DNA of 64,000 nucleotides, from NCBI GenBank assembly GCA_001543395.1, contig LPNG01000004.1, positions 1 through 64,000 of the forward strand, written 5' to 3'. Shown piece after piece: positions 1-64,000 of the stretch. Within the stretch, counting starts at the first letter, position 1; every line of letters starts with the position of its first letter. Below the pieces are notes generated by a model, which was given only the letters and a program-made list of their open reading frames with translations, ran no database searches and had not been told where the DNA came from. Position numbers and translations under genes: made by a program. Source of the DNA: Candidatus Alcium sp. F082. GTDB lineage: Bacteria; Bacteroidota; Bacteroidia; Bacteroidales; F082.

Positions 1-43
1 GACGATGATACTGCGCGAAAGCGTGGAAAAGTAGTTCGCCGCC
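1..43 (+). rRNA. rrf: 5S ribosomal RNA, 3' end (truncated by window edge)
   Basis: The first 43 bases match my recollection of the 3' end of Bacteroidetes 5S rRNA: GATGATACTGCG, a short loop, then a GTGGAAAAGTAG strand and the terminal CGCCGCC. Only the last third of the molecule lies in the window. The rest of the rRNA operon should lie upstream, and the terminator at 57-84 follows directly. The assignment rests on remembered family sequence and not on an alignment. Confidence 0.85.
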
Positions 44-56
44 CACCCATAACGGA

Positions 57-84
57 AAGCCCGTCAGCACCTGCTGGCGGGCTT
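57..84 (+). terminator. Terminator of the rRNA operon
   Basis: AAGCCCG and CGGGCTT form a 7-bp stem, extended by a T-G pair and the inner CAGC/GCTG pairs. The downstream bases ATCTGTTTTTA give a short U-tract. It also lies downstream of the convergent helicase gene, so it may act in both directions. Confidence 0.8.
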
Positions 85-112
85 ATCTGTTTTTATACAT
101 CTACATTTCCTA

Positions 113-1540
113 TTACTCTTCTAAGTCAAAGAACTCGTCCTTGAAATTCACGAAATACACCTTGTCCTGCGCCCTTGTTATGGCTGTGTATAGCCATCTC
201 AAGTCTTCTAGCTCCAAGGTCTCTTTCTGGTTGAACGAAGAATCAATGTAAACACTATTCCATTGCCCACCTTGGGTCTTGTGACAGGTGAGGGCATAAG
301 CGAACTTTACCTGTAAAGCGTTGAACCAAGGATTCTTCTTCATCTCTTTGTAACGCTCTCTTCTGTTTGGGATGTCCATATAGTCCTCTTCGATGGCCGT
401 AAACAGTCGCTGGCTTTCTTCTTCTGTCAACGAGGGACTATTGCTGTTTAAGGTATCGAGCAGAATCTTTACTTCAACATTTGGCGCTTCGGGATAGTCA
501 GTGAAACTGAGTTCCACATCGGCGAATCGGAATCCGTACATCTCCTCATAATGCTTGATCTTCCTGATTTCTGCCATGTCACCATTGGCAATGAAGTTGA
601 TGCTTGTATGGCCCTCGGTCCAATAATAGTTGTTTTTAACCACCATCAGTTTGTCGCTTGTAGCAATCTCTCCTTCAATGTTTAGTATGCGTCCTCGTAT
701 GGCTTGATTGAACATGTTGGCTCGCTTGTTTGACTTGCAAATGATCACAGCTTCATTGTCTGAAGTGTTGGCGAAGGCTCGATGCAAGAGTTCTTCAAAA
801 GTCTCAGGTTCAATCTTTTGTATGTCATTGAAGCCAGCCAAATGGAAAATCGGCAGTTGGTATTCGTAGAGGTTTTGACTGAGAAGCTGCCTTATGTCCG
901 TGGCATTGTAAAGGATGCCCGATTCCAAGGCTTGTCGCTTCACTTCAGTCAACTCATAGGTGGCTGCAGTGATGGGGAATTGTGATTTCAAATACTCGCA
1001 GTCAAGGGCTGGACTTTCAGAATTGCCTACTGGAGGTAACTGTGCTGTGTCGCCAATCAGCAACAGACGACAGTTTTCTCCACTGAAGACATAACCCAAT
1101 AGGTCATCCAACAGGCTTGAACCGCCAAACTCTTTCTGTTCCCCAATCATGGAGGCTTCGTCAACAATGAAAAGGGCGTTCTTGAACTTGTTTTCGGCTC
1201 GGGCGATGCGGATGCTGCCATCGGGAAAGGTCATGGCCTGATAGATGCGGCGATGAATGGTGCTGGCAGGTTGCCCCGTGTAGTTACTGAGCACTTTGGC
1301 AGCTCGTCCTGTTGGCGCCATCAGCACATATTTCGTCCCTATCGAAGGTAAGGTCTTCACTAAAGCACGCACCAAAGAAGTCTTGCCCGTTCCTGCATAG
1401 CCTCTCAGAATGTAGGTGGGATTCTCTTTCTGTGAAAGCAGGAAAGCGGATAAGTGATACATGACGATGGCTTGTCCCTCGGTGGGCTCGAAGCCGAAAG
1501 ATTGTGTCATTTTCCCGTATAATTCGCTGCGGCTCAACAT
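113..1540 (-). CDS. RecD-like SF1 DNA helicase (AAA_30 / UvrD C-terminal)
   Basis: This is a 475-aa ATP-dependent 5'-3' DNA helicase of the RecD/Pif1-like SF1B group. Near the N terminus GYAGTGKTS is Walker A, and FIVDEASMIG in the second hundred residues is Walker B. Near the C terminus LTCHKTQGGQW and WLYTAITRAQ are the UvrD_C_2 motifs. I start it at the ATG at 1540. An upstream in-frame start at 1579 would overlap the end of the Omp85 gene by 23 nt. It is the last gene of a minus-strand run and faces the rRNA operon terminator. Its role is probably in repair or replication. Specific RecD2 membership is not proven, because the long N-terminal domain of RecD2 is absent. Confidence 0.9.
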   Translation of the reverse strand: MLSRSELYGKMTQSFGFEPTEGQAIVMYHLSAFLLSQKENPTYILRGYAGTGKTSLVRALVKTLPSIGTKYVLMAPTGRAAKVLSNYTGQPASTIHRRIYQAMTFPDGSIRIARAENKFKNALFIVDEASMIGEQKEFGGSSLLDDLLGYVFSGENCRLLLIGDTAQLPPVGNSESPALDCEYLKSQFPITAATYELTEVKRQALESGILYNATDIRQLLSQNLYEYQLPIFHLAGFNDIQKIEPETFEELLHRAFANTSDNEAVIICKSNKRANMFNQAIRGRILNIEGEIATSDKLMVVKNNYYWTEGHTSINFIANGDMAEIRKIKHYEEMYGFRFADVELSFTDYPEAPNVEVKILLDTLNSNSPSLTEEESQRLFTAIEEDYMDIPNRRERYKEMKKNPWFNALQVKFAYALTCHKTQGGQWNSVYIDSSFNQKETLELEDLRWLYTAITRAQDKVYFVNFKDEFFDLEE

Positions 1541-1556
1541 GATGATGCTATTTTCA

Positions 1557-3863
1557 TCAGAAAGGATAGCCGATGCCAACTTGTAATCTTAAGTTGTCTT
1601 CTTTTTTGAAGCGCCAGTAACTACCTGTTTCGTTTTTATAGGGATTACGCATGGCATAGGCCAAGTCTAGTCGGAGAATCAGGAAAGAGACGTCGATACG
1701 CAAGCCAAAACCGGCATCCATGGCCAGCTGGTTATAGAAGGTGTTGAATCTGAATTCGCTGTTTGGCATGGATTCGTTAGGATAGTAGGTCCACACATTA
1801 CCGGCATCCATAAAGAGGGCTCCATTGAAAATGTTGTAGATGGGGAAACGATACTCGGCGTTCAATTCCAATTGAAGGTCACCGGTTTTTTCTATGTCGT
1901 CGGAGGTAGGTACATAGCCTCCAGGTCCGACACTGCGGTAAATCCATCCACGAAGGCCGTTGGAGCCTCCACCATAGAAGCTTCGTTCAAAAGGTAGGTC
2001 GCGGGAGTTGCCATAGGGTAGGCCCAAACCGACGAACTGCCTGAATACTAACCATGAATTGTCGCCGATATCGATGTGTTGACGGATGTCGACGCTGCCT
2101 CTTACATACTGTGCATAGCGTATGCCAAACAGCTCATGATGCCCCTCGCTTTCAGTGACAAGCTTTGTCTTGTTGAATAGGGAGAGCAGGTTGCCACTCG
2201 ACTCAAGGTCGGTACGAAGGTAGATGAAACTGCCCGACTTGTTGATGGTTTGGCTGTTGTAGGTAAAGGAATAACGTGAACCTAAAATCAGGTGGCTCGT
2301 GTATTGGTCTTTCTTTCTCTGACTGGTCTCGGCATCAAGGTAGGTTTGGAACAGCGGGTTGATGTTGGAGATTTTCACGCTGTTGAGGTTGATGGGTGTC
2401 AAGACATGGCTAGTGCGGTAGTTACTCTTCCAGTCGTAGCTGAACGTGGCTGTCGAGATGTAGCGTGAATAATAATACCTTACCTGTGAATTGAAACCTA
2501 AATTGATGGCAGTGGTGGGCTGATAGTCACGCGAGAAGGTAAGGAAAGAGAAGGGGCCCAGGAACTTGGGAAACACCAATCCTGTAGTGATGCCGAATTC
2601 AGTAGTGTTGAACACTTTCTTTCCGCTTTCCAGTTGTTCCGTACCCATCAGTTTTTGGGCTTCAAAACCTGCTTTTATTCCAAGTTGGAAGGTCTCGGCG
2701 CCATGGAAAATATTCTTGTTGGAGTAGGAGAGGCTTCCTTTGACGCCGAGGTCACCGTCCGAATTGGTGCCTTCGGTCTGTACCGTGAAGGAGTGCTTGT
2801 CAGTGGGTTGCATCGTGATGCGACAATCGAGGCGGTTGACGGAATCGTTTGCCAAAGGTACGGTGTCGAATTCGATGTTGATGTTTCTGAACATACGGTA
2901 ATTGCCCAAAGCCTTGTAAGTGTTGGTGACACTTCTCAAGTTATAGGGAAGTCCTTCGATGATGAAGATGGAGCGAGAAAAGGTTTGTGGCTTGATTTGT
3001 GGCTTGTCGAAAAAATAGAAATCCCAATAGTTAGGCCGCTTTCTTGTCCCGGTTTCAACATAGAGTGTCGTTGAATCGATGGGCTTGCTGTTCATCTTTA
3101 ATACCGAGTAGTCGGGATAGATGTTGATGTTGCGGACATAGTATTTCTTATAAGCCAGGTCGTTTTCTTTCAGTCGCATCGTAATCTCCATGGTATGGTT
3201 CATGAAATTACTGTCGACTTCATAATAGATGTTGTCGCGATTGAAGTAGAAGTAGCCCGAGTTCTTCATCCTTTCAGTGATGATTTCCCGCTCATTGTTC
3301 AACGAATAGGCATTGTAGATGTCGCCTTCTTTGAGTGGGAACTTGGCACTGTCGCGCATGATGTAACTATTGATGAGGCTGTCCTCGATGACATAAGTCA
3401 TCTCTCTGACCGTGTATGGCTCAGTAGGTGAGACGTGGTAGGTGACACTCGCCTTCTTTCGTTGTGTTTTCACCGTATGTGTCACCTTCGATCCGAAATA
3501 GCCGATGTTGTCGAGATGCCGCATCATTTGGTTGGATGAGTTGTTGGCACCAGCACGGTCGTAATATACAGGCTCTCTGCCAAACGTTTTGTTGAGCCAT
3601 CGCCATGTCTTACTGTTAGGATTTCTCTCGGCTTTATAATAGATCCAGGTGGGGACGTTGGAGCTAAAACTCTCTTTGTAAGGCTTCAGGCTGATGTAGG
3701 ACGACAGTTTGGACTTCTCAATCTTGGTGCCTTTCTTCTCGATGGATACATTGTTTTTCTTGACGAGGTATTTCCCTTCAGGCACAAACTTATTGATGTT
3801 GCACGAAGAAATCGTCAACGATAGGAGGAGTCCAATCAATATATGAAGCCTTCTGCCTTTCAT
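1557..3863 (-). CDS. tamL: TamL-like Omp85-family outer-membrane lipoprotein
   Basis: This 768-aa protein is an outer-membrane assembly factor of the BamA/TamA family. It starts with a lipoprotein signal whose lipobox ends at Cys22 (TISSC), which is the feature that separates Bacteroidetes TamL from TamA. POTRA-like repeats fill the first half. A C-terminal beta-barrel contains GLRGWIYR at about residue 634, matching the conserved RG(F/W) tip of the Omp85 loop 6, and the protein ends in Phe as barrel proteins recognised by BAM do. A -7 box lies at 3880-3887. The partner TamB is not in the window. The helicase gene follows 17 nt downstream and could be co-transcribed. Confidence 0.88.
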   Translation of the reverse strand: MKGRRLHILIGLLLSLTISSCNINKFVPEGKYLVKKNNVSIEKKGTKIEKSKLSSYISLKPYKESFSSNVPTWIYYKAERNPNSKTWRWLNKTFGREPVYYDRAGANNSSNQMMRHLDNIGYFGSKVTHTVKTQRKKASVTYHVSPTEPYTVREMTYVIEDSLINSYIMRDSAKFPLKEGDIYNAYSLNNEREIITERMKNSGYFYFNRDNIYYEVDSNFMNHTMEITMRLKENDLAYKKYYVRNINIYPDYSVLKMNSKPIDSTTLYVETGTRKRPNYWDFYFFDKPQIKPQTFSRSIFIIEGLPYNLRSVTNTYKALGNYRMFRNINIEFDTVPLANDSVNRLDCRITMQPTDKHSFTVQTEGTNSDGDLGVKGSLSYSNKNIFHGAETFQLGIKAGFEAQKLMGTEQLESGKKVFNTTEFGITTGLVFPKFLGPFSFLTFSRDYQPTTAINLGFNSQVRYYYSRYISTATFSYDWKSNYRTSHVLTPINLNSVKISNINPLFQTYLDAETSQRKKDQYTSHLILGSRYSFTYNSQTINKSGSFIYLRTDLESSGNLLSLFNKTKLVTESEGHHELFGIRYAQYVRGSVDIRQHIDIGDNSWLVFRQFVGLGLPYGNSRDLPFERSFYGGGSNGLRGWIYRSVGPGGYVPTSDDIEKTGDLQLELNAEYRFPIYNIFNGALFMDAGNVWTYYPNESMPNSEFRFNTFYNQLAMDAGFGLRIDVSFLILRLDLAYAMRNPYKNETGSYWRFKKEDNLRLQVGIGYPF

Positions 3864-3879
3864 ATGTGCATATTTGGCG

Positions 3880-3887
3880 CAAAGGTA
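3880..3887 (-). promoter_or_regulatory. Bacteroidetes -7 box for the tamL-like gene
   Basis: TACCTTTG on the minus strand matches TAnnTTTG and lies 17 nt upstream of the start codon. No clear -33 TTTG is visible at the expected 19-nt spacing. Confidence 0.55.
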
Positions 3888-3929
3888 AGAAAATTGCCTT
3901 TGCGGCAGAAGAGGGTTGCCCTATTTTTT

Positions 3930-5216
3930 TCAAACCACCTCGGCAACGGTGAAATTGCTGCCTCCGATGAAGACTATGTCGTCGAAATGGGCATTGTTGA
4001 CAGCTGAACGATAGGCGTGGCTGACGGACTCGTAGACCTGTCCGCGCAAGCCCATGTCGAACGCTTTTTGGGCGAGTATATGGGCGTCAAGACCTCTGGG
4101 TATGTCGGCCTTGCAGAAATAGTATTCTGCACCGTGGGGCAAGAGTTGCAGGACGCTGTCGATGTCCTTGTCGTTGACCATGCCCAAAACGAAATGCAGC
4201 CTTTCATAGTTCATCTCGGCCAATTGTTGCACCACTTCCGTAATACCGGCCACGTTGTGTCCTGTGTCGGCGATGATGAGAGGCTCTTTGCCTAGAATCT
4301 GCCAACGGCCCATAAGGTGGGTGTTGTTGACGACCTTGGCAATGCCACTGCGGATGTCGTCTTCCGAGAGGCGGAATTTGTCGCGAAGCAAGTCGAGGGC
4401 ACACATCACCGTGGTCAGGTTCTTTTGCTGGTAGTTGCCCAACAAAGGAATCTCAAGTGCTTCCATGTAGAGTTCGCTTTGCTTCCACACGTCGAATTGC
4501 TGTTCGGTGTTGGATTCGATATGAATCTTGTCGCAGTCAAAGATCTGGTCGGCAAAATAAATGGGGCTGTGGCATTCCTGGGCTTTGTCAATGAAGACCT
4601 GTTGGGTCTCGGGATGGGTCTCGCCGATGACGACGGGGATGCCAGGTTTGATGATGCCTGCCTTCTCGTATGCGATTTTGGCTCTCGTGTCACCCAAAAA
4701 CTTCATGTGGTCGAAGTCGATGTTGGTGATGATGCTCAGTTCGGGAGTGATCAAGTTGGTGGAGTCGAGACGTCCGCCCATGCCTACCTCAATGATGGCG
4801 ATGTCGACCTGCTCTTTCGAGAAATAGTCGAAAGCCATGCCGACGGTCATCTCGAAGAAGGAGAGTTCCATAGCCTCGAACTTTTCTTTGTAGATGTCGA
4901 TGAACTGCACAACATTCTCTTCGGGAATCATCTCACCGTTGATACGGATACGCTCGCGGAAGTCGATGAGGTGAGGCGAGGTGTAGAGTCCGGTCTTATA
5001 GCCCGCCTCTTGAAACACGGAGGCAAGCATGTGAGAGGTGGAGCCTTTGCCGTTGGTGCCAGCCACATGAATCGACTTGAAGTTGCGATGCGGGTTGTCC
5101 AGCATCTGAAGGAGTTGTATGGTGTTGTTTAGGTCGGCCTTGTAGGCGGCAGCGCCGATGCGTTGGTACATCGGGAGCTTGTTGAACATCCATTCGAGAG
5201 TTTCTTGGTAGGTCAT
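3930..5216 (-). CDS. folC: Bifunctional folylpolyglutamate synthase / dihydrofolate synthase
   Basis: This 428-aa Mur-ligase-type enzyme adds glutamate to dihydropteroate and to folates in the cytoplasm. The P-loop AGTNGKGS is at residues 52-59, GLYTSPHL is the folate-binding segment, and EVGMGGRLDSTN and ADTGHN are further ATP/metal-site motifs of the family. The length is normal for FolC. It begins 2 nt after the TonB-like gene, so it is almost certainly the distal gene of an exbB-exbD-tonB-folC transcript. The pairing of a transporter-energising set with folC has no obvious functional logic. Confidence 0.96.
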   Translation of the reverse strand: MTYQETLEWMFNKLPMYQRIGAAAYKADLNNTIQLLQMLDNPHRNFKSIHVAGTNGKGSTSHMLASVFQEAGYKTGLYTSPHLIDFRERIRINGEMIPEENVVQFIDIYKEKFEAMELSFFEMTVGMAFDYFSKEQVDIAIIEVGMGGRLDSTNLITPELSIITNIDFDHMKFLGDTRAKIAYEKAGIIKPGIPVVIGETHPETQQVFIDKAQECHSPIYFADQIFDCDKIHIESNTEQQFDVWKQSELYMEALEIPLLGNYQQKNLTTVMCALDLLRDKFRLSEDDIRSGIAKVVNNTHLMGRWQILGKEPLIIADTGHNVAGITEVVQQLAEMNYERLHFVLGMVNDKDIDSVLQLLPHGAEYYFCKADIPRGLDAHILAQKAFDMGLRGQVYESVSHAYRSAVNNAHFDDIVFIGGSNFTVAEVV

Positions 5217-5218
5217 AG

Positions 5219-5977
5219 TTATCTGTTGATGACAAAAGTATAGGTGATGGTGCCGTGCTGTTCTTCAGGGGCATTGGGGTCTGATGCAAAGGTGGAGCGC
5301 AAGGCAGCTTGGATGGCTTTTTGGCGCATATCGTTGTTGATCAAAGTGGTGCCTTTTCTTGCGACTTCCGCTCGCGTTACCTTGCCGGCTCGGTCGACCC
5401 AAATGTCGACTACCACAACGCCTTCTTCGGTGAAGTCGTCGCTGGGACGGTGTAAGCTTTTGGCGCCACGACCACCGAGGTCATAGCCTGTGCCGTTGCC
5501 CTTGCCGCCTTGCCCATCATACTGTTTGATACCCGCCAACCCGTTGGGATTGCCTTGGTCGCCGGGTTGACCGGTGATGCCTTCCGAACCACCTGCCTGT
5601 GGGTTGTTGCTGCCTTTGAACAAGGCTCTTTGGTTGACCGTGGGCTTAGGCGTTTCGGTCGGCTGTTCCTGCTTGGGTTTAGTGGTTTTCGGCTTCTCCA
5701 AAGCGGGAGCTTCGTCGTCATTTTGTGTGACGATTTCTTCCTCGCTCTTACTGGTTTCTTGTTGCGGTTGCGCAGCCATAGGGATAGCAGGCGTCTCGGG
5801 CTGTAGGTTGCCCATGCCTTGATCAATCATACCCAGGTCGACTTCTACACCTTCCTCACCGGGCAAAGGCAGTGGCGTCTTGAAGGCCATCAGAAACAGG
5901 ACAAGCACGGCCAAGGCGTGAAACACGATGGTGCCCACGATGGCTATGCCTTTGTCTTTTTTCTCTTTGTCGTTCAT
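5219..5977 (-). CDS. TonB-like energy transducer
   Basis: The 252-aa protein has one N-terminal membrane anchor (about residues 10-33, GIAIVGTIVFHALAVLVLFL). A long Pro/Lys/Gly/Gln-rich periplasmic spacer follows, then a C-terminal TonB/TolA fold (about 180-252) with VDIWVDRAGKVTRAEV and a final beta strand TYTFVINR. It should carry proton-motive energy from ExbB/ExbD to outer-membrane receptors or to a Tol-like cell-envelope system. It starts 11 nt after exbD and ends 2 nt before folC. Which receptors it serves cannot be told here. Confidence 0.9.
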   Translation of the reverse strand: MNDKEKKDKGIAIVGTIVFHALAVLVLFLMAFKTPLPLPGEEGVEVDLGMIDQGMGNLQPETPAIPMAAQPQQETSKSEEEIVTQNDDEAPALEKPKTTKPKQEQPTETPKPTVNQRALFKGSNNPQAGGSEGITGQPGDQGNPNGLAGIKQYDGQGGKGNGTGYDLGGRGAKSLHRPSDDFTEEGVVVVDIWVDRAGKVTRAEVARKGTTLINNDMRQKAIQAALRSTFASDPNAPEEQHGTITYTFVINR

Positions 5978-5988
5978 ATTCAGCCCTC

Positions 5989-6402
5989 CTATTTCTTTTG
6001 CGATGTGGCGAGGATGACCTTGTGGTTGTTATTTGTGGCGTTGTTGATTTCGTTGACGGCGTCAATCACATTGACGATGTATTGTACGGGTACGGTCTTG
6101 TCGGAACGCAATACCACCGTGGCTTGGCTGTCGTTGCCTATCTTGGTGTTGATGAGGTCGATAAGTTGGGTTTCGTCAGCTTGGTCTTCGTCAACGAAAT
6201 ACTGGAATTGGTCATTGATATACACTGTGACCGTCTGTTTGGCCATGGTCTTGCTGCTGCTTGAGGGTAGCATGAGCTTGATGGCGTTGGGGGCGACCAA
6301 GGTCGAAGTCAGCATGAAGAAAATCAACAGGAGGAACACCAGGTCCGACATGGACGAGGAGTTGAAAGTGGGTTCGACCTTATTTCTGGATCTGATTGCC
6401 AT
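5989..6402 (-). CDS. exbD: ExbD/TolR biopolymer transport protein
   Basis: This 137-aa protein has one N-terminal transmembrane helix (about residues 20-40). The conserved proton-path aspartate is at position 20 in SMSDLVFLLLIFFML, and a periplasmic domain follows. It forms the proton channel with ExbB. It lies 12 nt downstream of exbB and 11 nt upstream of the TonB-like gene, consistent with a single transcript. Confidence 0.95.
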   Translation of the reverse strand: MAIRSRNKVEPTFNSSSMSDLVFLLLIFFMLTSTLVAPNAIKLMLPSSSSKTMAKQTVTVYINDQFQYFVDEDQADETQLIDLINTKIGNDSQATVVLRSDKTVPVQYIVNVIDAVNEINNATNNNHKVILATSQKK

Positions 6403-6414
6403 AATGCTCAGGTT

Positions 6415-7116
6415 TTAAGCAGGTTCGTTCAACACATCCATAAACTCGGTGGCTTTGCCTTCGAGCAGATTGACGACCTTTTGGATCTTGGTGGTGATGA
6501 TGGCGTGGAAGAAATAGGCGATGATGCCGACAATCAGACCGCCGACGGTGGTCACCATGGCTTCGTAGATGCCGGATGAGAGCAACTCGATGTCAATGTT
6601 GTTTCCTGCCATCGACATGTTATAGAAAGCGCGGATCATGCCGGTAACGGTGCCCAAGAAACCAATCATGGGGGCAGCGCTGGCGATCATGGCGAGGATG
6701 CTGACACCTCTCTCAAGTTTAGCGACTTCCAGGTTGCCCACATTCTCGATGGCTGAGTTGATGTCGCCGAGCGGACGGCCGATTCGGGAGAGACCTTTTT
6801 CGATCATTCTCGAAATAGGGGTGGAGTTGCTGCGGCACAAGGCCTTGGCCGAATCCAGCTTTCCGTCTTTCATGTATTCGCGGATGCGGTCCATAAAGCC
6901 ATTGTCGTATTTCGTGGCACGCGAAACGGCGATGTATCTTTCGATGAAAATGTAGACCGCGATGATGGACAACACGGCCAATAAAATCATGATCCAGCCG
7001 CCTTTGGTGGCCAGGTCAAGGATGGAGAGTTTGACTTCAGTAGGCTGGGTTACGGCCTCGGGTCTAACAGCAGCGATAGTGTCGTTGACTGCCTGAGTGA
7101 TTTGCAAAAGATTCAT
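6415..7116 (-). CDS. exbB: MotA/TolQ/ExbB proton channel protein
   Basis: This 233-aa polytopic protein has three membrane segments, at about residues 38-58, 137-162 and 180-205. The last two contain MIASAAPMIGFLGTVTGMI and TTVGGLIVGIIAY, the diagnostic MotA_ExbB signature. It is the first gene of the exbB-exbD-tonB-folC cluster. A 52-nt gap separates it from the LolA-like gene upstream. Confidence 0.96.
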   Translation of the reverse strand: MNLLQITQAVNDTIAAVRPEAVTQPTEVKLSILDLATKGGWIMILLAVLSIIAVYIFIERYIAVSRATKYDNGFMDRIREYMKDGKLDSAKALCRSNSTPISRMIEKGLSRIGRPLGDINSAIENVGNLEVAKLERGVSILAMIASAAPMIGFLGTVTGMIRAFYNMSMAGNNIDIELLSSGIYEAMVTTVGGLIVGIIAYFFHAIITTKIQKVVNLLEGKATEFMDVLNEPA

Positions 7117-7168
7117 ATGGTTTGGTTATGTAATTCTGTATAAAAACTGAAAATCAGATATATTATTG

Positions 7169-7792
7169 TTAACGCATGTCGATCACGTCCACTTCGGGAT
7201 GCTTTGCTTCGTCAAAGGTGAAGAATTTGTCGTCCAACTTCTGGTCGTATTTCATCTCTTCTACCTTGATGATAAACTTGTTGCCGTCTTCCAGATAGAT
7301 GTCGGCGCTCTTAAGCTCGGTCTTTTTCGTGTCGACTTTCATGGTCACGCGCTTGTATTGGCCTTTTGGATTCGCCAGTTCGATGGTGGCGATGCCTTTG
7401 GCGTCAATTCCAGAGAGGGTAGCTACGTAGCTCTCGTCCAAAGAGGTAAGGAGCTTGAGGGGTGTGTTGTCGGTGCCTTCGCTGGCGTTGCTGACCATGA
7501 CTTCCTCGTCGTCGATGAGATACGACCAAATGGTCTTGCCGTCAGAGATGGTCTGTTGGTCGGTCATTTCGATTTTGTAAGCCTCGCCTTGCAGCCAAGC
7601 ATGACCTTTTTCGGATTCCCCTAAAGTTTTTCCGTCGGGACTGATGTGGTAGTTGAAAACCATCTCCACGTTCTTGTGACTTCTCATTTGGTCGACCATG
7701 ACGCGGATGATCTTCTCGGCGTTGCTTTGTGCGCTAACTACTTGTGCTGCAAATACTAATGCGATGCAGGCGATGATGTTCTTGATCTTCAT
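7169..7792 (-). CDS. LolA-like periplasmic lipoprotein carrier
   Basis: The product is 207 aa with a Sec signal peptide (IIACIALVFAAQVVSAQ), then a beta-rich domain containing SPDGKTLGESEKGHAWLQGE and MTDQQTISDGKTIWSYLIDD. This is typical of LolA/DUF4292-like outer-membrane lipoprotein carriers of Bacteroidetes. Such proteins bind acyl chains of lipoproteins in transit between the membranes. I use the ATG at 7792, 2 nt after the ftsK stop. The more upstream start in the frame is TTG and would overlap ftsK. The ftsK-lolA order is common in this phylum. Confidence 0.85.
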   Translation of the reverse strand: MKIKNIIACIALVFAAQVVSAQSNAEKIIRVMVDQMRSHKNVEMVFNYHISPDGKTLGESEKGHAWLQGEAYKIEMTDQQTISDGKTIWSYLIDDEEVMVSNASEGTDNTPLKLLTSLDESYVATLSGIDAKGIATIELANPKGQYKRVTMKVDTKKTELKSADIYLEDGNKFIIKVEEMKYDQKLDDKFFTFDEAKHPEVDVIDMR

Positions 7793-7794
7793 TT

Positions 7795-10443
7795 TCAAAT
7801 TCCGTTGTCTTTGTTGTAGATATCCCGCAAAATCTGTTCCAAAGCCATTTCGGAACTGACTTTCACTTCTCGGGACTTGCTACCGGAGAACGGTCCGACG
7901 ATGCCTGCGGCCTCAAGTTGGTCGATGATGCGGCCTGCGCGGTTGTAGCCGAGTTTCAGTTTGCGCTGGATCATCGAGGTAGAGCCTTGTTGGGTCTGCA
8001 CCACGATGCGAGCGGCCTCTTCGAAGAGGCTGTCGCGTTCGCCTTCGTCTTCGATGTCGGCGCCTTCGCCTTCGTCCTCGGGTACCTCAGGCAGCAGGAA
8101 AGGCTCGGCAAAGCCGCGTTGGTTGCCGATGAACTCGGTGACGGCTTCCACTTCGGGCGTGTCGATGAAGGCGCACTGCAAACGCACGAGGTCGTTGCCC
8201 GTGGAGAGCAGCATATCGCCGCGGCCGATGAGTTGGTTGGCACCGCTTTGGTCGAGGATGGTCTTGGAGTCGACTTGCGAGATGACGCGGAAGGCGATAC
8301 GGGCTGGGAAGTTGGCTTTGATGGAGCCCGTGATGATGTTGACCGAAGGACGCTGCGTGGCGATGATCAGGTGGATGCCGACTGCACGGGCCAGCTGTGC
8401 GATACGCGCTATCGGAGCTTCCACGTCGCGGCCTGCGGTCATGATGAGGTCGGCGAACTCGTCGACGACAAGGACGATATAAGGCAGGTAACGGTGACCC
8501 TCGGTGGGCAGCAGCCTGCGCGACTTGAATTTCTCATTGTATTCGATGATGTTGCGGCACTCGGCGGCTTTCAAGAGGTCGTAGCGCTGGTCCATCTCAA
8601 TGCACAAGGAGTTGAGTGTGCGTACCACTTTCTTCACATCGGTGATGATGGCGTCTTCTGAATCCGGCAACTTGGCCAGATAATGGCGCTCGATGCGGTT
8701 GTAAAGCGTCAGTTCCACCTTCTTCGGGTCGACCATGACGAACTTCAACTCTGAGGGATGCTTGCTGTAGAGCAGGGAAGCGATGATGGCGTTCAGGCCA
8801 ACCGACTTACCTTGACCAGTGGCACCAGCCATAAGGATGTGTGGCATTTTGGCGAGGTCGAAGACGTAGGTCTCGTTCGAGATGGTTTTGCCGATGGCGC
8901 AAGGTAGGGCGTATTTCGAGTTTTGGAACTTCTCAGAGCTCAGCACGCTGCGCATCGAGACCGTCTCGGGTTTGCTATTCGGCACTTCGATACCGATGGT
9001 GCCCTTACCTGGGATGGGTGCGATGATACGGATGCCTAAGGCAGCCAAACTCAAGGCGATGTCGTCTTCCAAGTTCTTGATTTTGGAGATGCGGACACCT
9101 GCAGCCGGGACAATTTCGTACAAAGTGACCGTTGGACCGATGGTGGCCTTGATCTTGTCAATGGCGATGCCGTAGTTGCCCAAGGTTGCGACGATCTTGT
9201 CTTTATTGGCATTCAATTCCGCTTCGTCAATCTCCGATTTCCCTCCACCATAGTCGTTGAGCATGTCCAAGGTAGGGAACTTATAGTCGCTCAACTCGTA
9301 ACGCGGGTCGAAAGGCGTGTCGATGGTGAAGTGCTCGTTGCCTTTGGGGGCTTCGATGGTCTCTTCCTTGGTGGTCTCGGCGATTTCCAAAGTCACATCT
9401 TTTTCAGGCTCATCCTGCTTTTCCATGACGGCCTCTTGCGGCTTGGCCTCGTTGAGGTCTGTTACCAAAGGAGTCTCTTCAACGGGATGGGTGAAGACGT
9501 TCTCTTTGGGCTTGTTGTCATCAGAAGACACGACCTCAAAATCGGGGTCTTTGGTGTAGGAGGTGACAGGGGGCAAATCCGAACCGTCATCTTCCTTATC
9601 ATCATTGTAATTGGTGTAGGGCTCTTCATTGTGATTGTTGAAGATGCTGTTTTCCCGCTCCAGTTCATCTTTGATACGCTGCTCAGCGATGAGAGCGGCT
9701 TGTCTGCGGCGTTCTTCTTCCTTCTTCTCTCTCCGTTGCTTGAAATAGTTAAGCGTGAGGTTGAACTGGTAAATGGCAAAGACGAGGAACAGGAAAATGA
9801 GGATGAGCAATACACCTATCCATCCTGTGTAGTCCATGAGTAGGTTGTTAAGCCATCGACCGACAGCGCCGCCTAGGACTGAACACTTCGGCGCAGAAAC
9901 AGAGAGGAAGGCAAAGAACAGAGGAATCCAAACCAAACACATGAGGGCGTATTTCCATATGTTCCAGAGGTTGATTTTCCTATCGGTGGTCAGCTTTAGT
10001 CCTATGATTACGAGCAGGTAGATGAAGAAGAAGGCTCCGAGGCCGAAGGATTCTTTGATCAGCGTTTGTGCAAGGAAAAAGCCCGTGCTACCCGTCTGTG
10101 AATCAATCTCTTCACTCTTTTCGAAGACCTTGTTTCCATATTCCTGATGGCTGCCGCTGTAGAAACTGAAGAGATAAGAAACCAAAGCGATGGTTAAGAA
10201 GACGGCAAGGCAAAGAAACAGTATGCCGATGATGCGTTTCACACGGCCATCCGATTCTTGCTCCTTATCGGCCTTTTTGGGCTTGGCCTCCTTGCTTTTG
10301 GGTGCCTTCTTTGTGGGTTCTTTTTTGGGTTTCTCTTCTATTATCGGCTCTTCCGTCACGATCAGAGGACTCTCAACGGGGTCGGTTTCTGGTTGGACTT
10401 TAGGTCTGAATGTGTTCTCTTTGCGGTTGTTTCCTGTAGCCAT
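7795..10443 (-). CDS. ftsK: DNA translocase FtsK/SpoIIIE
   Basis: This 882-aa motor pumps chromosome termini through the division septum. There are four N-terminal membrane helices in roughly the first 230 residues, then a charged linker. The RecA-like motor has Walker A GATGQGKSVGLN near residue 540 and Walker B VLVVDEFADLIM near 655. The C-terminal gamma winged helix (QRKLKLGYNRAGRIIDQLE) reads polar DNA motifs in the family. I start at the ATG at 10443; the only upstream in-frame start is TTG at 10470, which lies inside the -7 box. The terminator at 10521-10549 isolates it from lepB. Confidence 0.96.
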   Translation of the reverse strand: MATGNNRKENTFRPKVQPETDPVESPLIVTEEPIIEEKPKKEPTKKAPKSKEAKPKKADKEQESDGRVKRIIGILFLCLAVFLTIALVSYLFSFYSGSHQEYGNKVFEKSEEIDSQTGSTGFFLAQTLIKESFGLGAFFFIYLLVIIGLKLTTDRKINLWNIWKYALMCLVWIPLFFAFLSVSAPKCSVLGGAVGRWLNNLLMDYTGWIGVLLILIFLFLVFAIYQFNLTLNYFKQRREKKEEERRRQAALIAEQRIKDELERENSIFNNHNEEPYTNYNDDKEDDGSDLPPVTSYTKDPDFEVVSSDDNKPKENVFTHPVEETPLVTDLNEAKPQEAVMEKQDEPEKDVTLEIAETTKEETIEAPKGNEHFTIDTPFDPRYELSDYKFPTLDMLNDYGGGKSEIDEAELNANKDKIVATLGNYGIAIDKIKATIGPTVTLYEIVPAAGVRISKIKNLEDDIALSLAALGIRIIAPIPGKGTIGIEVPNSKPETVSMRSVLSSEKFQNSKYALPCAIGKTISNETYVFDLAKMPHILMAGATGQGKSVGLNAIIASLLYSKHPSELKFVMVDPKKVELTLYNRIERHYLAKLPDSEDAIITDVKKVVRTLNSLCIEMDQRYDLLKAAECRNIIEYNEKFKSRRLLPTEGHRYLPYIVLVVDEFADLIMTAGRDVEAPIARIAQLARAVGIHLIIATQRPSVNIITGSIKANFPARIAFRVISQVDSKTILDQSGANQLIGRGDMLLSTGNDLVRLQCAFIDTPEVEAVTEFIGNQRGFAEPFLLPEVPEDEGEGADIEDEGERDSLFEEAARIVVQTQQGSTSMIQRKLKLGYNRAGRIIDQLEAAGIVGPFSGSKSREVKVSSEMALEQILRDIYNKDNGI

Positions 10444-10467
10444 TTTTCTGTCTTCGTTATTAGTTTG

Positions 10468-10475
10468 CAAAAATA
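10468..10475 (-). promoter_or_regulatory. -7 box for ftsK
   Basis: TATTTTTG on the minus strand lies 24 nt upstream of the chosen ftsK ATG. This supports that start over the upstream TTG, which would fall within the promoter itself. No clear -33 element is visible. Confidence 0.6.
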
Positions 10476-10520
10476 AACAAAATAGTTGTTTTCGCCATTG
10501 GCTTTTTTGCGTTTTTGGGC

Positions 10521-10549
10521 AAAAAAAATAGGCTGCCTGGGCAGCCTAT
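10521..10549 (-). terminator. Rho-independent terminator after lepB
   Basis: On the minus strand ATAGGCTGCC and GGCAGCCTAT form a 10-bp stem followed by eight T residues. It lies between the lepB stop and the ftsK promoter. Confidence 0.85.
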
Positions 10550-10566
10550 AACTGTTTGCCTTTGAC

Positions 10567-12081
10567 TCACTTTGGAATCCTAAACATCCTGTTCCAGCGG
10601 ATGCCGCCGTTCTCTTTGTCGAGGGAGAGCCAAACGAGCACCGGCTTGCCCACGATGTGGTTCTCAGGGACGAAGCCCCAATAACGCGAGTCGGCGGAGT
10701 TGTGGCGGTTGTCGCCCATCATCCAATAGTAGTCCATCTCGAAGGTGTAGCTGTCGGCGGGTTTCCCATCAATGAGGATTTGGTTGCCCTGGACCTTCAA
10801 ATCGTGGAGCTCATAGGCATGGATGATGCGCTCATAAAGCGGCAAGGTGTAGATGTTCAGTGGCACGGTCACGCCCTTCTTGGGGATGTAAAGCGGCCCG
10901 AAGTTGTCCACATTCCAAGGGTAGAGGTCGGGACGGTTGGGGAATAGGCTCGTGCTGATTTCTTGTCCTGGAGCACGGACGACACGCATCACGGAGGTGA
11001 TGTAAGGCAACTTGATGAGTTCGTCTGCCACTTTCGCGCTGATATTAAGGACGAAAGTGTTGGGGTCGTCGGTGCGATAGCCTTCGGAGATGTGGTACTT
11101 GTCCAAGGTTTGCTTATTGATGCCGCCGTTGGTGGTTACCACGGTATAGTTGTGCTGCATGTTCTCGGGCTCGAAGGCTTTCTCGCCGTTGATGTATACG
11201 ACGCCGTCAACAATCTTCAAGGTGTCGCCAGGCATACCGATGAGGCGTTTCACATAGTTTTCGCGTTTGTCGACGGGATGGGCGATGACCTTGCCGAAGT
11301 TTTGGTGGTCGTTCCAAACGCGGTTGCGACCATATTCGCGAACGAGGTCATAGTAGTTGATGCTGCTTTGGAAGATGTCGCAGACCGTGTCGCCGGCAGG
11401 ATAGTTGAACACGATGGGGTCGTAGCGTTTCATGGTGGAGACACCTGGATAGCGGTGATACGGCAATTTGATCCATTCCAGATAGGATTTCTTGGTCTTG
11501 CTTCCCGGCAAGGTGTTGTGCACAAAGGGGAAGGACAGAGGCGTATTGGGCCTCTTGGGACCATAGTGTATTTTGCTGACAATCAGATAATCGCCGACGC
11601 AAAGCGACTTCTCCATACTCGAAGTGGGGATGGTGAAGGCTTCGAAGACGTAAGTCCTGATAATCAATGCGGCAACTACGGCAAAGATGATGGCGTCGAA
11701 CCACTCGCGTGCAGTCGATTTCTTGGGTCGCTGGGTCGTGAGCGGGTCTTGGTATTTGTCGTCCTTGGCAATAATGGGGAAGAAAATGCAAGGCAAGATG
11801 GCGGCCATGCCTTCTTCCCAGATCTTGAATCGGCCGAAGCACTTGCCCAGCTCGACGAGCATGAGCAGCAGCATGAAGATGTTGATGTAGGGGAAGACAA
11901 TGAAGAACCACCACCAAAATTTCTTGTGTTTGCCGATGATTTTCAGCAGGACATAGATGTTGTAATACGGGATGAGGCTGTACCAGCCTTTTTGTCCGGC
12001 GGCTTCAAACTGCTTCCAGCAGAAAGCAATCGGGATGGTGAACAGCGCCGGGACGATAAGAATGAAAAGTATCAGTGACAT
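10567..12081 (-). CDS. lepB: Signal peptidase I with an N-terminal membrane extension
   Basis: This 504-aa protein cleaves Sec signal peptides at the periplasmic face. The Ser/Lys dyad is visible: Ser155 in PTSSM and Lys278 in YVKRLIGMPGD. The late box GDNRHNSADSRYWGF and the final VGKPVLVWLS complete the S26 fold. A large insertion between the active-site boxes is normal in Bacteroidetes. The first 115 residues hold an extra hydrophobic module (LFTIPIAFCWKQFEAAGQKG, then a WWWFF-containing helix) resembling the DUF5684-type domain. The gene precedes ftsK and follows dapB on the minus strand. Confidence 0.95.
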   Translation of the reverse strand: MSLILFILIVPALFTIPIAFCWKQFEAAGQKGWYSLIPYYNIYVLLKIIGKHKKFWWWFFIVFPYINIFMLLLMLVELGKCFGRFKIWEEGMAAILPCIFFPIIAKDDKYQDPLTTQRPKKSTAREWFDAIIFAVVAALIIRTYVFEAFTIPTSSMEKSLCVGDYLIVSKIHYGPKRPNTPLSFPFVHNTLPGSKTKKSYLEWIKLPYHRYPGVSTMKRYDPIVFNYPAGDTVCDIFQSSINYYDLVREYGRNRVWNDHQNFGKVIAHPVDKRENYVKRLIGMPGDTLKIVDGVVYINGEKAFEPENMQHNYTVVTTNGGINKQTLDKYHISEGYRTDDPNTFVLNISAKVADELIKLPYITSVMRVVRAPGQEISTSLFPNRPDLYPWNVDNFGPLYIPKKGVTVPLNIYTLPLYERIIHAYELHDLKVQGNQILIDGKPADSYTFEMDYYWMMGDNRHNSADSRYWGFVPENHIVGKPVLVWLSLDKENGGIRWNRMFRIPK

Positions 12082-12135
12082 TTGATGATGTTTATTGCTT
12101 TTATAACGATAGTTGTTGCAAAATATTATGAAGGT

Positions 12136-12846
12136 TTATGCTTGAAACAGATCCTCCATGTCGAATACGCCTGTTTTTCCAATAAGGAATTCTGCAGCGG
12201 CGATGGCGCCTAAGGCAAAGCCCTGACGGTTGAAGGCTTCGTGGGTGAGGGTGATCTTGTCGGCGGGCGATTCGGCCATCACGCTGTGGATGCCATTAAC
12301 TTCGCCTTCGCGGGTTACTTTAATATACAAGGTGCGGTCGGATGGGTTGTCGATGCTCCATTGGCTGTAGTCGTGGTTGGCGGCGAGGATGTCGTTGGCC
12401 AGTTTTACGGCGGTGCCGCTGGGTTTGTCCAACTTGTGGATGTGGTGTGTCTCAGCCATAGAGAGTTGGTAGCCGTACTTTTCAGCGTATTTTGCCAACT
12501 GCTTGTTGAGCAAGAACATAATGTTCATTCCGATGCTGAAATTGGGTGCATGGAAAAGGCTTTGTTTCTCGTCGAGGCAACGTTTCTTGATTTCCTCGAA
12601 ATGATCTTGCCATGCCGTAGTGCCCACAACAACGGGCAGATGCAGATCGAAGCAGCGGTTGATGTTGCTTACCACTTGGTCGGGCTGGCTGAAGTCGATG
12701 GCCACATCGGCTTGTTTGAGCATTTCGATTCGTTCCTCCCATTCCTTGGGATTGTCGATGGTAACGACGATTTTATGTTGTCGGGCGATGGCGGCTTTCT
12801 CCACCTCGTGGCCCATCTTTCCGTATCCTATCAGTGCAATATTCAT
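12136..12846 (-). CDS. dapB: 4-hydroxy-tetrahydrodipicolinate reductase
   Basis: This 236-aa enzyme reduces the dipicolinate intermediate in lysine/diaminopimelate synthesis. It has an N-terminal Rossmann motif GYGKMG (residues 8-13). HHIHKLDKPSGTA carries the catalytic His/Lys pair and the substrate-binding SGT. It is slightly shorter than proteobacterial DapB, as usual in Bacteroidetes. It starts 3 nt after the DUF5683 gene and so belongs to the parA-parB-DUF5683-dapB-lepB block. Confidence 0.96.
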   Translation of the reverse strand: MNIALIGYGKMGHEVEKAAIARQHKIVVTIDNPKEWEERIEMLKQADVAIDFSQPDQVVSNINRCFDLHLPVVVGTTAWQDHFEEIKKRCLDEKQSLFHAPNFSIGMNIMFLLNKQLAKYAEKYGYQLSMAETHHIHKLDKPSGTAVKLANDILAANHDYSQWSIDNPSDRTLYIKVTREGEVNGIHSVMAESPADKITLTHEAFNRQGFALGAIAAAEFLIGKTGVFDMEDLFQA

Positions 12847-12849
12847 GGT

Positions 12850-13494
12850 TTAGAAATTAAGTTGGAACGACAAACCGACTTGAGCGTATTGTGGCATCTT
12901 AACGGGCGACTCCATGGGCCGCAGGTAAGGGTCGACACTGAGGCTGAGGTCGTCGCTGATGTCGTAGGAATAAAGGTGTCCGTCGACGCAGGCGTCGAGG
13001 ATGTTGAGACCGTACCAGGCAGCGGTGAGGATGCAATAGAACTCAAAGTCGCGTCGGTACGATTCCTTATAAGTCTGCAGCTGTCCTTCGGCGTATTTGT
13101 TGGCCAAATCAGACTCGTGTTCGTTGAGGGTTACGCCTTCAGGCAGGTCGCCAGTCTTGAATTCGTAGGCATGCAAATATGACTTGTACTCGTAATAGTT
13201 GTTATAGGCCATATAGCCCAAACCACCCAGGCCGGCATAAACGATGGGCACTTTCCACCATTTTCGGTTGTAGACCTGTCCCAACCCAGGGAGGCAGGCC
13301 GACATGATGGTGGCTGTCTTGGGGCTGTGAGGTTTTTTGGCTTTGACGGTCTTGGCCGGCTCTTGTTGCTTGACAACGGTGTCGGCAGAGATAACGGCGT
13401 TGCCCACGGTGTCGAACACCACATTCTGCGCTTCCGTTTGCTGAGAGGCGAAAAAAAGGATGATGCCTAATAGAAACAGGAAACGGCGCAGCAT
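12850..13494 (-). CDS. DUF5683 family protein, exported
   Basis: This 214-aa protein has a signal peptide (MLRRFLFLLGIILFFASQQ), a variable linker, and then a hydrophobic core with CLPGLGQVYNRKWWKVPIVY and YMAYNNYYEYKSYLHAYE. These are the signature stretches of DUF5683 in Bacteroidetes. The GLGQ(V/F)YN motif resembles small two-helix membrane domains. No biochemical function is established. The usual place is directly downstream of parB, as here. I start at ATG 13494; a GTG at 13503 would overlap parB. Confidence 0.8.
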   Translation of the reverse strand: MLRRFLFLLGIILFFASQQTEAQNVVFDTVGNAVISADTVVKQQEPAKTVKAKKPHSPKTATIMSACLPGLGQVYNRKWWKVPIVYAGLGGLGYMAYNNYYEYKSYLHAYEFKTGDLPEGVTLNEHESDLANKYAEGQLQTYKESYRRDFEFYCILTAAWYGLNILDACVDGHLYSYDISDDLSLSVDPYLRPMESPVKMPQYAQVGLSFQLNF

Positions 13495-13499
13495 GGCAA

Positions 13500-14390
13500 T
13501 CACTTGTTGTTGAACAGTTCCATGATGCGGTCAAACTCAGCTTCGTCCTTGAAGTCGATGACCACGCTGCCTTGGCCTTTCACGTTGCGCTTCACCTTGA
13601 CTTTGGTGTTGAGGGTCTGCGACAGTTTCTTGATGCTGCTCTTGAAGTGTTCGGGGATGTAGTTGGTTTGCTTACGCTCCTTGTCGGCCTTACCTTTGGC
13701 TTTATCGGCCATCTCTTCGGTCTGGCGCACATTCATCTCGTCCATGATGATCTGCTGGAGGAGTCTAAGTTGCTCTTCCTTGTCATTGATGTTGATGAGG
13801 GCACGGGCGTGCCCCATGCTGATGTGGCCGTCGCGGATGGCGATTTGCACTTCTGCAGGCAATTTCAACAGTCTCAAGAAGTTGGCAACGGCGCTGCGGC
13901 TCTTGCCTACCTTCTCGCTCACTTCTTCTTGGGTCATGTTGCACTCGTCAATGAGACGTTGGTAGGAGATGGCCACCTCGATGGCGTTGAGGTTCTCGCG
14001 GTGGATGTTCTCGATCAGTGCCAACTCAAGCATCTGCTCGTCGTTGGCCACGCGGATGAAGACGGGGATGGTCTTCAGTCCTGCCATCTTGGAGGCGCGC
14101 AGACGGCGCTCGCCTGAGATGAGTTGATATTTGTTGTAGCCAAGCTTCCTGACCGTAACGGGCTGAATCACGCCTTGTTCCTTGATAGATTGGGCTAGTT
14201 CTCTCAGTGCAGTCTCGTCAAATTCAGTGCGGGGTTGGAAGGGGTTGGTCTCGATGAGGTCGATGTCGATTTCAGCAACGGCACCTGCCACGAAATCGCC
14301 GCTGATGTCTTTGCTGGTGATGTCGGTTTCGGGGCTTTGCATGATGGCATCGAGGCCGCGGCCCAAGGCTCTTCTGTTCTTGTCAGGCAT
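13500..14390 (-). CDS. parB: Chromosome partitioning protein ParB/Spo0J
   Basis: This 296-aa CTP-dependent DNA clamp loads at par[11 protein letters not shown] near the N terminus is the ParA-activating tail. The CTP-binding boxes are GERRLRA and ENIHRENLN, the helix-turn-helix is [17 protein letters not shown], and a basic dimerisation end follows. It sits 5 nt after parA. No clear parS palindrome was found in the flanking sequence by eye. Confidence 0.96.
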
Positions 14391-14395
14391 GGTAT

Positions 14396-15178
14396 TCAGT
14401 TGTTTTTGGTGGATAAGTTGTTCTTTTCGAGGATCTCGCGTGCCAAGTTGAGGTAGTTGATGGCACCGGTGCTGTTGGCGTCGTACATGACGATGGTCTT
14501 GCCGAAGCTGGGCGCCTCGCTCAAGCGCGTGTTGCGGTTGATAATGGTGTTGAACACCATATCTTGGAAGTGCATCTTGACCTCTTCGACCACTTGTTTC
14601 GATAAGCGCAGGCGGGTGTCGAACATGGTGAGCAGGATGCCCTCGATGTCAAGGTCGGGGTTGAGACGCGTTTGGACGATTTTAATGGTGTTCAACAGTT
14701 TGCCGAGACCTTCAAGGGCAAAGTATTCGCATTGCACGGGGATAATGACCGAATCGGACGCGGTGAGTGAGTTGACCGTGACCAGACCCAACGACGGCGA
14801 GCAGTCGATGATGACGAAGTCATATTCATCGCGTATGGGGGCGAGCAATTTCTTCATCATCAGTTCGCGTTCCGGCAGGTTGATCATCTCGATTTCGGCA
14901 CCCACAAGGTCGATATGGGCGGGAATCAGGAAGAGATTGGGCGTCTCGGTCTCAGCGATGACGGTCTTGGGGTCCACTTGGTCGATGATGCATTCGTAGA
15001 TGCTGGTCTCCACGGTTCTTGGGTCGATGCCCACACCCGAGGTCGCATTGGCCTGTGGGTCGGCGTCGATGAGGAGGGTCTTGTATTCAAGAACGGCTAG
15101 ACTGGCCGCGAGGTTGATGGCGGTGGTAGTCTTGCCTACGCCGCCTTTCTGATTGGCAATTGCAATGATCTTACCCAT
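14396..15178 (-). CDS. parA: Chromosome partitioning ATPase ParA/Soj
   Basis: This 260-aa deviant-Walker ATPase (KGGVGKTTTAINLAASLA at residues 11-28) drives segregation with ParB. The VIIDCSPSLG segment is Walker B-like and the nucleotide-sandwich dimer residues are intact. The length and the single ATPase domain, without an N-terminal DNA-binding extension, identify a chromosomal Soj-type protein and not a plasmid ParA. It heads the parA-parB-DUF5683-dapB-lepB block and has a -7 box at 15206-15213. Confidence 0.96.
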   Translation of the reverse strand: MGKIIAIANQKGGVGKTTTAINLAASLAVLEYKTLLIDADPQANATSGVGIDPRTVETSIYECIIDQVDPKTVIAETETPNLFLIPAHIDLVGAEIEMINLPERELMMKKLLAPIRDEYDFVIIDCSPSLGLVTVNSLTASDSVIIPVQCEYFALEGLGKLLNTIKIVQTRLNPDLDIEGILLTMFDTRLRLSKQVVEEVKMHFQDMVFNTIINRNTRLSEAPSFGKTIVMYDANSTGAINYLNLAREILEKNNLSTKNN

Positions 15179-15205
15179 GTCGTTTCGGTCTCTTATTTTA
15201 GGCTA

Positions 15206-15213
15206 CAAAAGTA
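15206..15213 (-). promoter_or_regulatory. -7 box for the parAB block
   Basis: TACTTTTG on the minus strand, 27 nt upstream of the parA ATG, fits TAnnTTTG. Confidence 0.6.
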
Positions 15214-15312
15214 CGCATTTCGGTGCATTTTATTGTTTCGGTTTTTGGAAAGTTATCAACATCCGCGCGTTTTGTTGATAAGTTTTTGTCGCAGTGATGG
15301 CTTGCAACAAAA

Positions 15313-15334
15313 AAGGCCGCAAATGTGCGGCCTT
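15313..15334 (-). terminator. Terminator after the DUF3276 gene
   Basis: AAGGCCGCA and TGCGGCCTT form a 9-bp stem. On the minus strand it is followed by a T-tract (TTTTTTG), so it ends the DUF3276 transcript before the parA promoter. Confidence 0.85.
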
Positions 15335-15358
15335 CGTTCTTTTTTATGGGCTGGATAA

Positions 15359-15736
15359 TTACTTGTCCAGACTGTCAAACCATTTGTCGATGGCGCTATC
15401 GATCTCGCCGTGGCTTTCGCCTTCCGCATTATCAAAGTGGCGGGGCTCCGGCTGGTCGTAATAGTCGGCAGGGTATTCGCCCGTTTCGATGTAGTTGATG
15501 GCATCGTTCAAGCCCTTCGTGACTTTCTCAAAGTCTTCCTTGTAGAGGAAGATCTTGTGTTTCTCGTAGAAGAAACGGTTGAGACCCTCATCAAAACGGC
15601 GTTTGCTTTCGGTTATGGTGATGTACTTTTCGTCGTTCTTTGTGGATTTGACATCAAAAAAGTAAGTTCTCTTTCCTGCTTTCACTGCCTTGGAGAACAA
15701 TTCCTCTTTTCCTTTCATTTCATTTTCTTCCATCAT
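15359..15736 (-). CDS. DUF3276 / PUR-alpha-like nucleic-acid binding protein
   Basis: This 125-aa protein matches the small single-domain PUR-repeat proteins of Bacteroidetes. The fold core is visible as AGKRTYFFDVKSTKNDEKYI and HKIFLYKEDFEKVTKGLNDA. Such proteins bind single-stranded DNA or RNA in vitro, and their cellular role in bacteria is not settled. I begin at the ATG at 15736; the upstream in-frame start is TTG. The acidic tail after residue 95 is variable. It has its own -7 box (15792-15799) and terminator, so it is monocistronic. Confidence 0.85.
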   Translation of the reverse strand: MMEENEMKGKEELFSKAVKAGKRTYFFDVKSTKNDEKYITITESKRRFDEGLNRFFYEKHKIFLYKEDFEKVTKGLNDAINYIETGEYPADYYDQPEPRHFDNAEGESHGEIDSAIDKWFDSLDK

Positions 15737-15791
15737 GTCTTTCAATAATTTGATTCTTTCTTACTTGTTCTTTTGTGTTTGAAAAGTGGGG

Positions 15792-15799
15792 CAAAAGTA
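15792..15799 (-). promoter_or_regulatory. -7 box for the DUF3276 gene
   Basis: TACTTTTG on the minus strand, 56 nt upstream of the ATG. It is divergent from the exonuclease promoter at 15833-15840. Confidence 0.5.
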
Positions 15800-15832
15800 G
15801 GAAAAAAATGAATATCGGAGCGTTTTATGTGT

Positions 15833-15840
15833 TATTTTTG
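15833..15840 (+). promoter_or_regulatory. -7 box for the exonuclease gene
   Basis: TATTTTTG lies 18 nt upstream of the ATG at 15859. This decides that start over in-frame GTG/ATG codons further upstream, which would precede or overlap the promoter. Confidence 0.6.
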
Positions 15841-15858
15841 CAGTCAAATACGTTTTCT

Positions 15859-16674
15859 ATGGAACTGAATTTGAAACGCCCCATAGCCTTTTTTGACCTG
15901 GAGACGACGGGCTTGAATACCTCGCACGACCGCATCGTGGAGATGAGTGTTTTGAAAATCAATGTGAACGGCGACGAGGAACAACGCGTGTGGCTGCTCA
16001 ACCCGGAGATGCCGATCTCTCCAGAGTCCACTTCTGTACATGGCTATACCGATGCTATGGTAGCCGACAAGCCCACTTTCCGTGATAAAGCCAAAGAGAT
16101 TGCCCTATTCATTGGCAATGCCGACCTCGCGGGCTATAACATCCTGAAATTCGACCTCCCGATGCTGGTGGAGGAGTTCCTCCGTGTGGACTACGACTTC
16201 GACCTCAAGAGCCGTGACTTCATCGATGTGATGAACATTTACATGAAGATGGAGCCGCGCACCCTGAAGAGCGCCTACCGTTATTTCTGTCATGCTGAGT
16301 TGGAGGGCGCCCATGGTGCCATGGCCGATACCAAGGCCACTTACGATGTGCTCCGTGCCATGCTTGATAAGTACCAAGGTGTTGACTATGAGGATGGCAA
16401 GGGAAACAAATCGCAAGGCCCAACCAACGACATGAAGCAACTCTCCGAGTTCTCGGCGCACCATAAGAACGCCGACCTTTCGGGCCAGATCATCTTCGAT
16501 GAGGAAGGCAAGGAGGTATTTATGTTTGGCAAACACAAAGGCAAGAGGGTGGAGGATGTGTTTCGCATGGAGCCGCCTTATTACGACTGGATCATGAAAA
16601 ATGACTTCCCGCGCTATACGAAGAAGGTGGTGACCGCCATCAAGTTGCGCATGGGCGGTAAAAATGTAAAATAA
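15859..16674 (+). CDS. DnaQ-like 3'-5' exonuclease (DEDDh)
   Basis: This 271-aa protein has an N-terminal DEDDh exonuclease: FFDLETTGL (Exo I), AGYNILKFDLPML (Exo II) and HGAMADTKAT (Exo III, with the DEDDh histidine). A C-terminal DUF3820-like tail (FGKHKGKRVEDVFRMEPPYY) often follows this domain in Bacteroidetes. It could be a stand-alone proofreading or oligoribonuclease-like nuclease; DNA versus RNA preference cannot be read from sequence. Its TAA overlaps the ATG of the next gene by one base, so the two are translationally coupled. Confidence 0.92.
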   Translation: MELNLKRPIAFFDLETTGLNTSHDRIVEMSVLKINVNGDEEQRVWLLNPEMPISPESTSVHGYTDAMVADKPTFRDKAKEIALFIGNADLAGYNILKFDLPMLVEEFLRVDYDFDLKSRDFIDVMNIYMKMEPRTLKSAYRYFCHAELEGAHGAMADTKATYDVLRAMLDKYQGVDYEDGKGNKSQGPTNDMKQLSEFSAHHKNADLSGQIIFDEEGKEVFMFGKHKGKRVEDVFRMEPPYYDWIMKNDFPRYTKKVVTAIKLRMGGKNVK

Positions 16675-17285
16675 TGAAAATCATCTGTATAGGACGAAAC
16701 TATTTGGCGCATGTCAAAGAGTTGGATAACGACTTGCCAACGAAGCCCTTGTTTTTCATGAAGCCCGACACAGCCTTGTTGCCTGCCGGCGAGCCTTTCC
16801 CATATCCCGATTTCAGCAATAAGGTGCATTATGAGACCGAATTGGTGTTGCGCATTTGCAAAACTGGGAAGTCGATTGATAAGGAAACGGCCTCGGAGTA
16901 TTACGACACCATCACCGTTGGCATCGATTTCACCGCCCGCGACTTGCAAAGCGATTGCAAGGCCAAAGGGCATCCCTGGGAGATCGCCAAGTCGTTTGAC
17001 TATTCTGCTCCCACTGGTGAGTTTAAGGCAATCAGTATGTTGAAGCATCCTGATGACATTGCTTTCGGAATGAAACTTAACGGCGATTGGGTGCAGCAAG
17101 GCCACAGCCGCGACATGATTTTCGATTTCAATACAATTGTCTCCTATGTCTCGCGTTTTGTCACGCTGAATGCGGGCGATTACATCTTCACAGGGACCCC
17201 CCAAGGGGTAGGCGAGGTGCATGTTGGCGACAAATTGCAGCTGTTTCTGGAAGATGAACCCATGTTTGAATTTGACATAAAATAA
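16674..17285 (+). CDS. Fumarylacetoacetate hydrolase (FAH) family protein
   Basis: This 203-aa single-domain FAH-fold protein starts with MKIICIGRNYLAHVKEL. Metal-ligand segments are visible (HYETELVLRI and GIDFTARDLQ), and FTGTPQGVGEVHVGD is the family's late motif. Members act on acylpyruvates, oxaloacetate or 2-keto-acids; the substrate cannot be assigned. The short form resembles acylpyruvase/oxaloacetate decarboxylase (FAHD1-like) members. It is translationally coupled to the upstream exonuclease by a 1-nt overlap, although no shared pathway is evident. Confidence 0.92.
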   Translation: MKIICIGRNYLAHVKELDNDLPTKPLFFMKPDTALLPAGEPFPYPDFSNKVHYETELVLRICKTGKSIDKETASEYYDTITVGIDFTARDLQSDCKAKGHPWEIAKSFDYSAPTGEFKAISMLKHPDDIAFGMKLNGDWVQQGHSRDMIFDFNTIVSYVSRFVTLNAGDYIFTGTPQGVGEVHVGDKLQLFLEDEPMFEFDIK

Positions 17286-17307
17286 TAATAATCAATAAAA
17301 TAACACT

Positions 17308-20300
17308 ATGAAAAAACTGTTCCTAATCGCCCTGCTTGCAGTGACATTCCAACTCTCAGCCCAACCCTTGTGGATGCGTCACAATGTGATTTCGCCTCAA
17401 GGCGACAAGATTGCTTTTTGTTATAAAGGCGATGTGTATGTGGTGAACGCCCAAGGTGGCAAAGCCTTGCAAATCACTACTAATGCCGCTTACGATGGCG
17501 ACCCGATTTGGTCGCCCGACGGCAAACAGATTGCCTTTTCCACCGACCGAAACGGTAACTTTGACGTGTATCTTGTTTCGGCAGAAGGCGGTGTGGCCAA
17601 GCGTATTACAACGAATTCGGCCACTGAGATTCCGTTGGCTTTCTCACCTGATGGCAAGGAGATTTATTTCACCGCACAAATCCAAAAATCCGCCGAGAAT
17701 GTGCAGTTTGCTGCGGGTTGGATAACTGAGTTGTATAAGGTGAGCACTGAAGGCGGTCGCCCCGAACAGGTGGTGGCAGTACCTGTGAGCAGCATGTCGT
17801 TCGACAAGGACGGCAAGTCGTTCCTCTACTACGACCGCAAAGGTAGCGAGAACGTGTGGCGCAAACATCATGTATCTTCCGTGGCGCGCGATGTGGTGTA
17901 CTATAATGCCAAAAAAAAGACGCATACCATCCTCACGACCAACGTGGGCGAAGATAGAGATCCAAGATATTTACCTGGCTATAAGGATGTTGTGTTCTTG
18001 AGTGAGCGCAACAATGGCAGTTTCAATGTCTATAAGGCTCCCGCTGACAATCTTGAACAGGTGGAGGCGGTGACCCACTTCAAGACACATCCTGTCCGCT
18101 TCTTGAGTGTGGCCAACAACGGCCTGCTGTGCTATGGCTACATGGGTGAGATCTACACACAACGCATTGGCGGTGAGCCTCAAAAGGTGAACGTTGAAAT
18201 CGTCAACGACCAAGCAGAGGAACAGCTGGTGAAGCAGGACTTCAAGGGTGCAGGCAATTTCGCGTTGAGCAACGACGGCAAGTTGATTGCTTTTGTCTCG
18301 CGCGGTGAGGTCTTCGTTACGGGCGTCGACGAATACGCTACCACAAAGCAGATCACGCATACGCCGCAGGCCGAGCGCAGTCCCTCGTTCTCGAAGGATG
18401 GCCGCACATTGGTCTATTCCTCGGAACGCGACGGCTACTGGAACCTTTACCAAGCCACCATTGCTCGCAAAGAAGACTTCAACTTCGCTTATGCCACCTT
18501 GATTGATGAGAAGCCTTTGTTCCCGAACGACGGCATTGAGCGGAGCAATCCCGACTATTCGCCCGATGGCAAGGAAATTGCCTTTATTGAGAATCGTAAT
18601 ATCTTGAAAGTCTATAATATAGAATCAAAGAAAGTGCGTCAGATTACCGATGGCACACAACATTACGGTAGCATTGGCTACGAATGGTCGCCCGACGGCA
18701 AATGGTTTGCCATAACCTTGATCACCCACATGCGCGACCCCTATTCCGATGTTGCCATCGTGTCGGCCAGCGGTGATAAGAAGATATACAACATCACCGA
18801 GAGCGCCTACTTCGACGATGACCCGCAGTGGGTGCTGGATGGCAATGCCATTCTCTTCAATTCGGATCGTTATGGTATGCGTTCCCATGCCTCGTGGGGC
18901 AGCCAAAGGGATGCCTTCATCGCCTTCCTGAACCAGGAGGCCTACGACAAGTTCCGCCTCAACAAGGAAGAATACGCTTTGTTGAAGGAGCAGGAGAAAG
19001 GCAAGAAGGACGACAAGAAAGACGAGCCGAAAAAGGAGGAGAAGAGCGACAAGAAGAAAGACAAGAAAGACGGCCCTTCGACAGGCTCAGGGGCCTCGAA
19101 AGACGAGAAGCCCAAAGAATCCAAGAAGATTGAGGTTGACTTGGAGCATTTGCAGGACCGTGTCATCCGCCTGACGCCCATGTCGTCCAATTTGAGTGGT
19201 ATGGCTTTGTCGAAGGACGGCGAGAAGCTCTATTTCATGACCTCGTTTGAGAAAGGCTACGACCTCTGGGAAATGGATGTCCGCGAGAAGTCGATGAAGA
19301 TCACGAAGAAGATGGGGCAGGGCGGTGCCCATTTGGTCGTGAAGGACGACAACATCTTCCTGCTTTCGGGCGGCAACCTGCAAAAGGTAGACAAGGGTGG
19401 CAAGTCGACGCCGATTAAATTTGATGCCACCATGGAACTCGACCTCGCCGCCGAACGTGAGTACATGTTCAACCATGTCTTCCTGCAAACCGAGAAGCGT
19501 TTCTTCATGAAAGACCACCACGGTGTGGACCTCGACATGATGAAGGAGGCCTACCAGCCGTTCTTGGCGCATATCAACAACAACTACGACTTCTCCGAGA
19601 TGTTGAGCGAGATTTTGGGTGAACTGAATGTGTCGCATACGGGCTCGGGTTATCGTCCTTCAAGTCGTGGAGGTGACGCCACGGCAGAGTTCGGCGTGCT
19701 GCTCGACCTCGACTACAAAGGCGACGGCTTGAAGATTGCCGAGGTGGTGGAAGGCGGCCCTTTCGACAAGAAGAACTCCAAAGTGAAAGCGGGTTCTATT
19801 ATCCAAAAGATTGACGGCGTGGAGATTACGAAAGGCATGGACTACTATCCTTTGCTTAACAACAAACGCGACAAGACCGTTTTGGTGACCGTCTCCGATG
19901 GCGGCAAGACTTGGGATGAGACCGTGAAGCCCATCAGTCACGGCGCGATGAATGAACTGCTTTACAACCGTTGGGTGAAGCACAACGAAGAGACCGTGGA
20001 GAAACTCTCCAACGGACGCTTGGGCTATGTACACATCAAGAGCATGGGTGATGCCAGCTATCGTGATGTGTATTCACAAATCCTCGGCAAATACAACCTC
20101 TGCGACGGCATCGTTATTGACACGCGCTTCAATGGCGGCGGTCGCCTGCACGAGGACATTGAAATCCTGTTCAGCGGTGAGAAATACTTGGAGCAAGTTG
20201 TCAACGACAGCGTGGCCTGCGTGATGCCTTCTCGACGCTACAACAAGCCCTCGGTGATGATTATCGGCGAGGCCAACTACAGCAACGCACACGGCACACC

Positions 20301-20589
20301 ATGGGTTTACAAGTACAAGAAGATGGGCAGCCTTGTCGGTATGCCCGTGCCTGGCACCATGTCGAGTGTGACTTGGGAAACTTTGCAAGACCCGTCGTTG
20401 TATTTTGGCTTGCCCGTGGTGGGTTACCGTACCGAACAAGGCAACTGGCTTGAGAATACGCAATTGGAGCCTGATGTCAAGGTGCGCAACACGCCCGAGA
20501 AGATGGCCAAAGGCGAAGACGAACAGCTGGAGGCCGCCGTCAAGGAATTGATGAAAGAGGTGAAGGCGTTCCGTTATTGGGGAAAATAA
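17308..20589 (+). CDS. Tricorn-like S41 peptidase, exported
   Basis: This 1093-aa protein has a signal peptide (MKKLFLIALLAVTFQLSAQ), then WD40-like PD40 propeller repeats (several SPDGK-type blades) over residues 30-560. A Lys/Asp/Glu-rich linker, a second propeller part, a PDZ domain (about 795-885) and an S41 protease domain follow. The nucleophile is Ser992 in ANYSNAHG, and DTRFNGGG is the oxyanion-side motif. The likely role is degradation of peptides in the periplasm. The linker includes an in-frame copy of the dispersed CCTTCGACAGGCTCAGG repeat (residues 589-596, GPSTGSGA). It starts 22 nt after the FAH gene. Confidence 0.94.
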   Translation: MKKLFLIALLAVTFQLSAQPLWMRHNVISPQGDKIAFCYKGDVYVVNAQGGKALQITTNAAYDGDPIWSPDGKQIAFSTDRNGNFDVYLVSAEGGVAKRITTNSATEIPLAFSPDGKEIYFTAQIQKSAENVQFAAGWITELYKVSTEGGRPEQVVAVPVSSMSFDKDGKSFLYYDRKGSENVWRKHHVSSVARDVVYYNAKKKTHTILTTNVGEDRDPRYLPGYKDVVFLSERNNGSFNVYKAPADNLEQVEAVTHFKTHPVRFLSVANNGLLCYGYMGEIYTQRIGGEPQKVNVEIVNDQAEEQLVKQDFKGAGNFALSNDGKLIAFVSRGEVFVTGVDEYATTKQITHTPQAERSPSFSKDGRTLVYSSERDGYWNLYQATIARKEDFNFAYATLIDEKPLFPNDGIERSNPDYSPDGKEIAFIENRNILKVYNIESKKVRQITDGTQHYGSIGYEWSPDGKWFAITLITHMRDPYSDVAIVSASGDKKIYNITESAYFDDDPQWVLDGNAILFNSDRYGMRSHASWGSQRDAFIAFLNQEAYDKFRLNKEEYALLKEQEKGKKDDKKDEPKKEEKSDKKKDKKDGPSTGSGASKDEKPKESKKIEVDLEHLQDRVIRLTPMSSNLSGMALSKDGEKLYFMTSFEKGYDLWEMDVREKSMKITKKMGQGGAHLVVKDDNIFLLSGGNLQKVDKGGKSTPIKFDATMELDLAAEREYMFNHVFLQTEKRFFMKDHHGVDLDMMKEAYQPFLAHINNNYDFSEMLSEILGELNVSHTGSGYRPSSRGGDATAEFGVLLDLDYKGDGLKIAEVVEGGPFDKKNSKVKAGSIIQKIDGVEITKGMDYYPLLNNKRDKTVLVTVSDGGKTWDETVKPISHGAMNELLYNRWVKHNEETVEKLSNGRLGYVHIKSMGDASYRDVYSQILGKYNLCDGIVIDTRFNGGGRLHEDIEILFSGEKYLEQVVNDSVACVMPSRRYNKPSVMIIGEANYSNAHGTPWVYKYKKMGSLVGMPVPGTMSSVTWETLQDPSLYFGLPVVGYRTEQGNWLENTQLEPDVKVRNTPEKMAKGEDEQLEAAVKELMKEVKAFRYWGK
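19072..19095 (+). repeat. Dispersed palindrome half-copy inside the S41 peptidase gene
   Basis: GGCCCTTCGACAGGCTCAGG plus GGCC matches one arm of the repeat that forms complete hairpins at 26101-26173 and 63424-63473. Here it is read in frame as GPSTGSGA within a lysine-rich linker, where an insertion is easily tolerated. Confidence 0.85.
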
Positions 20590-20592
20590 GGC

Positions 20593-20666
20593 TGTAGGGC
20601 TGTCGTATTACGGCAGCCGCATCTTGTGGTTTCATGATGCGGCTGCCCCAGTGTGACAGCCCTACA
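20593..20666 (+). repeat. Large imperfect palindrome downstream of the S41 peptidase
   Basis: Two perfect 12-bp helices stack: 593-604 with 655-666 (TGTAGGGCTGTC / GACAGCCCTACA) and 612-623 with 636-647 (GGCAGCCGCATC / GATGCGGCTGCC). They are separated by a 7/7 internal loop and closed by a 12-nt loop. No T-tract follows, so it looks like a REP/MITE-type element and not a classical terminator, although it could still stabilise the upstream mRNA end. Confidence 0.75.
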
Positions 20667-20732
20667 ACCTATTACACCAAAAATGCAATTTTGGCCTGAA
20701 ATTTGCGTTAATTGGACAAATTCGATTCTATT

Positions 20733-21767
20733 ATGCGTAACAGATGGATTGTGTTATTGCTCTTGCTACTTTCCACTCGGGCTTATTCTCAGTGGGTTGC
20801 ATTGGATGGAGATGATTATTTGGTGCATCGCGTTTGGATGTACAATGATACGGTAAGGGTGTGTGAAACCAAAGTTGCAAAAGAATTGTATGATTATTAT
20901 CAACAGGAACGAGTCCATTACTTTTATCGTTATGAAATGGAAGGGAAGCAAATAGGAGATAATCGTAAAAGTTTTGTTTTTTCAGAGAATGGCAAACCTG
21001 TTATAAAAGATTTGGCAAGGAGGTTGGAAACAATTGCAACATCAGAAACTGATAAGGTTGAGGCAGCACTTTCTTACGTCCAGTCATTACCATATTCATA
21101 TGATTCTACCTCAAAAGGAAAGGATGAATATGTCCGTTATCCTATTGAGACTCTTGTGGATGGCTGTGGGGATTGTGAAGATAAATCTGTATTATTGGCA
21201 GCAATTTTGCGTGAGATGAACGTCGATTTTGTGTTGTTAATGGCACCAGACCACATGGCAGTTGGAGTGGATTGTCAACTACATGATGATGCAACATATT
21301 ATATGTTCAATGGGAAGAAATACTATTACGTTGAAACCACTCAGCCTGATTTTAGAATTGGACAAGTTCCAGATAATATTCCAAAGGCTAAGATTGAAGT
21401 CATATCTTGTGAGGAAACTCCTATACTGATTGTTAAAGATGTTCAGTTTGAATCCCAGCCTGCCATGGTTTTTGAGAAGGCATCTTGTGTGTTGGAAATG
21501 GTTTTGCAGAATCTGGGTCCAAGTAAGATTACAGGGTTGAAGATTGATGTGACCTTGGTAACGAAAAATAGACGCGGTGAACGGGTTTTGGCCGAAGAGC
21601 ATAAAGTATTGGCCAATTTGCCCGAATGTAAGGAACGTTCAGAAAAGATTGCCTTCAAGAGTTTTATTAAGGAAAACAGCGTGCTTCGGGTTGAGCTTTC
21701 TGGTGACAACATCGCTGCGCAATCTTATGAATATGAAATGAATTATAGCCAAACAAGGCGTTTTTAA
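20733..21767 (+). CDS. Transglutaminase-like cysteine protein, exported
   Basis: This 344-aa protein has a signal peptide (MRNRWIVLLLLLLSTRAYS). A transglutaminase-like core contains VDGCGDCEDKSVLLAAILRE (likely nucleophile Cys148), a histidine in APDHMAVGVD and an Asp in TTQPDF. A beta-rich C-terminal domain follows. Such domains act as peptidases or amidases; no substrate is evident. The start is ATG 20733; the longer frame begins with TTG. Third codon positions are strikingly A/T-rich compared with the genes on both sides, which suggests recent acquisition or relaxed codon selection. Its stop codon touches the stop of the convergent hexosaminidase gene with no bases between. Confidence 0.8.
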   Translation: MRNRWIVLLLLLLSTRAYSQWVALDGDDYLVHRVWMYNDTVRVCETKVAKELYDYYQQERVHYFYRYEMEGKQIGDNRKSFVFSENGKPVIKDLARRLETIATSETDKVEAALSYVQSLPYSYDSTSKGKDEYVRYPIETLVDGCGDCEDKSVLLAAILREMNVDFVLLMAPDHMAVGVDCQLHDDATYYMFNGKKYYYVETTQPDFRIGQVPDNIPKAKIEVISCEETPILIVKDVQFESQPAMVFEKASCVLEMVLQNLGPSKITGLKIDVTLVTKNRRGERVLAEEHKVLANLPECKERSEKIAFKSFIKENSVLRVELSGDNIAAQSYEYEMNYSQTRRF

Positions 21768-24383
21768 TCATTCCACCATCACCTCATCCATAAAGATCCA
21801 TGAATCGTAGCCGCTGCCAGGCAAGCCCTCGGGTAATTTTCCTGGGTTTTTCACCACAATGCGCAGGTAACGCGTCGAAAGATTACGCAATTCGAAACGT
21901 TCACGGAAAGTGTGATTGCCTGTCAAAGGTATTTCTGCCGTAAGGGTGAAGGACTTGTAAGGCTTGTAGTTCTTGCCGTCATTTGAGGTGTAGACTTGAA
22001 TCTCATTGGGACGCAAAATCCAGTCGTGGGCATTCACCAGAAATCCTATATTCAGCGCATTGACTTTTTGGTACTTGCCGAAGTCCAGTTCGAGGTCGGC
22101 GTCGATGCCGTAGAAGCCTTGCCAGTGGCCATCGGTGTAGTCGTCGCTACCGAGACTGCCATCCAATAATGCATTGTCGCCGCCACCGGAATATTCGGGG
22201 CGGTAGTTGCCTGCTGGACTATTGAGTTGTTTCAGTTTGCCCATACCTTTGTGGTAGCAGAAATAGCGCTCAGTGCAAACTGGTTCGCCCAAGGCATTGA
22301 AACAAGCTGCTTTCACGAGGCAAGGACGTTCCAAAACAATGGGCTTTTTATAGATGGAATCGTTTGGCGAAACTACTTTTCCATCAATGGTATAGTAGAT
22401 ACTCTTGTCGTTGAAAACTGTCTTTAGCTCCACTGCTGCACGGCCTTTATTGTCAGTGGTGGCTTCAATAAACGGCAGATAGTCAAGCTGTTGTAATTCT
22501 TCAGCAATGTCATCGTATTTGTCCATGTTGACATCCAACCAATAGGGACGACTTTCGATGTTCCATACCTTGACGTATTCGGTTTTCAGGTCGTGGAGCG
22601 TAGCCATCAATTCCCCAATCATCTTTTTGCTTTCTGCGATGTTGGCTTTTGTTGGGTCGTTGTAAGTGCGAAAGAGTTGGATTCGGGTTGCGTTGCGTTT
22701 GGCACACCACTGCATGCGGTGGACAGCATAGAGCGCGTTGTCGAAGAGGTCGGCGTTGCGTTTCACTTTGTTTTTGTCATTTTTCAGATCCTTCTCTAAT
22801 GCAGACAGCGCCACGGAGGCTCTTTGGTTCAAGGCTTTGATGGAATCACTGACAAGGGCAGGGTAAAAAGGCGCCATGGGTTCCGTCATGGCGGTGAATT
22901 TGCCTATGCCGTCGGTTTTCGTCCATTCAGAAAGCGCCTCGAGATGCTCGTAGATGTCGCTGGAGAGGCTGCCCAAGAAATGGATGGTGAAGTCGGTTTC
23001 AGTGCTGCGCTCTTGCAGGGAAGCGGCGTTCCAACTCCTTTCAGCACCCAATGCAAGGCCATATAATGCACTATTGATCAACGATTCGCCGAAGTCGTCC
23101 CAACAAGTGTTGATGACGCCGAGTGCGCCGTTTTTGTATCCGTCGCGACATAGGTTGGCGATGTTCTTCTTGAACTCGTAATGTTTAGGCCAAACCCTTT
23201 CGGAAAGGCTCACACCAGGGGCGACAAAGTAGTTGCGCCCCGACTTGACATAGGGTTGTAAGAAGTCGTCGAAACTGTCGATGCCCACATAGCTCCATGC
23301 GATGAGGAAGATGTCTTTGTCAAGGTTGTCAAGTATTTCAGGGTGCTGGTCGGCAATGTCACCCCACATCATCACACGCTTGCGGTAGGGGCGAAGCATG
23401 CGGTTGACGCGGTTGACGTGCTGATAATACACGGTTTCTGCCCCCAACGAATCAACGTAGGCTTTGGCCGCACCTTGACCAAGGCTCTCGGTCTCATCGC
23501 AATTGATGTTGAAATACGGCGACTTGTAGGCTCTTGCCACCTCGCGGAGATGGTCTTCCAGAAATTTGTAGGTCTCATCTCTGGCAGGATTGAGATTCCA
23601 TTTTGTGTCGGCCAAATGGCTATAGAAGGGGTTGCTCAAAATCTCCTCAAAATGCCCAAAACATTGCTGGTTTCCAATGATTTGGATGTGATAAGGTCTG
23701 CAAAAATCTTCTAGTTCCTTGATTTCCTCGGCGGTGAAGGCATCGGTGGGCGCTATGTCGGGGTGGCACTTGGTTTTGAAGGTGTGCTCGGTGTAGAGCG
23801 AGAAGGCGTTAAGTTTGCATTCTGCCAACTGCGGGATGAGGCGTTTCAGGTAGTGCATGCTGACGATAGGACCTCGGCTGATGTCGTCCTGCCAAGCGCG
23901 TACCTTGAAGTTGGGCCAGTCTGTGATGGTCATGCTGGCGATGACGATGGTGTTGTTTGGGCTTTTCAGATAAGCATAACGATAGAGTTGTTTCAGGCTC
24001 TGAGTAGCATAAAAGAGTCCGGTGTTGGTGGTGGCCTCCAGACGGATGAAATTGCTGTTGACCGTCAGGCGGTAGGCTTGGTCCTCGTTTTCGCTCACGC
24101 CAAGGTGGTCGGTCTTGACGAGCTCGATGAAATTCATGCCTTTGATGACACCGCGTGAAAACAGCACTTTCCTTCCGCTGATTTGGTCCAAATCGTTGCG
24201 AAACATCGTGACGATTTGGTTGATTTCGGCATCGGAGGCATCGTAGGTGAGGACGACGTTATCGTCCCAGGTGAAATATCCCTCGGTGAATTCAACTTGT
24301 TGCGGGGTGGGGAGGATATGAGTGTTTTGCGCGATGGCGCATAGACTGAAAAGGCAAAGGATAATCAGGAGCCGGGTTCTCAT
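21768..24383 (-). CDS. Beta-N-acetylhexosaminidase, GH20, exported
   Basis: This 871-aa secreted enzyme removes terminal GlcNAc/GalNAc from glycans. It has a signal peptide (LLIILCLFSLCAIAQ), an N-terminal GH20b domain, and a GH20 barrel with the catalytic Asp-Glu pair in NINCDETESLG near residue 295. A CHB_HEX_C-like segment (YYTIDGKVVSPNDSIYKKP) and a C-terminal discoidin-type carbohydrate-binding domain (DLELDFGKYQKVNALNIGF) follow. It has its own -7 box at 24400-24407. There is no SusC/D pair nearby, so it is not part of a classical polysaccharide-utilisation locus. Confidence 0.95.
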   Translation of the reverse strand: MRTRLLIILCLFSLCAIAQNTHILPTPQQVEFTEGYFTWDDNVVLTYDASDAEINQIVTMFRNDLDQISGRKVLFSRGVIKGMNFIELVKTDHLGVSENEDQAYRLTVNSNFIRLEATTNTGLFYATQSLKQLYRYAYLKSPNNTIVIASMTITDWPNFKVRAWQDDISRGPIVSMHYLKRLIPQLAECKLNAFSLYTEHTFKTKCHPDIAPTDAFTAEEIKELEDFCRPYHIQIIGNQQCFGHFEEILSNPFYSHLADTKWNLNPARDETYKFLEDHLREVARAYKSPYFNINCDETESLGQGAAKAYVDSLGAETVYYQHVNRVNRMLRPYRKRVMMWGDIADQHPEILDNLDKDIFLIAWSYVGIDSFDDFLQPYVKSGRNYFVAPGVSLSERVWPKHYEFKKNIANLCRDGYKNGALGVINTCWDDFGESLINSALYGLALGAERSWNAASLQERSTETDFTIHFLGSLSSDIYEHLEALSEWTKTDGIGKFTAMTEPMAPFYPALVSDSIKALNQRASVALSALEKDLKNDKNKVKRNADLFDNALYAVHRMQWCAKRNATRIQLFRTYNDPTKANIAESKKMIGELMATLHDLKTEYVKVWNIESRPYWLDVNMDKYDDIAEELQQLDYLPFIEATTDNKGRAAVELKTVFNDKSIYYTIDGKVVSPNDSIYKKPIVLERPCLVKAACFNALGEPVCTERYFCYHKGMGKLKQLNSPAGNYRPEYSGGGDNALLDGSLGSDDYTDGHWQGFYGIDADLELDFGKYQKVNALNIGFLVNAHDWILRPNEIQVYTSNDGKNYKPYKSFTLTAEIPLTGNHTFRERFELRNLSTRYLRIVVKNPGKLPEGLPGSGYDSWIFMDEVMVE

Positions 24384-24399
24384 AGTTGGAAAATTTCTG

Positions 24400-24407
24400 C
24401 AAAGATA
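24400..24407 (-). promoter_or_regulatory. -7 box for the GH20 gene
   Basis: TATCTTTG on the minus strand, 16 nt upstream of the ATG. It is divergent from the cutC promoter, with only 13 nt between the two -7 boxes. Confidence 0.65.
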
Positions 24408-24420
24408 ACAACAAAACTGC

Positions 24421-24428
24421 TATATTTG
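24421..24428 (+). promoter_or_regulatory. -7 box for cutC
   Basis: TATATTTG matches TAnnTTTG and lies 40 nt upstream of the cutC ATG. Confidence 0.55.
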
Positions 24429-24468
24429 CCACAAAATTAACTTCGTTGAATTAGACATTTCTAGGACT

Positions 24469-25203
24469 ATGATTAGATTGGAAATCTGTGCCAACGGCAT
24501 CAAGTCGTTGCAGAATGCGATGGATGGCTGCGCCCAATGCGTGGAGTTGTGCGAGTGCCTCGAAGTGGGTGGCGTGACCCCTTCTTTCGGAACTTTGGCC
24601 AAGGCCATTGATATTTCGTTTATCCCGATGCGCGTGCTCATCCGTCCGCGACCGGGCAACTACATCTACGACGAGGAAGAAGTCGAGATGATGAAGACCG
24701 ACATCATGCTTTGCAAAAAACTCGGCTTTGAGGGTGTCGTCATCGGTGCCTTGAACGACAAGGGAGAACTCGACGTTGAGACGATTAAGGCTTTGATGGG
24801 AGCAGGCGAGGGACTGAAATTCACCTTTCACCGTGCCATCGATGCCTGCGTGAAACCCTTTGAGGCGGTGGAACAACTCATAGAACTCGGTTTCGACAAA
24901 ATCCTGACTTCGGGCGGTAAGCCTACGGCCTTGGAAGGCGTTCCGATGATTGCCGAGATGCAGCTGCGCTATGGCGATAAGATCGGCATCATGCCAGGTG
25001 GCGGCATCAACCTCGGCAATGTGAAGGAGATCCTTGACATGACTGGCGCGGTGCATTGTCATGCCTCGTTGGCGCATTGGGTGCCGCGTTTCAACGAGAA
25101 ACTCTATCCCAACCAGAAGGACAACACGGGAGCCACGATGGTCTGGACCGAGTCGAACAAGGACTTGATTTACGAGATGGAAAAGATACTGAATCCGTTC
25201 TGA
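24469..25203 (+). CDS. cutC: CutC family protein
   Basis: This 244-aa TIM-barrel protein of the CutC family has conserved blocks MIRLEICANGIKSLQNA, GGVTPSFG, IRPRPGNYIYDEEE, FHRAIDAC, ILTSGGKPTALEG and MPGGGIN. The family was named for copper homeostasis in E. coli, but that role is disputed and the enzymatic activity is unknown. It is divergently transcribed from the GH20 hexosaminidase, and both promoters lie in a gap of about 85 nt. Functional linkage to glycan breakdown is a guess. Confidence 0.93.
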   Translation: MIRLEICANGIKSLQNAMDGCAQCVELCECLEVGGVTPSFGTLAKAIDISFIPMRVLIRPRPGNYIYDEEEVEMMKTDIMLCKKLGFEGVVIGALNDKGELDVETIKALMGAGEGLKFTFHRAIDACVKPFEAVEQLIELGFDKILTSGGKPTALEGVPMIAEMQLRYGDKIGIMPGGGINLGNVKEILDMTGAVHCHASLAHWVPRFNEKLYPNQKDNTGATMVWTESNKDLIYEMEKILNPF

Positions 25204-25228
25204 TTGTCTCACGCTAAAAGAATTATCT

Positions 25229-25346
25229 CACGCAGAATACGCAGAATACGCAGAATACGCAGAAGCGCGAAGCGACGAAAAGTAGTCGTCCGGTAGGTTC
25301 ATATAATTGACTACGTCGAATCTACGATTTCTGCGCATTCTGCGTG
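25229..25346 (+). repeat. Nonamer tandem repeat enclosed by an inverted repeat
   Basis: From 25231 the unit CGCAGAATA occurs three times exactly, with a fourth partial copy to 25265. The first 18 bases (229-246) pair with 329-346 at 17 of 18 positions, enclosing about 80 nt. The whole cutC-mannosidase gap is therefore a repeat element. The ends resemble terminal inverted repeats of a small non-autonomous element, but no target duplication was identified. Confidence 0.7.
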
Positions 25347-25362
25347 CAAACAATAACTCACA

Positions 25363-27690
25363 ATGAAAAAACTACTTCCCCTGATTTTACTAGCATTCGC
25401 TTTTTCAGCGTGCCAACAACCCGAAAAGCCCAATGTTATCGAGCAAAGCCTCGACCAAGGCTGGACGCTTACGGGCGACACCTTAGATATTAATATGCAG
25501 GTCGATGTGCCCTCGGTGGTGCAGCAGAGCCTCTATGAAAACGGTCTTATCCCGCATCCCTATCTCGGTACGGTGGAAAACCAATTGCTCTGGATTTCCG
25601 ACCATCCTTGGGACTACACCTTGCATTTCGATGTAGACAAGTATTTGCTTGAAAAAGAGAATGTTGAACTGGTCTTTGAAGGCATCGACACCTATGCTGA
25701 TGTTTCATTGAACGGTGAAAAACTGTTTTTTGCCGACAACCAATTCCGCACTTGGAAAGCGGATGTTAAGCCGCTTTTGAAAGATAAAGACAACCTACTT
25801 GAGGTGCATTTCATTCGTTATGACAGCACGCAGATGGCCTTGTATGAGCAGCATCAGCCACGATTGCCCGAAAGGTATGCCGTCACCCGTAAGGCACCCT
25901 ATCAGCACGGCTGGGACTGGGCACCAAGGTATAAGAATGTGGGCATCTGGAAGCCGGTGAAACTGATGGGCTGGAACGAGGCTTGGTTAGAGGATGCATA
26001 TATTGTTACTCAGACTGCTAATGAGAAAAAGGCGGAATTGATACTGCATCTGGATTATGAAAGTGAAAGGGAAGAGGATGTTGAGGTTATTATAGAGGTC
26101 GGCCCTTCGACAGGCTCAGGGACCTCAGCTATTACGAATCAGGAACGCAGGACCTTGAGCTTGTCGAAAGGCCGTCAACATACAGTATTGCCTTTTACCA
26201 TCGATAATCCTCAACTTTGGTGGCCCAACGAGATGGGCGAACAACTATTTTATGACTTTGAGGTGGTGTTGAAAAAAGACAACAGAGTGCTGGACTCCAA
26301 AAAGTTCAAGTCGGGTATCCGTACCTTCGAGATGGTCGATGAGCCCGACAGCATTGGTCGCGCCTTCTATTTCAAGGTGAACGGCGTGCCGATGTATGCC
26401 AAAGGCGCCAACTACGTTCCCGAGGAGATGATTGAAACTTGGATTAACGCCGACAACACGCTGAAATTGCTCCAAATGGCCAAAGATGCGCACTTCAATA
26501 TGCTGCGTGTGTGGGGCGGTGGCATCTATCCCTCGGACGACTTCTTCAACATTTGCGATTCATTGGGCATCTTGGTCTGGCAGGACTTTATGTATGCCGG
26601 CACAATGTATCCCTACGACGAGGCTTTTCTTGAAAATGCCCGAATTGAGGCGGAGGAACAGGTGAGACGCTTGGCTTCGCATCCGTCGTTAGCCTTGTGG
26701 TGTGGTGGAAACGAGATCTCGGAAGGCTACTATAACTGGGGCTGGCAGAAGTCGTTGAATTGGTCGGAAGAAGACGACCAGGCCATTAAGGCAGGATACG
26801 ACCAACTCTTTGAAACCATATTACCAGAAGCGGTGACCTTGTACGACGGCACGCGACCCTATTGGCCCAGCTCGCCTTCGAAAGGCTGGGGCCGTTCCGA
26901 GAGTCTGACTGAAGGCGATGTGCATTATTGGGGCGTTTGGTGGGGCGAGCAGCCTTACGAGGTCTATCGCGAGAAGGTTGGCCGCTTCAACAGCGAGTAC
27001 GGCTACCAAAGCTATCCCGATTACCAAACTTTGCTGAAAATCGCAGAAGGCGAAGAGCTGAGCAAGGATGCCGAGGTGATTGCGGCGCACCAAAAACACG
27101 CCCGTGGCACACGACAAATCGATGATTTCATTAAGCGGTATTATCCTGATGCACAGCCCAAAGACTTTGAAGAATATGTGCATCTGAGCCAGCTCTCGCA
27201 GGCCTACGGCATGGAAGTTGCCATCGAAGCGCACCGCACGGCGAAGCCTTACAATATGGGCACGCTCTATTGGCAACTCAACGACGCTTGGCCCGTGACG
27301 TCCTGGTCGTCCATCGACTATTACGGCAACCCCAAAGTGTTCCACGAAAGACTGAAGACCCTTTACGCGCCCGTGCTTTTAAGTCTCGACAGGAAAGACT
27401 ACGGCGTTTTCGTCACATCCGACTTGCTGCGCAACATTGATGGCACGCTGACGATCAAAGTGTGCAACCTTGAAGACCTCAAATTAGATGAACTCGAAGA
27501 CCATCCGCTTTTTGAGCAAAAAGTGAAGGTGGAGATGAAGGCCAACGAGAATAGGAAATATGTTGTGGAAGGTCTAAGCGGATGCTTGTTTAAAGTGGAC
27601 TTGCAAAAGGTTTACGTAAAGCTTGAACTGACCGAAGGTGACACCCTTACCGCTGAGCGCAAATGCTATTTTTCCGCTTTTTTTGAGTAA
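25363..27690 (+). CDS. Beta-mannosidase, GH2, lipoprotein
   Basis: This 775-aa lipoprotein (lipobox FSAC, Cys17) hydrolyses beta-mannosides, probably in the periplasm or at the outer membrane. It has an N-terminal jelly-roll sugar-binding domain, an immunoglobulin-like domain, and a GH2 barrel with acid/base Glu451 in CGGNEISEG and nucleophile Glu545 in FNSEYGY. It is shorter at the C terminus than many mannosidases. Residues 247-271 are encoded by an inserted palindromic repeat (26101-26173) that keeps the frame and lies between strands of the second domain. Confidence 0.93.
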   Translation: MKKLLPLILLAFAFSACQQPEKPNVIEQSLDQGWTLTGDTLDINMQVDVPSVVQQSLYENGLIPHPYLGTVENQLLWISDHPWDYTLHFDVDKYLLEKENVELVFEGIDTYADVSLNGEKLFFADNQFRTWKADVKPLLKDKDNLLEVHFIRYDSTQMALYEQHQPRLPERYAVTRKAPYQHGWDWAPRYKNVGIWKPVKLMGWNEAWLEDAYIVTQTANEKKAELILHLDYESEREEDVEVIIEVGPSTGSGTSAITNQERRTLSLSKGRQHTVLPFTIDNPQLWWPNEMGEQLFYDFEVVLKKDNRVLDSKKFKSGIRTFEMVDEPDSIGRAFYFKVNGVPMYAKGANYVPEEMIETWINADNTLKLLQMAKDAHFNMLRVWGGGIYPSDDFFNICDSLGILVWQDFMYAGTMYPYDEAFLENARIEAEEQVRRLASHPSLALWCGGNEISEGYYNWGWQKSLNWSEEDDQAIKAGYDQLFETILPEAVTLYDGTRPYWPSSPSKGWGRSESLTEGDVHYWGVWWGEQPYEVYREKVGRFNSEYGYQSYPDYQTLLKIAEGEELSKDAEVIAAHQKHARGTRQIDDFIKRYYPDAQPKDFEEYVHLSQLSQAYGMEVAIEAHRTAKPYNMGTLYWQLNDAWPVTSWSSIDYYGNPKVFHERLKTLYAPVLLSLDRKDYGVFVTSDLLRNIDGTLTIKVCNLEDLKLDELEDHPLFEQKVKVEMKANENRKYVVEGLSGCLFKVDLQKVYVKLELTEGDTLTAERKCYFSAFFE
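26101..26173 (+). repeat. Complete palindromic repeat inserted in frame in the mannosidase gene
   Basis: The 25-nt arms at 26101-26125 and 26149-26173 are inverted copies with 21 of 25 matches. The left arm carries the CCTTCGACAGGCTCAGG core. The 73-nt element plus flanking bases is read through without a stop, adding about 25 Gly/Ser/Thr-rich residues. The same element is seen elsewhere in this window in intergenic positions. Confidence 0.9.
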
Positions 27691-27694
27691 GGGC

Positions 27695-27724
27695 TGTAAC
27701 TTTTTTGTTGTTTCTCCGTATTAC
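27695..27724 (+). promoter_or_regulatory. Predicted ECF sigma promoter for the GIN-domain gene
   Basis: TGTAAC (27695-27700) and CGTATT (27717-27722), separated by 16 nt, carry the AAC and CGT cores typical of ECF promoters. The same TGTAACTTTTT and TCTCCGTATTAC blocks at identical spacing precede the ECF sigma gene (30582-30609). The site starts 5 nt after the mannosidase stop and 73 nt before the GIN-domain ATG. Confidence 0.75.
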
Positions 27725-27767
27725 GTTTGTTGATAAGAAAAACAACAAACAATAAAACACTAATACA

Positions 27768-29150
27768 ATGAAGACAAGATTATTTTTTGCAGCCTTGCTG
27801 CTGCTGGCCTTCGGAACGGTGAAGGCACAAAACGAAGCCGATCAAATCAATATCATCAGAGTCCTTGGCTCGGGCGATGTGTATGTCAGCCAGACTCCAG
27901 GCCAATTATCATTGAAGAAAGAGGGCAAAATTGTCACTGACTACAATAGGACGTCAGACATGCTCATTCTCTCCGGCTCTGACGATTATGAAGTCACCAT
28001 TTCGCAACTTAAAAACGTCCAGTTACTTTCGTCAGCTGATGTCGTCTGTAAGAGCACGATAACGGGTGACTATATTAACGTCTATAGTAGTGGATCAGGC
28101 GACATGGTGATGAAGTTGGATTACGACACCGTACATGTTGTCCTGAATGGATCGGGCGACATCATCCTTGAGGGCAGATGCAATGTGTTGCAAGCCATAC
28201 TGCTTGGAAGTGGTGACTTGGTTACCGACGGTATGAAGGCTGGCGATTCGTTTATCGATTTAAGAGGATCACGCGAGGCTAGAGGTGGTGACGACGTGTC
28301 GCTTTCCGAACTTATGGCCGAACTGGGCACGAATCTCGAACGTCTTTCCGACTCTGTGGATTGGAAGAATGTCGAAAAAGGAATGGAACAATGGGGAAAA
28401 GACATGGAAGAATGGGGACGTAAGATGGAGAAATGGGGTGAGCGTTTCGAGCACAAGCAGGGCGGAAACTATGATCGTCCTAGAAGCAATGACCGCCCGG
28501 CTCCTGATCAGAATAGACGTCCTGAAAAAAAGAACCTCCTTTTTGATGGCAACTGGAACGGCTTCGAAGCCGGCTTGAATATGCTGCTGGGTCCGGGCTC
28601 AACGGCTAATTTTGAAGGTGATTATAGCTTTTTGGAGCTGCGTCCCTTGAGGAGCTGGGTGTTCAATTTCAATATTGCTGACGTGGGTATCGCTTTCGAC
28701 CGTCGTCACATCGCAGGCCTCTACACAGGTGTTGGATTGGGATGGAACAACTATAGTTTCAATAAACCTATCAAGGTTGTTAAAGGTGATACTGATCTTG
28801 AGTATGAACCCTTGGATGCTGCAACATGGAGGAGGAGCAAGCTGGGTGTCCTTTATGTCCAGGCTCCGCTGATGATTGAGGTGCGTCCTACCCGCCGTCT
28901 CTATATCGCCGCAGGCGTCACTGGCGGCTTGCGTATCGATGGCTGGACCAAGGTCAAATTCCAGAATGGAGATAAGGTCAAGGTGCATAGCGACTATTAC
29001 CTGAATCGTTTCAAACTTGACGCTTCGCTGCGTATCGGCAAGAATGACGGTTGGGGCTTCTTCGCCAACTTTAACCTGCTGCCCACTTTCGACGAGGCTC
29101 ATGCCCCGACCTGCCACACGACTAGCTTCGGCTTCAGCCTGAATTTCTAA
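27768..29150 (+). CDS. GIN-domain (DUF2807-like) protein with C-terminal outer-membrane barrel
   Basis: This 460-aa protein has a signal peptide (FFAALLLLAFGTVKAQ). A repeat domain follows with recurring GSGD/SGSD/SGSGD turns over residues 35-165, as in DUF2807 head GIN domains. A helical stretch with WG at seven-residue spacing (QWGKDMEEWGRKMEKWGERF) comes next, then a Pro/Arg/Asn-rich linker. The C-terminal part from about 265 is a beta-barrel-like domain ending in SLNF. The function is unknown. The shared promoter motif suggests that it is a target of the neighbouring ECF sigma factor. A terminator lies at 29181-29209. Confidence 0.78.
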   Translation: MKTRLFFAALLLLAFGTVKAQNEADQINIIRVLGSGDVYVSQTPGQLSLKKEGKIVTDYNRTSDMLILSGSDDYEVTISQLKNVQLLSSADVVCKSTITGDYINVYSSGSGDMVMKLDYDTVHVVLNGSGDIILEGRCNVLQAILLGSGDLVTDGMKAGDSFIDLRGSREARGGDDVSLSELMAELGTNLERLSDSVDWKNVEKGMEQWGKDMEEWGRKMEKWGERFEHKQGGNYDRPRSNDRPAPDQNRRPEKKNLLFDGNWNGFEAGLNMLLGPGSTANFEGDYSFLELRPLRSWVFNFNIADVGIAFDRRHIAGLYTGVGLGWNNYSFNKPIKVVKGDTDLEYEPLDAATWRRSKLGVLYVQAPLMIEVRPTRRLYIAAGVTGGLRIDGWTKVKFQNGDKVKVHSDYYLNRFKLDASLRIGKNDGWGFFANFNLLPTFDEAHAPTCHTTSFGFSLNF

Positions 29151-29180
29151 AGCAAAGTCAAATCATCAACTCATAACAAT

Positions 29181-29209
29181 TAAAGGCCGCCTCAACGAGG
29201 CGGCCTTTA
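29181..29209 (+). terminator. Bidirectional terminator between the GIN-domain and anti-sigma genes
   Basis: TAAAGGCCGCCTC and GAGGCGGCCTTTA form a 13-bp perfect stem with a 3-nt loop and short A/T flanks on both sides, between two convergent genes. Confidence 0.85.
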
Positions 29210-29231
29210 ATTGTTTGTTGTAGTACTATTG

Positions 29232-30071
29232 TTACTCTTGCTCGTGGCGTTTCTCCCAACGCTCTTTCGCCTCTTCGATGCGGTCGTCGACACGGTAGAA
29301 GGTCTTCACGGCGAGGTCGGCAGCGGCCAGGTTGATTTCCTCTTTGGCGAGTTGCAGTCCTTCTTGAATCATGCTGCCCAGACTCTCGTATTTGCCATCC
29401 GTTATTCTCAGGAAGCCCTTGCCCCCAAGCGATGACTCTTCATAGTCGTCATCCGTATATGACGCCAGAGCGTGGCTGTCAGGCATGATATATGGAGCAT
29501 AGTCGGGTTCCGTCGTTTGGGCAAGCAGGAGCTGACTCGTGATGGTGGCAGGCGCTTCGATAGCTTGCATCTCTGCCAGCATCGGCATGACATCCCTCTC
29601 AGAGGCTACTTGTTTTTTGTTCGAGGCTTTTGGGGTCGAATTTGTTTTGTTGGCCTTGGCCCATGTTGTGGTTGTCGGGTTTTCTGTAGCCCGTCTAGGA
29701 ATCAAGGCTATGGACTCGTTGGTGTTGATCCGGCTGACCTCAATCGGCTTAAGGTTGGCGATGGGTTCTACTTTGGGCAACGACTTCTCGGGCCACAATC
29801 CGACGGTGAGCAGCAATCCGGCGGCAGCGGCAGCCGAGGCAATCTTGACATAAAGCGGCACAACAGCTGCTTTTTTCTTCAGGCCTTCCTTGTTTTCATA
29901 AGCAAGGACAGGAGCCTCCAAATGCGGAAGTTCCTCGGTGAGTTCGTTCCAGTCCAAGCCTTGAGCCGCGACGAAGGCTTTCAGCTGCTCAGCCTCGTCG
30001 GGACTGAGGTTACCTTCCATATAGTCAAGGAGGTAAGCCTCGTAGTTGTCGGTGGTGATGTTTGTCTTCAT
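29232..30071 (-). CDS. Putative anti-sigma factor, membrane anchored
   Basis: This 279-aa protein has an N-terminal cytoplasmic segment (DNYEAYLLDYMEGNLSPDEA) of the type that starts many Bacteroidetes anti-sigma factors. A single transmembrane helix (about 85-105, KIASAAAAAGLLLTVGLW) and a low-complexity periplasmic part with no recognised domain follow. Its ATG overlaps the sigma gene stop by 4 nt, so translation is coupled. The sensing ligand is unknown. The role is inferred from gene order and topology, not from a diagnostic motif. Confidence 0.75.
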   Translation of the reverse strand: MKTNITTDNYEAYLLDYMEGNLSPDEAEQLKAFVAAQGLDWNELTEELPHLEAPVLAYENKEGLKKKAAVVPLYVKIASAAAAAGLLLTVGLWPEKSLPKVEPIANLKPIEVSRINTNESIALIPRRATENPTTTTWAKANKTNSTPKASNKKQVASERDVMPMLAEMQAIEAPATITSQLLLAQTTEPDYAPYIMPDSHALASYTDDDYEESSLGGKGFLRITDGKYESLGSMIQEGLQLAKEEINLAAADLAVKTFYRVDDRIEEAKERWEKRHEQE

Positions 30072-30568
30072 GGCTCTATGTCAATAAGGTTGTCGATGCT
30101 TTTCAGTCTGTTTTTCAGTGCGGTGCGTGCGCGGAAGATGTTGACCTTTACCTGTGCCTCGCTCATCCCTGTGATGTCGCCGATCTCCTGGTAGCTGTAG
30201 CCTTCGTAGTCGCGTAGCAACACCGCAGTGCGTTGTGCTTCGGGCAGTAGGGTCAAGGCCTTTTGCAGGACTTCGTTGACGTCGGGGTAGGCGTTTTGCG
30301 TAGTCTTCGCGTTGGCCGGTAATGGCTCTTCAACGTTAGCGAAGCGTTGCTGGTGCCTGACTTCGTCAATCATGGCGTGGTGGGCAGTGGTGAAGAGGTA
30401 GGATTTCGCCTTCGCGAAGTCAATCGTCTTGACCTTCTCCCAAACGCGTGCAAAGCTTTCCTGCACCACGTCCTCGGCCTGCTCGCGGTTGCGGAGGCTC
30501 GAGAACGCGAAGCGGAAAAGCCGGTCGGCATATTGCTCCACGCACTGGTTGTACTGACTTCTGTCCAT
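30068..30568 (-). CDS. ECF RNA polymerase sigma factor
   Basis: This 166-aa two-domain sigma factor has sigma-2 (LFRFAFSSLRNREQAEDVVQ) and sigma-4 (LPEAQRTAVLLRDYEGYSY, then the helix-turn-helix EIGDITGMSEAQVKVNIFRA). It is followed by a coupled anti-sigma gene. The -35/-10 pair at 30582-30609 matches the one upstream of the GIN-domain gene 2.8 kb away, which supports autoregulation plus at least one target. The inducing signal is unknown; its place near envelope proteins suggests envelope stress. Confidence 0.93.
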   Translation of the reverse strand: MDRSQYNQCVEQYADRLFRFAFSSLRNREQAEDVVQESFARVWEKVKTIDFAKAKSYLFTTAHHAMIDEVRHQQRFANVEEPLPANAKTTQNAYPDVNEVLQKALTLLPEAQRTAVLLRDYEGYSYQEIGDITGMSEAQVKVNIFRARTALKNRLKSIDNLIDIEP

Positions 30569-30581
30569 CTTTTATGTGGGT

Positions 30582-30609
30582 AATACGGAGATTTGGCGAA
30601 AAAGTTACA
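30582..30609 (-). promoter_or_regulatory. Predicted autoregulated ECF promoter of the sigma/anti-sigma operon
   Basis: On the minus strand TGTAAC (30604-30609) and CGTATT (30582-30587) are 16 nt apart. The -10 lies 13 nt upstream of the sigma ATG. It aligns with 27695-27724 at 24 of 30 positions, counting the flanking AC. Confidence 0.75.
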
Positions 30610-30617
30610 TCAAACGG

Positions 30618-30625
30618 CAAAAATA
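30618..30625 (-). promoter_or_regulatory. Possible housekeeping -7 box for the sigma gene
   Basis: TATTTTTG on the minus strand, about 50 nt upstream of the sigma ATG, would give basal expression in addition to the ECF promoter. It lies back to back with the lgt -7 box. Confidence 0.4.
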
Positions 30626-30627
30626 TC

Positions 30628-30635
30628 TATTTTTG
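30628..30635 (+). promoter_or_regulatory. -7 box for lgt
   Basis: TATTTTTG lies 18 nt upstream of the lgt ATG, implying a very short leader. Confidence 0.6.
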
Positions 30636-30653
30636 CGCTCAAAATAGTTAATC

Positions 30654-31559
30654 ATGTTGTTAAACTACATCACTTGGAATGTCGATCCCGTGCTGTTTTC
30701 CATAGGCAGCATACATGTCCGTTGGTATGGCCTTATGTGGGCCTTGGGCTTTTTGTTGGGCTATTTCATCATGCGAAAGATCTACCGTCGTGAGAAGATG
30801 CCTGACGAGTCATTGGATAAACTCCTGGTTTATATGCTTCTCTTCACGGTTGTGGGTGCCCGACTCGGACATTGTTTGTTCTACGAACCTGAGTATTATC
30901 TTGCCCATCCATTGAAGATGCTTGCCGTTTGGGAAGGCGGTCTCGCCAGTCACGGTGGCGCCATCGGCATCCTGCTTGGCCTTTGGATTTATGTGAGGAG
31001 ATACAACAAGTCCCCGAAAAAGAAAGAGGAAAAACAGCATATCACGTTTATCTGGATCATGGACCGTATCGTCATCCCCGTGTGCCTCGTAGGCGCTTTG
31101 ATTCGTTGCGGCAATGTGTTCAACCACGAGATTTACGGCACGCCGACCTCCTTGCCTTGGGGTTTCGTGTTCCTTCGTGGCGCTGAGCAGTTCTGCGGTA
31201 CGGTCGACAGTTACACGGCTTGCACGGCATGGGACGCTCCCTGTCCGCCTAGCGAGTGGCTGCCATGCCATCCGACGGGTCTTTATGAGGCTTTCTTCTG
31301 CTTAGTGGCTATGGTCATCCTGCTGTGGATGTACTACAAACGCGACCTTGGCGACAGACAGCCAGGCTTGATGTTCGGCACCTTCCTCATCATCATCTTT
31401 GGTTCGCGCATCGCTATCGAGTTCCTTAAGAATGTCCAAGTGGAATTTGAGAAAAACATGACCTTTGATATGGGTCAATGGCTCAGCGTTCCCTTTGTGC
31501 TCATAGGCATAGGGATGATAGTTTGGAGCTTCATGCATAAAAAAGAAAAGCAGCTCTGA
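30654..31559 (+). CDS. lgt: Prolipoprotein diacylglyceryl transferase
   Basis: This 301-aa polytopic inner-membrane enzyme attaches diacylglycerol to the lipobox cysteine, the first step for the lipoproteins seen here (TamL-like, mannosidase, the large transglutaminase protein). Family motifs are GGLASHGGAIGILLG, RCGNVFNHEIYG and HPTGLYEAFF. A loop containing PPSEWLPCHPTG precedes the last motif. The last codons and the stop lie inside a strong terminator hairpin (31539-31576). Confidence 0.96.
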   Translation: MLLNYITWNVDPVLFSIGSIHVRWYGLMWALGFLLGYFIMRKIYRREKMPDESLDKLLVYMLLFTVVGARLGHCLFYEPEYYLAHPLKMLAVWEGGLASHGGAIGILLGLWIYVRRYNKSPKKKEEKQHITFIWIMDRIVIPVCLVGALIRCGNVFNHEIYGTPTSLPWGFVFLRGAEQFCGTVDSYTACTAWDAPCPPSEWLPCHPTGLYEAFFCLVAMVILLWMYYKRDLGDRQPGLMFGTFLIIIFGSRIAIEFLKNVQVEFEKNMTFDMGQWLSVPFVLIGIGMIVWSFMHKKEKQL

Positions 31560-31576
31560 GGCTGCTTTTCTTTTTT
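31539..31576 (+). terminator. Terminator overlapping the lgt stop codon
   Basis: A perfect 16-bp stem (539-554 with 561-576, both arms A/T-rich toward the base) encloses the 6-nt loop TCTGAG. The lgt TGA is in that loop. The T6 run makes it a terminator on the plus strand, and the A6 run does the same on the minus strand. Confidence 0.85.
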
Positions 31577-31578
31577 GG

Positions 31579-31614
31579 TTTACTCTGCGTAATACATTTA
31601 CTCTGCGTAATACA
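31579..31614 (+). repeat. Perfect 18-nt tandem duplication at the DUF2723 gene stop
   Basis: TTTACTCTGCGTAATACA occurs twice in direct tandem at 579-596 and 597-614. The second copy holds the last codons and the stop of the DUF2723 gene (minus strand), so the duplication left the reading frame unchanged. Confidence 0.9.
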
Positions 31615-34600
31615 AATTGAGGTATTCCATCATGCGGTCTGAAATCTCTTGCGCCAGCTCGGTGCGTCCGTATTTCTTGGCTACGCCTCCGAAATGCTTG
31701 AGCAGGCTCATGCCTTCGCCGATTTCGTCTTCGTAGTATTCCACAAGTTTGGGCTTCATACTGCCGTAATAGCTGATCTTGTCGCAATAGTTGTTGACCA
31801 ACTGCATGAGGTAATTGTCGCCTTTCACACTGTCGCCGCAGACGTAGTACATCTCGGGGAACTGATAGGTACGGATGTCGGCAGGGAACTTCTTGCTGGG
31901 GAAGAACTCTTGGTACTTGTCCATCACGATGATGGCCGAGTCAAACTCTTGGTGGTTGACCAAAGCCTGGGCTAAGCGGGAATAGGCCTGCTGAGCGTAG
32001 GCAGCGTTGCGCACGCTTTCGCGGTCGGGGACGACGCCTTCTTGGTTCAGGCTGCCCCAGTTGACGATGCCTTCATTGGCCTTGGTGACCAAAAGATCGT
32101 AGCTGCCTTCACGATACACGCCACCGACACCTTTATAATAGTCTTCGGCTTCGACGGGGATGAACCTATAGGCCAAGCCTTCCATGTGGAGGTATTTGTC
32201 GATGCCAAGCACCTTCGACATGTCGCTGAACGAGGTGAAGTACACCGGACGTTCCCAGTTGTTGGTGGCCATGAAGTCAAGGAGCATGATGGCATTCTTG
32301 TAGATCCAGTTCTCCTTGATGTCCCAAGTAATTTCGTCCACAATCTGGTCTTTCATGCTTTCGGGAACGATGCCGTTCTTGATGCAGGCTTCTTTGTTGA
32401 CGGTGAGTTTCACGCTGCGGCAAGGCACGTAGTTGTAGGTGGTACCCATATAGCGTTTCACGGCCTTGGGATTATGGATGAAGTCGATGACTTGCTTCAG
32501 CTCGACTTGCTTGCCCTTGAAGTAATCTTCTTCTTCGACAGGGATCTGCTCGTTGACACCGTTGTCATATTCCTTTTGCGTCAGCGTGAGCGGAAGTTTT
32601 TCGGACTCATACACCTTGCGTCCCATCTGGTGGACATACCAATAGCCGCTCGACAGCATGTAGTTGCACACGCGCACGTCGGTGCGGAAGCCTTCCACTT
32701 CTTGCACGTACCACAAGGGGAAGGTGTCGTTGTCGCCGCGGGTAAAGATGACGGCGTTGGGCGGTAGCTGCGCGAGATAGTTGCGTGCCCAGTCGCGGGC
32801 CGAGGTCTTGCCTGCACGGTTGTGCTCTTCCCAGCCGTTGGCGGCCAACACGCACGGCACCGCCAAGAAGCAGATCAGGCCGACGGCCGCGACGGTGACC
32901 ATGCTCTCCTTTTTCAGGAGTTTGTTGATCCAGTCGATGAGCGCAATCACGCCGAAGCCGATCCAGATGGCAAAGGCATAGAACGAGCCAGCATAGGAGT
33001 AGTCGCGTTCACGAGGCTGATTGGGCGTCTGGTTCAGGTAGATGATGATGGCCAGACCAGTCAGGAAGAAGAGCAGGAAGACGATCCAGCTCTGCTTCAA
33101 GTCTTTCTTCAGCAGCCAAATCAAGCCGATAAGACCCAGGATGAGTGGCAGGAAATAATAGGTGGTACGTCCCGGGTTCTGCAGGCATTCAGGAATGTTG
33201 TCCTGATCGCCGAGACGGGCGTTGTCGATGAAACTGATGCCGCTGAGCCAGTTGCCGTGGTTGAGTTCTCCTTGGCTTTCAATGTCGTTTTGACGGCCCA
33301 CGAAGTTCCACATGAAGTAACGCCAATACATCCAGTTGCATTGGTATTGGACGAAGAACTTGAGGTTTTGCCCGAAGGTGGGTTTGTTGACGGTGACGAC
33401 CTCGCCTCGGTAGTTCCTCACGCGGACGGGTGTACCTTTGACCACGCCATTGGCGTCTTTACGGTAGCTGTCGTACATGTCCGAGTGCGAGCCCCTTTGC
33501 GTACTCCACATACGGGGGAAGATGGTCTTCAGTTCAGAAGGATAGTCGGGCTTGCTCTGCTTGTTATCGTCGGTGACCACATAGCGATGGGCTTCCTTGT
33601 CTTTCACGTAGATCGGGTTGCCGTCCTTGAGGCCACTGACAGGGGCGTTGTAATATGCTCCGTAGAGTAGGGGCCAACTACCGTATTGCTCACGGTTGAG
33701 GTACGAAAGCATCGAAAGGGCATCCTTGGGCTCGTTCTCATTGATAGGCGTGTTGGTGTTGGCACGGATGACCAGCATGAAGAACGACGAATAGCCGATC
33801 AGGATGAACATAAAGGAAAGAATGGCGGTATTCCAAATCACTTTCTTGCGTCTCGTCGTGGCGATGAGACCCCAAACGATGAGACCGATGATCACGGCAA
33901 AATAGACGATGGTGCCTAGGTTGAACGGAGCACCGAGCGTATTGACGAAGAACAGCTCCATCTTACCCGCGAGATTGACGATTTGAGGCACGAGGAACAT
34001 ATTGATGAGCCATAGCAGTGCCACCGAAATCAAGCCTGCCAAGACAAATCCCCAGAAGGTAGTCTTCTTCCATTTCTTGAAATAGATCACATATACGAAG
34101 GCGGGGATACAAAGCAGGTTGAGCAGGTGAACACCGATGGAGAGGCCGATGAGGAAAGCGATGAAAATGATCCATCGGGTACTCTTCGGGTCGTCGGCCA
34201 CACGCTCCCATTTCAGGATGGCCCAGAAGGTCACAGCGGTGAACAGCGATGACATGGCATAGACTTCGCCTTCGACGGCATTGAACCAGAACGACTCGGT
34301 GAAGGTGTAGGCCACTGCGCCGACGAAGCCAGCCAGCAGCACACCAATCTTGTTGGTCCATGGTGCGTCTTCTCCTTCCTTCATCCACACTTTACGGGCG
34401 AGCATGGTGATGGTCCAGAACAGGAAGACGATGGTGAGGCCGCTGCAAATGGCCGACATGACGTTGACCATCAAAGCCACCTTGGTGACATCGCCACCTG
34501 CAAAGAGTGAGAAGAATCGGCCTAGCATCTGGAACAAAGGAGCCCCGGGCGGGTGACCCACTTGGAGTTTATATGCCGTTGAGATGTACTCCCCGCAGTC

Positions 34601-34699
34601 CCACCAACTCACGGTAGGCTCAAGCGTGAGGAAATACACGACGGTGGCAATCAAGCCTGCCATCCATCCTGTAATGTTGTTTAACCTTTTGAAAGTCAT
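31598..34699 (-). CDS. DUF2723 membrane protein (GT-C glycosyltransferase-like)
   Basis: This 1033-aa protein has about a dozen membrane helices in its first two thirds, then a soluble C-terminal part. The first loop holds WWDCGEYISTAYKLQVGHPP, whose Asp/Glu pair fits the catalytic acidic motif of GT-C transferases. It is a candidate for protein O-glycosylation of exported proteins, a process known in Bacteroidetes; the assignment to that role is inference. I start at ATG 34699 (MTFKRLNN). A longer frame would run into the tRNA-Gln gene. A -7 box lies at 34756-34763. Confidence 0.88.
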   Translation of the reverse strand: MTFKRLNNITGWMAGLIATVVYFLTLEPTVSWWDCGEYISTAYKLQVGHPPGAPLFQMLGRFFSLFAGGDVTKVALMVNVMSAICSGLTIVFLFWTITMLARKVWMKEGEDAPWTNKIGVLLAGFVGAVAYTFTESFWFNAVEGEVYAMSSLFTAVTFWAILKWERVADDPKSTRWIIFIAFLIGLSIGVHLLNLLCIPAFVYVIYFKKWKKTTFWGFVLAGLISVALLWLINMFLVPQIVNLAGKMELFFVNTLGAPFNLGTIVYFAVIIGLIVWGLIATTRRKKVIWNTAILSFMFILIGYSSFFMLVIRANTNTPINENEPKDALSMLSYLNREQYGSWPLLYGAYYNAPVSGLKDGNPIYVKDKEAHRYVVTDDNKQSKPDYPSELKTIFPRMWSTQRGSHSDMYDSYRKDANGVVKGTPVRVRNYRGEVVTVNKPTFGQNLKFFVQYQCNWMYWRYFMWNFVGRQNDIESQGELNHGNWLSGISFIDNARLGDQDNIPECLQNPGRTTYYFLPLILGLIGLIWLLKKDLKQSWIVFLLFFLTGLAIIIYLNQTPNQPRERDYSYAGSFYAFAIWIGFGVIALIDWINKLLKKESMVTVAAVGLICFLAVPCVLAANGWEEHNRAGKTSARDWARNYLAQLPPNAVIFTRGDNDTFPLWYVQEVEGFRTDVRVCNYMLSSGYWYVHQMGRKVYESEKLPLTLTQKEYDNGVNEQIPVEEEDYFKGKQVELKQVIDFIHNPKAVKRYMGTTYNYVPCRSVKLTVNKEACIKNGIVPESMKDQIVDEITWDIKENWIYKNAIMLLDFMATNNWERPVYFTSFSDMSKVLGIDKYLHMEGLAYRFIPVEAEDYYKGVGGVYREGSYDLLVTKANEGIVNWGSLNQEGVVPDRESVRNAAYAQQAYSRLAQALVNHQEFDSAIIVMDKYQEFFPSKKFPADIRTYQFPEMYYVCGDSVKGDNYLMQLVNNYCDKISYYGSMKPKLVEYYEDEIGEGMSLLKHFGGVAKKYGRTELAQEISDRMMEYLNLYYAE

Positions 34700-34755
34700 A
34701 ATGATATAAAAGTGTTTGTTGTTTATCGAAAAACAATTCGGCCTGTGCCAAACTG

Positions 34756-34763
34756 CAAAAATA
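34756..34763 (-). promoter_or_regulatory. -7 box for the DUF2723 gene
   Basis: TATTTTTG on the minus strand, 57 nt upstream of the ATG at 34699. This supports the shorter start. Confidence 0.55.
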
Positions 34764-34857
34764 CGGTTTTTTGGCTTATCTCTAAACGTATTAACGGCAA
34801 AAACGCTTTTTGTAGTGCCATAAAAGCAATTTTTTTCAAAAAAATCGCAAAAATCTC

Positions 34858-34887
34858 TTGCGCGTAACGAAATTAGTTGTACTTTTG
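34858..34887 (+). promoter_or_regulatory. Promoter of tRNA-Gln (full -33/-7)
   Basis: TTG at 34858-34860 and TACTTTTG at 34880-34887 are separated by exactly 19 nt. This is the textbook Bacteroidetes housekeeping promoter and the best match in the window. Confidence 0.8.
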
Positions 34888-34910
34888 CAGCCGCATTCGG
34901 AAACGAATGA

Positions 34911-34981
34911 TGTCGAGTGGTGTAATGGCAGCACTGCAGATTTTGGTTCTGCCTGTCAAGGTTCGAATCCTTGCTCGACAA
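34911..34981 (+). tRNA. tRNA-Gln (anticodon TTG)
   Basis: The gene is 71 nt. The acceptor stem is TGTCGAG/CTCGACA with discriminator A. The anticodon stem GCAGA/TCTGC encloses TTTTGGT, giving anticodon TTG for CAA codons. The T-loop is GGTTCGAATCC. CCA is not encoded. It is monocistronic, with its own promoter and terminator. Confidence 0.96.
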
Positions 34982-34999
34982 CTTGAGGTGGAAGAAAAG

Positions 35000-35022
35000 A
35001 CCTGCTACTTTGAGTAACAGGT
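35000..35022 (+). terminator. Terminator of tRNA-Gln
   Basis: ACCTGCTACT and AGTAACAGGT pair at 9 of 10 positions around a TTG loop, followed by seven T residues. Confidence 0.85.
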
Positions 35023-35042
35023 TTTTTTATTGTTAAAGCTAA

Positions 35043-35091
35043 GGTCCCTGAGCCTGCGGTCCCTGAGGCATCTCGAAGGGTCGAAGGGCCG
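35043..35091 (+). repeat. Degenerate dispersed palindrome upstream of rimP
   Basis: GGTCCCTGAGCCTGCGGTCC followed by CCTGAGGCATCTCGAAGGGTC and GAAGGGCC is a rearranged copy of the CCTGAGCCTGTCGAAGGG element. It contains two partial left arms and two partial right arms. It lies in the leader of the rimP-nusA-infB operon, 22 nt before the ATG. Confidence 0.75.
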
Positions 35092-35112
35092 ATATAAACG
35101 ATCGAAATTAAA

Positions 35113-35568
35113 ATGATTAACAAAGAACAAGTTGCAACCCTCTGTGAAGAAGCCCTTGCTGGCACCGACCGCTTCCTGGTGGAAGTGAAGGTAAAGCCCA
35201 ACAATGTGATTGAGGTCTATGTCGACGCCGACACGGCTGTCAACATCGACCATTGTGCCGAGTTGAGCCGTTACATCAACGAGAAACTCGACCGCGATGT
35301 GGAAGACTACGAGCTGAGCGTGTTCTCATGGGGCCTCTCTGGTGCCTTGAAGCTTGACCGACAGCTGCAGAAGTATGTAGGCAAGGACGTGGAAGTGAAG
35401 ACGAAGGAGACGGGCAAGATGCAAGGCAAGCTTGTGGGCTTCGACGCCGAGAAGGTGGAGTTTGCACCCGCCCCCAAGAAAGCCTCAAAGAAGAAACCCG
35501 TCGAGGAGCCTGCCAACATGTTTTTTGAACGTAAGAAGGTGGAAATCAAACCTGCTATAATTTTCTGA
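35113..35568 (+). CDS. rimP: Ribosome maturation factor RimP
   Basis: This 151-aa protein assists 30S subunit maturation. The N-terminal alpha/beta domain (VKPNNVIEVYVDADTAVNI) and the SH3-like C-terminal domain (KYVGKDVEVKTKETGKMQGK) are visible, with the conserved DHCAELSRYI helix. The order rimP-nusA-infB is one of the best conserved operons in bacteria and supports the call. The spacing to nusA is 25 nt. Confidence 0.95.
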   Translation: MINKEQVATLCEEALAGTDRFLVEVKVKPNNVIEVYVDADTAVNIDHCAELSRYINEKLDRDVEDYELSVFSWGLSGALKLDRQLQKYVGKDVEVKTKETGKMQGKLVGFDAEKVEFAPAPKKASKKKPVEEPANMFFERKKVEIKPAIIF

Positions 35569-35593
35569 TAATCAATAAATAATCATATACAAA

Positions 35594-36853
35594 ATGGATA
35601 ACTACAAATTAGTAGAAACTTTCTCGGAATTCAAGGAATTCAAGAACATTGACCGTGAGGCCATGATGCGCATCATCGAAGATGTGTTCAGAGGTATGTT
35701 GAATAAGAAGTTCGAAACCGAAACCGACGACTTCATCGATATCATCGTGAACGTCGACAAGGGCGACTTCGAGATTTACCACAACCGCACCGTGGTGGAA
35801 GACGATGAGTTGACCGACCCGCTGCGCGAGATCAAGCTGTCGGACGCCATCAAGATTGAGCCCGACTTCGAAGTGGGCGAAGAGGTGAACGAAGAGCTGC
35901 GTATCGAAAACTTCGGTCGCCGCGACATTCTCGCCTTGCGCCAGAACCTTCAGACCAAGGTGGCCGAATACGAGAAGGAAAACATCTTCCAGAAGTATAA
36001 GGAGAAAGTCGGCGAGATCATCACTGCCGAAGTGGCCCATGTGTGGAAACGCGAGATCGTGGTCATCGACGACGAGAACATCGAGCTGATTCTGCCCAAG
36101 ATGGAGCAGATTCCTGCCGATATATATAAGAAAGGTGATACCATCCGCGCCATCGTGAAGAGCGTGGAGAGCGTCAACGGTTCGCCCGTGGTTACGCTTT
36201 CGCGTACCTCCGAGATCTTCCTGCAGCGTCTGCTCGAAGCTGAGGTGCCCGAGATCTACGACGGCCTCATCACCATCAAGAAGATCGTCCGTGAACCTGG
36301 CCAACGCGCCAAGGTGGCTGTGGAGTCGTACGATGACCGTATCGACCCCGTTGGTGCCTGCGTCGGCATGAAGGGCTCGCGTATCCACGGCATCGTCCGC
36401 GAGTTGCGCAACGAGAACATCGACGTCATCAACTGGACTACCAACCCGCAACTGCTCATCACCCGTGCCTTGAGCCCGGCTAAGATCACCAATATCGTGC
36501 TGAGCAGCGACAACACCATGGCCAATGTGTATATGGAAAACGACCAGATTAGCTTGGCTATCGGTAAGGGCGGTTACAACATCAAGCTCGCCGGTAAGCT
36601 GACGGGCTATGAGATCGACGTCTACCGTAACAGCGAGGCCAACAGCGCCGAAGAGGATGTCGACTTGCAAGAGTTCTCCGACGAGATCGACCAGTGGGTC
36701 ATCGACTCACTCATCAAGATGGGCTGCGACACGGCTAAGAACGTGCTTTCCTATACGCCCGAGGAAGTGGCTTCGCGTGCCGACCTCGAGATTGAGACCG
36801 TCAAGGAAGTGTTCCGCATTCTGAAAGCTGAATTTGAACAAGATGCCGAATGA
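35594..36853 (+). CDS. nusA: Transcription termination/antitermination factor NusA
   Basis: This 419-aa protein binds RNA polymerase and nascent RNA. It has an N-terminal domain (1-125), an S1 domain (about 130-200, GEIITAEVAHVWKREIVVI), two KH domains containing VGACVGMKGSRIHGIVRELR and AIGKGGYNIKLAGKLTGYEI, and a short C-terminal helical part. It lacks the acidic repeats of E. coli NusA, as is normal outside Proteobacteria. It is the second gene of the rimP operon. Confidence 0.97.
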   Translation: MDNYKLVETFSEFKEFKNIDREAMMRIIEDVFRGMLNKKFETETDDFIDIIVNVDKGDFEIYHNRTVVEDDELTDPLREIKLSDAIKIEPDFEVGEEVNEELRIENFGRRDILALRQNLQTKVAEYEKENIFQKYKEKVGEIITAEVAHVWKREIVVIDDENIELILPKMEQIPADIYKKGDTIRAIVKSVESVNGSPVVTLSRTSEIFLQRLLEAEVPEIYDGLITIKKIVREPGQRAKVAVESYDDRIDPVGACVGMKGSRIHGIVRELRNENIDVINWTTNPQLLITRALSPAKITNIVLSSDNTMANVYMENDQISLAIGKGGYNIKLAGKLTGYEIDVYRNSEANSAEEDVDLQEFSDEIDQWVIDSLIKMGCDTAKNVLSYTPEEVASRADLEIETVKEVFRILKAEFEQDAE

Positions 36854-36895
36854 TGCTTAGGCATATAAAACAAACGAGAAACAAAAGAAGAAACT

Positions 36896-39787
36896 ATGTC
36901 CGAAGAAACTAATTTTTCAATTCGATTGTCGAAAGCGGCAAAAGAATTCAATGTGGGAAAGGATACCATCGTAGAATTCCTTGGTAAGAAGGGATTCCAG
37001 GTGGACCCGTCTCCCAACACGAAGCTCACATCGGAGATGTATGAGCTGCTCGTGAAGGAATATCAGGGCGAGAAGGAAGTGAAGAATGAGGCCAAGAAAT
37101 TGGGTAACCTCTCCTATAAGGGTGGAAGTGTTTCCGTTGATTCGGCATTGCAATCGCAAAAGTCAGTTGAGGAAGAGGATCATGATGAAGTCATCATCCG
37201 CACCAACACGATATCTACGCCAGTGAAGAAATCGGGCAAGAGCCACGCTGCCTCTGAACCTGCCAAGGAGAAAGAGACGTCCAAGGAGGAAAAACCTGTG
37301 GCGAAGGAGCCTGCCGCTCAGCCTAAAAAGGAAGTGGAGAAGGGAGAACAAGGCGTACCCGGTATCTCGCTGAAGATTGTCGGTCAGATCGACTTGGAGA
37401 AAAAGCCCAAACAGGAAAAGAAGCCTAAGAGCGAACCTGAAAAGCCGGCCAAGCCGCAGGAGAAGCAACCCGAGGCTGAAGTGAAAAAGCCTGAGGAGGT
37501 TAAGAAGGCTCCCGTTGAGGCTGCTCCTGCACAAAAGGAACAACCAGCCGAAGAAAAGCTCGCTGAGCCTCGCCATATCAAATTGGAAGCGCCTAAGCTG
37601 ACAGGTCCCACCGTTTTGGGTACCTTGGAATTGCCTGTTGAGAAGAAAAACGGCAAAGCCGAAACGAAGAAGAAAAAGCGTAAGCGCATCATGGGCAAGC
37701 CCGAGGGTTCGTCAGAGGATCCCACTGGTGCCAACGTGAATAACGGTGGCAAGAAACAGGAAGGACAGAAGCCTGGCAAGGGCCCGCGTCCTGCCGACCA
37801 AGGTGCCAAGAAAGGCCCCAAGGACAGCCCTAAGCTTGGCAAGAAAGACAAGAAAGGCAAGCGCGAAGAGAAGCCTGAGCTGAGCGAAGAGGAGATCTCG
37901 AAGCAGATCAAGGACACCTTGGCACGTCTCGCCCCCATGGGTAAGTCGAAGACCTCCAAGCACCGCCGCGAGAAGCGTCAGCAGGTGGCGGGCAGCATGA
38001 TGGAGGAGATGATGCGTCAGGAAGAGGACAAGAAGGTGTTGAAGGTGACCGAGTTCGTCACGGCCAACGAGTTGGCGACGATGATGAACGTGCCTGTGGT
38101 GAAGGTCATCGGCACCTGCATGAGCCTCGGTATGCCTGTGTCCATCAACCAGCGTCTCGATGCTGAAGCCCTGACCGTGGTGGCCGAGGAATTCGGCTTC
38201 CAAGTCGACTTCGTCAGCGCCGACGTGCAAGAAGCCATAGCAGAGACTGATGAGGTCGATAAGGAAGAGGATCTCGTGCCTCGCGCCCCCGTCGTCACTG
38301 TCATGGGTCACGTCGACCATGGTAAGACCAAGCTCTTGGACTATATCCGTAACACCAACGTGGTGGCCGGTGAGGCAGGTGGTATCACCCAGCACATCGG
38401 TGCCTACGAGGTGACCACCGAGAGTGGCAAGAAGATCACCTTCTTGGATACGCCTGGTCACGAAGCCTTCACGGCTATGCGTGCCCGTGGTGCCAAGATC
38501 ACCGACGTCGCCATCATCGTCATCGCTACCGATGACAGCGTGATGCCTCAGACCGTCGAGGCCATCAACCACGCCCAAGCTGCTGGCGTGCCTATCGTCT
38601 TCGCTCTGAATAAGATCGATAAGCCCACCGCCAACCCCGACAAGATTCGCGAGCAACTTGCTAACATGAATATCCTCGTCGAGAGCTGGGGTGGTAAGTA
38701 CCAAGACCAGGAAATCGCCGCTAAGATCGGTTTGAACGTCGATGCACTGCTCGAAAAGGTGCTGCTTGAGGCCGAGCTCCTCGACCTGAAGGCTAACCCC
38801 AACCGTCTGGCTAAGGGTACGGTCATCGAGTCCGCTTTGGACAAGGGCCGTGGTTATGTGGCCAAGATCCTGGTGCAGAACGGCACCTTGAAGATTGGTG
38901 ATATGGTGCTTGCTGGCACCACCTATGGTAAGGTGAAGGCCATGTTCGACGACCACAACCGCCCCGTCAAGGAGGCTGGTCCTTCCACGCCGGTGCTGTT
39001 GCTGGGTTTGAACGGTGCTCCTATGCCGGGCGATGCCTTCAACGTAATGACCGACGAGCGCGAGGTGAAAGCCATCGCCAACCGCCGTGAACAGTTGCAA
39101 CGCGAACAGACACGCCGCACCAGTCCGCACATCACCTTGGATGAGATTGGCCGTCGTATCGCCATCGGCGACTTCAAGGAATTGAACATCATCGTCAAGG
39201 CCGACGTGGACGGCTCTGTGGAGGCTTTGGCCGACAGCTTGTTGAAGCTTTCTACCGAGGAGGTGCAGGTCAACGTCATCCACAAGTCGGTGGGTGCCAT
39301 TAGCGAGTCTGACGTCATGCTGGCTTCGGCATCCAATGCCGTCATCGTGGGCTTCAACGTGCGTCCTACTGCACAGGCGCGTAAGATGGCTGAGAACGAG
39401 AAGATTGATATCCGTCTGTACTCCATCATCTACACCGCCATCGAGGAAATCAAGGCCGCTATCGAAGGCATGTTGGCTCCCGAAATCGAAGAGGTGGTCA
39501 CCTGCAACCTCGAGATCCGCGAGACCTTCAAGATCAGCAAGGTCGGCACCATCGCTGGCTGTATGGTTTTGGACGGCAAGGTCACCCGCAACACCAAGGT
39601 CCGTGTCATCCGCGATGGCATCGTAATCTACACGGGTGTGCTCGGCTCCTTGAAGCGTTACAAAGACGATGTCAAGGAAGTCAGTGCCGGCATGGACTGC
39701 GGCTTGAACATCGAGAACTTCAACGACATCAAAGTCGGCGACATCATTGAAGGCTATACCGAGAAGGAAGTCGCTAGGAAGTTGTAA
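36896..39787 (+). CDS. infB: Translation initiation factor IF-2
   Basis: This 963-aa GTPase positions initiator tRNA on the 30S subunit. The N-terminal 430 residues are Lys/Glu/Pro-rich and low complexity, containing an IF2_N-type start ([19 protein letters not shown]). The GTPase has G1 [11 protein letters not shown]3 DTPGHEAF and G4 NKID. IF-2 domains 2-4 follow, ending with the C2 fMet-tRNA-binding domain. It is the last gene of the operon, with a terminator at 39806-39840. Confidence 0.97.
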
Positions 39788-39805
39788 ACGATAGTTTACT
39801 GAGTG

Positions 39806-39840
39806 ATAAAGCCTCGGCAACAAGTTTGTCGAGGCTTTAT
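39806..39840 (+). terminator. Terminator after infB
   Basis: ATAAAGCCTCG and CGAGGCTTTAT form an 11-bp perfect stem around a 13-nt loop. The T-tract is weak. It lies between convergent genes, so it may serve both. Confidence 0.75.
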
Positions 39841-39860
39841 GTGTAATTTGAATGGTGATA

Positions 39861-42413
39861 TTATAGCTTCGCAATCACCTTCAACATCTGCTCGCCCAAT
39901 CCGATCGTATAGCCCTGCTTCACAAACACCACCTCGCTGTTGGCGTTGGCGATGAGGAAGATGGGGCGACTGTCGGTGTTGAGGTGGAGTCCGTCAACGA
40001 TTTCGTTGCATATCTCACCTTCATCTATGCCGTAGACGATGCCTTCGGGCAATTCGCTGAAGTTCTTCATCTTGAACTTGTCGTAATCCTCTTTGCTGCT
40101 GAAGACGAAAATCATCGGTAGGTTGCTGTCTTCAAAGTCCTTGCGGAAGGCGGCGATGTCCTGCATGGCGTGGGTGGTGGGCTCGCTGCCTTGGTCCAAA
40201 AGGCCGAGGATGAAATACTCGTCTTGGATGAGTTGTTTGGCATTGCCCACTTCGCCCGTCTCAGGATCGGTGAATTTGCTGTCGGCATAGAAACTGCCGA
40301 TGACCTGTAACTCATTGTCAGGTTGGCGCAAAATGAGGTTCACATGGGTGGTTTCGCCCGCCTTGATGGTGAAAAACTCGCTGTGGGTCAGTGCGGTGCC
40401 GTCATCCAAGCGCGTGCCTGCCGTGAGGATGTAATAGCCTTCATCCAAAGGCGTGGGATGATCGAAGGTGGAAAGCATCATGCCATCGTCGATGCCAGGA
40501 TCTTTGGCATCATAGGCCAAGAGGCGGAAGCTTTGGCCATCGAACTTCTTGATGCTGAAGTGCGTGTAGTATTTCGGGTCGGACACGGAGGCGATGGGGA
40601 AATAATGGATGTCCAGATAGCCAATGGTAGTGCTAGTTGGCTCAGCGGCTTCAAAGTCCACATTAGTCCATTCCTTTCCGAAGTATTGCACATTGCCGTT
40701 CACGGGATTGATTTGTGCCGCGATGCCCAAACTGCGTGCCATGCTGACGAAGAAGATGTCACGGGAATGGCGGTCGGCCTTGCGAGCTTTCAGCACACCC
40801 AAAGATGAAATGGGAATGCGCTGTAAAGCCAGATTATCGTCGGCTTGTATGTTCTTTTTCACCCAATCGACCAATAAGGCAGGATTGTCATGGTATTGCC
40901 GTCTTTCCGCTTCAGGGAAGAACTCGGAAAGGGTCTTGCGGTAAGGCACAATCATTTCATTGCTCACGCGTGGATTGAGAATGTACTGAGCATAATGCTC
41001 AGGCGGCATGGAGATGATGGATTGCTCGAGACCAGGCGTGTTGTCGAGATGGTCTTTGAGTACTTCAAGGCTGACATCGCGCAAGTCTTTGTCGGAGATG
41101 TTGCTTAGAAGCTCCACGGCCTTGATCTCTTGGCCCTTGTCTTGGGCGTATTTCACGAAATCGGCGATGATCTGGTAGTTGCCCCACGTCTTTTCGTAGA
41201 TGCTGCACAGCTTTTTATTGCCCGTGTTCATAATCACATCCATCTGGGCTTTCTTGCATTCGGCGATGTAGGCGTTGCGCAGCGAGTCTTCAAAGGCTAT
41301 GCGACGGTCGTTTTCGGCACGCATCTCAGCCGTTACCTCGGGCAAGACGCTGGTCGGGGCGGGTGGAACCATATCGAACTCAAAGATGTCGTTTTGGCCC
41401 TGCTCATGGTCAAGGGTGATGGTGATGTTGTCTTTCTCGCCCGACTTGAACACTTGGAAACCGAATTTGCCGTCTTTGGCAGCGTAGGCCATCATGCAGC
41501 CCAAGCCAGAGGTAAGCCAGGTTTGGCCGTTCTCATCGGTCGTCTTCGTGACTACGGTGCAGAACTCGGCATAGTTGTAGATCTTGAACTCCACGGGCAG
41601 GTTGGCTTGCGGTTTGCCGTCAGTGTCCACCACGGTGAAAGTGGTCTTGGCAGCCTTTCCATAGTTGCCCACCACATTGATTTCCGTGTAGTTGGCACTG
41701 CGGCTGATGACTTCTTCGGGGCCGTCGTAGTCGCCGAAGACGCGGGTGTGTAATAACAAGGTGCGCGAGGCGGGCTCGTTGAACCAACCCAAGTCGAGGA
41801 CGGGCTCAGGCTCGCAGGCACCGAGGAAGTGCCATTGTCCGTCCACCCAAGCCTCTACCCAGGCGTGGTTGTCGTCGCAGTGGGCCCAACGAGGCGTGTA
41901 AACTTGTCTTGCTGGGATGCCCACGGTGCGTAAGGCGGTCACTAACAGTGTCGACTCTTCGCCGCAACGTCCCCACGAGGTCTTGATGGTGGCCATTGGA
42001 GCGCTGGTGCGGCTGTCGCTGCCCTTGTAGTTGACGTGCTCGTGGCACCAGTGGTTCACTTCGAGGATGGCGTCATATAAAGAGAGGTCTTTCACACGCG
42101 CTTTCAGCTCCTCGTAGTAGGTGGCACGGAAACGGTCGAGGTTCTCGTTGTTGACGCGAACGGGCACCACGAAATGCTTGAACTCGCGCTCGGGGACGCT
42201 GGCGCCCCAAGGCATCTCTTCTTTGGCCAGGAAGGCATAGTGGATGCACTCGCGGTAATAGTCTTCGGTGTAGTCTACGCTGTCGCCGAGCGGCATATAT
42301 TGGTAGAGGAACTGTAAGGCTTGTTTTTCGTTGAAGGTCGTTTCCTTTTCCGACGAGCAGGCCGAGAAGAACACTGCTGAAAGGATGGCAAAGGTAAGGA
42401 TGATGTTTTTCAT
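39861..42413 (-). CDS. Transglutaminase-domain lipoprotein
   Basis: This 850-aa lipoprotein (lipobox FSAC, Cys19) has a transglutaminase core: SWGRCGEESTLLVTALR (nucleophile Cys about 150), then DDNHAWVEAWVDGQW (His), with the acid shortly after. A carboxypeptidase-regulatory-like beta domain and a long helical region follow. The C-terminal part from about 750 looks thioredoxin-like but lacks a CxxC. Close relatives are widespread in gut Bacteroidetes without known function. A periplasmic peptidase or cross-linking role is possible. It is monocistronic, with a -7 box at 42431-42438. Confidence 0.85.
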   Translation of the reverse strand: MKNIILTFAILSAVFFSACSSEKETTFNEKQALQFLYQYMPLGDSVDYTEDYYRECIHYAFLAKEEMPWGASVPEREFKHFVVPVRVNNENLDRFRATYYEELKARVKDLSLYDAILEVNHWCHEHVNYKGSDSRTSAPMATIKTSWGRCGEESTLLVTALRTVGIPARQVYTPRWAHCDDNHAWVEAWVDGQWHFLGACEPEPVLDLGWFNEPASRTLLLHTRVFGDYDGPEEVISRSANYTEINVVGNYGKAAKTTFTVVDTDGKPQANLPVEFKIYNYAEFCTVVTKTTDENGQTWLTSGLGCMMAYAAKDGKFGFQVFKSGEKDNITITLDHEQGQNDIFEFDMVPPAPTSVLPEVTAEMRAENDRRIAFEDSLRNAYIAECKKAQMDVIMNTGNKKLCSIYEKTWGNYQIIADFVKYAQDKGQEIKAVELLSNISDKDLRDVSLEVLKDHLDNTPGLEQSIISMPPEHYAQYILNPRVSNEMIVPYRKTLSEFFPEAERRQYHDNPALLVDWVKKNIQADDNLALQRIPISSLGVLKARKADRHSRDIFFVSMARSLGIAAQINPVNGNVQYFGKEWTNVDFEAAEPTSTTIGYLDIHYFPIASVSDPKYYTHFSIKKFDGQSFRLLAYDAKDPGIDDGMMLSTFDHPTPLDEGYYILTAGTRLDDGTALTHSEFFTIKAGETTHVNLILRQPDNELQVIGSFYADSKFTDPETGEVGNAKQLIQDEYFILGLLDQGSEPTTHAMQDIAAFRKDFEDSNLPMIFVFSSKEDYDKFKMKNFSELPEGIVYGIDEGEICNEIVDGLHLNTDSRPIFLIANANSEVVFVKQGYTIGLGEQMLKVIAKL

Positions 42414-42430
42414 AGATGGATTATTTGCTG

Positions 42431-42438
42431 CAAAGATA
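42431..42438 (-). promoter_or_regulatory. -7 box for the transglutaminase lipoprotein gene
   Basis: TATCTTTG on the minus strand lies 18 nt upstream of the ATG. Confidence 0.65.
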
Positions 42439-42617
42439 GTGTTTATTTCAATCCTTCCGTCAGGAACTTCCGCAAATGGAGGTGGGTTTTGTCTCGAATA
42501 TTTCTTTTATAGAAGAAATTTTCTTGAAAAAGTTGAGATTCTTTTTTTATGGAAGAAAGAGTATTGGTGGAGAGATTGGTTTTCTGAATTTGTAATGCAA
42601 TTATCAGAAAAATACGC

Positions 42618-42625
42618 TATCTTTG
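42618..42625 (+). promoter_or_regulatory. -7 box at the start of the RNA/methyltransferase leader
   Basis: TATCTTTG matches TAnnTTTG. Transcription would start near 42630 and cross the structured region at 42710-42944 before the methyltransferase. A TTTG lies upstream, but at 25 nt instead of 19 nt. The stretch 42439-42617 holds no gene that I can support. Confidence 0.55.
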
Positions 42626-42709
42626 CGCCAAATAAAAACCAAACGTTTCGTAGAGATAAAAATAGAGAAGAAATAACATATTATAAACCAAAGCATTAGC
42701 TATTATTTC

Positions 42710-42882
42710 GCGTTTACCGAAAACCCTGCAAGATTAACGGAGATAAAACACGGAAATAATAAGTGAAGGTCTAACTGCAAGCAGATAGGCTTTTGTCCTG
42801 AAATAAGCAGATGCTCATACCCTAAGGGTGTGAGTACTTATTTTGGGCAGAGGTCTCCTTGCAGGGTTACCTTGGTAAGCGC
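42710..42882 (+). ncRNA. Structured RNA, rod-like fold; 6S-like or cis-regulatory
   Basis: A closing helix of 9 bp (42710-42718 with 42874-42882, one G-U) and an 11-bp perfect helix (42722-42732 with 42858-42868) bracket the region. GAGAT/GTCTC can extend it. The 5' side then bulges out over about 49 nt with a small hairpin at 771-788. The apical arm has three stacked helices: 794-798/845-849, 801-807/837-843 and 814-822/826-834, with loop TAA. One long rod with a central bulge is the 6S RNA architecture, but the bulge is one-sided. No protein gene fits this stretch. Riboswitch-like use is also possible, because GCGC at 42879-42882 is shared with the next hairpin. Confidence 0.6.
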
Positions 42883-42909
42883 AATAAGGAAAGCACCTTT
42901 CTTTTTGCG
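42880..42909 (+). promoter_or_regulatory. Hairpin competing with the closing helix of the RNA
   Basis: CGCAATAAGGAAAG and CTTTCTTTTTGCG pair over 13 bp with one bulged T and a CAC loop. The base of the stem uses the same GCG that closes the upstream RNA, so the two folds exclude each other. The T-run lies inside the stem and is followed by GCG, so it is at best a weak terminator. Confidence 0.55.
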
Positions 42910-42911
42910 TA

Positions 42912-42944
42912 GTGATTGATAGCCATGCAAAAACTGTCAATCAC
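42912..42944 (+). promoter_or_regulatory. Hairpin abutting the methyltransferase start codon
   Basis: GTGATTGATAG and CTGTCAATCAC pair over 11 bp (one G-U). The loop exposes an in-frame ATG at 42925. The preferred ATG at 42946 follows one base after the stem. This could modulate translation. Confidence 0.5.
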
Positions 42945-42945
42945 G

Positions 42946-43983
42946 ATGGCAAATGAAAATTTAAGGGCAGCTAATGTGGCTAAAAAGGACGAGTTCTATA
43001 CTCAACTTGTTGACATCGAGAACGAATTGAGGCATTACAAGGCACATTTTATGGGCAAAACGGTGCTGTGTAACTGTGATGACCCGCGTGTGAGCAACTT
43101 TTTCCACTATTTCAGCTACAACTTTGAGCAGTTAGGGCTTAAAAAACTCATCACCACTTGCTACAAAAACCAAAATCGCGACCTCTTCAGTCAAAACGAT
43201 GCCGAGCAAGCCATTTGGTTGGAATATTTCGGCGACCGCAACGGTAATCGTGTGCCCGACCCCGAAGAAATCGGTATCCACTATTTCAAAGGGGACGGCG
43301 ATTTCCGTTCCCAAGAGTGTATCGAGTTGCTGAAAGAAGCCGATATTGTGGTGACCAATCCGCCTTTCTCATTGTTTAGGGAATATGTAGCGCAATTGAT
43401 GAAGTATGAGAAGAAGTTTGTGATTGTTGGACATCAAAATGCTATTAGTTATAGAGAAATATTTCCTTTGATAAAAGATAATAGGATTTGGTTAGGTTAT
43501 GGTTTTAAGGGTGGGGCAGGACATTTTATCAGTAGGTATGAAGATAAGGCAACGGCCGGAGATCATCGAGAAGGTATGATTAGAGTTTCAGGTGTGAACT
43601 GGTTTACAAATTTGGAAATACAGAAGCGTCATGAAGATTTGATTATGTTCAAAAGATATAGTCCAGTTGAGTACCCGAAGTATGATAATGTTGATGCAAT
43701 TAATGTAGACAAAACTTCAGATATTCCGTTGGACTTTTTTGGAGTAATGGGAGTCCCAATAACCTTTTTGGACAAGTATAATCCTGATCAATTTGAAATC
43801 ATAGATGCAATAGGCAGGTATAGTATGATAGATGGTCCAACTCCTGAAACTCAAGGAAAATATCTTACTGATGTTAATGGACAACATAAATATGCCCGTA
43901 TCCTCATCCGTCGCAAGCAAAAGCCAATAAACTACGCTTCGATAGAACCGACGGTCTCGATGGCGGCGGAAGGAACTGAATAG
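42946..43983 (+). CDS. EcoRI-family adenine-specific DNA methyltransferase
   Basis: This 345-aa N6-adenine methyltransferase has the EcoRI-family start (MANENLRAANVAKKDEFYTQ), a cofactor-site-like segment VLCNCDDPRVSNF (40-52) and catalytic motif IV NPPF at 138-141. I start at ATG 42946 because homologues begin MANxNLxxA; an ATG at 42925 lies in a hairpin loop. From about codon 141 to 315 the codon use turns sharply A/T-rich, then returns to the local style, so the part likely to hold target recognition may have been exchanged. A DUF262-HNH nuclease gene follows 78 nt downstream, making a restriction-modification pair plausible. Confidence 0.88.
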   Translation: MANENLRAANVAKKDEFYTQLVDIENELRHYKAHFMGKTVLCNCDDPRVSNFFHYFSYNFEQLGLKKLITTCYKNQNRDLFSQNDAEQAIWLEYFGDRNGNRVPDPEEIGIHYFKGDGDFRSQECIELLKEADIVVTNPPFSLFREYVAQLMKYEKKFVIVGHQNAISYREIFPLIKDNRIWLGYGFKGGAGHFISRYEDKATAGDHREGMIRVSGVNWFTNLEIQKRHEDLIMFKRYSPVEYPKYDNVDAINVDKTSDIPLDFFGVMGVPITFLDKYNPDQFEIIDAIGRYSMIDGPTPETQGKYLTDVNGQHKYARILIRRKQKPINYASIEPTVSMAAEGTE

Positions 43984-43995
43984 AAGTAGTAGGCC

Positions 43996-44010
43996 CGTCC
44001 CGGAGGGACG
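43996..44010 (+). repeat. Short hairpin between methyltransferase and nuclease genes
   Basis: CGTCCC and GGGACG form a 6-bp stem around GGA in a GC-rich 75-nt gap. It resembles short dispersed palindromes of Bacteroidetes and could attenuate read-through. Confidence 0.5.
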
Positions 44011-44061
44011 ATACGCGACCTACGGCAGCACCCCGGCAGGATAACAAAACAACGATACAAT

Positions 44062-45153
44062 ATGAACATAGAACTACACAGAATCACCGTCCGCGAGCTG
44101 ACTAAAGGCTACGTGGACAACAACGAAAACGGCGTGCGCGCCTACGGTGGTCGCCTTGACGTGCGCCCGCCCTTCCAGCGCGAGTTCGTCTACAAGGAGA
44201 AACAGCGCGATGCCGTCATCGATACGCTCACCCAAGGCTTCCCGCTCAATGTGATGTATTGGGCTGTGCGCGACGACGACACCTTCGAGATCATCGACGG
44301 ACAGCAACGCACCATAAGCATCTGCCAATACGTCAACGGCGACTTCGCTTTCAACTTCCGCTATTTCCACAACCTCCAGCCCGACGAGCAAGAGCAAATC
44401 CTCAACTACGAGCTGCAAATCTACATCTGTAGCGGCACCGACAGCGAGAAGCTGAAGTGGTTTCGCACCATCAACATCGCGGGTGAGGCACTTACCGAGC
44501 AGGAGCTGCGCAACGCAGTGTATGCGGGCAGTTGGGTGAGCGACGCCAAACGCTATTTCAGCAAAAACGGTGCACCTGCCGCAAAAATCGGCTGTGACTA
44601 CCTCAACGGCTCTGCCATCCGTCAAGACTATCTTGAAACCGCCATCGACTGGATTTCGGATGGTAACATCGAGGTTTACATGTCAAACCACCAGCATGAT
44701 GCCAGTGCCGCACCGTTGTGGCAGTTTTTCCAGTCGGTCATCACTTGGATCGAGACCTCGTTCCGCCCAACCAAGGAACGCAAGAAAATCATGAAAGGCG
44801 TGGAGTGGGGGATGCTTTACAAGCAATACAAGGACCAGGTGTTTGACTGCAAAGCCATCGACGAAGAAGTGAAACGCCTCATCCTCGACGACGATGTAAC
44901 CAAAAAGACGGGCATCTATCCTTATATCCTCACACGCAAAGAGAAATACTTGTCGATTCGAGCCTTCACCGATGCGCAAAAACTGTCGGCCTACGAAAGG
45001 CAGATGGGCTTCTGCGCTGATTGCGGTCAACACTTCGAACTGTCACAAATGGAAGCCGACCACATCACACCGTGGTGCGATGGCGGCCGTACCATTGCCG
45101 ACAACTGTCAGATGCTCTGCAAGGAATGTAATAGACGGAAGAGTGGGAAATAA
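44062..45153 (+). CDS. DUF262-HNH protein, probable restriction nuclease
   Basis: This 363-aa protein has an N-terminal DUF262 (ParB/Srx-like NTPase) domain with PPFQR (36-40) and the diagnostic DGQQRT (79-84). A C-terminal HNH nuclease has CADC (318-321), DH at 333-334, N348 and CKEC (353-356), i.e. a zinc-stabilised beta-beta-alpha metal finger. DUF262 with a nuclease occurs in GmrSD and SspE, where DNA modification controls cutting. Next to an adenine methyltransferase, this is a natural cognate nuclease or a modification-gated one. The direction of control (cut modified or unmodified DNA) cannot be read from sequence. Confidence 0.85.
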   Translation: MNIELHRITVRELTKGYVDNNENGVRAYGGRLDVRPPFQREFVYKEKQRDAVIDTLTQGFPLNVMYWAVRDDDTFEIIDGQQRTISICQYVNGDFAFNFRYFHNLQPDEQEQILNYELQIYICSGTDSEKLKWFRTINIAGEALTEQELRNAVYAGSWVSDAKRYFSKNGAPAAKIGCDYLNGSAIRQDYLETAIDWISDGNIEVYMSNHQHDASAAPLWQFFQSVITWIETSFRPTKERKKIMKGVEWGMLYKQYKDQVFDCKAIDEEVKRLILDDDVTKKTGIYPYILTRKEKYLSIRAFTDAQKLSAYERQMGFCADCGQHFELSQMEADHITPWCDGGRTIADNCQMLCKECNRRKSGK

Positions 45154-45169
45154 ACTGCCAAAAGTCGGT

Positions 45170-45208
45170 TTACCACCCAAAATAGTGGTAAGCTTACCAC
45201 CTTTTTTA
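45170..45208 (+). terminator. GTGGTAAG-CTTACCAC palindrome, terminator after the nuclease gene
   Basis: A perfect 16-bp palindrome (45185-45200) is followed by C and six T residues, as in an intrinsic terminator. An extra TTACCACC at 45170-45177 can pair with the first arm as an alternative stem. The sequence is the same motif that recurs around fic. Confidence 0.7.
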
Positions 45209-45250
45209 GAAAAATAATGCGCTAATCCCATGCAATTCAGCAAAAATTTG

Positions 45251-45258
45251 TATTTTTG
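45251..45258 (+). promoter_or_regulatory. -7 box for fic
   Basis: TATTTTTG, 60 nt upstream of the fic ATG, with the GGTGGTAA palindrome starting 11 nt downstream. Confidence 0.65.
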
Positions 45259-45268
45259 TCGCCAAAAT

Positions 45269-45300
45269 GGTGGTAATGTTACCACCAAATTTGGTGGTAA
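45269..45300 (+). promoter_or_regulatory. Predicted operator of fic (GGTGGTAA boxes)
   Basis: GGTGGTAATGTTACCACC (45269-45286) is an inverted repeat of the 8-mer, and a third GGTGGTAA lies at 45293-45300. It sits about where transcription would start, which is a repressor position. The Fic protein itself has a C-terminal winged helix that could bind it. Confidence 0.6.
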
Positions 45301-45318
45301 ATGTAAATCTTTGTACTG

Positions 45319-46389
45319 ATGGAAGCAAAAAAACTGCAAGCAGCATTGGAGAAATGGAACGCCATTCAACCCTTGTCGGAGAAAGACCGAGAAAGGTTGA
45401 GTCGGAAGTTTTCCGTTGATTTCAACTATAACAGCAATCATATTGAAGGCAATACTCTGACATACGGTCAAACCGAATTGCTTTTGCTGTTCGGGAAGGT
45501 CATCGGTGAGGCTGATTTTCGGGAATATGAGGAGATGAAAGCGAGCAATGTGGGACTGAAAATGATGACCGTTGAGGCTGTCGACCAAGACAAGCCACTC
45601 ACTCAAAACTTTATTCGGACTCTGCATCGTACGTTGCTACGTGAGGATTACACTGTATATAGAACGCTCCCTGGGGGCGTGCAGACCAGTTATGTCATTC
45701 ATGCGGGGCAGTACAAAACCCGTCCTAACAGTGTAATTACTCGCTATGGTGACCGTTTCGACTATGCTTCTCCTGAGGAGACACCCGCTTTGATGACTGA
45801 CTTGGTTGATTGGTATAATCAAACGGAACAAAGCGGTACTTTGTCGCCTGCCGATTTGGCCATTTTATTTCACTATCGCTACATACGTATTCACCCGTTT
45901 GAGGATGGCAACGGACGCATAGCCCGACTTCTGATGAATTTCATCCTTTCAAGGCATGGTTATCCGATGGTTGTGGTGCGAAGTCGACAAAAGCAGCAAT
46001 ATCTTGAAGCCTTGCATCGCTCTGATTTGAAGGTGGGAAGTGAGCCGACGGTGGGTGCCAAAGCCACTATTAAGCAAATCAAGCCTTTCCAAAAGCACAT
46101 GACAGACCTCATGGCGCATGAGATAGAGATGGATACGCTTTTCGTGACGGAGAAATCGGAGGATTTGTGGTGGTATGACGGACAAAGAATCATGTTCCGC
46201 ACGCCTACCTACGGAAAAATCCTAAACGAATTGCTAACTGATAGTCATCCTACATACGCAACTTTGCAGGAAGCGACTGGGGTCAACCGCTCGGCTCTTC
46301 AGAAAATGATTCAAACCATGATTGAAAAGGGATATATCGAACGTGATGATGAGGGAGGCTGGCGCGTGTTTATCACTTCGTCAATGTAA
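45319..46389 (+). CDS. Fic family protein with C-terminal winged helix
   Basis: This 356-aa protein has the Fic core motif HPFEDGNGRIAR (192-203), so it should transfer AMP to protein hydroxyl groups. The inhibitory (S/T)xxxE(G/N) motif is present as SNHIEG (39-44), placing it with self-inhibited class II Fic proteins that carry the inhibitory helix N-terminally. Residues from about 285 form a winged helix (ATLQEATGVNRSALQKMIQ). The architecture resembles SoFic. No separate antitoxin gene is present, consistent with built-in inhibition. Palindromes on both sides suggest a self-contained, self-regulated unit. Confidence 0.92.
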   Translation: MEAKKLQAALEKWNAIQPLSEKDRERLSRKFSVDFNYNSNHIEGNTLTYGQTELLLLFGKVIGEADFREYEEMKASNVGLKMMTVEAVDQDKPLTQNFIRTLHRTLLREDYTVYRTLPGGVQTSYVIHAGQYKTRPNSVITRYGDRFDYASPEETPALMTDLVDWYNQTEQSGTLSPADLAILFHYRYIRIHPFEDGNGRIARLLMNFILSRHGYPMVVVRSRQKQQYLEALHRSDLKVGSEPTVGAKATIKQIKPFQKHMTDLMAHEIEMDTLFVTEKSEDLWWYDGQRIMFRTPTYGKILNELLTDSHPTYATLQEATGVNRSALQKMIQTMIEKGYIERDDEGGWRVFITSSM

Positions 46390-46390
46390 A

Positions 46391-46434
46391 AATGTTGAAA
46401 AAAGGTGGTAAACTTACCACCTTTTTTCAACATT
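46391..46434 (+). repeat. 44-nt near-perfect palindrome after fic
   Basis: Arms of 21 nt (46391-46411 and 46414-46434) are exact inverted copies separated by two bases (AC). The centre is the GGTGGTAA/TTACCACC motif and the flanks are AATGTTGAAAAAA and TTTTTTCAACATT. It starts one base after the fic stop. T- and A-tracts inside the arms make it a likely bidirectional terminator. The shared core suggests that it is also a protein site. Confidence 0.85.
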
Positions 46435-46507
46435 ATTTCTGGATTGCTTCGTTCCTCTCAATGACGCAAAGCGACGACAAGTCCCGTGTCCCGAAGTTCC
46501 ACATCCA

Positions 46508-47659
46508 CTAAACCATAAACTCTTCCAACGAGGAGAACAGAATCTCTTTCAGTTCCTCTTTGTGCTCGGGCGTGGTCTGCGTGAACAGGAATCCCCAGAT
46601 GCTCATGGCGGGGTTCATGATGTCGCGGGTCTCCAACACGCCATGGAAATGCCGCTTGATGCGCTCGAAGTCCAAGGCGCGGTTGGTGTCGTAGGGCTTG
46701 TCCAAGACGATGAAACTGAACACGTCGTTCTCGATGCCGTCCCACATGGTGGCATAGTCGGGGCGAATGCCTTCGAAATAGCACTGCACGGGCAACAGAT
46801 GGCAGGTGTGACGCGTCAGGTCGTTGAGGCACATGCCGGCGAAACGCAGCGGGTTGACTTCGATCGGGATGGCACGACCTGTGTTTTTGTCGACGCGGAA
46901 CTCCACGTGCATGGGGAAGTTCTTCAGTCCGAGCACGCCGTTCAGGTCGATGCAGAACTGGTTGAAGGCGGGATAGTTGGTCTCGAAGATCTGCTTGCTC
47001 ATGCAGTAGAGGCGGTCGCTCACATCGGTCTCGTTCTTGAAGATGTGGTGGAAGATGTTGATGATGTTGGGCTTGCCCTCGGCGTCATAATAGGCGTCCA
47101 CGGCATATTCCTCGCCTTCGATGAACTGTTCCAGCACGAACTTCTCGCTGCGCACCACGGTCTCAGGAAACACGGCGCATTGCTTGGCGAAGTTGTGGTC
47201 GATGTCGTCCAATGCGGCTTGCCATTCAGCCTTGTTGCGGACGATATACACGCCCACGCTGAGAAAACCGACTGCTGGTTTCAGCACCAATGGCAACGGC
47301 AACTCGTCAGGGTTGAGACTGCGCAAGGCCTTCATCTCCACCTCTTTGTAGTAGAAGTCGGGATAGATCTGCTGGCAGATGCGACGGAAAGCGGCCTTGT
47401 CCTTCAGGATCTTGACTTTTTTGACCAGCTCCGACTCGGGCAGCTGGGCATAGAGCCACACCAAGGCATTCTCAGAGACAGCATAGAGTTGGTTGGTTTG
47501 GTTGTATCTCTCAACGAACTGTTTGTCATCCAAAAGGTTGAGCTTGTGGCCTTGCTGCTTCAGCACCTCGGCCATGTCGTTATGCAAAACGGGGATTTGT
47601 TTCTCTTCCAGATAGGCCACCAACGGGGCGGAAACGTATGGTTTTTCTAAAATGATCAT
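46508..47659 (-). CDS. ATP-grasp domain protein
   Basis: This 383-aa ATP-grasp ligase has a nucleotide-binding region LVLKPAVGFLSVGVYIV and KFVLEQFIEGEEYAVDAYYD, and a metal site IPIEVNPLRFAG. The N-terminal preATP-grasp domain starts MIILEKPYVSAPLVAYLEEK. Family members join a carboxylate to an amine, thiol or similar group. The substrate is not predictable, and no biosynthetic partner genes are adjacent. It lies between the fic palindrome and the repeat at 47681-47710, then purA, all on the minus strand. Confidence 0.85.
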   Translation of the reverse strand: MIILEKPYVSAPLVAYLEEKQIPVLHNDMAEVLKQQGHKLNLLDDKQFVERYNQTNQLYAVSENALVWLYAQLPESELVKKVKILKDKAAFRRICQQIYPDFYYKEVEMKALRSLNPDELPLPLVLKPAVGFLSVGVYIVRNKAEWQAALDDIDHNFAKQCAVFPETVVRSEKFVLEQFIEGEEYAVDAYYDAEGKPNIINIFHHIFKNETDVSDRLYCMSKQIFETNYPAFNQFCIDLNGVLGLKNFPMHVEFRVDKNTGRAIPIEVNPLRFAGMCLNDLTRHTCHLLPVQCYFEGIRPDYATMWDGIENDVFSFIVLDKPYDTNRALDFERIKRHFHGVLETRDIMNPAMSIWGFLFTQTTPEHKEELKEILFSSLEEFMV

Positions 47660-47680
47660 GGTTTGTGTTTTGCGTTGTGT

Positions 47681-47710
47681 TGTAAAGACGTTGCGCGCAA
47701 CGTCTCTACA
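47681..47710 (+). repeat. Palindromic repeat between ATP-grasp gene and purA
   Basis: TGTAAAGACGTTGCG and CGCAACGTCTCTACA pair at 14 of 15 positions with no loop. It is a self-complementary 30-mer of the GTAGAGACGTTGC type that I recall from other bacterial genomes. Confidence 0.8.
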
Positions 47711-47718
47711 GGGTCGGT

Positions 47719-48996
47719 TTATCTAATAATATTCTGTGTTCTGTCCGGTCCGTACGAAACGAATTTGATCGGCACGCCGACGTAATTCTCAATGAATTTG
47801 ATGTAATCTTCTAATTTCTGTGGAATCTTGCCTTCTATCTTCTGTTGCCATCCAGGGATTTCGGTATAGACGGGCTCCATGGTCTCGGTGCAGGCAGCGA
47901 AAGGCAGGTGTTTGGTCTCTTGTCCGTTGTAGCGGTAGGCCGTGGCGACTTTCAGGGTGGCGAAGTCATCCATGACATCAGATTTCATCATCATCAGGTC
48001 GGTGACACCGCTGAGCATGACGGCATATTTCAATGCGGGCAGGTCAAGCCAGCCGCAACGGCGCGGACGACCCGTGGTGGCACCAAACTCATGCCCGTTC
48101 TGGCGAAGCATCTCGCCCGTCTCGTCAAACAACTCGGTGGGGAAGGGGCCAGTACCCACGCGCGTGCAGTAAGCCTTGAAGATGCCATACACCTTGCCCA
48201 CACGGCTCGGGGCAACGCCTAAGCCGGAGCAAACACCAGCAGCGATGACATTGGATGAGGTCACGAAAGGATAGCTGCCGAAATCCACATCGAGCATGGA
48301 GCCTTGGGCACCTTCGGCCAGCACTTTTTTGCCGTTGTCAAGGGCGTCGTTGATGAAATACTCGCCCTCGACGAACTGGTATTGCTTCAGGTATTCGATG
48401 CCCTCGAACCACAACTTCTCGTACTCGGCGAAGTCGAGGCCGTCGAGTTGGAAGCCTTGCATCTCAAAGCCGAGGCCGGCGATTTGCTGCAGGTGGGCCT
48501 TCTTCAGGTTCTCGTATTTCTCGCGGAAGTCGGCAGCATTGATGTCGCCGATGCGGAGGCCTCTACGGGCGGTCTTGTCGGTATAGGTCGGGCCGATGCC
48601 TTTCAGCGTGGTGCCGACTTTCATCTTGCCCAAAGCCTTCTCGTTGGCGGCATCCATGGCGCGGTGGGAGGGCAGGATGAGATGGGCGCGGTTGGCGATC
48701 ATCAAGGTTTTACGTAAGTCGAAGCCAGCCTCGCGCAGGCCTTCGATCTCACCTTTTAATATATGCGGCTCGATGATGACGCCGTTGCCGATGAGGTTGA
48801 TGCAACCCGGGGTGAGCACGCCCGATGGGATGTTGTGCAACACGAATTTCTTGCCTTCAAACTCAATGGTATGACCAGCGTTGGGACCGCCTTGGAAGCG
48901 GCAAACGATGTCATAATTCGGGGTGAGGGCGTCGACCACCTTGCCTTTGCCTTCATCGCCCCATTGTAAACCTAAAAGAATGTCTATTTTATTCAT
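47719..48996 (-). CDS. purA: Adenylosuccinate synthetase
   Basis: This 425-aa enzyme makes adenylosuccinate from IMP, aspartate and GTP. Motifs are GLQWGDEGKGKVVD at the N terminus (P-loop and catalytic Asp), GPNAGHTIEFEGKKFVLHNI, GIGPTYTDKTARRGLRIGD and TRVGTGPFPTE. The length is normal. It lies downstream of fur, with a heptamer repeat filling the gap. Confidence 0.97.
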   Translation of the reverse strand: MNKIDILLGLQWGDEGKGKVVDALTPNYDIVCRFQGGPNAGHTIEFEGKKFVLHNIPSGVLTPGCINLIGNGVIIEPHILKGEIEGLREAGFDLRKTLMIANRAHLILPSHRAMDAANEKALGKMKVGTTLKGIGPTYTDKTARRGLRIGDINAADFREKYENLKKAHLQQIAGLGFEMQGFQLDGLDFAEYEKLWFEGIEYLKQYQFVEGEYFINDALDNGKKVLAEGAQGSMLDVDFGSYPFVTSSNVIAAGVCSGLGVAPSRVGKVYGIFKAYCTRVGTGPFPTELFDETGEMLRQNGHEFGATTGRPRRCGWLDLPALKYAVMLSGVTDLMMMKSDVMDDFATLKVATAYRYNGQETKHLPFAACTETMEPVYTEIPGWQQKIEGKIPQKLEDYIKFIENYVGVPIKFVSYGPDRTQNIIR

Positions 48997-49018
48997 TATA
49001 AATATTTTATCTATTATT

Positions 49019-49077
49019 CTCTAAACTCTGAACTCTAAACTAACCACTGACTCTAAACTCTAAACTCTAAACTCTCA
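49019..49077 (+). repeat. CTCTAAA heptamer array between purA and fur
   Basis: There are seven heptamer units (five exact CTCTAAA, plus CTCTGAA and CTCTCAA), interrupted once by CTAACCACTGA. The array runs up to and into the fur stop codon. The same heptamer is at 53666-53707. Confidence 0.9.
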
Positions 49078-49518
49078 ACTTTTCTTATGTCCGTAAAAAA
49101 TCAACGAATGATGCGTAATCTCAACACCCAACTGTTCCTCAATAGATCTTTGGATCTCAAGCAAACGCGGGTCGCAAAACTCCATGACTTGTTCCGTATC
49201 CATGTCTATGAAATGGTCGTGCTGGCGGAACTTGTATGAGCGTTCGTATTGTGCGCAGTTGTGCCCAAACTGGTGTTTGATGACAAGCCCACAGTCTAGG
49301 AGGAGGTCGATGGTGTTGTATAGTGTAGCCCTACTGACGCGGTACTTGTTGTCTTTCATCTGGTTATACAGCGAGTCGATGTCGAAGTGCCCGTTAGTCG
49401 AGTAAATCTCCTTCAGGATGGCAAAGCGCTCGGGGGTCTTGCGCAACTTCCTCCGCTGTAGGTAATCGATGAATAACTTCTTGACAGCCAGATAGGTATT
49501 GTCAAATGAGTCTTTCAT
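49075..49518 (-). CDS. fur: Fur-family transcriptional regulator
   Basis: This 147-aa metal-dependent repressor has a winged helix (KTPERFAILKEIYSTNGHFD; RVSRATLYNTIDLLLDCGLV) and a dimerisation domain with QHDHFIDMD. The C-terminal paired CxxC zinc site of many Fur/PerR proteins is missing, and only isolated cysteines (NCAQYE, FCDPRL) remain. Iron, zinc or peroxide sensing cannot be told apart. It has its own -7 box at 49541-49548. Confidence 0.92.
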   Translation of the reverse strand: MKDSFDNTYLAVKKLFIDYLQRRKLRKTPERFAILKEIYSTNGHFDIDSLYNQMKDNKYRVSRATLYNTIDLLLDCGLVIKHQFGHNCAQYERSYKFRQHDHFIDMDTEQVMEFCDPRLLEIQRSIEEQLGVEITHHSLIFYGHKKS

Positions 49519-49540
49519 TTTTCTAGTCGTGATGTTGGCG

Positions 49541-49548
49541 CAAAGATA
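49541..49548 (-). promoter_or_regulatory. -7 box for fur
   Basis: TATCTTTG on the minus strand, 22 nt upstream of the ATG. Confidence 0.6.
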
Positions 49549-49588
49549 AGTATTTTTTCAGAACAATTCTAAATAATACGCATTATTT

Positions 49589-51781
49589 TTAAATGTTCTT
49601 GCGCACCACTTTCTGTATCTCCTTCAACTGGTTCAGTTTGGCCATCAGGTCGTCAAGTTCCTTGGTGTTATGTACGTAGATGGAGATGGCGGCTTCCACC
49701 ACATCTTGCTTGGCCTCCATGTGGAGCGAGTGTAGGTTGAGTTGCATCTCGTTGGAGAGCAGGTTGGTCATGCGGTTGAGCAGTCCCTTGGTGTCCAAAG
49801 CCGTGATTTTCAGCTCGGCGAGGAAGGCAATCTCACTCTTGGGTTGCCATTTGGCCTTCACGATGTTGTTGCCGAAGCGCGAAGAGAGCTGAATGGCCTT
49901 GGGACAATTGCTCCTGTGGATTTGTAGTGGTTCTCCGGGGAAGCTGAATGCGATGACATCGTCGCCGGGGATGGGGTTGCAGCAGGTCGACACGTTGAAG
50001 TCGAACTCGCCCGAGGTGGTGATAGACGGCATCTCATCTTTTTCCTTACTGCTGTTGCCCAAGAGGCCGAAGGTGATGTAACGCACGAAGCTACCGTTCG
50101 ACTGAGGTTTCAGCACGCTGCGGATAAGGCGCTCGTCGATTTTGCCTATGGCCACATTGTAATAAAAATCAATGGTACTGGTCAGCTTTTCGGCTGCCAT
50201 CACTTCGTTGCGGTTGACTTTTGAGGGCTCCATGTCGAGTTTCTTCATGATGGCCTCAAACTTTTGCTCGCCTTCTTCGCGGAAGCCGCGGCGGTATTCC
50301 TTGATGCCACTCTTGAGGCGCGACTTGGCCGTAGCCGTGGCGAGGAACTCAAACCATTTCTCTTGCGGGTGCTGCGACTCGGAGGTGATGATCTCCACTT
50401 GGTCACCTTTGACAAGCTTGCGGTCAAGTTGCGCCAGTTGGTTGTTGACGTTGGCTGCGATGCTGTGGTCGCCGATTTCGCTGTGGATGTTGTAGGCGAA
50501 ATCGAGCACGGTGGAGCCCTTCGGCAGCGTGATCATCTTGCCTTGCGGAGTGAAGACATAGATCTCGTCAGAGAAGAGGTCGAGCTTGAAATTATCGACG
50601 AATTCGATGGCGTTGTCCGACTCGTTGCTGATGAGGTCTTGGGCTTTCTTCAGCCATTCGTCGAATCCGCTTTCGGTCGTGTCGTTATCGGTCTTGTATT
50701 TCCAATAGGCGGAGAATCCCTTCTCGGCGATCTCCTCCATGCGTTGGCTGCGAATTTGCACCTCTACCCAGTTGCCTGTCTGGCCCATCACCACGGCGTG
50801 AAGGCTCTCGTAACCATTGGCTTTCGGGAACGAGATCCAGTCTTTTAGCTTCTTGGTGTAGGGACGATAGCAGTTGGTCAGCACGGCGTAGATCTTCCAG
50901 CACTCCATGCGTTCCTGTTCTTTCGGGCAGTCGGTGATGAGGCGGACGATGAAGGAGCCATAGAGGTCCTCAAAAGCCAACTCCTTGTCCATCATGCGTT
51001 TCCAAACCGAATTAACTGAGCGTTCCTTGATTTCTGCTCTTGCCTTGATGCCGTTTTTCGCCAATTCAGCCTCGATGGGGGCGATGAAGTCGCGCAGCTC
51101 ACCCATGCGTTTGCCACGCACGTCGTCCATGCGCTTGCGGATGTTGTTGTAAATAGTGGGGTTGGTGTATTTGAAGGACAAATCTTCCAACTCGATTTCG
51201 ATGGCATGAAGCCCAAGACGATAGGCGAGGGGGGCATAGATATAGGTAGTCTCCGAAGCGATCTTCAGCTGTTTGTGCTTGGGCATCGAGTCCAAAGTGC
51301 GCATGTTGTGCAGGCGGTCGGAGAGTTTGATGAGCACCACGCGGATGTCGTACGACAGCGAGGAGATGACCTTCTTGAAGTTCTCGGCCTGAGCGCTCTC
51401 GGCACCTTCGAGGTTGGCGAATTTGGTGAGCCCGTCCACCACACGCGACACCTTTTCGCCAAACATCTCACGGATGTCGTCAAGGGTGTATTTCGTGTCT
51501 TCCACCACGTCGTGTAGCAGGGCGCAGATGATGGAGGTGCGGCCCAGTCCGATGTCGTGAGCGGCGATGGTGGCCACTTCGATGGGATGGTAGATGTAAG
51601 GCTCGCCCGAGCGTCGACGTTGGTCTTTGTGGGCCTCCACAGCGAAATAAAACGCCTTGTCGACTTCGGCCAAGTCCTGGGCTTCCTTTCGCGTCTGCCA
51701 GGCGTCAATGAGGCGCTGGTGTCGTCGCTCGATTTCTTCTTTCTCTTCTTTGGAATAGGTGTCGGGTAAAATGGGCGTCAT
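49589..51781 (-). CDS. Bifunctional (p)ppGpp synthetase/hydrolase (Rel/SpoT)
   Basis: This 730-aa stringent-response enzyme has an N-terminal HD hydrolase domain with the intact HDVVEDT motif. The synthetase domain contains [20 protein letters not shown] ([20 protein letters not shown]), helical and ACT domains follow. Both catalytic halves look functional. I start at ATG 51781; the longer frame begins at TTG. It is divergent from lepA with a 91-nt shared promoter region. Confidence 0.95.
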
Positions 51782-51804
51782 AGGCAATCTTCTTTTTCAG
51801 ACTG

Positions 51805-51812
51805 CAAAATTA
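51805..51812 (-). promoter_or_regulatory. -7 box for rel/spoT
   Basis: TAATTTTG on the minus strand, 23 nt upstream of the ATG at 51781. It supports that start. Confidence 0.55.
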
Positions 51813-51856
51813 TGCATAATCCTTTTTTATGCGTCAAGGAACGAGGATTTTTTTTG

Positions 51857-51864
51857 TATTTTTG
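51857..51864 (+). promoter_or_regulatory. -7 box for lepA, very close to the start codon
   Basis: TATTTTTG ends 8 nt before the lepA ATG at 51873, so the mRNA would have almost no leader if this promoter is used. Confidence 0.55.
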
Positions 51865-51872
51865 CGCCCATA

Positions 51873-53660
51873 ATGAAAAACATCCGAAATTTTTGCATCA
51901 TTGCCCATATCGACCATGGTAAATCAACCCTGGCCGATAGGCTTTTGGAACTAACACATACCCTCAACTCCAAGGAATTGGTCGACCAGGTGCTCGACGA
52001 TATGGACCTCGAGCGTGAGCGCGGCATCACCATCAAGAGCCACGCCATCCAGATGAAATACAACTACAAGGGCGAGGAATACACCCTCAACCTCATCGAT
52101 ACTCCTGGTCACGTCGACTTCTCCTACGAGGTGTCGCGCAGCATCGCGGCCTGCGAAGGTGCCTTGTTGGTGGTGGATGCCACACAAGGCATTCAGGCCC
52201 AGACCATTGCCAACCTCTATTCGGCCCTTGAACACGATCTGGAGATCATCCCCGTGATGAACAAGATCGACATGGACAGCGCCATGGTCGACATTGTGGA
52301 AGACCAGATGGTGGACCTCTTGGGCTGCGACCCGAGCGAGATTCTGAAGGTCAGCGCCCGAACAGGCGAAGGCGTGCCTGCTGTGCTCGATGCCATCGTG
52401 GAGCGCATCCCATGCCCGAAGGGCGACCCCAAAGCACCGCTGCAAGCCCTCATCTTCGACTCGGTGTTTAACTCGTTCCGTGGCATCATCGCCTATTTCC
52501 GTATCATGAACGGCACGATGCATACCAACGACTTGGTGAAGTTCTTCGCCACAGGTAAGGAATACAACGCCGACGAGATTGGTGTGCTGCAGCTGAAGCA
52601 AGTGCCTAAGCAGGAACTCTCTGCAGGCGACGTGGGCTACATCATCTCGGGCATCAAGACCTCAAAAGAGGTCAAGGTGGGCGACACCATCACGCATGTT
52701 GAACGTCCCTGTGCCGAACCGGTGGCGGGCTTTGAGAACGTGAAACCCATGCTGTTTGCGGGTATCTATCCCGTAGACGCGGACGATTATGAGGAGCTGC
52801 GTGCTTCGTTGGAGAAGCTGCAACTCAACGACGCTTCCTTGGTTTGGGAGCCGGAGTCGTCGGCAGCCCTGGGCTTCGGTTTCCGTTGCGGCTTCTTAGG
52901 CCTGTTGCACATGGAGATTGTTCAGGAGCGCCTCGACCGCGAGTTCGACATGGATGTCATCACCACGGTGCCCAACGTCTCGTTCAAGTGCTTCAAGACC
53001 GACGGCGAGATGATCGAGGTGCACAACCCCAGCGGCTTGCCCGAGGTGACGAAGATCGACCATATCGAAGAGCCATATATCCTCGCGCAAATCATCTCGA
53101 AGAACGAGTTCACAGGACCCATCATGACGCTCTGCATCGACCGTCGTGGCGTGCTGAAGAACCAGGTCTACCTCTCCACCGACCGTGTGGAGCTGACCTT
53201 CCAGATGCCGTTGAGCGAAATCGTCTTCGACTTCTACGACAAGCTGAAATCCATCTCGAAGGGCTATGCCTCCTTCGACTATCATATCGCCGGCTATCAA
53301 GATGCCGACTTGGTGAAACTCGACATCATGCTCAACGGTGAGTCTGTTGACGCTCTGTCGACCTTGATCCACCGTGGTCATGCCTACGACTTCGGCCGTC
53401 GCATGTGCGAGAAGCTGAAGGAATTGATTCCTCGTCACCAGTTTGACATCGCCATTCAAGCGGCCATCGGCGCGAAGATTATCGCCCGCGAAACGGTGCG
53501 GCAGGTGCGTAAGGACGTGACGGCGAAGTGTTACGGAGGCGACGTCTCCCGTAAACGCAAACTGCTCGAAAAACAGAAGGCAGGTAAGAAACGCATGCGT
53601 CAAATCGGCAACGTCGAGGTGCCACAATCGGCTTTCCTTGCTGTCCTGAAATTGGATTGA
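51873..53660 (+). CDS. lepA: Elongation factor 4 (LepA)
   Basis: This 595-aa ribosomal GTPase back-translocates or aids initiation. G1 is [15 protein letters not shown]3 [13 protein letters not shown]4 NKIDMD, and the C-terminal LepA_C domain ends [13 protein letters not shown]. The start is ATG 51873, the universal [19 protein letters not shown] terminus; upstream in-frame codons overlap the rel/spoT gene. It is followed by the heptamer array and dprA. Confidence 0.97.
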
Positions 53661-53665
53661 TCCTT

Positions 53666-53707
53666 CTCTAAACTCTAAACTCTAAACTCTAAACTCTAAA
53701 CTCTAAA
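53666..53707 (+). repeat. Six perfect CTCTAAA heptamers filling the lepA-dprA gap
   Basis: The unit CTCTAAA is repeated six times without a mismatch. It begins 5 nt after the lepA stop and ends 4 nt before the dprA ATG, so it occupies the place of any ribosome-binding site or promoter spacer. Confidence 0.97.
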
Positions 53708-53711
53708 CTAA

Positions 53712-54809
53712 ATGACCGACCTCCAATATCAAATAGCATTGACCCTCCTCCCTGGTATCGGTGATATCAGCGGGAAGAAATTCGTGCAGTATTGCGGCAG
53801 CGCCGAGGCCATCTTCAAGGAGAAGCGCAAGTCGTTGGAGAAGATCACGGGTATGCGTGAGGCCTCCATCGACGCTATCTGCAAGCCCAAAGAATACCTG
53901 AAAAGGGCAGAGGAGGAGATCGAGTTCATAGAGAAAAATGACATTCAACCCTTGTTTTTCCTTGATTCTGATTATCCGCGCCGTCTGTCGCAGTGCGACG
54001 ACGCCCCGATGATGCTGTATTACAAGGGCAAGGCCAACCTCAACGCCAACCGTGTGGTGGCCATCGTCGGCACACGCAACATCACGGAATACGGCAAAGA
54101 GAACTGCAATCAGTTGGTGGAGGATTTGAAAGATGACAATGTGCTGATCGTAAGTGGATTGGCATACGGTGTCGATACCTGTGCTCATAAGGCTTCGGTG
54201 AAAAACGGCATCCCAACAGTTGGTGTGATGGGTAGCGGCATGCAGCAGGTCTATCCTGCACCCAATAAGAAACTGGCTACCGACATGGTGGAGCAAGGAG
54301 GCGGCATCCTGACGGAGTGCATGAGCGGCACCTTGCCTGATCGAGAGAATTTCCCGCGTCGCAACCGCATCATCGCGGGCATGGCTGATGCTGTGGTGGT
54401 CATCGAGTCGGCGATGAAAGGCGGCTCTTTGATTACGGCCGACTTGGCCAACTCATATAGCCGCGATGTGTTTGCTTTTCCTGGCCGCGTGATGGACATC
54501 TACAGCCAAGGTTGCAACTACCTCATCCGCACCAACCGTGCCCACCTCATGGAGAGCGTGCTCAACCTGCGTTATATCATGCGCTGGGACTCTGAGACAA
54601 AGGCTGAGAAACAAACCGCTTTGTTCCGTGAGTTCAGCGAGGAGGAAAAGCTAATCATGGACTGCTTCGGCGCAAATGCCGTCGTCAGTCTTGACGACAT
54701 TATCGTGAAGTCGGAGCTGCCGACCACGAAGATTGCCTCGTTATTATTGAATTTGGAATTCGACGGCGTGCTGATGGCACTGCCTGGAAAGCGATATCAG
54801 AAATGTTAG
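53712..54809 (+). CDS. dprA: DNA-processing protein DprA
   Basis: This 365-aa protein loads RecA on incoming single-stranded DNA during transformation. The Rossmann-like core has VVAIVGTRNITEYGKENCNQ, VSGLAYGVDTCAHK, GSGMQQVYPAPNK and NRIIAGMADAVVVIES. A C-terminal winged helix (LDDIIVKSELPTTKIASLLL) completes it. It overlaps rsgA by 7 nt, so dprA-rsgA-nadK form a tight operon. Confidence 0.95.
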   Translation: MTDLQYQIALTLLPGIGDISGKKFVQYCGSAEAIFKEKRKSLEKITGMREASIDAICKPKEYLKRAEEEIEFIEKNDIQPLFFLDSDYPRRLSQCDDAPMMLYYKGKANLNANRVVAIVGTRNITEYGKENCNQLVEDLKDDNVLIVSGLAYGVDTCAHKASVKNGIPTVGVMGSGMQQVYPAPNKKLATDMVEQGGGILTECMSGTLPDRENFPRRNRIIAGMADAVVVIESAMKGGSLITADLANSYSRDVFAFPGRVMDIYSQGCNYLIRTNRAHLMESVLNLRYIMRWDSETKAEKQTALFREFSEEEKLIMDCFGANAVVSLDDIIVKSELPTTKIASLLLNLEFDGVLMALPGKRYQKC

Positions 54810-55741
54810 GCAAGGTCATCAAATCGACGGGCAGTTGGTACATCGTCCTCGATGAACAGGGACGACAGTGGGAGTGTCGCCTGCGCGGCAAGATCCGCCT
54901 GGACGGCATACGCTCCACCAACCCCGTAGCCGTGGGCGACAACGTGCAGTTTGAGCAGGAACCAGGCAAAGACACGGGTGTCATCAAGAAGATCGAGCCG
55001 CGCGATAACGTGATTGTCCGTCAGTCGGTCAACCTGAGCAAGGCCTCGCATATCATTGCTGCCAATGTCGACTTGGCCATCGTGGTGGCCACCATCGCCC
55101 AGCCACGCACCTCCACTGGTTTCATCGACCGCTTTTTGGTGACCGCCGAAGCCTATCATATCCCCGCCGCCTTGGTGTTCAACAAGTGCGACCTCTACAC
55201 CGACGAGCAGATAGGGGAGATGTGCGTGTTGATGGAATACTACCAGAGCCTAGGCTATACTTCGTTTATGGTGTCAGCCAAGACTGGCTTCCAAATCGAC
55301 CAACTGAAAGCCTTGATGCAAGGCAAGATATGCCTGTTCTCAGGCCATTCAGGCGTGGGCAAGTCAGCCCTCGTGAACGCTCTCGATCCCTCGCTGAATG
55401 TCCGCATCGGAGCCATCTCCGACTACCACGAAAAAGGCAAGCATACCACCACTTTTGCCGAGATGCATCATCTCGACTTCGGTGCATGGATTGTGGATAC
55501 GCCTGGCATCAAGGAGTTTGTGCTGTACGACCTCGAGAAAGAGACCTTGGCACAGCGTTTCCCCGAGATGCGCAACTTGATGAGCGAGTGCCGTTTCGCC
55601 AACTGCACCCATACCCACGAGCCCGGCTGTGCGGTGAAGGAAGCCGTCGAAAACGGCGACATCGCCGACTGGCGTTATGTGAATTACATCCGCATGATGA
55701 CGGGTGAGAGCCATGATTCAGTTAAAGAAGAAGGAATATGA
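54803..55741 (+). CDS. rsgA: Ribosome small-subunit GTPase RsgA
   Basis: This 312-aa circularly permuted GTPase checks late 30S assembly. An OB-fold lies N-terminally, G4 is FNKCDLY, the P-loop is GHSGVGKSALVN, and DTPGIKEF follows. The zinc knuckle CRFANCTHTHEPGC is near the C terminus. It overlaps dprA by 7 nt and nadK by 4 nt. Confidence 0.96.
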   Translation: MLGKVIKSTGSWYIVLDEQGRQWECRLRGKIRLDGIRSTNPVAVGDNVQFEQEPGKDTGVIKKIEPRDNVIVRQSVNLSKASHIIAANVDLAIVVATIAQPRTSTGFIDRFLVTAEAYHIPAALVFNKCDLYTDEQIGEMCVLMEYYQSLGYTSFMVSAKTGFQIDQLKALMQGKICLFSGHSGVGKSALVNALDPSLNVRIGAISDYHEKGKHTTTFAEMHHLDFGAWIVDTPGIKEFVLYDLEKETLAQRFPEMRNLMSECRFANCTHTHEPGCAVKEAVENGDIADWRYVNYIRMMTGESHDSVKEEGI

Positions 55742-56613
55742 AAACCATCGCCCTATTTGGAAAGACCATCGCCCCGGAGAATGGGGAGTATATGCGACAA
55801 CTGTTCAAGGAACTGGTTGACAATCATATTGAAATTGCTGTTTACCAGCCTTTTGCCTCCATTGTTGCCGCCTATGTCCCCGATGACGTGCAATACACAG
55901 TCTTTCACTCGCATGAAGACCTGAAGGCCGATCTGCTGTTCTCCATCGGCGGCGACGGCACCATCCTCGACACCGTGCCTTTCGTTCTCGATTCGGGCAT
56001 TCCCGTGGCGGGCATCAACATGGGTCGCTTGGGCTTTCTCTCCAGCACCTCCAAAAACGAGATTGCCATGGCGGTGCGCAGTGTGGTCTCTGGTGACTAT
56101 ACCGTTGAGCAGCGTACCCTCTTGGAGCTGGTCTCACCGGAGAAGGTCTTCGACAATGTGAAATATGCCCTCAACGAGTTGAACGTTATCCGTAACCCGG
56201 AGCATAGTCTTTTGGCTATCAAGGTGTTCGTCGATGATGTCTATCTCAATACCTATTGGGGCGACGGCATCCTGCTGGCCACCCCGACGGGTTCCACAGC
56301 CTACTCGCTGAGCGCAGGCGGCCCCATCATCGCACCCAATGCGAAGAACTTCGTCATCACGCCTATCGCGACCCACAATCTGACGGTGCGCCCTGTGGTC
56401 ATCCCCGACGACAGCACCATCCGCATCCAGGTGGAGGGACGTGAGAAGAAATTTGTCTTCAGTATGGACTCAAGAAGCTGTACGTTAGACACTTCCGTAC
56501 AACTGGAGGTACGTAAGGCAGGCTTTTGCCTCAACTTGGTCAGGATGCGCGGCGAGGACTTTTTCGGCACCATCCGCAACAAGTTGATGTGGGGAAAAGA
56601 CAATAGAAATTGA
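55738..56613 (+). CDS. nadK: NAD kinase
   Basis: This 291-aa enzyme phosphorylates NAD to NADP. The catalytic GGDGTILDTV is present, as are NMGRLGFLS and TPTGSTAYSLSAGG. An ATGA overlap with rsgA couples translation. In Bacteroidales nadK commonly precedes the porG-uppS-bamA block, as here. Confidence 0.97.
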   Translation: MKTIALFGKTIAPENGEYMRQLFKELVDNHIEIAVYQPFASIVAAYVPDDVQYTVFHSHEDLKADLLFSIGGDGTILDTVPFVLDSGIPVAGINMGRLGFLSSTSKNEIAMAVRSVVSGDYTVEQRTLLELVSPEKVFDNVKYALNELNVIRNPEHSLLAIKVFVDDVYLNTYWGDGILLATPTGSTAYSLSAGGPIIAPNAKNFVITPIATHNLTVRPVVIPDDSTIRIQVEGREKKFVFSMDSRSCTLDTSVQLEVRKAGFCLNLVRMRGEDFFGTIRNKLMWGKDNRN

Positions 56614-56641
56614 TTTCTGACGTTTTCATTAGAAAATTTCA

Positions 56642-56649
56642 TACCTTTG
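56642..56649 (+). promoter_or_regulatory. -7 box for the porG-uppS-bamA block
   Basis: TACCTTTG lies 12 nt upstream of the ATG at 56662. Confidence 0.6.
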
Positions 56650-56661
56650 CACGATAAAATT

Positions 56662-57501
56662 ATGTGGAGAAAACTTCGTTTATTATTGATAGTCAGCGGT
56701 TTGGCTGTTGTTTTTAATGCCAATGCCCAGTTTGACGACCCTAAAACGCTGGAAATCGGTCCCCATGGTGGCGTGAGTTACTATATGGGCGACCTTAATC
56801 CTTTGTTGCCTTTTGCCATGGCTGACCTGCAGTATGGCGGTATAGTGCGTTTCAATGAGAACAGCCGTTGGACCTATCGCTTGGACTACACTCACGCTAC
56901 TGTCAAGGCATCGGATGAGCAGATCAAATGGCGTCCTGAGCGTGGCTTGAATTTCCTGTCCAAGATCAACGACGTCAGTCTGGTTGTGGAGTTCAACTTC
57001 CTGGAGTACTATACGGGTAACCCCAAACGTAACGTGTCGCCTTATATCTTTGGCGGCATCTCCGTGTTCCAATACACACCGTTCATGCAGGTGGGCGACA
57101 CCTTGGTGAATCTGCGTAATATTGCCACCGAGGGTCCTGAGGGCGAGGTCAAATGGTATGACAAACTCTCGGTGAAGTCGAGCCCAGTGGGTCTCTCCAT
57201 CCCCTTCGGCTTTGGCGTCAAGTTGGCCTTGTCGCGTCACATCGCAGCCACGATGGAGTGGAGGATGCAGAAGACCTTTACCGACTATCTCGACGATGTG
57301 GCCACGGTTTATCCTGAAGAGCATGCCACCGTTGAAATCGGTGATACGACATACGACTTAAGCGACCCCTCGGGTAATTATATCGCTGGACAACAGCGCG
57401 GCAACTCTGCCTTCAACGATTGGTTTGGCATGGCACGCGTGTCGTTGACCTGGAAAATCAACCTCCCCGACGGAAGGGGCTGCAATCTTAGCAAATTCTG
57501 A
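56662..57501 (+). CDS. porG: PorG-like / DUF6089 outer-membrane protein
   Basis: This 279-aa exported protein (LLLIVSGLAVVFNANAQ signal) starts its mature part with FDDPKTLEIGPHGGVSYYMG and continues as an eight-strand-type barrel. In Porphyromonas, PorG is a type IX secretion component encoded just before uppS-bamA-skp-skp, the same order as here. The gene-order match is strong. Whether this organism has a working type IX system cannot be judged from the window. Start ATG 56662 gives the best signal peptide. Confidence 0.8.
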   Translation: MWRKLRLLLIVSGLAVVFNANAQFDDPKTLEIGPHGGVSYYMGDLNPLLPFAMADLQYGGIVRFNENSRWTYRLDYTHATVKASDEQIKWRPERGLNFLSKINDVSLVVEFNFLEYYTGNPKRNVSPYIFGGISVFQYTPFMQVGDTLVNLRNIATEGPEGEVKWYDKLSVKSSPVGLSIPFGFGVKLALSRHIAATMEWRMQKTFTDYLDDVATVYPEEHATVEIGDTTYDLSDPSGNYIAGQQRGNSAFNDWFGMARVSLTWKINLPDGRGCNLSKF

Positions 57502-57503
57502 AC

Positions 57504-58262
57504 ATGGAACTCAAGGAACAGTTGAAGCAACAAATCGATATGGCGCGCCTGCCGCAGCACATTGCCATCATCATGGACGGCAACGGACGTTGGGCCAAGG
57601 AACGCGGCAAGCAGCGTATCTTCGGCCATCAGAGCGCCATCCAGTCGGTGCGTGAGGTCTCCGAAGCCTGCGCCGAACTCGGTGTGTCGTATCTGACTTT
57701 GTATGCTTTCTCCACCGAGAACTGGAACCGACCACTCGCCGAAGTCACGGGGCTGATGACGCTGTTGGCCCAGACCATCAAGGCTGAGACTGCCACCTTG
57801 AACAAGAACAACATACGCCTCAACGCCATCGGCGACTTGGGGAGCCTGCCCAAAGCCAACTATGAACAGCTGATGCAAGCCATCGACGGCACCAGCCATA
57901 ACACCCGCATGACCTTGACCTTGGCGTTGAGCTATTCGGGCCGCTGGGACCTCACCCAAGCCTCGCGCCGCATGGCACAGGAAGTGGCCGCAGGCCGTCT
58001 CGCCCCCGAGTCCATCACGGATGCCACCTTGGCGTCCTACCTCTCCACGGCAGGCATGCCCGACCCCGAGCTACTGGTACGCACCAGCGGTGAGGAGCGC
58101 ATCAGTAACTTCCTGCTGTGGCAGCTGGCTTACTCCGAACTCTATTTCACCCCTAAATATTGGCCCGACTTCCGCAAGGCGGACCTCTACGAGGCCATCC
58201 TCAACTACCAACACCGTGAACGCCGGTTTGGTAAGACTAGCGAACAAGTAACCAAACAATGA
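57504..58262 (+). CDS. uppS: Undecaprenyl diphosphate synthase
   Basis: This 252-aa cis-prenyltransferase makes the lipid carrier for peptidoglycan and surface glycans. Motifs are AIIMDGNGRWAKERGK, TLYAFSTENWNRP and the final RTSGEERISNFLLWQLAYSE. It starts 2 nt after porG and ends 15 nt before bamA, so the envelope-assembly genes are one transcript. Confidence 0.97.
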   Translation: MELKEQLKQQIDMARLPQHIAIIMDGNGRWAKERGKQRIFGHQSAIQSVREVSEACAELGVSYLTLYAFSTENWNRPLAEVTGLMTLLAQTIKAETATLNKNNIRLNAIGDLGSLPKANYEQLMQAIDGTSHNTRMTLTLALSYSGRWDLTQASRRMAQEVAAGRLAPESITDATLASYLSTAGMPDPELLVRTSGEERISNFLLWQLAYSELYFTPKYWPDFRKADLYEAILNYQHRERRFGKTSEQVTKQ

Positions 58263-58277
58263 TTGAAAGATAGAACT

Positions 58278-60920
58278 ATGCGATTGAGATATATTCCTTT
58301 ACTGCTGTTTATGACACTGCTGGGCTTCGGGAGTGCCGCCTTCGCCCAGATCCAAATCGGCGACGACCTCTCGGAGATCGATTATTCTAGCCCCCGCGAA
58401 TATGAGATTGGCGGTATCGTCGTTGATGGCGCCAAATATGTCGATGGCTCCATGTTGAGCATGATTGCCGATTTGAGGGTGGGCAATACCATCAAGATTC
58501 CGGGCGACGACATCAGCCGTGCCATCCGCAAGATCTGGGAGCAGGGCCTGTTTGAGGACGTGTCCATCAATGCCACAAATTTTGTGGGCAACAAGGTGTT
58601 TCTGCAGATTTGTATCAAAGAACGTCCCCGCGTCTCGAAGTTCTCTTTCAAAGGCATCAAAAAGAGCGAGGCCGATGACATCCGCAACAAGATCAACCTG
58701 TCGCGTGGCGACATTGCCACCGACCACCTTCTGACGAAGACCACCCGCATCATCGAAGGCTATTATTTCGAGAAAGGCTATAACAACGTTGATATCGATA
58801 TCCAGCAAGTGGCCGACACCGCCCGCGAGAATTATATCGATATGCAGATTTATATCAACAAAGGACCGAAAGTGAAGATTGGGAAGATCAACGTGATAGG
58901 CAACGAACATCTCGCTGACGGGCAGATCCTTGCAGCCATGAAAGACACCAAGCAACGCGGTCATTTCGATCCGCTGTCGCCCCTGGGTCCCCTCGTGGTG
59001 AATACGGTGGCTGATGTGATTACGCTGAAGCCGCTGAGGGCCATCACGGGTGTGGAGGAATACTTCTACGACAACTATCGTCCGCGTATCTTCAAGGCGT
59101 CGAAGTTCCTCGAGAGCAATTACGTTGACGACAAGAAGCATATCATTGAGAAATACAATGCGAAAGGCTATCGTGATGCACGCATCGTCAGGGATTCGGT
59201 CTACCGCATTGACGACAAGAACTTGGGTATCGACCTTGTCATCGATGAGGGCAACCGCTACCATTACCGCAACATCAACTGGACGGGCAACACCAAATAC
59301 TCCGACGAGACCCTCAATTCCATCTTGGGTATCAAGCCGGGCGACGTATATAATAAGGAGCTGCTCGACAAGAACCTGAACTATAGCGAGACCAACCTCG
59401 ACATCAGTTCGCTGTATATGGACGACGGTTACCTCTTCTTCCGTGTTGACCCGGTCGAAGTTGCTGTGGATAACGACTCCATCGATTTGGAGATACGCCT
59501 TACCGAAGGCAAGCAGGCCCGCATCAACAATGTGACGCTCACGGGCAATACCAAGACCTACGACCATGTGGTGCTGCGCGAACTGTACACCCGTCCGGGA
59601 CAGCTCTACAGCCGCAGCGACGTCGTCCGTTCCATCCGCGAGCTGGCCACGTTGGGCTTCTTCAACCAGGAGAGCATCAATCCCGATGTGCAGCCCAACT
59701 TCTCCGACAACACTGTCGACATCAACTATTCCGTTGAAGAAGCCGCTGCCGACCAGATCCGTTTCTCTGCGGGTTATGGCGCCGGTTTCTTGATGTTGGA
59801 GGCAGGATTGCAGTTCTCCAACTTCTCGATGCGCAACATCTTCAACAAGAAGGCCTGGAGGCCTCTGCCCATGGGCGACGGTCAGAAGCTCTCGCTCAAC
59901 GTCACCACCTATGGCACGCATTACATCTCCTATGGCCTTTCGTTCACGGAGCCTTGGCTGGGTGGCCGTAAGCCCAATGCGTTGTCGGTTTCGCTCTATC
60001 AGTCCTATTTCTCCAAATATGTTGATAGAAACTCTCCTGACTGGGGTTGGTTTAAGATGACGGGTGGCACCATCGGTTTGGGACGTCGTTTGACCTGGCC
60101 TGACGACTACTTCAGCCTGTATCAGGGCATCAATCTGAAACGTTATAATCTGAACAACTACCAAACCGGTTATCTGAATGTCGGCGACGGCAATGGCCAG
60201 TTCAACCTCATCAGCTACAACTTCGTCCTGTCGCGCAACTCGGTGAGCCAGCCCATCTATCCGCGCAACGGCTCCGAGTTCCAGCTGGGACTTGAGATCA
60301 CACCGCCTTATTCCCTCCTTTCCAGTAAGGATTACAGCAGTCTCGAAGAGAACGAAAAATACAAGTGGATCGAGATGCACCGCTGGAGCTTCAAGGCAGC
60401 ATGGTATACCGAACTCTACGACAAGCTCGTGATGATGACCCGTGTGCGCTTTGGCTATCTGGGCCACTTCAACAGTCAGATCGGTCCTACGCCGTTCCAC
60501 CGTTACTATCTCGGTGGTGATGGCTTGAACAACATCTCCATGGACAGCCGTGAGTTGGTGGGTATGCGTGGCTACGGCAACAACGCCCTCACGCCAGGCT
60601 ATTATAACAACTCTAGCTCGGGAGGCACGGGTGGTAACCTCATGACTAAGTACACCTTGGAGATGCGTTATCCGCTCTCGTTGAATCCGCAGGCCACCAT
60701 CTATGCCTTGACCTTCCTCGAGGCTGGTAACTGCTGGCTCGGCTTCGAGAACTTCAACCCCTTCGAGGTGAAACGCTCCGCGGGTCTCGGTGTGCGCATC
60801 TTCCTGCCCATGTTTGGCTTGTTGGGTCTCGACTGGGGCTATGGCTTCGACGACGTCTATGGTACCACGGGTGAGAACCACAGCCAGTTCCACTTCTCCA
60901 TCGGAGGCTCTATCGACTAA
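58278..60920 (+). CDS. bamA: Outer-membrane assembly factor BamA
   Basis: This 880-aa Omp85 protein inserts beta-barrels in the outer membrane. A signal peptide (LLLFMTLLGFGSAAFAQ) is followed by five POTRA repeats to about residue 440 and a 16-strand barrel with a GMRGYGNNA-type loop-6 motif (VRGF equivalent). Start ATG 58278 is preferred over the in-frame TTG at 58263. The two skp genes downstream supply chaperones for its substrates. Confidence 0.96.
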   Translation: MRLRYIPLLLFMTLLGFGSAAFAQIQIGDDLSEIDYSSPREYEIGGIVVDGAKYVDGSMLSMIADLRVGNTIKIPGDDISRAIRKIWEQGLFEDVSINATNFVGNKVFLQICIKERPRVSKFSFKGIKKSEADDIRNKINLSRGDIATDHLLTKTTRIIEGYYFEKGYNNVDIDIQQVADTARENYIDMQIYINKGPKVKIGKINVIGNEHLADGQILAAMKDTKQRGHFDPLSPLGPLVVNTVADVITLKPLRAITGVEEYFYDNYRPRIFKASKFLESNYVDDKKHIIEKYNAKGYRDARIVRDSVYRIDDKNLGIDLVIDEGNRYHYRNINWTGNTKYSDETLNSILGIKPGDVYNKELLDKNLNYSETNLDISSLYMDDGYLFFRVDPVEVAVDNDSIDLEIRLTEGKQARINNVTLTGNTKTYDHVVLRELYTRPGQLYSRSDVVRSIRELATLGFFNQESINPDVQPNFSDNTVDINYSVEEAAADQIRFSAGYGAGFLMLEAGLQFSNFSMRNIFNKKAWRPLPMGDGQKLSLNVTTYGTHYISYGLSFTEPWLGGRKPNALSVSLYQSYFSKYVDRNSPDWGWFKMTGGTIGLGRRLTWPDDYFSLYQGINLKRYNLNNYQTGYLNVGDGNGQFNLISYNFVLSRNSVSQPIYPRNGSEFQLGLEITPPYSLLSSKDYSSLEENEKYKWIEMHRWSFKAAWYTELYDKLVMMTRVRFGYLGHFNSQIGPTPFHRYYLGGDGLNNISMDSRELVGMRGYGNNALTPGYYNNSSSGGTGGNLMTKYTLEMRYPLSLNPQATIYALTFLEAGNCWLGFENFNPFEVKRSAGLGVRIFLPMFGLLGLDWGYGFDDVYGTTGENHSQFHFSIGGSID

Positions 60921-60927
60921 AGGCGAA

Positions 60928-60951
60928 GGCCCCTGAGCCCGTCGTAGGGCC
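60928..60951 (+). repeat. Dispersed palindrome copy after bamA
   Basis: GGCCCCTGAGCCCGTCGTAG plus GGCC is a slightly changed single arm of the CCTGAGCCTGTCGAAGGG element, in the bamA-skp gap. Confidence 0.75.
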
Positions 60952-61031
60952 GACTTATTATTGGGCCGTTCTTATTTTGGAACGATTATTGATATAGCAA
61001 ACAAGAAAGCAATTAGAAACACTATAAGACA

Positions 61032-61673
61032 ATGAAAACATTTAAAGCTTTGATTTTGACCGCTGCCTTGGTGTGTGGCGGTATCATGACTGCCAACGCA
61101 CAGCTTGGCGGTGGACAGAAGATCGTCTATGTGGATTCGGAATACATCATGGAAAACATTCCGGAATATGGTGACGCTCAAGAAGAGTTGAATTCCCTCT
61201 CTACGAAATGGCAGAACGAGGTGAAGGCCTTGTATGACAAGGTGTCGGAGATGTACAGCAAGTATCAGACCGAGATGCTCCTGCTTTCTGAGGACCAGAA
61301 GCGCGCCCGCGAGCAGGCCATCATCGACAAGGAACAAGAAGCCAAGAACCTGCAGATGCAGTATTTCGGCGCCGAAGGTCAGCTCTATCAAAAACGTACT
61401 GAGTTGATCCAGCCCATCCAAGAGAAGATCTACACTGCCATGAAGGAAGTGGCTCAGTCAAAGAATTACGCCTTCGTGCTCGACCTGGCCTCTGGCACCT
61501 CGGTGCTCTATGCCAACGACAAGAACGACATCAGCGATGACGTGCTCGACCAGCTCGGCAACGTGATGCAGACCGTGCGCCGCGAAGACCGCCGCAAGGC
61601 CACCAATGCTATGGGTGGCTCAACGGGTGGTACCACCGGTGGCAAATCCGGCAACGTGAAACCTAGGAAATAA
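61032..61673 (+). CDS. OmpH/Skp-like periplasmic chaperone (copy 1)
   Basis: This 213-aa protein has a signal peptide (LTAALVCGGIMTANAQ), a small beta body starting KIVYVDSEYIMENIPEY, and two long coiled-coil arms rich in Gln/Glu/Lys, ending with FVLDLASGTSVLYANDKNDI. Skp trimers hold unfolded barrel proteins for BamA. It has a Gly/Thr/Ser-rich tail that copy 2 lacks. Confidence 0.92.
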   Translation: MKTFKALILTAALVCGGIMTANAQLGGGQKIVYVDSEYIMENIPEYGDAQEELNSLSTKWQNEVKALYDKVSEMYSKYQTEMLLLSEDQKRAREQAIIDKEQEAKNLQMQYFGAEGQLYQKRTELIQPIQEKIYTAMKEVAQSKNYAFVLDLASGTSVLYANDKNDISDDVLDQLGNVMQTVRREDRRKATNAMGGSTGGTTGGKSGNVKPRK

Positions 61674-61706
61674 TGCCGCTTAAGGCAATGGAATGCAAAA
61701 AAACTG

Positions 61707-61714
61707 TATCTTTG
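61707..61714 (+). promoter_or_regulatory. -7 box for the second skp gene
   Basis: TATCTTTG, 49 nt upstream of the ATG at 61764, so copy 2 may be transcribed separately from copy 1. Confidence 0.55.
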
Positions 61715-61763
61715 CAGCTTGATTCGCATAAAAAAGAGAGTTAAATTATTAAAATTCAATAAA

Positions 61764-62279
61764 ATGAACAAATTATTCAAAGTTATGTTCTTGGGTGTGG
61801 CCCTCTTCGTGATGAGTGGTATTGCCAATGCTCAAGTGAAGATTGCACACGTCAACACGGCTGAAATCCTCGATGCCATGCCTGACAAAGCCAAGGCTGA
61901 GAAGAGCTTGGAGAAGTACTATGGTGAGTTGCAGAGCCAACTCGAGACCATGGCCAAGGAATATCAGACCAAGATGCAAGACTACGAGGCCAACCAAGCC
62001 ACTATGTCGAACCTGGTGAAGCAGTCGAAGGAAAAGGAAATCGTCGACCTGCAGACCCGTATCACCCAGTTCCAAGCCAACGCTGAGAACGAATTCGAAA
62101 ACAAGCGCGCCGAGCTTCTGAAGCCTATCCTCGATAAGATCCAGAACGCCATCAACGCCGTGGGTAAGGAGAAGGGTTACACCTATATGCTTGACCTCGC
62201 AACGGGCGCTGCCGTTTATGTTGGCGACAATGCCGTTGATGCCACCAAGGATGTGAAGTCCAAACTCGGTATCAAATAA
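61764..62279 (+). CDS. OmpH/Skp-like periplasmic chaperone (copy 2)
   Basis: This 171-aa paralogue of the preceding gene has a signal peptide (MFLGVALFVMSGIANAQ), the VKIAHVNTAEILDAMP start, a coiled coil (ESQLETMAKEYQTKMQDYE-type) and YTYMLDLATGAAVYVGDNA at the end. Tandem skp genes after bamA are typical of Bacteroidales. I chose the ATG at 61764 because it gives a clean signal peptide. A terminator follows at 62299-62330. Confidence 0.92.
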   Translation: MNKLFKVMFLGVALFVMSGIANAQVKIAHVNTAEILDAMPDKAKAEKSLEKYYGELQSQLETMAKEYQTKMQDYEANQATMSNLVKQSKEKEIVDLQTRITQFQANAENEFENKRAELLKPILDKIQNAINAVGKEKGYTYMLDLATGAAVYVGDNAVDATKDVKSKLGIK

Positions 62280-62298
62280 TAACGGTTGATCGAACAAG

Positions 62299-62330
62299 AA
62301 AAAAGCCGACTCATTTGAGCCGGCTTTTTT
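62299..62330 (+). terminator. Bidirectional terminator between skp and the VOC gene
   Basis: AAGCCGACTC and GAGCCGGCTT pair at 9 of 10 positions around ATTT, with A6 before and T7 after the stem, between convergent genes. Confidence 0.88.
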
Positions 62331-62332
62331 TG

Positions 62333-63400
62333 TTATTTGATGCTTTCGCGCTTGACTTTCGCGAAGCGTAGCAGCTTCAGTATGCCCAAAGGATTGTAGT
62401 CGTCTTTGTTGGCCAGGTTGAGATAGAGCCCGAACTTCTTTGCAATCGGGATTTTGAAGGTCTCGACGAACTCGATGAGGGTGCCGTCGGGGTCTTCCAC
62501 GTAGGTGAAATGGCCGTTGGCGTCGCCCATGCCGAAGTCGGCGCCACTGTCGCACACGAAGGGATGCCCCATGGCTTCGGTCTGCTCCTTGACGGCATCC
62601 ATGTGGCGCACGTCGAAGCAGAGGTGTATGTAGCCTGGGTCGCCCCAATAGCGGCCTTCATAGAGTTTCTTGCCTGGTGCATCGACGCTTTGGATGAGCT
62701 CAAGATGTGACGTGCCCATGATACGGCTCAAAGGCCCTTCGATGGGCTTGCTGCGTTGGAGGATGACACGGCGCAACGTGCCCTCGCCACCAGGGAGACA
62801 TTTCAGGTCGTCGAAGACACCGGTTTGGTCGAAGACCACTTTGTCGTATTCCAACAGCTGCGTGTAGAAGGGGAGGGAGCGCTCGATGTCGCTCACGCCG
62901 ATGACGGCACCGTTGGCGCCGCCCGTGGTCTTCTTCTCGTCGATGAAGACATAATCGTCCTGTTCCAGCTGGAAGAGGTTGCCATAGGGGTCTTTCATGA
63001 AGAACTCCTTCTGTCCTGCCGGCGAGGTCGTGACAGGGCTGATGACGTCGAGTCCTTTATTGATGAAGGTGTTGTAGGCCGTTTCGATGTCTGGGGTCTT
63101 CACCTTGGCGATGAGGATGCCCAAGTCGCCCAAACGCACGGGCTCTTTCAGGTAGTTGAGTTCACGGCCTTTGGGTTGCCATATCTCGAAGCCGCCGCCG
63201 CCGCGGATGTTGACGGCGATGCCCGAACGACGCGGCTGGGGTTTGCCGCCCGTGTAGGGCAGCATGCGCTCCGCCACGCCTTCGTCGTCGACGATCTTGA
63301 CCTCGAAGCCGAAGTTGTCGTAATACCATTTCCAGGCCTCCACGAAGTCGTTGACTCCGATGCCCACTTGCTGTATTCCGCAGATGACTTTCTCTTTCAT
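62333..63400 (-). CDS. Double VOC-domain protein (glyoxalase/dioxygenase-like)
   Basis: This 355-aa protein has two vicinal-oxygen-chelate domains, the first from GIQQVGIGVNDFVEAWKWYY and the second from GVSDIERSLPFYTQLLEYDK. Metal-binding His and Glu positions appear (ICGIQQVGIG lacks an early His; HLELIQ, HLCFDV and LIEFVET fit). The arrangement resembles 4-hydroxyphenylpyruvate dioxygenase-like or unassigned VOC enzymes. The substrate is unknown. Confidence 0.85.
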   Translation of the reverse strand: MKEKVICGIQQVGIGVNDFVEAWKWYYDNFGFEVKIVDDEGVAERMLPYTGGKPQPRRSGIAVNIRGGGGFEIWQPKGRELNYLKEPVRLGDLGILIAKVKTPDIETAYNTFINKGLDVISPVTTSPAGQKEFFMKDPYGNLFQLEQDDYVFIDEKKTTGGANGAVIGVSDIERSLPFYTQLLEYDKVVFDQTGVFDDLKCLPGGEGTLRRVILQRSKPIEGPLSRIMGTSHLELIQSVDAPGKKLYEGRYWGDPGYIHLCFDVRHMDAVKEQTEAMGHPFVCDSGADFGMGDANGHFTYVEDPDGTLIEFVETFKIPIAKKFGLYLNLANKDDYNPLGILKLLRFAKVKRESIK

Positions 63401-63423
63401 GGGTGTTCTTTTTATGTCGGCGT

Positions 63424-63478
63424 TTCGACAGGCTCAACGACCTTAGCTTATGCAGGTCCCTGAGCCTGTCGAAGGGCC
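63424..63478 (+). repeat. Complete dispersed palindrome between VOC and SDR genes
   Basis: Arms of 20 nt (63424-63443 and 63454-63473) are inverted copies with 18 of 20 matches around a 10-nt loop, with the CCTGAGCCTGTCGAAGGG core in the right arm. This is the cleanest intergenic copy in the window. Confidence 0.9.
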
Positions 63479-63487
63479 GTCCTTAAT

Positions 63488-64000
63488 TTATGTTGCTGAT
63501 ATTTTTCTGGATAGTTTATAATACAAAGGTAAGCAATACTTATGGATGTACGCCATCAGCAGCTCGGTGCGGCCGATGAGTTTACGGTGCTTCTGCCGCT
63601 TGATGGCACGTACGGCGATTTGGCCGCATTTCTCGACACTCAAGCCATTGGCTTGTCCCGCGTCCATCTTGGCGTGGGCCGTGCCGTCGCCCATCAGCGC
63701 GCTCTTGCTGATTTGCGTGTTAATGCGGCCGGGGATGAGGAAGGTGACGTTGATGTTGTCGTATTCCAGCTCCAACGACTCGTAGAAGCCAAACAGGGCG
63801 TGTTTGGCGGCGCAATAGGCCGAACGCAACGGGAAACCGAACAGTCCCGATAGGGAAGTGGTCACGCTGAACTGCACGTGCTCCTTGGCCTTGATCATCT
63901 CTTTGAATTTCTTCACGAGATAGACGCCGCTCATGAAGTCGATCTTCAGGATTTTCTCGTCGACGCTGAAGTCGGTGTCCAAGGCCTTCTCGCGCTGCGA
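63488..64000 (-). CDS. Short-chain dehydrogenase/reductase, truncated by window edge
   Basis: Only the C-terminal 171 or so codons are present; the N-terminal Rossmann start lies beyond 64000. The active-site serine region (VTTSLSGLFGFPLRSAY) and the YxxxK motif as YCAAK are visible, followed by PGRINT. Length and motifs fit a classical SDR acting on an unknown substrate. The reading frame is open to the edge of the window. Confidence 0.85.
   Translation of the reverse strand, partial: SQREKALDTDFSVDEKILKIDFMSGVYLVKKFKEMIKAKEHVQFSVTTSLSGLFGFPLRSAYCAAKHALFGFYESLELEYDNINVTFLIPGRINTQISKSALMGDGTAHAKMDAGQANGLSVEKCGQIAVRAIKRQKHRKLIGRTELLMAYIHKYCLPLYYKLSRKISAT

What the first reader, a model, noticed from the sequence alone, without database searches (positions are those of the whole stretch)
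45170..46434. GGTGGTAA palindromes bracket a Fic gene with its own winged helix
The 8-mer GGTGGTAA and its complement occur as inverted pairs at 45170-45200, 45269-45300 and 46404-46421, that is before, at the promoter of, and just after fic, and I noticed no comparable cluster elsewhere in the window. The promoter copy sits at the expected transcription start. The simplest reading is that Fic represses itself through its C-terminal domain and that AMPylation state may set DNA binding.
Basis: partly seen in the sequence, partly recalled or inferred. Interest (0 to 1): 0.72.

Follow-up and report, generated by a model that had tools for sequence, protein, structure and literature searches.

The report
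Self-repressing Fic enzyme and its operator
A Bacteroidales-type bacterium carries a gene for a Fic enzyme, of a kind that tags proteins with AMP, which most likely shuts off its own promoter through a small DNA-binding tail; near-copies of the binding site persist in relatives where the gene is missing, probably as traces of its loss.

Summary
The palindromes are real. The promoter copy (site 2, 45269-45300) is best read as the operator of the adjacent fic gene, bound by Fic's own C-terminal winged helix. In 115 non-redundant homologous loci, 42 of 42 Fic proteins with Ser just before the recognition helix face GGTT-type palindromes. Of 58 with Asn there, 50 face GGTG-type palindromes and none the other type. 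Of 14 Fic genes without this domain, 13 have none and one shows a chance-like match. The switch is one evolutionary event. The operator keeps a fixed distance from the predicted -7 box, and the Ser-type operator occurs once per genome, at fic, in 6 of 6 genomes. Autorepression by a Fic/winged-helix protein is already shown for Yersinia CccR, so the principle is known; operator layout, family and spread are new here.

The bracketing copies are something else. Site 3 is the core of a terminator-like hairpin beside the ATP-grasp gene, and the palindrome, exact or slightly changed, persists in 19 stretches without fic. Two of these join the site-3 and site-1 flanks around one copy, as if fic had been deleted between them. 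Control of DNA binding by AMPylation state is untested.

The parts
45319..46389 (+). fic, 356 aa: class II Fic protein with C-terminal winged helix
   Evidence: Pfam Fic 93-210 (73.8 bits, cut-off 24), HTH_24 300-341 (27.0, cut-off 21.9)
45433..45450 (+). inhibitory-helix motif S39-NHI-E43-G44, N-terminal to the Fic motif (class II)
   Evidence: S39, E43, G44 invariant (9 sequences; 25 sequences)
45892..45927 (+). Fic motif HPFEDGNGRIAR, residues 192-203
   Evidence: invariant columns
46204..46368 (+). winged helix-turn-helix, residues 296-350; recognition helix 324-337 preceded by N323
   Evidence: AlphaFold2 model H296-307 H313-320 H324-337 E340-342 E348-350, block pLDDT 84-93
45251..45258 (+). 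predicted -7 box TATTTTTG (TAnnTTTG)
   Evidence: sequence; consensus from a PMC7366714 passage; begins 27 bp before the operator centre, the modal distance
45269..45300 (+). site 2, operator GGTGGTAA-N2-TTACCACC-N6-GGTGGTAA at the fic promoter
   Evidence: conserved at orthologous promoters
45170..45201 (-). site 1, the same three-half-site design inverted, between the HNH gene and the fic promoter; followed by a T run
   Evidence: also in L028-L030 and L189, L192, L201
46391..46434 (.). site 3, terminator-like hairpin with GGTGGTAA-N2-TTACCACC (46404-46421) at its tip, between convergent fic and ATP-grasp genes
   Evidence: RNA fold -28.1 and -27.6 kcal/mol on the two strands, z -8.7 and -8.4; outer arms paired in 5 fic-bearing loci
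46508..47659 (-). ATP-grasp gene that site 3 adjoins
   Evidence: Pfam ATP-grasp_4; loci
44062..45153 (+). GmrSD_N + HNH protein (matches a PADLOC type II restriction enzyme model), ends just before site 1
42916..43983 (+). EcoRI-type adenine methyltransferase gene of the same cassette
   Evidence: Pfam EcoRI_methylase 452.7 bits

Best explanation
The fic gene encodes a class II Fic enzyme whose C-terminal winged helix is a dedicated repressor of its own promoter. A dimer most likely reads GGTGGTAA-N2-TTACCACC (half-sites about one helical turn apart) just downstream of the -7 box, a further subunit reads the third half-site six bases on, and initiation or early elongation is blocked, keeping the enzyme scarce. 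Shown by comparison: conserved operator, position, specificity switch, near-uniqueness in the genomes searched. Inferred: binding, dimer state, repression. Sites 1 and 3 are extra copies: site 3 probably forms the bidirectional terminator between fic and the ATP-grasp gene, and sites 1 and 3 probably served as repeats between which fic was lost in related genomes. Whether Fic also binds sites 1 and 3 is open.
For: Operator at orthologous promoters, 115 non-redundant loci: Asn323 class 50 of 58 with G at half-site base 4 on both sides (3 of the other 8 keep GTGGTA-N4-TACCAC), Ser323 class 42 of 42 with T; of 15 without an alignable domain 13 have none. Residue 323 stands directly before the recognition helix 324-337. 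Before removal of 3 duplicates, 51 Asn-class loci have a palindrome; 44 of them have a TAnnTTTG and in 41 the nearest begins 24-28 bp before the operator centre; of 44 Ser-class loci 43 have it and in 42 it begins 24-28 bp after the centre. Third half-site at exactly N6 on the fic side in 35 of 59 Asn-class loci. The Ser-type operator occurs once, at fic, in each of 6 Ser-type genomes searched. In 80 genomes of the genus GGTGGTANNNNTACCACC has 29 places: 8 before fic, 3 after fic, 2 at fic relics, 15 beside the ATP-grasp gene without fic there, 1 inside an unrelated open frame. CccR precedent.
Against: No binding or expression data. The Asn/Ser switch is a single event on the tree (1 independent pair), so the association is one concordant change plus descent. 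Five of 58 Asn-class loci (L014, L015, L019, L119, L120) lack a palindrome; L014 and L120 keep single half-sites. Palindrome scores alone barely exceed shuffles: 29 of 102 wHTH loci, and 0 of 15 others, had at most 5 of 100 shuffles as good. The looser pattern RGTGGTANNNNTACCACY was no commoner than its reversed control in 7 of 11 genomes. Site 2 also folds well as RNA (-20.1 kcal/mol, z -4.8), so a role in the transcript is not excluded for this type.
Confidence: 0.83

Rival explanations
1. Another regulator, not Fic, binds the palindromes at the fic promoter.
For: No direct binding evidence for Fic; palindromes also stand beside the ATP-grasp gene without fic.
Against: The half-site differs with Fic's own recognition helix and is missing before Fic genes without that domain (13 of 14, the fourteenth chance-like); in 6 of 6 Ser-type genomes the operator occurs only at fic.
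Confidence: 0.08
2. The palindromes act as RNA hairpins only: terminators at sites 1 and 3, and a leader structure at site 2.
For: Site 3 is a strong hairpin with T runs on both strands; site 2 folds at z -4.8 and site 1 at z -3.3; site 3's palindrome persists without fic.
Against: In the Ser type the operator lies upstream of the predicted -7 box in all 43 loci with such a box (24-28 bp in 42, 17 in one), so it would not be transcribed; the half-site follows the recognition helix.
Confidence: 0.05
3. Sites 1 and 3 are auxiliary operators that Fic links to site 2 by looping, giving tighter repression.
For: Same half-sites and spacings as site 2; second palindromes occur near fic in a few other loci, e.g. 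L049, L055, L061.
Against: A copy after fic is seen only in L007, L028-L030, L049 and L055 in the scan; the palindrome remains where fic is gone.
Confidence: 0.25
4. The palindrome beside the ATP-grasp gene came first and fic inserted there by homology, rather than fic leaving it behind.
For: Stretches with the palindrome and no fic outnumber those with fic, 19 to 5.
Against: Fic-less loci such as L182 and L176 keep the outer left arm (ATGTTGGCTAAAAGG) without the right arm that completes it in fic-bearing L190; L195 keeps both outer arms around a damaged core; none of the 24 stretches without the palindrome has fic.
Confidence: 0.2

Closest known systems
CccR, Yersinia pseudotuberculosis (PMC9755527; abstract, passages and part 1 of 2 of section 10 seen)
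   Same: Class II Fic domain plus C-terminal HTH that represses its own promoter through inverted repeats.
   Different: CccR's 10-bp repeats are N26 apart; here 8-bp half-sites at N2 with a third at N6. CccR is a secreted T6SS effector; secretion was not examined here. PDB 7xux, which I take from recall to be CccR, matches at 17% identity.
CbFic2, Coxiella burnetii (PMC10628234; passages seen)
   Same: Class II Fic with C-terminal wHTH that binds DNA.
   Different: Random DNA was used there and no specific operator is given in the passages seen; DNA binding is proposed to switch AMPylation to deAMPylation; 15% identity by Foldseek (8cil).
SoFic/Sofic anti-phage Fic (PMC12249575; abstract and passages seen)
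   Same: Class II Fic with a C-terminal domain; PADLOC SoFic model matches residues 6-352 at E 1.7e-27, behind PDC-S04 at 3.1e-33.
   Different: NCBIfam SoFic equivalog scores 29.1 bits against a cut-off of 550; DNA binding by SoFic undemonstrated as of PMC10628234 (2023).
BT_2513, Bacteroides thetaiotaomicron (PDB 3cuc)
   Same: Nearest solved structure; phmmer 1.4e-97 over residues 7-269, 51% identity by Foldseek.
   Different: The 291-residue chain matches nothing of the winged helix part in the phmmer alignment.

Membership tests
Fic family (PF02661) | Fic domain above Pfam cut-off with HPFx[D/E]GN[G/K]R motif | tested here: met
   73.8 bits vs 24; HPFEDGNGRIAR invariant; motif as in the PMC2686095 abstract
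Class II Fic | inhibitory helix motif N-terminal to the Fic motif | tested here: met
   S39, E43, G44 invariant in 9 and 25 sequences; class definition from a PMC9755527 passage
Fic with winged helix (CccR-like autorepressor) | C-terminal winged helix | tested here: met
   HTH_24 27.0 bits vs 21.9; model helices and wing
Fic with winged helix (CccR-like autorepressor) | inverted-repeat operator at own promoter | tested here: met
   (sequence only)
Fic with winged helix (CccR-like autorepressor) | protein binds the operator and represses | not testable with these tools
   needs gel shift and reporter
CccR itself | 10-bp repeats separated by N26 | tested here: not met
   8-bp half-sites at N2 and N6
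SoFic equivalog (NF046030) | score above curated cut-off of 550 bits | tested here: not met
   29.1 bits
SoFic anti-phage system | protects against phage | not testable with these tools
   PADLOC match only

The most novel reading that the evidence does not exclude
Fic's operator palindromes double as recombination repeats: site 1 and site 3 allow clean deletion, and perhaps gain, of a self-repressed enzyme gene in a small defence hotspot, so that a scar carrying a working Fic binding site is left behind that could repress a later incoming fic at once.
Probability: 0.35. Interest if true: 0.65.

Novelty: new variant of a known kind. Interest (0 to 1): 0.5.

Why it matters
It gives a predicted operator for a widespread Bacteroidales Fic family with a ready specificity test (Asn or Ser 323 against half-site base 4), which would show how a possibly toxic AMP-transferring enzyme can be kept in check without a separate antitoxin. 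The palindromes beside the ATP-grasp gene offer a record of gain and loss of one such gene across a genus.

Tried and rejected
Best-palindrome score against shuffles was too weak a test on AT-rich promoters; the half-site table in that call also had an indexing error and was replaced. The covariation first looked like strong statistics; the tree showed one event. L018 was counted with the domain-less genes by the script, but it is cut by its contig end and does show GGTGGTA half-sites, so I count 14, not 15, clean negatives. Viral contigs: 221 stretches matched a pattern, none confirmed. Phages: no match at 1e-20. Plasmids: one 57% homologue at 1e-40, with another recognition helix, behind a recombinase gene, no GGTGGTA or GGTTGTA palindrome in 5.8 kb. 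Of 395 genomes of the phylum 4, the own genome included, have a match at 1e-90. Rfam: no match over 38000-49000. Paper searches in the open PubMed Central library only: none at 4 of 6 terms; listings; CccR, CbFic2, Sofic and the Fido paper came from these; 10 listed of 1,133 holding any of the terms, none about Fic; no report of this operator was seen.

Full report
OBSERVATION. GGTGGTAA and its complement occur 9 times in 64 kb where 1.01 is expected; 7 lie in 1.25 kb around fic. In the 2.36-Mb assembly, 72% complete, the 18-bp palindrome has no place with 2 or fewer mismatches other than these three.

THE PROTEIN. [quoted passage not shown] HPFEDGNGRIAR and the class II residues S39, E43 and G44 are invariant in 9 and in 25 chosen homologues. 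An AlphaFold2 model (mean pLDDT 75.7; C-terminal blocks 84-93, residues 38-74 under 50) shows helices 296-307, 313-320 and 324-337 followed by two wing strands. N323 stands directly before the recognition helix. The nearest solved structure is BT_2513, whose 291-residue chain matches residues 7-269 only; Fic proteins with a C-terminal HTH (8cil, 7xux, 3eqx; 7xux from recall) match at 14-17% identity.

ORTHOLOGOUS PROMOTERS. Of 120 loci, L020 and L125 were dropped for lack of upstream sequence; 118 were counted, 115 after removing three exact duplicates. Residue 323 is Asn in 58, Ser in 42, and no winged helix aligns in 15. Within 170 bp upstream to 9 bp inside the gene, the best palindrome passing the rule has G at half-site base 4 in 50 of 58 Asn loci and T in 42 of 42 Ser loci; never the other way. 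Base 4 was left free by the rule. Of the 8 Asn loci without one, L057, L058 and L065 keep GTGGTA-N4-TACCAC, L014 and L120 keep single half-sites, and L015, L019 and L119 have none of the searched half-sites. Of the 15 others, 13 have none; L025 passes by a chance-like match; L018 passes by one too but is cut by its contig end, so its domain is unknown, and it shows GGTGGTA half-sites by eye. That leaves 14 clean negatives. At 90% protein clustering the counts are 33 of 39 Asn and 9 of 9 Ser.

LIMIT OF THE COVARIATION. On a tree of the Fic domain alone (290 columns, 108 rows, quick method) the Ser class is one group (support 82) beside the Asn-type L093 (89), and only one independent pair exists. 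Helix and half-site changed together once. A repressor reading its own operator predicts this, but it is one event.

POSITION. With TAnnTTTG as the -7 consensus of Bacteroides (PMC7366714, one passage seen), 44 of 51 Asn-type loci with a palindrome have such a box; in 41 the nearest begins 24-28 bp before the operator centre, 27 bp in 29 of them and in the window. In the Ser type 43 of 44 have it; in 42 it begins 24-28 bp after the centre (these counts include the three duplicates). So the operator lies just past the expected start in one type and, by inference, over the -33 region in the other: two ways to block a promoter. Site 2's third half-site at N6 recurs on the fic side in 35 of 59 Asn-type loci. 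As RNA, site 2 also folds (-20.1 kcal/mol, z -4.8), but the Ser-type operator would not be transcribed, which speaks for DNA.

SPECIFICITY. GGTTRTANNNNTAYAACC occurs exactly once in each of 6 Ser-type genomes chosen, always just before fic. In 11 Asn-type genomes chosen because they have fic, every RGTGGTANNNNTACCACY place is at fic or at the ATP-grasp side of fic, though the reversed control is as frequent or more so in 7 of them. In 80 genomes of the genus GGTGGTANNNNTACCACC has 29 places in 25 genomes: 8 before fic, 3 after fic, 2 at fic relics (L141, L142), 15 beside the ATP-grasp gene without fic there, and 1 inside an unrelated open frame. No other target gene is suggested, so Fic looks like a dedicated autorepressor.

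SITES 1 AND 3. This reverse search changed the reading of the bracket. I mapped 47 stretches beside the ATP-grasp gene (47 of the 64 other genomes with a match; up to about 9 kb or to the contig end) plus the window. The palindrome is present in 24 of 48: 5 with fic (window, L189, L190, L192, L201), 4 with methylase and HNH genes but no fic, 10 with the lipoprotein gene within 300 bp, 5 with other spacing. Of the 19 without fic, 15 are exact GGTGGTA-N4-TACCACC and 4 (L176, L180, L191, L195) are changed. None of the 24 stretches without it has fic. Where fic is present the 12 positions outside the core pair at 11-12, although the arm sequence differs between the window, L189/L190/L192 and L201; where it is absent they pair at 4-9. 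So site 3 looks like a maintained two-way terminator between convergent genes, and fic-less loci such as L182 and L176 keep its outer left arm with no partner, which points to loss of fic. L181 and L176, with methylase and HNH genes but no fic, show the site-3 flank on one side and the site-1 flank on the other side of a single palindrome: what recombination between sites 1 and 3 would leave. The order of events is inference; entry of fic at an existing palindrome is not excluded.

MECHANISM. Most likely a Fic dimer binds site 2, blocks the promoter and holds its own level low, so that the class II inhibitory helix and low dose together keep the enzyme safe. Comparison supports the operator and who reads it; binding and repression are inferred. 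What releases it is unknown. The idea that AMPylation state sets DNA binding has no support here; for CccR the authors describe the two activities as independent, while for CbFic2 DNA binding is reported to change enzyme activity, so coupling in that direction is also worth testing.

KNOWN AND NEW. The 2009 Fido paper proposed that HTH domains fused to Fic may regulate fic expression (PMC2686095, passages), and CccR showed it with lacZ, gel shift and footprint (PMC9755527). New here, as far as the searches reach, are this operator, its layout, its spread in Bacteroidales, the single specificity switch and the traces of fic loss.

Noticed in passing
42715-42885 +: Strongly structured RNA-like element (-67 kcal/mol, z -6.4) before the methylase gene; no Rfam match. 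Among the loci searched it is similar over its length only in L184 (89%) and L030/L192 (80%, the same place); about 75 nt match in L028, L029 and L189.
   Followed up: partly
42916-45153: The EcoRI-type methylase and GmrSD_N-HNH cassette is mosaic: in 8 of 9 other loci where both were matched the HNH protein is 91-98% identical while the methylase is 46-80%; the ninth (L181) has 57% and 42%.
   Followed up: partly
L141 1501-1643; L142 1498-1667: Fic relics: an operator followed by a 37-codon winged-helix stub, and a C-terminal fic fragment with palindromes after it.
   Followed up: partly
L121-L124, L126: Fic paralogues of about 450-470 codons in the same genus with another C-terminal part and no such palindrome upstream.
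   Followed up: partly
L177, L178, L184, L191, after the palindrome beside the ATP-grasp gene: An 83-aa gene (M[SG]RT[VI]TASIGPHYE...) with its own palindrome TGTAAGAAATATTCTTAC[AT] at the promoter occupies the same spot; looks like a ParD-type antitoxin (from recall, not searched).
   Followed up: partly
L226 1865-3562: Segatella copri plasmid: fic homologue (57%) directly behind a recombinase gene, recognition helix region IVVTA, no GGTGGTA or GGTTGTA palindrome.
   Followed up: partly
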